This document shows positions 1-33,077 of a stretch of 33,077 nt of DNA, in pieces. The notes beneath the pieces are model-generated. The model searched no databases and had not been told where the DNA came from. It saw only the letters and a program-made list of their open reading frames with translations. Location of the stretch: positions 1-33,077 of the forward strand of contig CANGHX010000011.1 of the NCBI GenBank assembly GCA_947453715.1, read 5' to 3'. The DNA comes from Flavobacteriales bacterium. Lineage in GTDB: Bacteria > Bacteroidota > Bacteroidia > Flavobacteriales_D > Crocinitomicaceae. Position numbers and translations under genes: made by a program. Within the stretch, counting starts at the first letter, position 1. Every line of letters begins with the position of its first letter.

Positions 1-953
1 ACGGCTAAAGCAGTTCTTATGCCTTGTAAAAATGGAGGTGTTCCACCGTCTTCTCTTGATTCGATGTCGTCGTAATATGCATGATTCCCCCAAGGATCAG
101 TAAATAAAACAGTTCCTCCACCAGGTTGATCAGGAACTTTCATTTTGTATAATGAAGAATTAAAAACCATAACACCAGAAGTTCCTGGTCCACCTAAAAA
201 TTTATGTGGAGAAAGAAAAATTGCATCTAAACGTTGATTGATGTTTTCTGGATGCATATCAATTTTAACATAAGGTCCTGAACATGCGAAGTCAACGAAG
301 CATAGACCATCATTTAAGTGCATGATTTCAGCAACTTCATGATAAGGAGTTTTGATTCCCGTTACATTTGAACAACCTGTAATCGAAGCAATTTTGATTT
401 TTCTTGTAGTATGTTTTTTAAGTTTTTCTTTAAGATCATTTAGACAAAGTTCACCTTTTTCATTTTGTTGAATTATCTCAACGATCGCACATGTTTCTAA
501 CCAAGATGTTTGATTTGAGTGGTGCTCCATGTGAGAAACAAAAACAACGGGTAATTTATCTTCGTCAAATTGGATATCATGTTTTAAAAATTCATTAAAA
601 TTCTCAGGATATTTGAATCCTAAAATTCGTTGTAATTTATTAACTACACCTGTCATTCCTGAACCAGCGAATACTAATACATCGTTTTTGTCAGCGTTGA
701 CATGTTTTTTAATGATTTTTTTTGATTCGTGGTATGCTTGAGTCATAGCAGTGCCTGTAACAGTTGTTTCAGTATGTGTATTTGCGACCCAAGGTAAAAT
801 GTTATTTGAAATAGTATCTTCTAATGGTTGATACATTCTTCCACTTGCTGTCCAGTCAGCATAAGTAATTTTTTTTTCTCCAAATGGACTGTTAAAAGTC
901 TGGTTTTCACCAATTATATTTTGTTTGAATTTTTTGAAGTATTCCTCTAACAT
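1..953 (-). CDS. PLP-dependent class V aminotransferase-fold enzyme (partial, C-terminus off window)
   Basis: I translated this frame by hand from the ATG at 953; it stays open to the left edge (317 codons plus two bases). It resembles the cysteine desulfurase/kynureninase-like branch of fold-type I PLP enzymes. The motif SPHKFLGGPGTSG carries the presumed PLP-binding lysine at residue 251 (codon 201-203) after His250. Upstream are a Gly/Ser-rich cofactor-phosphate region (FAGSGMTGVVNKLQ), a His-rich stretch (VSHMEHHSNQTSW) and VDFACSGPYV, which holds the Asp expected to contact the pyridine nitrogen. Substrate cannot be told from sequence: desulfurase, lyase or aminotransferase are all possible, and the C-terminal third is missing. 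It is transcribed divergently from the E1 gene across a 270-bp gap, with no clear consensus promoter on its own side. Confidence 0.85.
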   Translation of the reverse strand, partial: MLEEYFKKFKQNIIGENQTFNSPFGEKKITYADWTASGRMYQPLEDTISNNILPWVANTHTETTVTGTAMTQAYHESKKIIKKHVNADKNDVLVFAGSGMTGVVNKLQRILGFKYPENFNEFLKHDIQFDEDKLPVVFVSHMEHHSNQTSWLETCAIVEIIQQNEKGELCLNDLKEKLKKHTTRKIKIASITGCSNVTGIKTPYHEVAEIMHLNDGLCFVDFACSGPYVKIDMHPENINQRLDAIFLSPHKFLGGPGTSGVMVFNSSLYKMKVPDQPGGGTVLFTDPWGNHAYYDDIESREDGGTPPFLQGIRTALA

Positions 954-1157
954 TATAGTTCTATTTTACATTGCTAAGATATTTGAAAAATAGCATTTGT
1001 GAGCTTAAATATTTCACTATTATTGAAAAGGTAATCTAAAATAATTTTGTTGTGTTTTTTATAAATTAATAAAATCCATAGGACATTTTAATGAAAATAT
1101 TTTTATTAAAATCTTTTCCTGTTGATAATTAAGTGGTTAGTCTTTTTGTTGTTTTTG

Positions 1158-1191
1158 TTGTTTTTAAAAAGTTTTGAATTTTGTATATTTA
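1158..1191 (+). promoter_or_regulatory. Possible promoter of the E1 gene
   Basis: A TTG at 1158-1160 and TATATTTA at 1184-1191 are separated by 23 bases. This is one mismatch from the Bacteroidota -7 box TAnnTTTG, with a long but tolerated spacer. It lies 32 bases before the ATG at 1224. The rest of the 954-1223 gap is AT-rich sequence in which I see no gene. Confidence 0.35.
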
Positions 1192-1223
1192 CATTTTTAT
1201 AAACATTGAACTTACTTGAGTAA

Positions 1224-3317
1224 ATGAGTACAACTATAATTAAATCGGAAAAACAATCAGAAAAAGTTTCTAAAGAAATGATCTTTAAAGCTTTTGAATT
1301 AATGTGTACAGCTAAAACAATGGCTGAAAAATATGAAGCACATAAAGAAATTTCTGCAAAGTATGTTCATGCTACTTCAAGAGGTCATGAAGCGATTCAA
1401 TTAGCAGTTGGTTTACAATTAAAACCTCAAGATTGGGTTTCACCGTATTATAGAGATGACAGTATTTTATTAGGTATCGGAATGAAACCTTATGAATTAA
1501 TGTTACAAGTTTTTGCTAAAAAAGATGATCCATTTTCTGGAGGAAGAACTTATTACTCTCATCCATCATTAGATCGTGATGATATGCCAAAAATTCCCCA
1601 CCAATCTTCAGCAACTGGAATGCAAGCTATTCCAACAACTGGAATTGCCATGGGGATTCAGTACAAAGAAAAGACAGGTTTAGCCGTTGATTATAATGGT
1701 GAGAATCCAGTTGTTGTTTGCTCATTAGGTGATGCATCTTGTACTGAAGGTGAAGTTTCAGAAGCATTACAAATGGCAGCCTTAAAACAATTTCCAATTG
1801 TTTATTTAGTTCAAGATAATGGCTGGGATATTTCAGCTAATGCAGCTGAGACTAGAGCTCAAGACATGACTGAATATGCAAGAGGATTTAATGGAATCGA
1901 AGTAAGAACAATTGATGGAAGTGATTTTGCGCTTTCATATGCAACAGTTCAAGAAGTTTTTGAAATCGTAAGAAAAGAGAGAAGACCTTTTATTATACAT
2001 GCAAAAGTTCCATTGTTAGGACATCATACTTCTGGTGTTCGTAAAGAATGGTACAGAGATGATTTAGAAGAAGCTGCAACAAGAGATCCATATCCTAAAT
2101 TAAAAGATTTAGCGAGAGAGGTAGGAGTTGATGAAGCTGATATTGTGAATACAGAAGTTGAAATCAAAAATCAAATTGATAAAGCATTTGATGATGCGTA
2201 TAATGCAGAAGATCCAACTCCAGAATCAGTATTAAATCATATTTTCGCACCAACCCCAATTACTGAGGAAAAAGGAGAAAGAGAGCCAGCTGGAAAGAAA
2301 AAAACAGTAATGGTTGATAGTGCTTTGTTTGCTGTTAGAGAGTTGATGTCTAAACATCCCGAAGCTTTATTATATGGTCAAGATGTTGGAGGGCGATTAG
2401 GTGGTGTATTTAGAGAAGCAGCAACTTTAGCTCAAACTTTTGGTGATGATAGAGTTTTCAATACACCTATTCAAGAGGCATTTATTATAGGAAGCACTGT
2501 TGGAATGTCAGCAGTTGGATTAAAACCAATCGTAGAAGTTCAATTTGCAGATTATATTTGGCCAGGTTTAAATCAGTTATTTACTGAAGTGAGCCGTTCG
2601 AACTACTTATCAAATGGTAAATGGCCAGTAAGTTGTATTGTTCGAGTTCCAATTGGGGCTTATGGTTCAGGTGGTCCTTATCACTCTTCAAGTGTTGAAT
2701 CAGTTTTAACAAATATTCGAGGGATTAAAGTTGCTTACCCTTCAACAGGTGCAGATTTAAAAGGTTTAATGAAGTCAGCGTTTTATGATCCTAATCCAGT
2801 TGTGATGTTGGAACATAAAGGTTTATATTGGTCAAAAATTCCAGGAACAGAAGGAGCTATGTCAATAGAGCCAGATGATGAGTATGTTATTCCATTTGGG
2901 AAAGCGAGAGTTGTTCAAGAAGCGACTTCTGAAAACATTGAAAATGGAAGTTCTTGTGTGGTAATTACATACGGAAGAGGTGTTTATTGGACATTAGAAG
3001 CTTGTACGGAATTTAAAGATAAAGTAGAGATTATAGATTTAAGAACATTAAATCCAATTGATTCTGACAAAATAAATGAAGTAGCTCAAAAACATGGGAA
3101 AGTATTGTTGGTAACAGAAGAATCTGAAGAAGCAACATTTACATTAGGTTTAGCAGGAAGAATTCAGAGAGATAATTTCAAAGCCTTAGATGCTCCTGTG
3201 ATGATCTTAGGTTCAATGGATACACCAGCAATTCCGTTGAATTCAATATTAGAAGCGACACTTTTACCAAATGCAGATAAAGTTAAAGTGGCACTGGAAA
3301 ATTTATTGAATTATTAA
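1224..3317 (+). CDS. 2-oxoacid dehydrogenase E1, fused alpha and beta subunits
   Basis: Thiamine-diphosphate-dependent E1 that decarboxylates a 2-oxoacid and passes the acyl group to a lipoyl E2. The alpha half (about residues 15-345) has the TPP/metal motif as GDAS (169-172) followed by QDNGWDIS (197-204). The beta half (about 360-697) has the transketolase pyrimidine-binding region (LYGQDVGG, FNTPIQEAFIIG, VEVQFADYIWP) and the C-terminal transketolase domain (VITYGRGV, VEIIDLRTLNPID, LLVTEESEEA). At 697 residues it fits the single-chain alpha/beta E1 common in Bacteroidota rather than the separate pdhA/pdhB or bkdA1/bkdA2 form. The sequence looks closest to the branched-chain type, but substrate cannot be fixed without E2 context, and no E2 or E3 gene is adjacent. 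Start is the ATG at 1224 with no Shine-Dalgarno. Confidence 0.9.
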   Translation: MSTTIIKSEKQSEKVSKEMIFKAFELMCTAKTMAEKYEAHKEISAKYVHATSRGHEAIQLAVGLQLKPQDWVSPYYRDDSILLGIGMKPYELMLQVFAKKDDPFSGGRTYYSHPSLDRDDMPKIPHQSSATGMQAIPTTGIAMGIQYKEKTGLAVDYNGENPVVVCSLGDASCTEGEVSEALQMAALKQFPIVYLVQDNGWDISANAAETRAQDMTEYARGFNGIEVRTIDGSDFALSYATVQEVFEIVRKERRPFIIHAKVPLLGHHTSGVRKEWYRDDLEEAATRDPYPKLKDLAREVGVDEADIVNTEVEIKNQIDKAFDDAYNAEDPTPESVLNHIFAPTPITEEKGEREPAGKKKTVMVDSALFAVRELMSKHPEALLYGQDVGGRLGGVFREAATLAQTFGDDRVFNTPIQEAFIIGSTVGMSAVGLKPIVEVQFADYIWPGLNQLFTEVSRSNYLSNGKWPVSCIVRVPIGAYGSGGPYHSSSVESVLTNIRGIKVAYPSTGADLKGLMKSAFYDPNPVVMLEHKGLYWSKIPGTEGAMSIEPDDEYVIPFGKARVVQEATSENIENGSSCVVITYGRGVYWTLEACTEFKDKVEIIDLRTLNPIDSDKINEVAQKHGKVLLVTEESEEATFTLGLAGRIQRDNFKALDAPVMILGSMDTPAIPLNSILEATLLPNADKVKVALENLLNY

Positions 3318-3334
3318 GTGAAATAATAGATAGT

Positions 3335-3380
3335 AAAAAAGCAGTTTTTGAATCAATCAAAAACTGCTTTTTTATTTTTG
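3335..3380. terminator. Bidirectional rho-independent terminator between convergent genes
   Basis: A perfect 17-bp inverted repeat (3335-3351 with 3357-3373) encloses a 5-base loop. It has an A-tract on the left and a T-tract on the right, so either strand yields a GC-centred hairpin followed by U residues. It lies 17 bases after the E1 stop and 13 bases before the helicase stop (stem right arm ends at 3373, helicase stop at 3394), so it can serve both genes. Confidence 0.9.
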
Positions 3381-3393
3381 GCTAATGTCTACC

Positions 3394-4722
3394 TTATTTC
3401 TTTTTCTGACCTCTAGTTTGATTCTTTTTATATTTCTTTTTGATTTCTCTTTTATAAGAACCTCCTAAATTTACTTTCTGATTTTTCTTTTTCTTTTCGT
3501 GGAAAGCTCCTTTTGAATTGTCAATTTTTACATCAGGCATATAATTTACACCGGGTAATACTGGCATCTCCATTTCAATTAATACATCTGAAATTTCTAC
3601 ATTGTCAGGGAAGGTAACTTCTGAAATTTTCATTTTCATCATTTCTTCAATTTCTTGTAGCATTTTTGCATCTGATGAAGTAATGAATGAAATTGCGATA
3701 CCATCTTTGTCTGCACGACCTGTTCTACCGATTCTGTGAATGTAGTTTGGAGACTCATCAGGTAAATCAAAATTGATAACATGAGTTACGTCTGAAATGT
3801 CTAGACCTCTCGAAACTAAATCTGTTGCAATTAATACCTTTGAAGTTCCATCTTGAAAATTGTTAAGCGAACTAAAACGGAAATTTTGTGATTTATTTGA
3901 GTGAATCACACCGAAGTTTTTATTTTCTTCGCTACCCATTTCTTCAAAAACTAAATCAGCTACTTTTTTACTTTTAGTAAATAGTAATACTTTTTGCATA
4001 GAACTATCCGTTTCTAAAAGATGTTTTAGTAAGTTTATTTTTGAATTGAAATTAGGAACATTGTATAAAGATTGAGCGATTTTATCAACTGGAGTACCGT
4101 GAGGAGCCGCTTCAACTTTTTGTGGATTATTAAAAAATTCTTCAAAAATTAATTCAACATCTTCAGTTATTGTTGCTGAGAAAAGTAAATTTTGTCTTTT
4201 TGCTGGAAGTAAATCTAAAATGTTTTTCAATTGGGTTCTGAATCCAAGATTTAGCATTTCATCCATTTCATCAATTACCACTTTTTGAATACATTTCAAT
4301 TTTAATGTGCCATTGTGACCTAAATCAATTACTCGACCTGGAGTTGCAACCAAAATATCCAAACCATTCATGATGATTTGTTTTTGCGTATTGATATTTG
4401 CACCACCATAAACACCAGCAACTCTCACATTCATGTAAATTGTCAATTTAGCAATTTCATCAACGATTTGAGCTACTAATTCTCTTGTTGGAACAATGAT
4501 TAAAACTCTAGGTTCTAATTGATATGAAAATTTTAACTGATTTAAGATTGGCAACAAAAAAGCCAATGTCTTACCTGTACCTGTTTGTGCAATTCCAACA
4601 ACATCTTTTCCAGACATCACAACAGGATATGCTTTTTCCTGAATAGTTGTTGCTTCTGTAAATTCTAAATCTACTAAAGCTTTTTGAAGTTGTTTACTTA
4701 AATTAAAATCGATGAATTGCAT
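3394..4722 (-). CDS. DEAD-box family ATP-dependent RNA helicase with DEMD in motif II
   Basis: RNA helicase acting in ribosome assembly, RNA decay or cold adaptation. Motifs in order: Q-motif (Phe6 and the TTIQEKAYP segment), motif I AQTGTGKT (45-52), Ia PTRELVAQ (78-85), Ib TPGR (127-130), motif II DEMD (151-154), III SAT (182-184), then IATDLVSRGLD and HRIGRTGRADKDG in the second RecA domain. Motif II normally reads DEAD; the Met for Ala change leaves the Asp-Glu needed for Mg-ATP intact, so it should be active. The C-terminal about 45 residues are Lys/Arg/Asn/Gln rich and probably bind RNA. Length (442) is usual for CsdA/RhlE-like enzymes of the phylum. It is monocistronic and divergent from the lpxD-like gene; the start is supported by a -7 box about 23 bases upstream. 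Confidence 0.95.
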   Translation of the reverse strand: MQFIDFNLSKQLQKALVDLEFTEATTIQEKAYPVVMSGKDVVGIAQTGTGKTLAFLLPILNQLKFSYQLEPRVLIIVPTRELVAQIVDEIAKLTIYMNVRVAGVYGGANINTQKQIIMNGLDILVATPGRVIDLGHNGTLKLKCIQKVVIDEMDEMLNLGFRTQLKNILDLLPAKRQNLLFSATITEDVELIFEEFFNNPQKVEAAPHGTPVDKIAQSLYNVPNFNSKINLLKHLLETDSSMQKVLLFTKSKKVADLVFEEMGSEENKNFGVIHSNKSQNFRFSSLNNFQDGTSKVLIATDLVSRGLDISDVTHVINFDLPDESPNYIHRIGRTGRADKDGIAISFITSSDAKMLQEIEEMMKMKISEVTFPDNVEISDVLIEMEMPVLPGVNYMPDVKIDNSKGAFHEKKKKNQKVNLGGSYKREIKKKYKKNQTRGQKKK

Positions 4723-4744
4723 TTTTGAAAAAAATTATTGTTTG

Positions 4745-4752
4745 CAAAGGTA
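4745..4752 (-). promoter_or_regulatory. -7 box of the helicase gene
   Basis: On the minus strand the sequence reads TACCTTTG, an exact match to TAnnTTTG, 23 bases before the helicase ATG at 4722. No TTG is visible at the usual distance upstream, so only half of the promoter is supported. Confidence 0.45.
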
Positions 4753-4822
4753 CTTCGTATTTATCGGTTTAAGAAAGATTCTGCTGAAAATATTGACCTT
4801 TCAACAAATTAGAGCGGAAAAG

Positions 4823-4830
4823 TATCTTTG
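4823..4830 (+). promoter_or_regulatory. -7 box of the lpxD-like/phosphatase operon
   Basis: TATCTTTG matches TAnnTTTG exactly and lies 55 bases before the ATG at 4886. The nearest upstream TTG is at 4793-4795, giving a 27-base spacer, longer than usual. The element would drive both genes up to 7045. Confidence 0.45.
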
Positions 4831-4885
4831 ATTTAAAGAAATGGAGGCATAAATCAAGTTATTTTTGGATAGTTAATATAGTTTT

Positions 4886-5812
4886 ATGAAATTATCAGGA
4901 AATCATACCGTAAAAGAAATTGCTGCATTTTTAGAATGTAAATATATTGGCAATGGAGACCAATTAATTCTAGGTATTAATGAAATTCATAAAGTAGAAA
5001 AAGGGGATTTAGTTTTTGTTGATCATCCAAAATATTATCAAAAAGCATTGAATAGTGATGCAACAATTATTTTGATAGATCAAGAAGTAGATTGTCCTGA
5101 TGGGAAATCATTGATTATTTCGAGTGCTCCTTTTGATGATTATAATAAATTGACAAAACATTTCAGCCCATACAAACCTCAAACTTCAATGATTGGTGAA
5201 GATTGTGAAATTCATCCTACAGCTACTATTTATCCAAATGTTTTTATTGGTTATCGAGTTAAAATTGGCGCAAATGTTACGCTGCACGCAGGAGTTAATA
5301 TTCAAGACGATGTTACGATTGAAGAAAATGTAATAGTTGGACCAAATAGTGTGATTGGACATTATGCATTTTATTATAAAAAGAAAGCAACTGGCTATGA
5401 TCGTATGCATTCTTGTGGAGGAGTATTGATTAAGAAAAATGCAGAAATTGGCGCTTTATGTACGATTGATTTAGGTGTTTCTGGACTCACAATCATTGGG
5501 GAAGGGACTAAATTAGATAATCAAGTCCATATTGGTCATGACACTGTAATTGGAAATAATTGTTTGTTTGCTGCCAATGTTGGGATTGCAGGTTGTGTTA
5601 TCGTTGAAGATAATGTTACAATGTGGGGACAAGTTGGATGTGCAAGTGATGTGAGAATAGGAGAGGGAGCTGTCATTTTAGGTCAATCTGGAGTATCAAA
5701 AGATTTACTTGGTGGTAAAACCTATTTTGGAAGTCCATGTGGAGAAGCAAAAGCAATGTTCAGAGAAATGGCTGCAGTTCGAAAATTACCATCAATTATA
5801 GAACATTTATAG
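4886..5812 (+). CDS. LpxD-like UDP-3-O-acylglucosamine N-acyltransferase (short form)
   Basis: Left-handed beta-helix acyltransferase of the LpxD family, which transfers a 3-hydroxyacyl chain from ACP to the amino group of UDP-3-O-acylglucosamine in lipid A synthesis. The N-terminal about 95 residues look like the LpxD uridine-binding domain (the FVDHPKYYQKAL stretch). Residues about 105-270 are hexapeptide repeats of the [LIV]GxxxxI type. His218 in NQVHIGHDTVIG is placed like the LpxD catalytic histidine. At 308 residues it is shorter than typical LpxD (about 340), and there is no lpxA/lpxC/fabZ beside it. I therefore read it as the second, stand-alone LpxD paralogue seen in Bacteroidota, whose acyl substrate is less certain. 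Its stop codon directly touches the next gene's start. Confidence 0.8.
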   Translation: MKLSGNHTVKEIAAFLECKYIGNGDQLILGINEIHKVEKGDLVFVDHPKYYQKALNSDATIILIDQEVDCPDGKSLIISSAPFDDYNKLTKHFSPYKPQTSMIGEDCEIHPTATIYPNVFIGYRVKIGANVTLHAGVNIQDDVTIEENVIVGPNSVIGHYAFYYKKKATGYDRMHSCGGVLIKKNAEIGALCTIDLGVSGLTIIGEGTKLDNQVHIGHDTVIGNNCLFAANVGIAGCVIVEDNVTMWGQVGCASDVRIGEGAVILGQSGVSKDLLGGKTYFGSPCGEAKAMFREMAAVRKLPSIIEHL

Positions 5813-7045
5813 ATGGAAGAAAAACTTCAGAAATATTTAGAGAATCAGTTGAAAATAAAGGATTTTAAATTAAATTCTTTGTTGGAGATTACGAATGCCA
5901 TAAATACAAATGAAGGAGTAGATCAGCTTTATAAAATTTTCGAATTTATTCTAAAAGAGCAACTTGGATTTGATAAATTTATATTTTTCAACAAGTTAGA
6001 TGAGTGGAGTTGCGTTATTAAATTAGGATTTAAAGGAAAAGTAAAAGAAATTGATGTTGAAAGAGATTTATTACGTTTTAGAGATATTACAGTTATAGAG
6101 TCTTCGCCATCAGCATTAATTAATGAATTTGATGTTATTGTCCCTGTTTTTCATAAAGAAAAGCCATTAGCTTATTTGCTAATTGCCGGATTAGAACACC
6201 GAAAAATGAAAGTTGCAGAGACGATGAATAATATGAGTTTTATTCAAACTTTAGCGAATATTATTGTAGTAGCGATTGAGAATAAACGAATGGCAAAAGC
6301 TTCACTGAAGCAGGAACGCTTAAAGAAAGAGCTAGAAGTTGCTTCGGAAATGCAAAAATTATTATTCCCTTCTGATTTACCATCCAATAAGCGCATGGAT
6401 ATTTCTGCAAAATATAAGGCTCGTCATGAAGTAGGAGGAGATTATTATGATTTCATTCCGTTGGGTGACGAAGAATATATTGTATGTATAGCGGATGTTT
6501 CAGGTAAAGGAATAAGTGCAGCTTTATTAATGGCAAATTTTCAAGCCACTATTCGAACAATTTTTAGATACCAACGTTTTGAGTTCGATTTCCTAATTGA
6601 AGAATTGAATAAAAAGGTGATGAGAAGTGCAAAAGGGGAGAAATTTATCACTTTTTTCATTGCTCATTATAATGCAAATACGAGGTTATTGACATATGTA
6701 AACGCTGGTCATAACCATCCATTTATAGTTCATGGAAGAAAATCTGAAATGTTAGATCAAGGAAGTATTGGTTTAGGTATGATGGATGAACTACCTTTTA
6801 TTAATGTTGGGAAAATGGAATTAAAACCAAATTCAACATTAGTACTTTATACAGACGGAGTTGTTGAGTTAGAAGATCAAAATGAAGAGCAGTTTGGAAT
6901 TGATCGTTTGGTTAAAATGATTCATAATTATTACCCTTTAAAAATGGAGGATTTAAACAATCTTATATTCTCTAAGCTTGACGAATGGAGAGGGGACTTG
7001 AAATTAGTAGACGATACTGCGATTTTTAGTTGTCGGTTTTTTTGA
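5813..7045 (+). CDS. GAF-SpoIIE (PP2C-type) serine/threonine phosphatase
   Basis: Predicted RsbU/SpoIIE-like metal-dependent phosphatase. The N-terminal about 160 residues are a likely GAF-type sensor, followed by a short helical linker (KASLKQERLKKELEVASEMQKLL, about 163-185). The PP2C domain has metal-site motifs GGDYYD (208-213), ADVSGKG (227-233), LYTDGV (345-350) and DDTA (400-403), all intact. Such enzymes usually dephosphorylate a STAS-domain anti-anti-sigma protein, but no STAS or anti-sigma kinase gene is present here. The ATG at 5813 follows the previous TAG with no spacing, so translation is probably coupled to the lpxD-like gene. The target and input signal are unknown. The gene ends 5 bases from the convergent PorU2-like gene, with no terminator hairpin between them. 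Confidence 0.88.
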   Translation: MEEKLQKYLENQLKIKDFKLNSLLEITNAINTNEGVDQLYKIFEFILKEQLGFDKFIFFNKLDEWSCVIKLGFKGKVKEIDVERDLLRFRDITVIESSPSALINEFDVIVPVFHKEKPLAYLLIAGLEHRKMKVAETMNNMSFIQTLANIIVVAIENKRMAKASLKQERLKKELEVASEMQKLLFPSDLPSNKRMDISAKYKARHEVGGDYYDFIPLGDEEYIVCIADVSGKGISAALLMANFQATIRTIFRYQRFEFDFLIEELNKKVMRSAKGEKFITFFIAHYNANTRLLTYVNAGHNHPFIVHGRKSEMLDQGSIGLGMMDELPFINVGKMELKPNSTLVLYTDGVVELEDQNEEQFGIDRLVKMIHNYYPLKMEDLNNLIFSKLDEWRGDLKLVDDTAIFSCRFF

Positions 7046-7050
7046 GATAC

Positions 7051-10000
7051 TTATCTCATAATATAAATTTTCCCAAATTCTTTTTTGAAGTAAGTATCCC
7101 CTTCTGTAGATCGATGTTCAATGTCTTGGCCATTTATTTGAGCTTTAACTGTATACAAATATACTCCATTCGCTAATTTATCTCCAAAATTATCTGTTCC
7201 ATCCCACGAATATTCGGTAATGTTTTTTCCTATATAAATTGAACCTAATTCATCTTGTGTTATTTCTTTTACTACTTTTCCTGAAACATTCATTATTTGA
7301 ATCAATATTTTATCTGGAACCTCGGTTCCCGTCAATGTAAATACAAATTTAGTTTTTGTACTGAATGGATTAGGGTAATTCATTAAATAAGTTAAAGTAG
7401 AAACATGAATTACTTCAAATGAAATCCTATAATCTAAATCTCCAGATAAATTACCACTTCTATCTGAGCCTTGAACTAATATAGAATATCTTCCATCTTT
7501 TGTGAAGTTTGCTGGATAGTTAATTTTAAATCTTTTGTTCTGAGCGTTTGCAGGAGTCCATTGCATGATTGCATTTCCATTGCCATCCTTGAAGTAAATT
7601 CTTTTTTGAGTACCAGTTGGATCAGTAAGATAAAGTGCAAATAGAGAAGTGTCACTATCGTTGTCCATTACAAGGAATGGATTTTCATCCTTTAGTGATA
7701 TCAATATCTCGCTTTTGGGAGAAATAATATCTCCATTTAAAATATGTCTTGAGTCAAAAGTAACATCCAAAATTGGATTTTTATCTTCGCGGTTAACATA
7801 AAATGGGAGTTGGAGTAAATTGTTAAAATGTTGTTGCTCTGGCTGATCTGTAATATACTGACTTCCATTTGTATATGGGTTTGCTTCCATCCATAAAATA
7901 TTATAACCAGGAAGACCCGCAGTCGTAAACTCAATCGTATCTCTGAAAGTTTCTCCAACTAAAAGTGAATCTTGTCTATTATAGCTTATCGGGTGTTTGA
8001 AATGATTCTCATCTTCTATCCAATAATTCACAAGTAATGAATCCATGTCAATATTGTAGATGTTTTTGATATCCATAGCAAATCTTATTTTCTCACCTTG
8101 TTCTAAAGTATCTTTATTCGGTGTCCATGTATAATTATTTAAATTATCTAATGCTGCCTCAGGAAGGGGGGTATACAAAACATGCCACCTATCAGTTTGA
8201 GATGGGCTAACAAGAACTCTATCAATATAATGAGATTCTAATTTAATATATGGGTATAAAGAAGCAGGAATAATCGAATTAAGATTAATTAATGAATCAT
8301 TTCTAGTGAAAAGTGTATCTAACTCAAATTGCAAAATCCCAGAAATATCAAACGCTTTTATTTTCAAAGCGGTTGAATCATTATCAACTGCTAAATTTGT
8401 TTCTAATGGATCTTGTTTCCAATAAACATTTCCCCAGCTTTGAGCAGGTCCTATTAGTGTAGAAGTTTCATATCCTTCATTTATTGATCCAACTAAATTA
8501 GCCTTTAAACTAAAATCACTTAATCCGTTTGAAAATTTCTCCTTTACTGTTGTAGTGTCTCCTTTCTTACAAAAAAATATGAATGGTTCATTATTATGAC
8601 CTTGGATAATACTATCTGACCCTAAAGTATGAAACGTATTATAAAGACTAGGTAGGTAAGTGTCCCACATGCCAAATTGAGTGCTAACAGGGGTGTAAAT
8701 TAATAAATAATAACCATCAGGAACACTATCTAAAACCATGTTTTTAAATGCCGTTAATTGACTTGTGCTATTTTGTCTAAAAACAAAATATTTTTCAAAT
8801 CTTGTTCGACAGGAGCCACATCCATTATTTGCATTTCCAAATTGATGATTACTATTAATTGGAGTACATCCGCATCCAGATGTGCTAACGGCACAATTAT
8901 ATGTCCCCCATGCATTCAATTGATATGGATCAATAACTGCAACATGAATTGATGGAGTTGCTTGACAGACCGAATAATCTTGGATCATTGAATTAATGTA
9001 AAAGTTAATTTGAGAATTAATATAAGTTTTATTGTTGCAAAGAATTTCTTTTAAATATGGGGCAAATAATTTTTCACGTAAATTACGGTCGTAAGTTATA
9101 CCGCTAAATTCATTTTTTTTAAACTGAAAAAAATGATCTTGTCCCCAACCAGTTTTACCTGGAATATATTGGAATGATTGTTCTATCCATGTTGGGTTGA
9201 TATCGTTTATTGCAACTCTCCAAAAATATACTGTACTATCTTGGCAAACTAGAGGAGCGGAATTATTATTTGAAACAAATTTCCATTCGCTAGGGTTGAC
9301 TTGTTGAATTCCGCCAGGTCCAGTAGTTAAAGCATATCTATACTCGGGACTATTGAATAAGTCAGTTGTATCTATTTCAAAACGATATGTATTTATTGAT
9401 GCAATTGGATTAATTGTTGATGCTTTAAGGGTTATACTGTCATTTGGTACTACAGCAAAATCATATGGCAATACAGGTAAAATTCCGTCTATATTTATAA
9501 ATAAACTTTTAGTAATTTGATTATTATTATTATCATCAAATTGTTCAGGTATAAAGTTTGGAATATCTGCAGAGATATAAAAAGTATTTAATCCACTTGA
9601 AATGTTAGCTTGTAATGGAAAAAATAATTTAACAGTATCTTTATAATTTAAAAAAGGTATTTTGTAAGTATATATTGAGTCAGTTGAGCTTAAAGGGAAA
9701 TCCCTTCTAACTTCTAATTGAAAAGTATCTGTAATAGCCTTACCTAAATTTGTAATAATTACATCCATTTCAATATTACTTGTATTTAAACTAATTACAT
9801 CGGGTAAAAAAGATATGTTCTCAACTGTTAATTCAATTTCTGGTTTTGGAAATGAATTAATTTTAATCATAGGATCTCCATTTAGAGCCATTTGAGATGT
9901 AGTAGCTTCTAATCCTAAATTACTACTTATACTGTTTAGGTATACAATATTTTTTTGTATTTGTTCACCGATTGTTTTACCATAATTCTCAGAACTAAAT

Positions 10001-12213
10001 TGACGATACAATTCAGTAGAATAAAGGGCTAGAGTATTTGAAAGACCTTTATATACGCTTGATATAAAAGCAATAGAACCTGCGTCTACAGCATTTACAA
10101 AATTTTCTGAGTTAGAGTATTGAGTGTTAAAAATATCACCATTAAAACATGAATTTCCAATAACTATTGGATATTTGTTTAAGTTGTTCCAAGTATTTGG
10201 GTTATCTAAATTAATTTCAAAGCCACTTCCAGTTGGGGCAGAGTGACCAAAAAATGTCATTAATGATACTCCATTCTGAATTTTATCTTTTACATCATTT
10301 AGAACTTGAATATCTAAAGGTAAGGTTGATGATTTATACACTCTTTTTACATTTCCAGCATAATTAGCATTTTCAATTACATTTTCCATATCATTTAAAT
10401 AACCTTGAAATAAAGATTGTTGAGATGCGTCTTGACCACCAGCTAAATGGATAATTTGTTTTTGCCAATCTAAACCTGAAATATCATTGCAAAAAGTCGA
10501 GTCCTGTTGGAGATCATATGCTTTAATTTTTTTTAAATAATTTTTTAATTGTGCATTTGTAGTTACAGCAATTCTTCCTGTTGGTATAAGTGGGGCCCAA
10601 TTGTTTCCCTCTAATTTTGCAGTAATTGCAATGTCGCTATTTGGTTGACCGAAAGTAGGTATTAAATTTTGAGCATAATATGTTGTATTTTGTCTGAAAA
10701 TTTGAGCAGTTGAACTGTTTGCAGTTATATAACCAGAAGAAAGTGCTTTACCAAGCATAAATAATCCTACTGGTTTTACAGAAGTATTGTTATATATATA
10801 ATGAGCAAATCTTCTGATTCCGTTGATATGTTTATTAATTCCTCCTCCAAATTGTAGATACAATTCGTCTATATTTGCAAGTATTACATTGAAATGACCT
10901 CCAGCAACAGAATTTCTATAATCAGCATATTCTAATGAAGCCGAATCTAATTTTTGATGATAGATCATTAACAATGCAGCATCAGCATTAAAAGAAGGGT
11001 AGTTTGTAAATAAACCCGTTCCATTCACAGGTGTTAAAGTAGTCAAACTAGAAATAGTATTAAAGTTTTGATAAACTACTTTTTGTTCTTGATTTGAAGG
11101 ATTATTAGAAATTAATGTACTGTAGTAAGCTGTATTATTCGTTAAATTTATTTTTTTAGGACTATCGCCAAACACGAAAATGATCGGGTTATTATAATTA
11201 ACATTGGTAAAGTCTAATCGAATTTTAGATTCTATCGGGTTATTATTAATAGTAAAAATTGAAAAAGAACTATTTTCTAAACTAGGTGTTTTGGGGTATT
11301 TTATTGACCAATAGTTCAATGCTTGATAATCGGTTACCGCTCCTTGATCGTTAATCATCATCCATTTCAAACCTGTAGATCCATTACTTAGTTCTGAAAC
11401 AGGAAAAGTTGTATTAGAGTATATTTGCCTCCACCCAGTAACAATTTCATCATGAAGAACATAGTTATTTGAACCAATCTGCCAAATTGTATGGTGATTT
11501 CCATTGCCAGTATAGTTTGCATTCGATTTTGTAACTGATATTCCATTAAATATTGCATTTGGAGCATCGTTTCCAGTGTAAAGTGAACTCGTATTAGCTG
11601 ATAAATTTAATGTTGTACCAGAAGCATATTGACCTGAACCCCAACCTTCACCGGGCATGTAAAATGAACTTGATTCGTCATCTTCTCTTTGACCTTCGTT
11701 GAAAATGGATGAATAAGAGGTTTCAATTTTTTGCCATATAAAATTTGAGGGTGTGTAATTGTTGAAGTCAGTATCATTTTCAATTATAAATCTTGAGTTG
11801 TTGGTTGAATTATTCCACGTGAAAAAATATTGTAAAGTATCGTTGAATAAACTGTAAGCAGGATTTCCAATGTCTGTAGGGTTTTCATATAGTGTTGAGT
11901 CTAACCAGCCACTATTGCGTTCAGCAAAGAATAAAATATAGTCACCTGAATTTAAAGTGTCATCGCCTCCATCTTCAATATAAAGCGGAACCTCTTTTTC
12001 TTTTCCAAAAATTTGAAGATTTTTTGATGACAATGATGATATTGGAATTCCAGCATTTGATAGAGCAGTATAATCTAATTTGTAGATTCCTGTTTGAACA
12101 ATATTGAATTTGTAATATTTTTGATTGTATTGAATCCATTCGTTTCCATATGATTGAGAAATCGAATAGTGAGCAGTAAATAGAATAGTAATTAGTAGTA
12201 GAAATATTCTCAT
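7051..12213 (-). CDS. porU2: Type IX secretion C25-family sortase, PorU2-like
   Basis: Large secreted peptidase of family C25 (gingipain fold), like PorU-type sortases that cleave T9SS C-terminal signals at the cell surface. An N-terminal signal peptide ends near SISQ (residue 20). The catalytic pair is visible as His657 in FFGHSAP and Cys689 in GNSCFNGD, with the usual 32-residue separation. Beyond about residue 800 come long beta-rich Ig/CARDB-like stretches, a Cys-rich insert near residues 1110-1150 (CAVSTSGCGC, NNGCGSC), and a C-terminal FlgD-like or T9SS-type beta-sandwich with YPNPF and WDGTDNFGDKLANGVYLY. Length (1720) fits the PorU2 class rather than classical PorU (about 1100-1300). 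It starts 2 bases after the PorV-like gene, so the pair is one transcript. A role as an alternative sortase is inferred. Confidence 0.85.
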   Translation of the reverse strand: MRIFLLLITILFTAHYSISQSYGNEWIQYNQKYYKFNIVQTGIYKLDYTALSNAGIPISSLSSKNLQIFGKEKEVPLYIEDGGDDTLNSGDYILFFAERNSGWLDSTLYENPTDIGNPAYSLFNDTLQYFFTWNNSTNNSRFIIENDTDFNNYTPSNFIWQKIETSYSSIFNEGQREDDESSSFYMPGEGWGSGQYASGTTLNLSANTSSLYTGNDAPNAIFNGISVTKSNANYTGNGNHHTIWQIGSNNYVLHDEIVTGWRQIYSNTTFPVSELSNGSTGLKWMMINDQGAVTDYQALNYWSIKYPKTPSLENSSFSIFTINNNPIESKIRLDFTNVNYNNPIIFVFGDSPKKINLTNNTAYYSTLISNNPSNQEQKVVYQNFNTISSLTTLTPVNGTGLFTNYPSFNADAALLMIYHQKLDSASLEYADYRNSVAGGHFNVILANIDELYLQFGGGINKHINGIRRFAHYIYNNTSVKPVGLFMLGKALSSGYITANSSTAQIFRQNTTYYAQNLIPTFGQPNSDIAITAKLEGNNWAPLIPTGRIAVTTNAQLKNYLKKIKAYDLQQDSTFCNDISGLDWQKQIIHLAGGQDASQQSLFQGYLNDMENVIENANYAGNVKRVYKSSTLPLDIQVLNDVKDKIQNGVSLMTFFGHSAPTGSGFEINLDNPNTWNNLNKYPIVIGNSCFNGDIFNTQYSNSENFVNAVDAGSIAFISSVYKGLSNTLALYSTELYRQFSSENYGKTIGEQIQKNIVYLNSISSNLGLEATTSQMALNGDPMIKINSFPKPEIELTVENISFLPDVISLNTSNIEMDVIITNLGKAITDTFQLEVRRDFPLSSTDSIYTYKIPFLNYKDTVKLFFPLQANISSGLNTFYISADIPNFIPEQFDDNNNNQITKSLFINIDGILPVLPYDFAVVPNDSITLKASTINPIASINTYRFEIDTTDLFNSPEYRYALTTGPGGIQQVNPSEWKFVSNNNSAPLVCQDSTVYFWRVAINDINPTWIEQSFQYIPGKTGWGQDHFFQFKKNEFSGITYDRNLREKLFAPYLKEILCNNKTYINSQINFYINSMIQDYSVCQATPSIHVAVIDPYQLNAWGTYNCAVSTSGCGCTPINSNHQFGNANNGCGSCRTRFEKYFVFRQNSTSQLTAFKNMVLDSVPDGYYLLIYTPVSTQFGMWDTYLPSLYNTFHTLGSDSIIQGHNNEPFIFFCKKGDTTTVKEKFSNGLSDFSLKANLVGSINEGYETSTLIGPAQSWGNVYWKQDPLETNLAVDNDSTALKIKAFDISGILQFELDTLFTRNDSLINLNSIIPASLYPYIKLESHYIDRVLVSPSQTDRWHVLYTPLPEAALDNLNNYTWTPNKDTLEQGEKIRFAMDIKNIYNIDMDSLLVNYWIEDENHFKHPISYNRQDSLLVGETFRDTIEFTTAGLPGYNILWMEANPYTNGSQYITDQPEQQHFNNLLQLPFYVNREDKNPILDVTFDSRHILNGDIISPKSEILISLKDENPFLVMDNDSDTSLFALYLTDPTGTQKRIYFKDGNGNAIMQWTPANAQNKRFKINYPANFTKDGRYSILVQGSDRSGNLSGDLDYRISFEVIHVSTLTYLMNYPNPFSTKTKFVFTLTGTEVPDKILIQIMNVSGKVVKEITQDELGSIYIGKNITEYSWDGTDNFGDKLANGVYLYTVKAQINGQDIEHRSTEGDTYFKKEFGKIYIMR

Positions 12214-12215
12214 AT

Positions 12216-13322
12216 TTATTTAATGTTATTTGGCTTAACCAACTGTATTCTAAGTGAAATCACGTTAGAATATAAAGCAACAGAGGCATCACCGATATCC
12301 GTAAATGCGTAATCCAAACTAAAGTTCTTAATATTTAATCCAACTCCAATACTTGGTTGAAAGTTTAGTTTCTTTTGTTTATCAATTGTTTGAACATACT
12401 GAATATTTGAAATTCCAGCTCTGATCGCTACATATTTTTTGAAACCAAATGTCACACCCATATGTGGATCGATTGATAATACATTTGATTGAATTAAGGT
12501 ATTTCTGCGACCATCAGTGGATAGATCAAAATTTATTTCAGTTGTATTGTAAAATCCTTTTTTTCCTAGTTCAAATCTACGGTATCCACCGAAAATAAAT
12601 TTCGGTAATGTTAATTCTAATCCGTTTTGAGGAATGTCATTTCCAGTTTGAGTGAACACTTCTTTTGTTTGAGAATCTAATGTGAAAATCCAAGCATTAA
12701 ACGTCGAAGTAATATCTCTAGCCATTACTCCAAATTTCCATTTGTTGTCAATTTGATATTGGATTCCTCCATCTAAACCAAAACCCCATGACTTTGCGAA
12801 ATCGCCTACTTTTCTATGAATAATTTTAAAACTACCGCCGACACTCAAGCCTTTAACCTTGAGTTTTCTAGCATATGAAAATAAAAAAGCGTAATCCGCT
12901 GCTGAAAAAGAAGTTATTTTTGAGTAATTAATATTTCCTTGTTGATCAATTAATTGAGTTGTATTTGGAATGTTGTCTACGGCAAAACGAATGGCTGACA
13001 TACCTACAGTACTATTGCTGTCAATCGAATGGGCTAAACCTAAATAATCATATTTTGCAATCCCTGCAAAGTATTCTGAGTGCATTAATCCAACATCCAA
13101 CCATTTATCAACTTTAGTTAATCCAGCTGGATTCCAATAGCCTGAATTGACATTTCCAGTTTGAGCAACATTAGCATTTCCAACACCTAAAGCGTCTGCA
13201 CCGATTCCAATTGATAAAAATTCATTCGAATATTTGGGCGCAACCTTATCATTTTGTGAAAAAGCCACAAAACTGAAGCAAAAGAACAGAATAGTAAGTG
13301 AAAATAAAGTTAATTTGTACAT
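12216..13322 (-). CDS. PorV/PorQ-family outer-membrane beta-barrel protein
   Basis: Predicted outer-membrane barrel of the PorV/PorQ type, which in the type IX system shuttles or anchors substrates with the PorU sortase. Diagnostic features are the N-terminal FLSIGIGADALGVGNANVA and GYWNPAGL motifs, alternating beta-strand pattern throughout, and a barrel-like C-terminus. I place the start at the ATG at 13322, because this gives a normal signal peptide (MYKLTLFSLTILFFCFSFVAFSQ, cut into MYKLTLFSLTILFF and CFSFVAFSQ). The frame is open back to 13385, but that would put 21 charged residues in front of the signal peptide. The gene leads directly into the PorU2-like gene with a 2-base gap, suggesting that the two proteins work as a pair. 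Confidence 0.85.
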   Translation of the reverse strand: MYKLTLFSLTILFFCFSFVAFSQNDKVAPKYSNEFLSIGIGADALGVGNANVAQTGNVNSGYWNPAGLTKVDKWLDVGLMHSEYFAGIAKYDYLGLAHSIDSNSTVGMSAIRFAVDNIPNTTQLIDQQGNINYSKITSFSAADYAFLFSYARKLKVKGLSVGGSFKIIHRKVGDFAKSWGFGLDGGIQYQIDNKWKFGVMARDITSTFNAWIFTLDSQTKEVFTQTGNDIPQNGLELTLPKFIFGGYRRFELGKKGFYNTTEINFDLSTDGRRNTLIQSNVLSIDPHMGVTFGFKKYVAIRAGISNIQYVQTIDKQKKLNFQPSIGVGLNIKNFSLDYAFTDIGDASVALYSNVISLRIQLVKPNNIK

Positions 13323-13462
13323 TTTAAAATCTTTTTTGTCTCTCAATAACAAAGTTTTTAAGAAAAAATTGTGTTCTTTGTTCAATTGTTTATGTAATAG
13401 TAGACGTAAAAATATAGAAATAGTACGAAAACTTAGTTAGAATTTTTTAAAATATTAATAAA

Positions 13463-14308
13463 ATGTTTAACATTCCAAATATTGTAACAGCTTCAAATTT
13501 ACTTTCAGGTATAATTTCAATCATTTTATCACTTTCAGGAAGGATAGATTTAGCTCCGTTTGCAATTTACTTAGGTGCTGTTTTTGATTTTTTTGATGGA
13601 TTTTTGGCTAGAAAACTTAAAAAAACAGGAGAATTAGGAAAGCAATTAGATTCCTTGGCTGATATGGTGACTTTTGGAGTTGCCCCTGGTGTTTTTATGT
13701 TGGTAGTAATTGTGATTTCTATAGATTTAATTTCAAATGCTGGTTCTGAAATAATAATTAATAATTTTCCGGAATACGTGAATTATGTTTTGACAAATTG
13801 GAAAAATGCAGTATTTTTTAATGTTCCTAATGATTTTGATTCAATTTTAAAATATTTACCTTTTATTGCGTTGTTTATTCCTTTTATGTCAATGTTTAGG
13901 TTGGCTAAATTTAATATAGATTTACGTCAAACAGAATCTTTTATAGGGTTGAATACTCCAGCTAATACAATATTTTTCACAACTTTCCCATTGGTTTTAG
14001 CAACTGAATATGGTATTGATTTTTATAAAGATAATTTAGTTTTTTATATGTTTCAACCATCTTTTTTGGTTCCTTTGATAGGTTGTATGTCAATGATGTT
14101 AGTTTCTGAATTACCAATGTTTTCGCTGAAATTCAAACATTTTAAATGGAAAGGGAATCAATTGAGATTTATATTCTTAATAAGTTGTGGATTATTAATT
14201 TCATTTTTATTGGTTTGGTCTATTGCATTAATTGTACTTTTGTACATGATTTTATCATTAATAGAAAATAAGTTTTTAAATAATATACAAAATGAAGTTC
14301 AAAGCTGA
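13463..14308 (+). CDS. pssA: CDP-diacylglycerol--serine O-phosphatidyltransferase
   Basis: Membrane enzyme making phosphatidylserine from CDP-diacylglycerol and serine, the route to phosphatidylethanolamine. The CDP-alcohol phosphotransferase signature DGxxAR-x8-GxxxDxxxD is complete: Asp45, Gly46, Ala49, Arg50, Gly59, Asp63, Asp67. About seven to eight hydrophobic segments are visible, including residues 8-25, 72-90 and 128-145 and two near the C-terminus. At 281 residues it is somewhat longer than many PssA proteins because of a loop at about 90-125. The subclass II phosphatidylserine synthase assignment is by motif and phylum context; another CDP-alcohol transferase is the alternative. It overlaps purS by 17 bases. 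Confidence 0.88.
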   Translation: MFNIPNIVTASNLLSGIISIILSLSGRIDLAPFAIYLGAVFDFFDGFLARKLKKTGELGKQLDSLADMVTFGVAPGVFMLVVIVISIDLISNAGSEIIINNFPEYVNYVLTNWKNAVFFNVPNDFDSILKYLPFIALFIPFMSMFRLAKFNIDLRQTESFIGLNTPANTIFFTTFPLVLATEYGIDFYKDNLVFYMFQPSFLVPLIGCMSMMLVSELPMFSLKFKHFKWKGNQLRFIFLISCGLLISFLLVWSIALIVLLYMILSLIENKFLNNIQNEVQS

Positions 14309-14543
14309 AATTGATGTAATGCCGTTAGATGCATTGTTAGACCCACAAGGAAAAGCAGTTACAAATAGTATGAGTAACATTGGTTTACCGGAAATTAGTG
14401 GTGTGCGAATTGGTAGACATATCCGTTTATTTGTTGAAGCTGCATCTAAAACTGAAGCTGAACAAAAAGTAGAAGAGTCTTGTAAAAAATTACTTTCTAA
14501 TCAAATCATGGAAAGTTATGTGTATTCTGTTGTAGAAGCATAA
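14292..14543 (+). CDS. purS: Phosphoribosylformylglycinamidine synthase, PurS subunit
   Basis: Small subunit that bridges PurL and PurQ in the three-part FGAM synthase of purine synthesis. The 83 residues match PurS along the whole length: KFKAEIDVMPLDALLDPQGK, SNIGLPEISGVRIGRHIRL, and a C-terminal ESYVYSVVEA. Having PurS implies the host uses the small-PurL/PurQ form rather than the fused large PurL. Neither partner gene is in this window. The start at ATG 14292 lies inside the pssA coding sequence (17-base overlap), so translation is probably coupled to a gene from an unrelated pathway. Confidence 0.92.
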   Translation: MKFKAEIDVMPLDALLDPQGKAVTNSMSNIGLPEISGVRIGRHIRLFVEAASKTEAEQKVEESCKKLLSNQIMESYVYSVVEA

Positions 14544-14563
14544 TAAAATTTTTTAAATGTTTT

Positions 14564-14598
14564 AAATGGATTTACTAATTTTAGTGAATCCATTTTTT
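14564..14598 (+). terminator. Rho-independent terminator after purS, abutting the aldehyde dehydrogenase start
   Basis: A 13-bp stem (14564-14576 with 14583-14595, one G-T wobble) encloses a 6-base loop and is followed by a T-run to 14598. It ends only 5 bases before the next ATG at 14604. Confidence 0.8.
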
Positions 14599-14603
14599 GT
14601 TTT

Positions 14604-16112
14604 ATGAATATAGGAAATAGAATAGGTTATCAAGTCTTGTCTAATGATGAACATAGGTTTCAAACGTTTAATCCACGATTAAATTCACTCAATAAAGGTT
14701 TTATTTATGCTGCATCTGAAGCGGAAATCGAGTTGGCTTTAGAATTAGCAGAACTTTCGTTTCATGAATATAATCATATTTCAGGATGTGAAAAATCAAA
14801 GTTTTTCATTGAAATTGTTCGTCTAATTGAATGTCATGAAACAGAGCTATTTGATTTGTATTGTTCAGAATCAGGCTTAGAAAAAGAAAGAGCCATTGTT
14901 GAACTTACAAGAACGAAAAATCAAATATTAAATTTCGCCAAGTTAATAGGAACAGATGAATGGAGATATTGTTCAACTGAAATGGCTGATTTAAATAGAA
15001 CACCAACAAAGCCTAAATTAGTAAAAGGATTATTTCCTTTAGGTCCCGTTGTTGTTTTTGGGGCTAGTAATTTCCCATTTGCTTACTCAACAATTGGCGG
15101 TGATTCAATATCTGCTTTAGCTGCAGGTTGTCCAGTAATTGTTAAGTCTCATCCTTTTCATGCTCAAACGGGTGATTTAATGGCTAAAATTGTTTTGGAA
15201 GCAGCATCTAATTCAGGGATGCCAGAAGGAATTTTTTCAAATTTGAATTCTGATGATTATTCCTTAGCTGAAAAATTGGTCTTAGATTCAAGAATTAAGG
15301 CTATTGGATTCACCGGAAGTATCAATGGTGGGAAAGCAATAATGAATTTAGCTCAAAAGAGACAGGTCCCAATTCCTGTTTTTGCTGAAATGGGAAGTTC
15401 AAATCCTGTTATAGTTTTTCCTTCAATTTTTGAAATTTCGGTTGGAAAATGGGTTTCAAATTTGGCTTTATCAATAACAAATAGTGGTGGGCAGTTTTGC
15501 ACGAAACCTGGTTTAATTTTTATATTAAACAATGAAAAGTCGGAAGATTTTATTCAGCAATTAAAAAGTGAAGTATTATCAAAAGATTTTCAATGTTTAC
15601 TGCATCCATCTATTTTAAGAAGTTATGAAAAACAACTGGCTGAAAGAGGAACAATCATTACCACTTTTGAAAAAAAAGGAGAAAAGCTGGCTAATTTTGC
15701 AAATCCTGCAATAGGTATTTGTAATTCTGATGTTTTTTTAGAAAATGAAATTCTAGCGGATGAAGTTTTTGGTCCTTTCTCACTTATCGTCAAATGTGAT
15801 TCACTGCTAGAATTAATAGATTGTATTAATTTTTTAAAAGGGCAGCTTACAGGTACAATTTTGAGTGATTTAACTGAAGAGGTAGTAAGTTCAAATCTTC
15901 TAGAGCAACTTAGGTCTAAAGTAGGCAGAATGATTTTTAATGGAGTACCCACAGGTGTAGAGGTTGTTCAATCAATGCAGCATGGTGGTCCGTTTCCCTC
16001 ATCTTCTGATGGTCAATCAACAGCTGTTGGTTTAGATGCAATAAAAAGGTTTGTTCGACCGTTATGTTTTCAGAATTATCCAGAAGAATTACTTCCCGAT
16101 TTTTTGAAATAA
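14604..16112 (+). CDS. Aldehyde dehydrogenase, 2-oxoglutarate-semialdehyde dehydrogenase-like
   Basis: NAD(P)-dependent aldehyde dehydrogenase resembling the KGSADH group (2,5-dioxovalerate dehydrogenase), which oxidises 2-oxoglutarate semialdehyde to 2-oxoglutarate in sugar-acid or hydroxyproline breakdown. The catalytic Cys299 lies in GGQFCTKPG and Glu262 in FAEMGSSNPV, both in the form typical of this group. FGASNFPFAYS near residue 153 and IGFTGSINGGK near 233 form the cofactor region. Length (502) is normal. No other gene of a sugar-acid or hydroxyproline pathway is nearby, so the substrate is inferred. The start at 14604 fits the family N-terminus, but a terminator hairpin occupies the leader and no promoter matching TAnnTTTG is seen. 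Confidence 0.85.
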   Translation: MNIGNRIGYQVLSNDEHRFQTFNPRLNSLNKGFIYAASEAEIELALELAELSFHEYNHISGCEKSKFFIEIVRLIECHETELFDLYCSESGLEKERAIVELTRTKNQILNFAKLIGTDEWRYCSTEMADLNRTPTKPKLVKGLFPLGPVVVFGASNFPFAYSTIGGDSISALAAGCPVIVKSHPFHAQTGDLMAKIVLEAASNSGMPEGIFSNLNSDDYSLAEKLVLDSRIKAIGFTGSINGGKAIMNLAQKRQVPIPVFAEMGSSNPVIVFPSIFEISVGKWVSNLALSITNSGGQFCTKPGLIFILNNEKSEDFIQQLKSEVLSKDFQCLLHPSILRSYEKQLAERGTIITTFEKKGEKLANFANPAIGICNSDVFLENEILADEVFGPFSLIVKCDSLLELIDCINFLKGQLTGTILSDLTEEVVSSNLLEQLRSKVGRMIFNGVPTGVEVVQSMQHGGPFPSSSDGQSTAVGLDAIKRFVRPLCFQNYPEELLPDFLK

Positions 16113-16165
16113 TTAGTTATTTATAGATGTGCACACAAAATTTTATAAAAAAAACAAGAATTAAA

Positions 16166-16198
16166 TTGAGTATAGATTGAAATCTATGTCTAAATTTG
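16166..16198 (+). promoter_or_regulatory. Promoter of the coiled-coil protein/RRM pair
   Basis: TTG at 16166-16168 and TAAATTTG at 16191-16198 (exact TAnnTTTG) are separated by 22 bases. The -7 box lies 31 bases before the ATG at 16230. Confidence 0.65.
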
Positions 16199-16229
16199 TA
16201 CAATTATTAGGATTCAAAAATTAAAGAGT

Positions 16230-17198
16230 ATGTCAGAACAAATAGAAAAACCAAAAAGTAACAATGCTGCATTTATGGCAATTATTTTATTGTTACTTAT
16301 AGGAATGGGTGCAATGGCGTATTTATGGTCTTCAAAAAAATCAGAATTAAATGATTGTAGTAATGCAAATACATCATTAAAAGCTGATATGGACGGAATG
16401 AATCAAATGATGGAAGGTTATGTTGGGAACATGTCTAATGATTTAAAGAAGGATTTCCAAAGTATGTTAGATACTTATGACGCATTAAAAGAAAAAGATG
16501 CAAGTAAGGCTGATAGCATTAATATGCAAAAAGAAAAAATTCTTGGTTTGATGAATGATTTGGATCAAGCGAAACGTAGTGGAAGATTAACAGCAAGAAC
16601 AATTGCTCAATTGAGACGTGAAAACGAAACACTTCGAAATATTATGAAAAGTTATGTTGTTCAAATTGATTCTTTGAATACTTTAAATATTAAATTACAT
16701 TCAGATTTAGATCAAACTACAAATCAATTGAATACGACAACTGCTGAAAAAGAAGAGTATAAAAAAGAAGCAGAACAAAATGCTGAATTAGTTAAAAAAG
16801 GATCTAAACTTCAAGCTTTGTCTATTACGACTACAGGTTTGAGAATGAAGTTGAATAATATGCCTGAAGCAACAAATAAGGCTAGAAATTGTGTTCAGAT
16901 AAAATCTAGTTTCACAATATCTGAAAACACGATTACATCTTCAGGTAAGAAAACAGTTTATCTTCAGATTATTGATCCAGATGGAAAAACGTTACAAGCT
17001 CGTTCAAGTAATACATTTCAAACAGATGCTGGAGCTATTGCTTATTCAGATAAAAAAGACATTGACTATCAAAATACTAGTATTGATATGTCTATTTTCT
17101 ATGACTTGCAGGGAGTAGAAGCATTAAAAGGAAATTACAAGGTAAAAGTGTACTGTGAAGGAATGCAGATAGGTTCTGATAGTTTTACACTTAAGTAA
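16230..17198 (+). CDS. Membrane-anchored coiled-coil protein of unknown function
   Basis: I do not recognise a named family. There is one hydrophobic segment at about residues 14-32 (AAFMAIILLLLIGMGAMAY) near the N-terminus. A Lys/Glu/Asn/Gln-rich helical region with coiled-coil character runs from about 35 to 190. The C-terminal domain (about 195-322) has a beta-strand pattern with SSFTISENTITSSGKKTVYL, DPDGKTL and a final GNYKVKVYCEGMQIGSDSF. The shape suggests an N-in inner-membrane anchor, a periplasmic stalk and a globular tip. It has a good promoter and is followed after 27 bases by the RNA-binding protein gene, so the two are probably co-transcribed, but a shared function is not evident. 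Confidence 0.75.
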   Translation: MSEQIEKPKSNNAAFMAIILLLLIGMGAMAYLWSSKKSELNDCSNANTSLKADMDGMNQMMEGYVGNMSNDLKKDFQSMLDTYDALKEKDASKADSINMQKEKILGLMNDLDQAKRSGRLTARTIAQLRRENETLRNIMKSYVVQIDSLNTLNIKLHSDLDQTTNQLNTTTAEKEEYKKEAEQNAELVKKGSKLQALSITTTGLRMKLNNMPEATNKARNCVQIKSSFTISENTITSSGKKTVYLQIIDPDGKTLQARSSNTFQTDAGAIAYSDKKDIDYQNTSIDMSIFYDLQGVEALKGNYKVKVYCEGMQIGSDSFTLK

Positions 17199-17225
17199 TC
17201 GTAAAAAAAAATAAAATTTAGGTTA

Positions 17226-17618
17226 ATGGTTAATTTGTTTATTGCAAATCTTGATTGGGAAATTACTTCTGAGGATTTGATGGCTACTTTTTCATCTTTT
17301 GGAACAGTAACGTATGCACATGTAGTGTATGATAATGCAACAAAAAAATCCAAAGGGTTTGGGTATGTTGAGATGGACGATACAGATCATGCCATTAATG
17401 CAATCAATGCATTGAATGGATTTGAAATAAATGGTCGTAAATTAGATGTGAAAATTGCATCACCAAAAACAAATAGGCCTATTAAAAAGCCTGAAGCTGC
17501 AAAAGATAAAAAACCATTTGTAAAAAATAACAACTTTAATAAAGGTCCTAGAGAGGGTGGGGGAAATAGAAGTTTTTCAAAACCTTATAACAATCGTAAA
17601 GATGAAGGGTCTAAGTAA
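17226..17618 (+). CDS. RRM-domain RNA-binding protein
   Basis: Single RNA-recognition-motif protein of 130 residues. RNP2 is LFIANL (4-9) and RNP1 is KGFGYVEM (43-50), with the aromatic residues at Phe5, Phe45 and Tyr47 in the RNA-stacking positions. Residues about 80-130 are a disordered Lys/Asn/Gly/Arg-rich tail (NNFNKGPREGGGNRSF) expected to add non-specific RNA binding. Small RRM proteins of this design are common in Bacteroidota and may act as RNA chaperones. The gene ends at a clear terminator. Confidence 0.92.
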   Translation: MVNLFIANLDWEITSEDLMATFSSFGTVTYAHVVYDNATKKSKGFGYVEMDDTDHAINAINALNGFEINGRKLDVKIASPKTNRPIKKPEAAKDKKPFVKNNNFNKGPREGGGNRSFSKPYNNRKDEGSK

Positions 17619-17637
17619 TTGAAATGAAATTTAGAAG

Positions 17638-17668
17638 AAAAGGGAAGCTGTATGTTTCCCTTTTTTTT
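17638..17668 (+). terminator. Rho-independent terminator after the RRM gene
   Basis: A 9-bp stem (17638-17646 with 17656-17664) containing GGG/CCC has a 9-base loop and runs into eight consecutive T residues (17661-17668). It lies 20 bases past the RRM stop codon. Confidence 0.85.
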
Positions 17669-17684
17669 GTCGTAGAATTAATTA

Positions 17685-17692
17685 TATATTTG
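17685..17692 (+). promoter_or_regulatory. -7 box of the crotonase gene
   Basis: TATATTTG is an exact TAnnTTTG, 17 bases before the ATG at 17709. The nearest TTG (17667-17669) lies at the end of the preceding terminator T-run and gives only a 15-base spacer, so the -33 element is doubtful. Confidence 0.5.
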
Positions 17693-17708
17693 CATTCAAA
17701 AAAAAGAT

Positions 17709-18482
17709 ATGTCAGAAGCTATGAATCAAGGTCATGTTGACTTTACTATAAATGAAAAAGGAATTGCTACTATTGAATTTGGTCATCCAATGAGTAATTC
17801 TTTACCGGGAAAAATTTTACAGAAATTAGCACAAACGATTACTGATTTAGGAAATGATTTAACGGTTAAAGTTATTATTTTAAAATCTTCTGGCGACAAA
17901 GCGTTTTGTGCAGGTGCAAGTTTTGATGAACTAATTCAAGTAAAAGATTTGGCTGTTGGAAAAGTTTTCTTTTCAGGTTTTGCAAATGTGATTAATGCAT
18001 GCCGTAAATGTCCAAAATTAATCATTGGAAGAGTACAAGGGAAAGCTGTTGGTGGTGGAGTTGGTATCGCTGCTTCTGTTGATTATTGTTTTGCAACAAA
18101 GAAAGCAGATGTTAAATTGTCAGAATTAGCTGTAGGAATTGGTCCATTTGTAGTTGGACCAGCGATCGAACGTAAAATGGGGTTGTCTGCAATGAGTCAA
18201 TTAGCAATAAATGCATCGGAGTGGCGACCAGCAGATTGGGCATACAGAAGAGGTTTGTATGCTGATTTATTTGAAACAGTTGAGGAAATGGATGTTGAAA
18301 TTGAAAAATTAGCAACTACATTATCTAAATCTAATCCTGAGGCAATGAAAAAATTGAAAGATATTTTTTGGGAAGGAACAGAAAATTGGGATCAATTATT
18401 AGTAGAAAGAGCAGAAATAAGTGGCACTTTAATCTTGAGTGATTTTTCCGTAAATGCGATAAATTCTTTCAAATCAAAATGA
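17709..18482 (+). CDS. Enoyl-CoA hydratase/isomerase (crotonase) family enzyme
   Basis: Crotonase-fold acyl-CoA enzyme of 257 residues. The oxyanion-hole segments are AFCAGASFDEL (66-76) and GKAVGGGVGIAAS (111-123). Compared with classical enoyl-CoA hydratase, the second catalytic glutamate is kept (Glu139 in LSELAVGIGP). The position of the first, in the GGGxE motif, is Gly119. Loss of one acid suggests a reaction other than plain hydration of 2-enoyl-CoA, such as isomerisation or hydration of a branched substrate in amino-acid catabolism, but this is inference. It stands alone between a terminator and the rplM promoter, with its own -7 box. Confidence 0.87.
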   Translation: MSEAMNQGHVDFTINEKGIATIEFGHPMSNSLPGKILQKLAQTITDLGNDLTVKVIILKSSGDKAFCAGASFDELIQVKDLAVGKVFFSGFANVINACRKCPKLIIGRVQGKAVGGGVGIAASVDYCFATKKADVKLSELAVGIGPFVVGPAIERKMGLSAMSQLAINASEWRPADWAYRRGLYADLFETVEEMDVEIEKLATTLSKSNPEAMKKLKDIFWEGTENWDQLLVERAEISGTLILSDFSVNAINSFKSK

Positions 18483-18541
18483 TGGATTTTTTAGAAAAGA
18501 GAGAAAAATGCAATAATATTTCAATCTTTTTTAAAAATCAG

Positions 18542-18572
18542 TTGTTAATAAAACTTAGAAATCATATCTTTG
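18542..18572 (+). promoter_or_regulatory. Promoter of the rplM-rpsI(-rpsB-tsf) operon
   Basis: TTG at 18542-18544, a 20-base spacer and TATCTTTG at 18565-18572 make a near-ideal Bacteroidota housekeeping promoter, 44 bases before the rplM start. Confidence 0.75.
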
Positions 18573-18575
18573 CAC

Positions 18576-18589
18576 CCCCAAATTAGGGG
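18576..18589 (+). promoter_or_regulatory. Small hairpin in the rplM leader
   Basis: CCCC (18576-18579), a 6-base loop and GGGG (18586-18589) form a compact all-GC stem in otherwise AT-rich DNA, right at the expected 5' end of the mRNA. It may be part of an autoregulatory L13 leader; such a leader has, as I recall, been proposed in Bacteroidia. The stem is short, so the claim is tentative. Confidence 0.35.
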
Positions 18590-18616
18590 AATTGTCTTAT
18601 TTAATTAATAAATATT

Positions 18617-19075
18617 GTGGATACATTAAGTTACAAAACTGTCTCTGCTAACAAGGAAACTGCTGATAAGCAGTGGTTTGTAGTAGATGCTGAGGGCCAA
18701 ACAGTTGGTCGTTTAGCTAGTAAGGTAGCGAAAATCATTCGTGGTAAACACAAAGTGAATTTCACACCTCATGCTGACTGTGGTGATAACGTTATCGTTA
18801 TCAATGCAGAAAAAGTATCATTTTCAGGTACTAAATTGGTGAACAAAGAGTACATGCGTTACACTGGATACCCAGGTGGACAACGTTTTACTTCTGCTGA
18901 AGAAATGTTAAGAAAACACCCAACTCGTTTGATCGAAAAAGCGGTTAAAGGGATGTTGCCTAAAAACAAATTAGGAAATCAGTTATTCACGAATTTAAAA
19001 GTATACGTTGGAACTGAGCACAAACAAGAAGCTCAAAAACCAACTGTTTTAAATCTTGATACATTTAAATTATAA
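18617..19075 (+). CDS. rplM: 50S ribosomal protein L13
   Basis: Large-subunit ribosomal protein, 152 residues. The L13 hallmarks are [36 protein letters not shown]-type [12 protein letters not shown] and the C-terminal [13 protein letters not shown] region. The start is a GTG at 18617 (MDTLSYKT), which matches the usual Bacteroidota L13 N-terminus; no ATG in frame gives a better fit. It heads the operon behind a strong promoter and is 2 bases from rpsI. Confidence 0.98.
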
Positions 19076-19077
19076 TT

Positions 19078-19464
19078 ATGGAAGTAATTAATTCATTAGG
19101 AAGAAGAAAAACTTCTGTTGCTCGTGTTTACTTGTCAAAAGGAACGGGTTCAGTTGTCGTAAATAAAAAAGATGTTAAGGAATTTTTCCCTGTAGACGTT
19201 CTTCAAGCTAAAATTAGAAGACCATTCGAATTAACAGAAACTTTAGGTCAATATGATGTTAAAGTAAATGTTTTTGGTGGTGGTATCAATGGTCAAGCTG
19301 AAGCTATTCGTTTAGGAATTGCTCGTGCTTTGGTTAAAGTAGCAGAAGAAAACAAAACATTATTAAAAGCTGAAGGTTTAATGACACGTGATCCAAGAAT
19401 GGTAGAACGTAAAAAACCAGGTCAACCGAAAGCTCGTAAAAAATTCCAGTTCTCGAAACGTTAA
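19078..19464 (+). CDS. rpsI: 30S ribosomal protein S9
   Basis: Small-subunit protein of 128 residues. Typical S9 features are [24 protein letters not shown] at the N-terminus (seen as [12 protein letters not shown] and GTGSVVVN), [19 protein letters not shown] in the middle, and the basic C-terminal tail ending KKFQFSKR, whose Ser-Lys-Arg end reaches the P-site tRNA. It follows rplM after 2 bases and is expected to be on the same transcript. Confidence 0.98.
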
Positions 19465-19480
19465 TATTTTTTGGCGGTTG

Positions 19481-19546
19481 TTTAGTATCCAAATTTCAGA
19501 GTACCTGTCAGTCAAATGACTGATCCCTTTGAGATTGATTACTAAA
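19481..19546 (+). promoter_or_regulatory. Structured RNA leader upstream of rpsB
   Basis: Three co-linear helices stack into one long stem-loop in the 111-base gap before rpsB. The outer helix is 7 bp (19481-19487 with 19540-19546). The middle helix is 10 bp with two G-U pairs (19492-19501 with 19527-19536). The apical helix is 6 bp (19508-19513 with 19518-19523) with loop AAAT. Internal loops of 4/3 and 6/3 bases separate them. There is no T-run after it, so it is not a simple terminator. By position it is a candidate S2 autoregulatory leader, or an RNA-processing site between rpsI and rpsB. Confidence 0.65.
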
Positions 19547-19575
19547 GGAACGTAAACAATTTAAACTTATTAAAT

Positions 19576-20364
19576 ATGTCAAAAGTAACTTTTGAACAAT
19601 TATTAGAAGCAGGTGCACACTTTGGTCACCAAAAAAGAAAATGGAACCCGGCAATGGCGCCGTATATCTTTGAAGAAAAAAAAGGTATCCATATCATTGA
19701 TTTAAATAAGACAATTGCACATCTTGATCAAGCGTGTGCGGCAATGAAACAAATTGCTAAGTCGGGTAAAAAAGTTCTTTTTGTTGCTACAAAAAAACAA
19801 GCTAAAGAAATCATCACTGATAAAGTGAAAGAGTTAAACATGCCTTTCGTTACTGAAAGATGGACAGGTGGTATGTTAACTAACTTCCAAACGACTAGAA
19901 AATCAATCCGTAAAATGACTACGATTGATAAAATGAAAACGGATGGTACTTGGGAGACTTTGAATAAAAGAGAGAAATTATTCAAAACTCGTACAAGAGA
20001 GAAATTAGAGAAAAACTTTGGATCTATCGCTGACATGACTCGTCAACCAGCTGCTATTTTCATCGTTGATATCTTAAAAGAGCATATTGCATTAGCTGAA
20101 GCTAAAAGATTAGGTATTCCTACTTTCGCTATGGTTGATACAAACTCTAATCCACGTTTAGTTGATTTCCCAATTCCTTCTAATGATGATGCTACGAAAT
20201 CTATCGCAGTTGTATTAGAAGCTATTACAGGAGCAATTAAAGAAGGTTTAGAAGAGCGTAAAAACTCTAAAGATAAAACTGATTCTGACGAAGAGGCTGC
20301 TCCAAAAGCTGCTAAAACAGAAGAAGTAGCTGCTTCAGGTGAGGCACAAACAAAAGAAGATTAA
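19576..20364 (+). CDS. rpsB: 30S ribosomal protein S2
   Basis: Small-subunit protein of 262 residues. S2 signatures are LLEAGAHFGHQKRKWNPAM near the N-terminus, VLFVATKKQAKE, TERWTGGMLTNFQTTRKSI, FIVDILKEHIALAEAKRLGIP and VDTNSNP. The last about 35 residues are a Lys/Glu/Asp/Ala-rich acidic tail beyond the conserved core, common in this phylum. It is followed 20 bases later by tsf, the usual S2-EF-Ts pairing. I see no good promoter in the gap before it, so it is probably read from the rplM promoter and controlled through the leader structure. Confidence 0.98.
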   Translation: MSKVTFEQLLEAGAHFGHQKRKWNPAMAPYIFEEKKGIHIIDLNKTIAHLDQACAAMKQIAKSGKKVLFVATKKQAKEIITDKVKELNMPFVTERWTGGMLTNFQTTRKSIRKMTTIDKMKTDGTWETLNKREKLFKTRTREKLEKNFGSIADMTRQPAAIFIVDILKEHIALAEAKRLGIPTFAMVDTNSNPRLVDFPIPSNDDATKSIAVVLEAITGAIKEGLEERKNSKDKTDSDEEAAPKAAKTEEVAASGEAQTKED

Positions 20365-20384
20365 TTTTTAAATAATTTTTAGCT

Positions 20385-21215
20385 ATGGCAATCACAGCTT
20401 CAGAAGTAAATAAATTACGTCAACAAACAGGTGCAGGTATGATGGACTGCAAAAATGCGTTAGTTGAAGCAAATGGAGATTTCGAACAAGCAGTCGATAT
20501 TTTACGTAAAAAAGGTCAAAAAATCGCTGCTAAACGTGGTGAAAATGAGGCAAAAGAAGGTGTAATTTTCGCTCAAACAAATGGAGAAGGAAGCACAGGT
20601 ATCATTTTAACATTGAACTGTGAGACTGATTTCGTTGCGAAAAATGAAAACTTCAGAAACTTTGTTCAATCAATAGTTGATGTTGCTTTGACAAATTTAC
20701 CAAATACAGTTGAAGAGTTATTAGCATTATCTTATGATGCAAAATTAACTATTGAAGATAAAATTACTGAGCAAATTGGTGTTATTGGTGAGAAATTAGT
20801 TATCTCTGGATATTCTAAAGTTTCTGCTAACAAAGTGGTTTCTTACAACCACCCAGGAAACCAATTGGCTACTTTAGTTGCTTTAAATAGTAATTCTAAT
20901 GATGCTGAAGAAGCAGGGAAACAAGTTGCAATGCAAGTTGCTGCTATGAATCCAATTGCTTTAAACAAAGACGGAGTTGATGCTCGTACAATTGAGCGTG
21001 AATTAGAAGTTGGAAAAGAATTAGCTATCCAAGAAGGTAAACCAGCTGAAATGGCTGAGAAAATCGCTCAAGGTAGATTAAACAAATTTTTCCAAGAAAG
21101 TACTTTGTTAAGTCAACAATTTATTAGAGATAATAAAGTGACTGTAGAACAATTTTTAGCTACTGCTGAAAAAGGTTTAACAATTACTGAATTTAAACGT
21201 TTTTCTTTAAGCTAG
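20385..21215 (+). CDS. tsf: Elongation factor Ts
   Basis: Guanine-nucleotide exchange factor for EF-Tu. The N-terminal UBA-like domain has VNKLRQQTGAGMMDCKNAL; the Tu-contact motif is TDFVAKN (about residues 79-85). The core runs through VISGYSKV and VAMQVAAMNPIAL, and the C-terminal module ends in QFLATAEKGLTITEFKRF. The 276-residue length is usual for Bacteroidota EF-Ts. It ends the translation operon at a clear terminator. Confidence 0.98.
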   Translation: MAITASEVNKLRQQTGAGMMDCKNALVEANGDFEQAVDILRKKGQKIAAKRGENEAKEGVIFAQTNGEGSTGIILTLNCETDFVAKNENFRNFVQSIVDVALTNLPNTVEELLALSYDAKLTIEDKITEQIGVIGEKLVISGYSKVSANKVVSYNHPGNQLATLVALNSNSNDAEEAGKQVAMQVAAMNPIALNKDGVDARTIERELEVGKELAIQEGKPAEMAEKIAQGRLNKFFQESTLLSQQFIRDNKVTVEQFLATAEKGLTITEFKRFSLS

Positions 21216-21234
21216 TCTTAAATAAAATAATTTG

Positions 21235-21265
21235 AAAGGCTGAGTCATTTGATTCAGCCTTTTTT
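21235..21265 (+). terminator. Rho-independent terminator after tsf
   Basis: A 12-bp stem (21235-21246 with 21251-21262, one G-T wobble) with a 4-base loop is followed by T residues to 21265, 20 bases after the tsf stop. Confidence 0.9.
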
Positions 21266-21317
21266 GTTTAATAGTACATTATTAATAATCTTCTTTCACT
21301 AAAAAAACGTTTCAATA

Positions 21318-22079
<762 letters not shown>

Positions 22080-22097
22080 TCGAAAAAGATAATAGAG

Positions 22098-22661
22098 ATG
22101 ACAGAAGATTTGATAATGATTTATGATGATTTTAAAAGTTCAGGTGTTAAAACATTGGATCATTTAGATTTTGAATTAGCAAAAATCAGAGCGGGTAAAG
22201 CTTCACCTAGTATGTTACAAGGTGTGATGGTTGAATATTATGGGACAATGACTCCGATTACGAAGGTAGCAAATGTTGGAACATTAGATGCAAGAACTAT
22301 TACTATTCAAGCATTTGAGAAAAATATTTTAAATGATATTTCTAGAGGTATAATCAATGCGAATTTAGGATTTGCGCCTCAAAATAATGGTGAAATGTTG
22401 ATTATTAACGTTCCGCCATTAACAGAAGATAGAAGAAGAGATTTAGTAAAGCGTTCTAAGTCTGAAGGTGAAAATGGAAAAGTAATTATCCGTAATCATC
22501 GTAAAGATGCAATGGATATGATTAAAGATCTGAAAAATGATGGTCTTTCTGAAGATATGGTGAAAACGGCTGAAACTGAAATTCAAAACATAACAAATTC
22601 TTTCATCAAAAAAATAGATGATTTGATAGATGTTAAAGAGAAAGAGATAATGACTATCTAA
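22098..22661 (+). CDS. frr: Ribosome recycling factor
   Basis: RRF, which with EF-G splits post-termination ribosomes. The conserved blocks LAKIRAGKASPSMLQGVMVEYYG, TPITKVANVGTLDARTITI, PPLTEDRRRDLVKRSK and IRNHRKDAMDMIKDL are all present across 187 residues. The last about 40 residues form the expected long helix. Start is the ATG at 22098. It converges on the OmpA gene across a 202-base gap in which I see only a weak 5-bp hairpin near 22687 and no proper terminator. Confidence 0.97.
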   Translation: MTEDLIMIYDDFKSSGVKTLDHLDFELAKIRAGKASPSMLQGVMVEYYGTMTPITKVANVGTLDARTITIQAFEKNILNDISRGIINANLGFAPQNNGEMLIINVPPLTEDRRRDLVKRSKSEGENGKVIIRNHRKDAMDMIKDLKNDGLSEDMVKTAETEIQNITNSFIKKIDDLIDVKEKEIMTI

Positions 22662-22863
22662 TACTATTTCTTAAAATATAGTGAGTGTCCGAAAAGGACA
22701 TCCGTTGTTTTGAATAAACCATTTAAGGGATTATTAGAACATATAAGTTTCAAATATTTTTAATTAACAAGCTAATTCAATTAGATGTAAATTAACTTAT
22801 ATTGCCTTAAATTGCTTATTTGGTTTAAATTTAAACTCTAATTAATCTTTCTTGCCAGCTCCT

Positions 22864-24051
22864 TTATTTGCTTACAACTTTTATTTCTACCCTTCTATTT
22901 GCTTGTTCTTCATAAGCAAATTGTGGTTTTGGATATATAGGTTTTGTGTTACCAAATCCTATAGAAACCATTCGTTCTTTATTGATGCCATTTTCAGATA
23001 AATACAAAAGTACTCTTTTAGCTCTTGCCTCAGAAAGTTTTTGAGCGGCAAAGGAATTGTCACCAATAGCAAAAACATGACCTTGAATCTCAATTTTCAC
23101 TTCTGAATTTAAAGCCATAAAATCTTTTAAACGACGAAGTTTTCCTTCAGAACTTGGCATAAAGTCACTTGTTCCAGGGTAAAATTCAATTTCTTCTAAT
23201 TGTAAACTTTTACCTTGACCTAAAGGTTCTAGCCAGATAGTTAATTCACTATTTTCATTCATATTTACAGTTTCTGTTCTGTCTGCAAAAAAGTAACCTT
23301 GAGCATCGCATTTAATTTTCACTTTTCCTGAGCGCTCAATGGTGAAAAAGAAATCACTTCCGGAATAAAGGGCAGAATTATCTTTCAATCCTTCAATCGT
23401 AAAATTAGCAATTACTGGTTTACCATTAGACGCATCTCGAACAATGGCTGTTAAAAATGGTGAGAAATCATCATTTCGTTTGTCAACTACTTTTGTTTCA
23501 TCAATATTTAAACTTTGATTAAAAGCTTCGAATTGCATGATTAGTTTAAGCTTACTAATAATTTTTTCTGAAGTGTTAAATAGAATTTTAATTTTTTCAC
23601 CTTTTTTTAATTCTAACTGATATAAAAAATCATTTGTAATGTTTTTAGAAAGACCAATTGTATTCGAATTGGAATTAATGTATCGTTTTATTTCAGCCAA
23701 TCCACTATGGATTTCAGCACACGGATTTTGATCTGATTGCTCAAAAATCAACATTTGTAAACCTACATGATCAAGCAAAGCAGCGTCGATAGTAAGGTAT
23801 CCATGAAAAGGCGCTATAAATGAAAGCCAGATCGAATTTGTTTCTGGTGTTTGAGCTAAAGAAGGATAATTAGATAAATCATTTTCTCGACCAGCTTTAC
23901 CTGTTAGTTGAATAGAAAAAGTTCCAGGTTCTATAATATTCATAGCACCTTCACAATCAGCTATTGACTCAGATTTACCATTGTAATCTTGAGCATAAAT
24001 GCTAAAACAAAAGTTAACCAATAAAAGTAATATAGCACTATAAATTTTCAT
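22864..24051 (-). CDS. OmpA-family outer-membrane/peptidoglycan-associated protein
   Basis: Exported protein of 395 residues. The signal peptide is cut after SIYA (residue 20). Residues about 25-190 are a beta-rich domain of uncertain type. Residues about 195-280 look like a carboxypeptidase-regulatory/SdrD-B-like Ig domain (GKPVIANFTIEG, WLEPL). The C-terminal about 105 residues are an OmpA domain: FYPGTSDFMPSSEGKL, KIEIQGHVFAIG, LSEARAKRVLLYL, GFGNTKPIYP and NRRVEIKV, with the residues that hold diaminopimelate recognisable. The Gly-His in place of the usual Gly-His-Thr/Ala-Asp run is slightly off the consensus. It probably tethers the outer membrane to the cell wall. It lies 101 bases downstream of the DUF4403 gene on the same strand. 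Confidence 0.88.
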   Translation of the reverse strand: MKIYSAILLLLVNFCFSIYAQDYNGKSESIADCEGAMNIIEPGTFSIQLTGKAGRENDLSNYPSLAQTPETNSIWLSFIAPFHGYLTIDAALLDHVGLQMLIFEQSDQNPCAEIHSGLAEIKRYINSNSNTIGLSKNITNDFLYQLELKKGEKIKILFNTSEKIISKLKLIMQFEAFNQSLNIDETKVVDKRNDDFSPFLTAIVRDASNGKPVIANFTIEGLKDNSALYSGSDFFFTIERSGKVKIKCDAQGYFFADRTETVNMNENSELTIWLEPLGQGKSLQLEEIEFYPGTSDFMPSSEGKLRRLKDFMALNSEVKIEIQGHVFAIGDNSFAAQKLSEARAKRVLLYLSENGINKERMVSIGFGNTKPIYPKPQFAYEEQANRRVEIKVVSK

Positions 24052-24152
24052 CTAGAATTTATTTACGATTATTGATTTATATTGTTTCATTCCGTACCGA
24101 ATCATTTCAAAAGATGTGCCTTTTTTACTAATCCGTTAATAATTCAATAAAA

Positions 24153-25541
24153 TTATAACTCTAAATAAATTTTACCTTCTGTATTTATTCTTAATATTAA
24201 TTGATTTTCAGTTGGGTATATTTCTTCGAGTTTAACTTTTTTAACATTACCTTTTAGGAATACTCCTTTTTGAACTTGTGTATTTATTTGTTTATTTAGA
24301 GTTGTTTTTACAGTTTCAATATGTGTATTCAGGTCAAAAACAGCATTTAGACGAATCATATCTGTGATTTTCGAGCTAAATAACCATTTTGCAGATTTTA
24401 AAAGAGCACTTTTGGTTTTTACATCAAATTCCAAATCAGGGAAAGAAATAATTTGTTTTTCTTTATCAAATTTTGGTGTACCTGAAAGATATAAAACTCC
24501 TTTCTTTTTGCCAGAAAATGCTATTTCAAAGTTAAGAAGTTTATTAGTTGATCCAATAATTTTTAATTGTTCAAAAATAACTTTTTTACCTTTTATTTCT
24601 AGTTCTTTGCCTTTAATTTCATTCGAAATAATTGAACTTATAGAGTCATAACTGGCTAGAATATCTAAGGTTACAACAAATCCATCTTGATTAGTGAAAT
24701 TTGAAAGTTTAGGGAGCTCTTTATTTTTAAAATCTTCAATCAAATTTGTATTAAGCGTAGGATTTAATCCAATCGATAAGTCAAATGTGGCATTATTGCC
24801 ATTAAATGTTAAGTTTTCGAGTCCTATTTTACTTGGATTAGTATACAAATAGCCATATTTCCCTAAAGAAATAGGATTTGACAAGGTTTTCCATGCGCTT
24901 TCTGCTTGTGTCCTTAAATCTACTTTTCCTATTTCTTTATCAATATCTTTTTCTAGATTTTCTAAAGCTTTTGTGATTTCTGTTTTAAGAGTTTTAGTCG
25001 CGTCATACTTAAATACTGTTATTTCGCAAGGATCAGTTGTTTCAACTTTTTGAAGATCGGTTTTAGATTTTATTTTGTAATCAGGGGAAATTGATAATAG
25101 CGTAGAATATCCTACTGTAATTTTCCTTAAAGGTTCATTAACACCGCAGCTTGCATAGATTCTCGGAACAACGCAATTCCCTTTTGAATCAAATAAATCA
25201 GTACATTGAGGACAGTAATTTAATTTTAAGGCATACTTACCATCAACTTCAAAAGCAAGTGAATTTTTATTTCCATTAAATTGAATTGGGTCTCTAAAAA
25301 AGGTATAGCTAAAACTAACTCCATCACAATTTTCTTGTTTTCCAGTAAATTTTTTAGGAATTGAATTTTCAGTTTCTTTAAGGTATGGAGTTAAATTAAT
25401 CTTAATTGGAACTACAATGGAAGATAATGTCTGTTGAATTATTGGAGTTTCTTCTATTATATTTAAAGGTGCTTCTGGTTTAATTGATCCACAGGAAAAA
25501 AGAAAAAAAGAAAAAAAGAATAAAGTATATAAAGTTTTCAT
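24153..25541 (-). CDS. DUF4403-family lipoprotein
   Basis: Function unknown. I start it at the ATG at 25541, because this gives a lipoprotein signal peptide with lipobox LFSC (Cys17); the frame is open to 25592, but that adds 17 residues before the signal. The remainder resembles DUF4403 proteins: SSIVVPIKINLTPYL at the start, ESAWKTLSNPISLGKYGYLYTNPSKIG (seen as AWKTLSNPISL and GYLYTNPSKIG) in the middle, and alternating beta-strand/amphipathic pattern reminiscent of lipid-binding tubular (BPI-like) folds. Four cysteines at about 94-130 (NYCPQCTD, GNCVVP, YASCGV) could bind metal or form disulfides, an unusual insert. It is divergent from dabA with about 100 bases between. Confidence 0.75.
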   Translation of the reverse strand: MKTLYTLFFFSFFLFSCGSIKPEAPLNIIEETPIIQQTLSSIVVPIKINLTPYLKETENSIPKKFTGKQENCDGVSFSYTFFRDPIQFNGNKNSLAFEVDGKYALKLNYCPQCTDLFDSKGNCVVPRIYASCGVNEPLRKITVGYSTLLSISPDYKIKSKTDLQKVETTDPCEITVFKYDATKTLKTEITKALENLEKDIDKEIGKVDLRTQAESAWKTLSNPISLGKYGYLYTNPSKIGLENLTFNGNNATFDLSIGLNPTLNTNLIEDFKNKELPKLSNFTNQDGFVVTLDILASYDSISSIISNEIKGKELEIKGKKVIFEQLKIIGSTNKLLNFEIAFSGKKKGVLYLSGTPKFDKEKQIISFPDLEFDVKTKSALLKSAKWLFSSKITDMIRLNAVFDLNTHIETVKTTLNKQINTQVQKGVFLKGNVKKVKLEEIYPTENQLILRINTEGKIYLEL

Positions 25542-25643
25542 TAATAATAAAGTTGAAATTTGATGACTAAAAGTAGGCTTATTTTGAATCAAAATAAAAT
25601 ATAGATTCTATTTTTTTGTTATATTAATAGAAAAATTTCAATT

Positions 25644-28121
25644 ATGGCATTTAATCTTGACGATACACTTCATAAATTAAAACATTACTTGCCAAGTCAA
25701 GCGCCATTGAAGGATTTTATTCATCACAATACGCTTCATGCTTTTCAAGACATGAATTTTCATAAAGCGCTTCATTTTGCCTCAGAAAATTTTGGTTATC
25801 GTGTTTATTTATCCTTCAAAGAATATCGAGATTTATTTAATCAAAATAAGATTTCAAAAGAAGTTTTTAATTTTATTTTGTTGAAAGAAAAAGGCGAAAA
25901 TGATTTAAATGATTGGACTAACAAACTTTTATATGCAAAATTAAATGAACAGATTACACCTAGAATTGGAGCCTTAAAAAATCAATGGAAATACTTATTT
26001 CAGATTGATTTGGATTCCCAAGTTCACCCGTTACTTTTTAGAACAATTTGTTCATACTTAGATCAAGGCGTTGCGATTTGGCAATTTCCTACAAACCAAT
26101 TAGGTTTTTTAAAATCATTAGCAAAACTAGAGAGAAATAGTCTATCAAGCTTTTTTAAAACAACAAGAGCTCGAAATTTATTAATTTCTGGAAAGCATGA
26201 TTTATTGATGTTGTTAAAAATTGTTGTAGGTGACGAAAATTTGTATGAACAGTATCTATTTGATTTAGAATTTAGTCATCCTGGATGGTCTGGTATGGTT
26301 TCAGTAATCGACGAAAAACCAGATACCTTATTAGATAAAAGAAAAGTTACATTGTATGATTTAATTTATTTTGAGTTATTACTACAGATTGATATTTTGG
26401 ATAATTATTATGGTGAAATTTGGTCACCTTTAGGATTACATGTGAACAAAAAAAATACAAAATTTTTAATTACTCCGAAAGAAACAGAATTATTTGAAAT
26501 TTATAAACTGTGGCAAGAGATTTATGAAGAAAATTACTATCAACAAGTATTAAATGGTATAAAGCAAAATGTGAAAAGTATTCAAAGTACTGAGGTTTCT
26601 TTTCAGGCTGTTTTTTGTATCGATGATAGAGAGTGTTCAATTAGAAGGCATATTGAAGAAGTTGATAATACAGTAATGACTTATGGTACAGCAGGACATT
26701 TTAATTTAGAATTTTATTTTCAACCAAGTCAAGGACATTTTTACTCAAAAGTTTGTCCAGCAATGATTTCACCCAAAATATTAATTAAAGAAGAACTTAA
26801 AGAGAAACACTTACCTACGAATTTTCATTTTTCAAAATATGTAAATGGTTTGTTATTAGGTTGGATTTATACACATTTATTTGCAGTTTGGTCAATTTTT
26901 CAATTAATTATTGGTGTTTTTAAACCTTCTGAAAACAGTAGTACGGTTTCGTCGTTTAAACATATGAATAAAAATTCCCATTTGACGATTGAAAACATCA
27001 ATAATGAAATATCAAAAGATGGACTTCAAATAGGTTTCAAACTCAATGAAATGGTTGATCGTCTGGAAGGATTATTAAGAAGTATAGGCTTGATTGATCA
27101 TTTCGCACCAATTGTTTATTTTGTAGGTCATGGATCCAGTAGTGTGAACAATACTCATTATGCAGGTTATGATTGTGGTGCCTGTTCTGGAAGACCTGGA
27201 TCAGTAAATGCTCGAGTAATAGCTGATATTGGAAATCGAAAGGAGGTTAAAGAACTATTGAGAAATAGAGGTGTTGTAATTCCAAATGACACTGTTTTTA
27301 TTGGTAGTTTGCAAGATACAGCAAGAGATGAAATGGTATTTTATGACATTGAAAAATTGAATAATTTTCATACTGATAAACATAAAGAGAATGTAATAAA
27401 ATTTGAAAAAGCATTATCAGAAAATGCAGTTGAGCGATCACGAAGATTTTTTTCAATAAATTCAAAAGGGAATAAACATAAAATACATGAGCATGTAAAA
27501 GATAGAACACTCTCTCTTTTTGAGCCACGACCAGAATATAATCATGCTACAAATAGTCTATGTATTGTTGGCAGACGAAGTTTTTCGAAAAATCTATTTT
27601 TAGATCGTAGAGCTTTTTTAAATTCATACGACTATACTTTGGATCAAGATGGTAAATATTTATTGGGGATTTTAAACGCTGTGGCACCAGTTTGTGGTGG
27701 GATAAATTTGGAATATTATTTTTCAAGAGTCGATAATGAAAATTTAGGAGCAGGAACAAAATTACCCCACAATGCTATGGGATTGATTGGGGTAGCAAAT
27801 GGAACTGATGGAGATTTGAGAACAGGATTGCCGAATCAAATGATTGAAATTCATGATCCTTTAAGATTGTTAGTGATCGTTGAACATTTTCCTGAAATAG
27901 TTTTAGATACAATCCATAAAAACCCATCGACATTTCAATGGTTTGATAATGATTGGATTAAATTAATCGTTGTGAATCCTGAGACAAATGATTTTTTTGA
28001 ATATTACAATAATAGTTTTCAAATAAAGAAATTAGTTGAGATTAAAATAAATAAATTATCTGAGCTTAAAAATGGTATTGAATCTTACACTGATAATATT
28101 CCAATTTTGAAAGTTTCTTAA
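25644..28121 (+). CDS. dabA: DabA-type inorganic-carbon transport subunit, copy 1 (DUF2309)
   Basis: Soluble zinc-binding subunit of the DAB (DABs accumulate bicarbonate) system, thought to hydrate CO2 to bicarbonate in one direction using ion-gradient energy from DabB. The family's carbonic-anhydrase-like metal-site residues are visible: Cys325 and Asp327 in VFCIDDRECSIRRH, His496 in YFVGHGSSS and Cys511 in DCGACSGRPGS. The 15-residue His-Cys spacing equals that described for Halothiobacillus DabA. Other conserved blocks are APLKDFIHHNTLHAFQ at the N-terminus, ARNLL, GTAGHFNLEFYF and LGAGTKLPHN. Length (825) is normal and the frame is intact. It is one of two dabA copies here; the only dabB lies after the second copy. 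I see no exact TAnnTTTG promoter. Confidence 0.9.
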   Translation: MAFNLDDTLHKLKHYLPSQAPLKDFIHHNTLHAFQDMNFHKALHFASENFGYRVYLSFKEYRDLFNQNKISKEVFNFILLKEKGENDLNDWTNKLLYAKLNEQITPRIGALKNQWKYLFQIDLDSQVHPLLFRTICSYLDQGVAIWQFPTNQLGFLKSLAKLERNSLSSFFKTTRARNLLISGKHDLLMLLKIVVGDENLYEQYLFDLEFSHPGWSGMVSVIDEKPDTLLDKRKVTLYDLIYFELLLQIDILDNYYGEIWSPLGLHVNKKNTKFLITPKETELFEIYKLWQEIYEENYYQQVLNGIKQNVKSIQSTEVSFQAVFCIDDRECSIRRHIEEVDNTVMTYGTAGHFNLEFYFQPSQGHFYSKVCPAMISPKILIKEELKEKHLPTNFHFSKYVNGLLLGWIYTHLFAVWSIFQLIIGVFKPSENSSTVSSFKHMNKNSHLTIENINNEISKDGLQIGFKLNEMVDRLEGLLRSIGLIDHFAPIVYFVGHGSSSVNNTHYAGYDCGACSGRPGSVNARVIADIGNRKEVKELLRNRGVVIPNDTVFIGSLQDTARDEMVFYDIEKLNNFHTDKHKENVIKFEKALSENAVERSRRFFSINSKGNKHKIHEHVKDRTLSLFEPRPEYNHATNSLCIVGRRSFSKNLFLDRRAFLNSYDYTLDQDGKYLLGILNAVAPVCGGINLEYYFSRVDNENLGAGTKLPHNAMGLIGVANGTDGDLRTGLPNQMIEIHDPLRLLVIVEHFPEIVLDTIHKNPSTFQWFDNDWIKLIVVNPETNDFFEYYNNSFQIKKLVEIKINKLSELKNGIESYTDNIPILKVS

Positions 28122-28161
28122 AGTTAAGGGTGTTTTTTAACAAATTATTAGCAATTTATTA

Positions 28162-28193
28162 TTGTCATCACTTGACTTTATTATTTACATTTG
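28162..28193 (+). promoter_or_regulatory. Promoter of the small secreted-protein gene between the dabA copies
   Basis: TTG at 28162-28164, a 21-base spacer and TACATTTG at 28186-28193 match the consensus exactly. The -7 box ends 4 bases before the ATG at 28198, so the transcript would start at or next to the start codon (leaderless or nearly so). Confidence 0.65.
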
Positions 28194-28197
28194 CTCT

Positions 28198-28575
28198 ATG
28201 TATAGAATTTTCACAGGAAGGATTATTTGCATTGTAACTGTTTTATTAATGGTTACAGGCTTTTCTTTTTCTATGAATAATGTAAGTGAAATAAAGTTAA
28301 GTTCAGTTAAAATCAAAAAACTAACGTATTCGATCTCTCAAAATCAAGATGTTGATCCATTTACATATACAGAAATGGAGGAAATTGAAGATTTTGAGGA
28401 ATTTGAAGATTTTACATTTTTAAATTCTTTTGATTTTCACAATTTAATATTTCCATCGATTCAATTAATTGAATTAAATCACTCGGATTTAACTAAATGT
28501 ATTTTTGTTTATTACGACAAAAAGTCTGATTTCAAGTCTCCTAAATGGCTTACTCTCAAGAAAATTATTTTATAG
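28198..28575 (+). CDS. Small secreted or membrane-anchored acidic protein between dabA copies
   Basis: I do not recognise a family. From the ATG at 28198 it encodes 125 residues. The frame is open back to a TTG at 28162, but that TTG is the -33 promoter element, so the ATG is preferred. A signal peptide or anchor covers residues 1-25 (hydrophobic IICIVTVLLMVTGFSFS). The mature part holds an acidic/aromatic run (EMEEIEDFEEFEDFTF) built from a duplicated EE-x-EDF unit, then a less acidic C-terminus with many Lys (KKSDFKSPKWLTLKK). It sits 76 bases after dabA copy 1 and 75 bases before copy 2, on the same strand and with its own promoter. A role with the DAB system is suggested only by position. 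Confidence 0.6.
   Translation: MYRIFTGRIICIVTVLLMVTGFSFSMNNVSEIKLSSVKIKKLTYSISQNQDVDPFTYTEMEEIEDFEEFEDFTFLNSFDFHNLIFPSIQLIELNHSDLTKCIFVYYDKKSDFKSPKWLTLKKIIL
28378..28413 (+). repeat. Tandem 18-bp repeat, two copies
   Basis: 28378-28395 and 28396-28413 are 18-base units differing at one position. They encode EEIEDF then EEFEDF inside the small secreted protein, so the acidic run arose by in-frame duplication or is under codon-level repetition. Confidence 0.85.
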
Positions 28576-28650
28576 AATTTCAGTTGAACGATAAGATTGT
28601 TAGGTAATTTATTACTTGAATTTTAATGTTTTATTTTCAATTAGAGTCAT

Positions 28651-31149
28651 ATGAATTTATATAAAGAGAGTGTTTATAACGAAGAAAACGTAATTTCTAA
28701 ACTAAAGAGATTTTTACCTTTTCAGAATCCCCTAAAAGATTTTATTTTTCAGAATCTTTTGCAATCTTTTCAAGATCAGGATTTTCATGATGCTTTAAGA
28801 AAAGCTTCAGTGATTTTCGGGTATAAAAATTACTTGAAACTTGAAGAGTATAGAACCTTCTATGATAATGGGATAATAAAAAAAGATGTATTTAATCGAA
28901 TAATTGACAATAAATATGGTGTTGAAAATCGTGAAAAATGGATTGAAAAATTAATCCATAAAGAATACAAGGATAAAATTGATTCTCGAATTGGTGTTGT
29001 TCGCGGTCATTGGAAAGAGCATTTTAAAATTGATTTAGATTCTTTAGTGCATCCACTTTTATTCCGAATTGTTTGTAGCTATTTAGATCAAGGTATTGCA
29101 ATTTGGAATTTTCCAGCAGGGAATAATGGTTTTTTAGCATCAATTAAAGAGCTTGAAAAAAATAGTTTGACAAGTTTTTTTAAAAATGAAAGAGCCAAAC
29201 GATTACTTTTAGAAGATAAGTGTTCATTGTCTGAATTATTAGAAATCTTAGTTGGTAATGAGGAAAATTACGAGCATTATCTATTTGATCAACAATTTGC
29301 TCATCCAGGTTGGTCAGGTATTGTTTCTGTAATTGAAACAAATCCATCGACTTTATTGGATACTAAAAAAATATCCTTAGAAGAATTTATTCGCTTTGAG
29401 TTATTATTGGAAATTGATGCTTTAGACTCTTACTTTACAGATATTTGGTCTCCGCTATGTCATAAAATAAAATTAAATTTTGAAGGTGTATTTGATCCAG
29501 TGCCTGAAACAGAATTTTTCGAAGTAATTAGTGTATTACAAGATGCTTATGAATGGTCATATTATGACGAAGTTTTGTCTGGTATTTCGAAATCAGGATC
29601 TTATGAAATTGAAAATAGTGATCGATCATTTCAAGCTGTTTTTTGTATCGATGATAGAGAATGTTCAATTAGAAGACATGTTGAATCAACAGATTTAAAA
29701 TGCGAAACTTTTGGAACTCCAGGTCATTTTAATGTTGAATTTTATTTTCAACCTGAACACAGTAACTTCCATACAAAAGTTTGTCCCGCACCTGTTACAC
29801 CAAAATTTTTAATTAAAGAATTTGAAAAATCGGAAAAAAACAAGAAAGATTTTCATTTCTCTAATCGAGCAAATGGTTTAGTACTAGGGTGGATTTATAC
29901 ACATACTTTAGGATTCTTTTCTGTGTTTAAATTGTTTGCAAGTGTTTTCAGACCTACAAAAACAGCTTCATTTGTTACTGCTTCTAAACATATGGATCCA
30001 AATTCAACTTTAACTATTGAATCAAAAGGAGAAACTTCTGAAGATGGTTTGAAGATTGGTTTTACGTTAGACGAAATGGTTGAGAGAGTCTATAATTTAT
30101 TGCTAAGTATAGGTTTAACAGAAAACTTTTCTCCATTAGTATACTTTATTGGTCATGGTTCAAGTAGTGCAAACAATCCTTTTTATGCAACGATGGATTG
30201 TGGAGCTTGTTCTTGTCGACCAGGATCGGTTAATGCTAGAGTCATTAGCTTCATGTCTAATAAAAAAGAAGTTCGAATTGAATTGGCTAAAAAAGGTATT
30301 ATAATTCCAGAGGAAACTCAATTTTTAGGAGGTCTTCATGATACAGCAAGAGATGAAATTATTTACTTTGATGAATCTATTTTGAGTATTGAAAATCAAA
30401 AGAGACATGATGAAAATCAAAAAACTTTTTTAATTGCATTGGAACAAAATGCAAAGGAAAGATCTCGTCGATTTAAATCTATTAATACAAAGAATTCAGC
30501 AAAGAAAATTCACAAACAAATTCTTACGAGAACAGTTTCTCTTTTTGAGCCAAGACCTGAATTAGATCACGCTACTGCAACACTTTGTATTGTTGGAAGA
30601 AGAAAAATAACAAAAAATGTATTTTTAGATAGAAGAGCTTTTTTAAATTCTTACGATTATCGAAAAGATCCAGAAGGTAAAAGTTTGTTACCTATTTTAA
30701 ATGCTGCTACTCCTGTTTGTGGAGGTATTAATTTGAATTATTATTTTTCTAAAGTTGATAATCAGAATTTAGGAGCAGGTACTAAATTACCACATAACGT
30801 CATGGGATTATTTGGAGTTTCAAATGGAACGGATGGTGATTTAAGACCTGGATTGCCTATTCAAATGATTGAATTACATGACCCTGTGCGATTAATGATG
30901 GTAGTTGAGCATTTTCCGGAAGTTGTATTAAATGTTATTAAAACAAATCCATCCACATATGAATGGTATGAAAATAAATGGTTGAATTTGGTAGTGTTAA
31001 ACCCAGAAACAAAAGAATATTTTGTTTTTAATCAAGGTAAATTTATGAACTACACACCAGTTAATTTGGATATCAAAAAAATAAATGATGTCAATGCTGT
31101 GATCGAATCAACTCATTTAAATTTACCTGTTTATCTATTAAATAATTAA
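28651..31149 (+). CDS. dabA: DabA-type inorganic-carbon transport subunit, copy 2 (DUF2309)
   Basis: Second full-length DabA paralogue (832 residues). By eye about half of aligned residues match copy 1, more in the core and fewer at the N-terminus. Metal-site residues are again complete: Cys332 and Asp334 in FCIDDRECSIRRH, His502 in YFIGHGSSS and Cys517 in DCGACSCRPGS. Copy 2 has an extra Cys (SCR) where copy 1 has Gly (SGR) three residues after the CGAC element. The gene lies 75 bases after the small secreted-protein gene and only 4 bases before dabB, so this copy is the one translationally tied to the membrane subunit. The frame is intact with no sign of decay. Confidence 0.9.
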   Translation: MNLYKESVYNEENVISKLKRFLPFQNPLKDFIFQNLLQSFQDQDFHDALRKASVIFGYKNYLKLEEYRTFYDNGIIKKDVFNRIIDNKYGVENREKWIEKLIHKEYKDKIDSRIGVVRGHWKEHFKIDLDSLVHPLLFRIVCSYLDQGIAIWNFPAGNNGFLASIKELEKNSLTSFFKNERAKRLLLEDKCSLSELLEILVGNEENYEHYLFDQQFAHPGWSGIVSVIETNPSTLLDTKKISLEEFIRFELLLEIDALDSYFTDIWSPLCHKIKLNFEGVFDPVPETEFFEVISVLQDAYEWSYYDEVLSGISKSGSYEIENSDRSFQAVFCIDDRECSIRRHVESTDLKCETFGTPGHFNVEFYFQPEHSNFHTKVCPAPVTPKFLIKEFEKSEKNKKDFHFSNRANGLVLGWIYTHTLGFFSVFKLFASVFRPTKTASFVTASKHMDPNSTLTIESKGETSEDGLKIGFTLDEMVERVYNLLLSIGLTENFSPLVYFIGHGSSSANNPFYATMDCGACSCRPGSVNARVISFMSNKKEVRIELAKKGIIIPEETQFLGGLHDTARDEIIYFDESILSIENQKRHDENQKTFLIALEQNAKERSRRFKSINTKNSAKKIHKQILTRTVSLFEPRPELDHATATLCIVGRRKITKNVFLDRRAFLNSYDYRKDPEGKSLLPILNAATPVCGGINLNYYFSKVDNQNLGAGTKLPHNVMGLFGVSNGTDGDLRPGLPIQMIELHDPVRLMMVVEHFPEVVLNVIKTNPSTYEWYENKWLNLVVLNPETKEYFVFNQGKFMNYTPVNLDIKKINDVNAVIESTHLNLPVYLLNN

Positions 31150-31153
31150 AGTT

Positions 31154-33022
31154 ATGGGATATATAATTCATCTTTTCATATTGATTCCTTTTATAGGTTT
31201 TATTGTGAGTTTAGTTTTACCGAGAAAAAATGAAAAGTTAATATCAAGAGTATCTTTTCTAACAATTGGAGCTCATTTGCTTTTCTCAATTTATTTCATT
31301 AGTACTTGGTTAATGAGTGGAATGAAAGACATCGATTTTAAAGAATTCTCAATATTTAGATCTGGAAATTACGATTTTTATATAGATATTCATTTTGATG
31401 TAATCACTATGACTTTTCTAATTGTTGGATCGATATTAACTTTTTTGGTTTCAGGATTTAGTAGATTGTATCTTCATAGAGAACATGGATATCGAAGATT
31501 CTTTTCAACGCTTTTGTTTTTCTATATAGGTTACAATATTATTATTTTCGCAGGAAATTTAGAAACCATGTTTATTGGCTGGGAAATTTTAGGAATTTCT
31601 TCATTTTTATTAATAGCGTTTTATAGAGAAAGATATTTGCCAGTAAAAAATGCTGTTAAAGTCTTTTCAATTTATCGAATCGGAGATGTTGGATTAATAT
31701 TAGCGATGTGGCTAAGTCATCACTTTTGGCAAGCAAATATTTCATTTAAAGATATGTCGGATGCTCAAGTTTTAAGTGAGCATTTATCACAACACAGTTT
31801 AATTGGAATTATTATTTCGTTAATGATTTACATGTCTGCCGCTGCTAAGTCTGCACAATTGCCTTTTTCTTCATGGTTGCCACGTGCAATGGAAGGTCCA
31901 ACTCCTTCAAGTGCAATTTTCTACGGATCATTATCAGTTCATATTGGTGCATTTATCATGATGAGAACATTTCCTTTTTGGGAACATCAAATTTCATTTA
32001 GAGTTTTCGTTGTTGTAATTGGAATCATCACAAGTATTTACGCTATTTTAACTTCTAGAGTACAATCTTCTATTAAAAGTCAAATAGCTTATTCTTCAAT
32101 GGCACAAATAGGGTTGATATTTATTGAAATTGCCTGTGGTTTGCAGGAAGTTGCTTTGATTCATATTGCAGGAAATGCATTTTTAAGAACGTATCAGTTA
32201 TTGGTTTCTCCATCAGTTGTAAGTTATAAAATTAGAGAACAGTTTTACAACTTTGTTCCTCATCAAAAGACAATTGAAGATTCTTGGCCAAAACGATTTG
32301 AATATACAATTTACATGTTGAGTTTGAAAGAATGGAATTTAGATACGTTTATGTATACTCGTTTATGGAATCCATTAAAGAGATTTGGTAAGAAATTAAA
32401 CTTTTTGACTTTTAAAAATGTATTTGTTTTCTTTTTTATCATAATGTTTTTAGGATTTACATTGTTATTCAATGAAAGTTTAATTTCTGAAGAGTTAGAA
32501 AATTATGTTCCAACAGTTCTGGCTTTCATTGGTCTTGTTGCTGTGATAAAAGCTTTTACAGAAAGAAACAGTGTTCGTTTAAGTTGGAGTTTAGTAATTA
32601 TCAATCATCTTTTAGTTGCTATGGCTATTTCGTTTAATGAGCATTTTGACGTTTCACATATAATGTTGTATTTAAGTGGTGTCATCGTCTCAGGAATAAT
32701 AGGTTTTTTCTGTATTCAACGTTTAAGAGGGTTAGAGAAATGGGTAAGTTTAGATAAATTTTATGGTCACTCATATGAACATCCAAAATTGACTATGATA
32801 TTTTTTATTGCTTGTCTAGGTTTGTCAGGTTTTCCAATTACACCAACATTTATTGGTATAGATTTAATTTTCTCCCATATACACGAAGAACAAGTATTGT
32901 TAGCATTCTTTGTTGCATTAAGTTTTATTTTAAATGGTCTAGCTGTTATGAGAATTTACGCTAGAATTTTCTTAGGTCCGCATGTGAAAAAATATCACAG
33001 TATTGCAAAACGATCTTTTTAA
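31154..33022 (+). CDS. dabB: DabB-type NuoL-like proton-conducting membrane subunit
   Basis: Membrane subunit of the DAB inorganic-carbon system, related to antiporter-like subunits NuoL/MrpA (proton-conducting transporter family). Key charged residues are Glu144 in FIGWEILGISS and Lys232 in AAAKSAQLPFSSWLPRAMEGPTP-type region (seen as AKSAQLPFSSWLP), matching the NuoL Glu144/Lys229 pair. The later half-helix GNAFLRTYQLLVSPS has Arg where NuoL has Lys. About 14 or more hydrophobic segments are visible. At 622 residues it is rather long; the part after about residue 420 adds further membrane helices beyond the core. It directly follows dabA copy 2, and no other complex I gene is present, which argues against a true nuoL. 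Confidence 0.85.
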   Translation: MGYIIHLFILIPFIGFIVSLVLPRKNEKLISRVSFLTIGAHLLFSIYFISTWLMSGMKDIDFKEFSIFRSGNYDFYIDIHFDVITMTFLIVGSILTFLVSGFSRLYLHREHGYRRFFSTLLFFYIGYNIIIFAGNLETMFIGWEILGISSFLLIAFYRERYLPVKNAVKVFSIYRIGDVGLILAMWLSHHFWQANISFKDMSDAQVLSEHLSQHSLIGIIISLMIYMSAAAKSAQLPFSSWLPRAMEGPTPSSAIFYGSLSVHIGAFIMMRTFPFWEHQISFRVFVVVIGIITSIYAILTSRVQSSIKSQIAYSSMAQIGLIFIEIACGLQEVALIHIAGNAFLRTYQLLVSPSVVSYKIREQFYNFVPHQKTIEDSWPKRFEYTIYMLSLKEWNLDTFMYTRLWNPLKRFGKKLNFLTFKNVFVFFFIIMFLGFTLLFNESLISEELENYVPTVLAFIGLVAVIKAFTERNSVRLSWSLVIINHLLVAMAISFNEHFDVSHIMLYLSGVIVSGIIGFFCIQRLRGLEKWVSLDKFYGHSYEHPKLTMIFFIACLGLSGFPITPTFIGIDLIFSHIHEEQVLLAFFVALSFILNGLAVMRIYARIFLGPHVKKYHSIAKRSF

Positions 33023-33053
33023 TTAGTACAAACAAAAATCAAAAATATAAATT

Positions 33054-33077
33054 ATGAATAATAAAAGTAAAATCCCA
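33054..33077 (+). CDS. Possible start of a further gene (cut by right edge)
   Basis: An ATG 31 bases after the dabB stop opens a frame of eight codons (MNNKSKIP) to the window end. It is on the same strand and at operon-like spacing, so it may belong to the DAB cluster. Nothing can be said of its product. Confidence 0.3.

Follow-up and report, generated by a model that had tools for sequence, protein, structure and literature searches.

The window analysed here, a 33,077 bp stretch from a Flavobacteriales bacterium (Crocinitomicaceae), carries two dabA genes, a small ORF (sp) lying between them, and one dabB (Table 1). Both DabA reading frames are intact, as the initial annotation had stated, and the Pfam profile PF10070 covers the two proteins nearly end to end. 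DabB matches PF00662 besides PF00361, and a PF10070 DabA adjoining a PF00361 DabB places the locus among DAB/DAC systems. The first gene, dabA1, stands between a DUF4403 gene and the promoter box of sp.

Table 1. Features of the dabA1-sp-dabA2-dabB locus (positions in the window)
Feature	Position	Strand	Evidence
dabA1 (copy 1), extra DabA, 825 aa	25644..28121	+	PF10070, 683.9 bits; intact ORF
Copy 1 cassette, approximate extent	25509..28132	+	Absent from G003 contig c103
TACATTTG, Bacteroidota -7 box immediately 5' of sp	28186..28193	+	
sp, leader-like ORF, 125 aa, TAG stop	28198..28575	+	Conserved family; without Pfam match
Predicted RNA stem	28569..28655	+	28569-28574 (sp stop) pairs with 28650-28655 (dabA2 ATG)
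dabA2 (copy 2), core DabA, 832 aa	28651..31149	+	PF10070, 682.8 bits; intact ORF
dabB, 622 aa	31154..33022	+	PF00361, 136.6 bits; intact ORF; sole DabB found

The initial annotation had also stated that only one dabB follows the two dabA genes. Contig C11 (33077 bp) stops where the window does on its right side, so this cannot be read from the window by itself, and the claim now stands on other evidence. A search of the genome (92.67% complete) with DabB returned, besides dabB itself, a single gene with 30% identity on contig C46, a 633-aa ORF that reads by eye as NuoL; no second dabB was found in that search, nor beside the sulP and X455 genes of contig C3. Contig C3 opens inside the SulP gene and continues with the X455 gene, the same two genes that stand after dabB in G006 and in G003 contigs c103 and c148, and the missing piece between C11 and C3 is estimated from G006 at about 1.2-1.3 kb. 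From its sequence, the locus is best explained as a Bacteroidota-type DAB inorganic-carbon operon comprising sp, dabA2 and dabB, which would continue past the contig break with sulP and the gene for a conserved, roughly 460-aa protein. The search of the host genome gave no match to the RuBisCO large subunit, in keeping with the heterotroph-like host proposed earlier.

Residues shared with and departing from DAB2

The locus shares with DAB2 of Halothiobacillus neapolitanus (PDB 9rd0, 9rd8, 9rd9; PMC13144422) the PF10070 DabA and PF00361 DabB, the Cys/His/Cys zinc ligands and Asp-Arg dyad, and the DabB positions Lys235, Ser256, Lys310 and His339. The zinc ligands and the dyad are kept in both DabA copies and in 58/58 type I rows, and all eight Cys/Asp/His/Cys residues named in the initial annotation were correctly placed. 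Whereas the DAB2 gene order is dabA-dabB, the window locus adds a second DabA and sp. Further differences lie in the proteins. DabA Leu658 is replaced by His (58/58 type I rows; Leu in 8/8 named and 4/4 Bacteroidia type II rows) and Glu444 in the membrane finger is His in both copies (His or Gln in 51/58 type I rows; Glu in 8/8 named rows, with the 4 Bacteroidia type II rows having Ser). In DabB, Ile151, His260, His343 and Lys347 are replaced by Glu, Tyr, Asn and Arg, the last three substitutions (Tyr257, Asn341 and Arg345 of the window DabB) being found in 52/52 type I rows, in contrast to His, His and Lys in 8/8 named and 4/4 type II rows. Loss of Glu444 abolished the activity of DAB2, and loss of His260, His343 or Lys347 impaired it (PMC13144422); as judged from the aligned sequences, the Bacteroidota type departs from DAB2 at residues that are important there. 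Type I DabB scored higher with E. coli NuoL (143.7 bits) than with DabB2 (91.1 bits), and a 27-row tree, with two NuoL rows only and long branches meeting, gave no decision on an origin from NuoL.

Two DabA lineages and a separable cassette

The two DabA proteins are identical at 453/822 positions (55%), close to the half estimated by eye in the initial annotation. Both genes are under purifying selection, with dN/dS calculated at 0.141 for dabA1 (versus G003 c76) and 0.047 for dabA2 (versus G003 c148), the value for dabB being 0.009 (versus G003 c148). In the DabA trees (fast IQ-TREE runs, with SH-aLRT as the sole measure of support), copy 1 groups in a clade with G004 and copy 2 in a clade with G011, and each copy forms one clade spanning three genomes. 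A tree uniting both copies in a single clade was rejected (p-AU 0.00012; AU test on 31/62 rows, performed after a first tree had been inspected). The copies therefore belong to separate lineages and did not arise by tandem duplication, which bears out the initial annotation in ruling out a fresh duplication. The clades spanning three genomes speak against unrelated single-genome acquisitions lacking synteny.

The tandem order was seen only within the genus of the window, in G000, in G006 and, up to the contig end, in G003 (c76). Copy 1 is a separable cassette. It is absent from G003 c103, where the blastn alignment stops at 25508 and restarts at 28133 with about 140 bp in place of the gene, and close relatives with one DabA exist. 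DabA matches were also found in 123 plasmid records, all below 60% identity (28-33% among the 40 matches listed). An AlphaFold model of DabA1 built with 6 sequences was discarded (mean pLDDT 41.4).

The small ORF upstream of dabA2

For sp, the ATG at 28198 is a likelier start than the TTG at 28162; the product has no Pfam match and no meaningful NCBIfam match. An ORF of this type adjoins dabA in 46/56 loci, these 46 having been picked by position and size and not by homology, and the 10/56 loci that yielded none did so partly because contigs were cut or sulP came first. All 46 ORFs have a hydrophobic N-terminal stretch (judged by hydropathy only, not by a signal-peptide predictor), which is followed by a spacer of more than 30 aa. 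Good conservation is confined to the extreme C-terminus, P-x-W-L-x-x-R-x-I-x-I, whose residues are kept at the peptide level with varied codons, and TAA stops are scarce (10/46 versus 144/213). The predicted fold at the sp-dabA2 junction is modest in the window alone (z -1.51) and only -0.50 in the close relative c76, and part of the junctions are not unusually folded, but across the 46 loci the signal is strong (mean z -2.48). No terminator-like site was found on the + strand at this junction.

A TAnnTTTG box precedes sp in 31/45 loci (8% in shuffles), and in the window TACATTTG falls on the side shared with c103. No Bacteroidota promoter box lies within 120 bp 5' of dabA1, dabA2 or dabB, and a scan for sigma-70-type promoters returned 44 sites versus 43.4 in shuffles. 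By eye, a near-match, TTATTTTG, can be seen 5' of dabA1.

Homologues of sp stand at the head of carbon-uptake operons, before dabA or, where sulP leads, before sulP, and also precede RND-pump and Band_7 genes. With an HMM whose input sequences came from the same family sample, 58/78 places had a DabA match no more than 500 bp away. The 20 others include four before HlyD-RND genes, four before Band_7 genes, one near SbtA, those in G069 and G252 beside a remnant and a contig end, and one beside an unidentified ORF (G109); this tally leaves out G075 and 8 further places (E-values 3e-5 to 0.009). A wider HMM matched only 10/395 genomes of the class sample, two of them inside longer frames (275 and 345 codons), so the family fades fast at the sequence level. 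An sp-like ORF on contig C116 of the same genome (E 6.1e-4; junction z -0.61), followed by an HMA-domain protein and a TonB receptor, was excluded from the firm contexts; by eye, it is reminiscent of HYC_CC_PP proteins.

Like SecM, MifM, VemP and the Bacteroidota NSP-stop/NAP-stop leaders (PMC10987492), sp is a small upstream ORF with a hydrophobic N-terminus, a spacer of that length and a C-terminus conserved up to the stop. Unlike those arrest leaders, sp and its family precede dabA, sulP, RND or Band_7 genes and not secA, secDF or yidC, and the C-terminal motif is a different one. The sp ORF, which by its sequence is a member of an unnamed family, thus looks like a leader of SecM-like design for which ribosome stalling is predicted. 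The initial description of it as just a small secreted protein has to be revised, since the family heads other operons and has the features of leader ORFs.

A proposed second catalytic subunit for the one DabB

Our data suggest, with a probability of about 0.55, that DabA1 takes the place of DabA2 on the DabB common to both and is not controlled by sp, and that sp switches dabA2-dabB in cis. DabA2 and DabB would form the core pair, in which, as expected by homology, the flow of ions into the cell through DabB would be coupled to the hydration of CO2 at the zinc site of DabA. The extra dabA1, of an older-diverged lineage and upstream of the sp promoter box, would supply another catalytic subunit for the same DabB, and the box before sp, with none within 120 bp 5' of dabA2 or dabB, was counted in favour of separate dabA1 and dabA2-dabB units. 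The 3' end of sp, which is predicted to pair with the dabA2 start, would control dabA2-dabB in cis: were a ribosome to halt there, that start would open. Among the possibilities raised in the initial annotation, the best fit is that of soluble subunits which alternate on a single membrane subunit, although the sharing of DabB is our inference. Counted against this reading are the modest fold in the window and in c76, the sp junctions that are not unusually folded, the near-match before dabA1, and an A1 transcript that could continue into sp.

More tentatively, the whole leader-ORF family, which is undescribed, may act as cis switches in Bacteroidota, the exported N-terminus sensing membrane conditions and the C-terminal end slowing or stopping translation at a weak stop codon, whereupon the next gene (here dabA2-dabB) opens. 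The extra DabA of this genus, lying upstream of the switch, would escape it, so that one DabB would have two catalytic subunits, one under the switch and one free of it. Another account, which we regard as less likely than not, is that sp does no more than couple dabA2 translation by means of RNA structure, or mark attenuation of transcription, and that the nascent chain is not arrested. The fold signal over the 46 loci agrees with this, and amino-acid operons of F. psychrophilum are reported to be attenuated by leader peptides, but the conserved C-terminal peptide with its varied codons and the hydrophobic N-terminus would be left unexplained, and the junction lacks a terminator-like site on the + strand.

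It is unlikely that DabA1 is instead weakening, or serves in another role with no need of this DabB. Points that could mean weakening, and that count against DabA1 as an alternative subunit, are its faster evolution (dN/dS above those of DabA2 and DabB), the absence of the copy from c103, and the Ala at the Gly447-equivalent of the membrane finger in all three A1 sequences, where Gly is invariant in the 55 other rows; DabA1 keeps 111/114 invariant positions and DabA2 all 114. Its dN/dS of 0.14-0.23 nevertheless indicates strong constraint, the zinc site is complete, and between the window and G006 the finger (34/47) is better conserved than DabA1 overall (537/825).

We give still less weight to sp as a true exported accessory subunit, comparable to Hneap_0908, the small membrane protein of the three-gene DAB1 of H. 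neapolitanus (PMC13144422). Both have a small-protein gene beside dabA, which for sp holds by position in most loci, but sp also occurs in other operons, before RND-pump and Band_7 genes and before sulP where sulP leads, and its confined conservation, folded junction and avoidance of TAA are unexpected for a subunit; sp is probably no DAB subunit. Least probable is a single heteromeric complex of DabA1, DabA2 and DabB, for although the genes are adjacent and persist together in G000, G006 and apparently G003, DAB2 is a one-to-one heterodimer with DabB covered by DabA, one DabA suffices in close relatives and c103 is without copy 1, and the promoter box separates dabA1 from dabA2-dabB.

If this reading of dabA1 and sp is right, the locus illustrates a way in which CO2/bicarbonate uptake may be regulated in Bacteroidota that lack RuBisCO and offers a natural case of two DabA proteins competing for one DabB. 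Leader peptides that sense export, known from secretion genes, would then also be found with transporters. A conserved DAB subtype that does without Glu444, His260, His343 and Lys347 also makes the question of energy coupling in DAB testable.

The tandem dabA locus and its single dabB

The positions of dabA1, dabA2 and dabB in the initial annotation were confirmed, as were the eight residues it named as the zinc sites of both DabAs, and the copies it judged about half identical share 453 of 822 residues (55%). No second dabB was found: a DabB search of the window genome (310 contigs, 3.3 Mb, 92.67% complete, the window being the entire contig C11) returned dabB and one 30%-identical gene on contig C46, which reads as NuoL. 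Contig C3 starts within a SulP gene followed by the gene for X455, a conserved protein of about 460 residues, and sulP and X455 come after dabB in the related genome G006 and on contigs c103 and c148 of genome G003. The stretch missing between C11 and C3, put at about 1.2-1.3 kb from G006, is unlikely to contain a further dabB. X455 (440-470 aa, conserved, no Pfam match) comes after sulP in many such operons.

Features of the locus, of its relatives and of the sp family
Feature	Location	Note
dabA1	25644-28121	PF10070 match almost end to end
sp	28198-28575	125 aa, leader-like
dabA2	28651-31149	PF10070 match almost end to end
dabB	31154-33022	PF00361 and PF00662 matches
X455, examples	L121:406-1812; L026:2277-3695	
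sp before HlyD-RND	L104, L105, L106, L107, L120	
sp before Band_7	L109, L112, L113, L114, L116	
sp near SbtA	L108	
134-aa ORF of G069	L111:902-1306 (- strand)	immediately 3' of sp gene

The tandem is real, old and rare among the genomes sampled. DabA was present in 93 of 240 genomes of the family, with two adjacent copies on one contig in the window genome and G006, and contig c76 of G003 carries copy 1 and then breaks off 185 codons into copy 2. DabA was also found in 78 of 395 genomes drawn from the class and 30 of 395 from the phylum, the tandem each time in the window genome alone; these samples overlap, contig ends near dabA may conceal tandems, and the tandem search was confined to the phylum. 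Within the genus, 8 of 12 genomes carry DabA. One genome, represented by three CALPUT02 records (L046, L048, L049), contains two differing copies of the locus and is assigned to this genus by the search tool; the records are titled Chryseobacterium gleum, a title that looks wrong, and the bin looks mixed.

The initial annotation had ruled out a fresh duplication, and the trees bear this out. The large tree has 62 rows: 58 DabAs of type I, the Bacteroidota kind of the window, and four of a different kind, type II. There, the copy 1 sequences from the window, G003 and G006 cluster with G004's only DabA (SH-aLRT 97; 95 in a smaller tree of 31 rows). Copy 2 of the same three genomes groups with G011 (99) and next with another genus of the family (98) in the smaller tree. 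Forcing copies 1 and 2 into one clade costs 100 log-likelihood units and is rejected (p-AU 0.00012). The eight DabB rows of the genus stay together (97). Contig c103 belongs to the same assembly as c76 and c148 and is probably another strain, because its sequence is clearly different from theirs; its gene order is DUF4403-sp-dabA2-dabB-sulP-X455, without copy 1, and its DNA matches the window up to 25508 and resumes at 28133. Copy 1 is therefore a separable cassette of old lineage, by parsimony already carried by the ancestor that the window, c76/c148 and G006 share, and dropped later in the line leading to c103.

Substitution patterns indicate that both copies are kept. Against the nearest G003 contigs dN/dS was 0.141 for A1, 0.047 for A2, 0.009 for DabB and 0.229 for sp (0.209, 0.104, 0.050 and 0.262 against G006). 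The 51 other type I DabAs share 114 invariant positions, of which the window A1 keeps 111 and A2 all 114. Gly447 (DabA2 numbering), Gly in 55/55 others, is Ala in all three A1s; it sits in the membrane finger, three positions away from Glu444 of the Halothiobacillus neapolitanus DAB2 reference.

A small ORF family at operon heads

Chosen by position and size (90-160 aa, ending 30-195 bp before dabA), an sp-like ORF was found in 46 of 56 loci, each with a hydrophobic N-terminal stretch by hydropathy. At the C-terminal end, Pro stands at -11 in 31/46, Trp, Phe or Tyr at -9 in 42/46, and the last residue is Ile, Leu or Val in 41/46; over the final 11 residues mean pairwise identity reaches 26%, against only 7% over the preceding 11. 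Judged from its codons, this end is under selection as a peptide, because the conserved residues use several codons. The protein has no Pfam match and no meaningful NCBIfam match (E 0.068).

An HMM built from 15 of the position-chosen proteins (cut-off E 0.01 or better) gave matches in 69 of 240 family genomes; in 58 of the 78 places a DabA match is no more than 500 bp away. Outside the HMM's members, homologues stand before Band_7 genes in G071-G074 (E 4e-12 to 2e-6) and before HlyD-RND pump genes in G029, G139, G140 and G023, where E runs from 9e-11 to 3e-7. Pfam matches bear out the HlyD or Band_7 neighbour in each of these eight genomes, as well as the RND gene of G029, G139 and G023; the RND gene of G140 contains masked bases and lay outside that scan. 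In G019 a homologue (E 4e-6) is followed by an ORF of 184 aa and an SbtA gene, and a wider HMM placed sp-like ORFs before HlyD-RND in G614 and, as the second in the window genome, before a Band_7 gene on contig C99. G273 and G416 have the order sp-sulP-X455-dabA-dabB, as does G353, where sp was assigned from position alone; on this gene-order evidence sp is tied to the operon head and not to dabA, because sulP-first operons have sp before sulP. These contexts suit a cis-acting leader better than a subunit of DAB, and the plain small secreted protein of the initial annotation gives way to this reading. In G069 a 134-aa ORF, followed by a SulP-like ORF, fuses by eye a DabA-like start (LMSTIQQIKKYLPSQ) with a DabB-like end (PHVKTYHSVAYKSS), apparently what is left of a dabA-dabB deletion, or else a collapse in the assembly.

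Promoter, junction fold and proposed leader control

In 31 of 45 loci the 60 bp ahead of sp contain TAnnTTTG, compared with 8% of shuffles, and in 15 the box is placed at -12 or -13 from the sp ATG. In Flavobacterium psychrophilum, PMC9723704 places this box at -12 to -5 relative to the start of transcripts and gives leaderless mRNAs as 5.5%; with that spacing, the sp transcript would start at or beside the sp ATG. The window box (28186-28193) falls within the stretch common to c103. None was found within 120 bp before A1, A2 or B in the window; a near-match, TTATTTTG, sits before A1, and A1 probably does not belong to the unit that sp would control.

Folded over the final 45 nt of sp and onward to position +39 of dabA, sp-dabA junctions are stabler than their dinucleotide shuffles (z averages -2.48 across 46 loci and falls below -2 in 31), with control means of -0.26 at dabA-dabB junctions (n 44), -0.64 in coding sequence (n 45) and -0.92 upstream of sp (n 44). 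Other same-strand junctions average -1.13 (n 68; p 1.5e-6, made too small by the shared ancestry of the loci). The predicted window stem pairs 28569-28574 (sp stop) with 28650-28655 (dabA2 ATG) and is modest alone (z -1.51); the c76 junction gives -0.50. With up to 12 nt beyond the sp stop blocked, bases around the dabA start paired less, their mean unpaired probability rising from 0.41 to 0.52 (more open by >0.1 in 22/46 sp loci, less open in 3/46), compared with 0.52 to 0.55 at control junctions (11/61 more open). TAA ends 10 of 46 sp ORFs and 144 of 213 other genes of the same loci (Fisher p 1.3e-8, again too small through shared ancestry). Junctions of sp with non-dabA genes gave a mixed fold signal: z -2.5, -5.0 and -3.0 with sulP, -0.7 to -3.5 with RND (n 5), -0.6 to -2.8 with Band_7 (n 5), and -0.6 for a doubtful sp-like ORF on contig C116.

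The survey of PMC10987492, confined to small ORFs upstream of sec or yidC genes, counts as arrest-leader candidates those whose N-terminus has a signal for export or membrane insertion, followed by a spacer of >30 aa and a conserved C-terminus; they include Bacteroidota groups ending NSP-stop and NAP-stop. The sp proteins share the spacer and conserved C-terminus, may share the signal to judge by hydropathy, and lie before other genes. A literature search over titles and abstract openings, with most subscription papers outside its coverage, found neither a leader of dabA nor a tandem dabA.

Residue signature and role

PMC13144422 describes DabA of DAB2 as a zinc subunit resembling beta-carbonic anhydrases and DabB as a putative route for protons; once purified, the complex binds CO2 but does not hydrate it, and the authors propose membrane potential as the driver. 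The window proteins retain the zinc site and the Asp-Arg dyad. Leu658, which PMC13144422 reports as invariant among 150 homologues and which occupies the position of a Gln or His in beta-carbonic anhydrases, is however His in 58/58 type I DabA rows, and Glu444 is His or Gln in 51/58, where the alignment is less certain. DabB Ile151, His260, His343 and Lys347 are replaced by Glu, Tyr, Asn and Arg in 52/52 type I rows, whereas eight named DABs (two archaea, four Alphaproteobacteria, one Staphylococcus, one Mycolicibacterium) all retain Glu444, Leu658, His260, His343 and Lys347. By these residues the window system is a member of the DAB family whose ion path must differ in detail from that of DAB2. 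The Glu444 position is Ser in the four Bacteroidia type II DabA rows, and the class also contains DAB2-like systems with this Ser (G018, G016, G049, G056).

The window genome has two beta-carbonic anhydrase matches, and a search of it gave no match to the RuBisCO large subunit, which adds to the heterotroph reading of the initial annotation; we infer, as it did, that bicarbonate for carboxylases would be the natural role. The best reading of the tandem is a pair of DabAs serving one DabB as alternatives, in which the leader ORF sp would control copy 2 and copy 1 would escape that control. The sp leader family and the residue signature, both drawn from sequence statistics alone, are more surprising results than the tandem itself.
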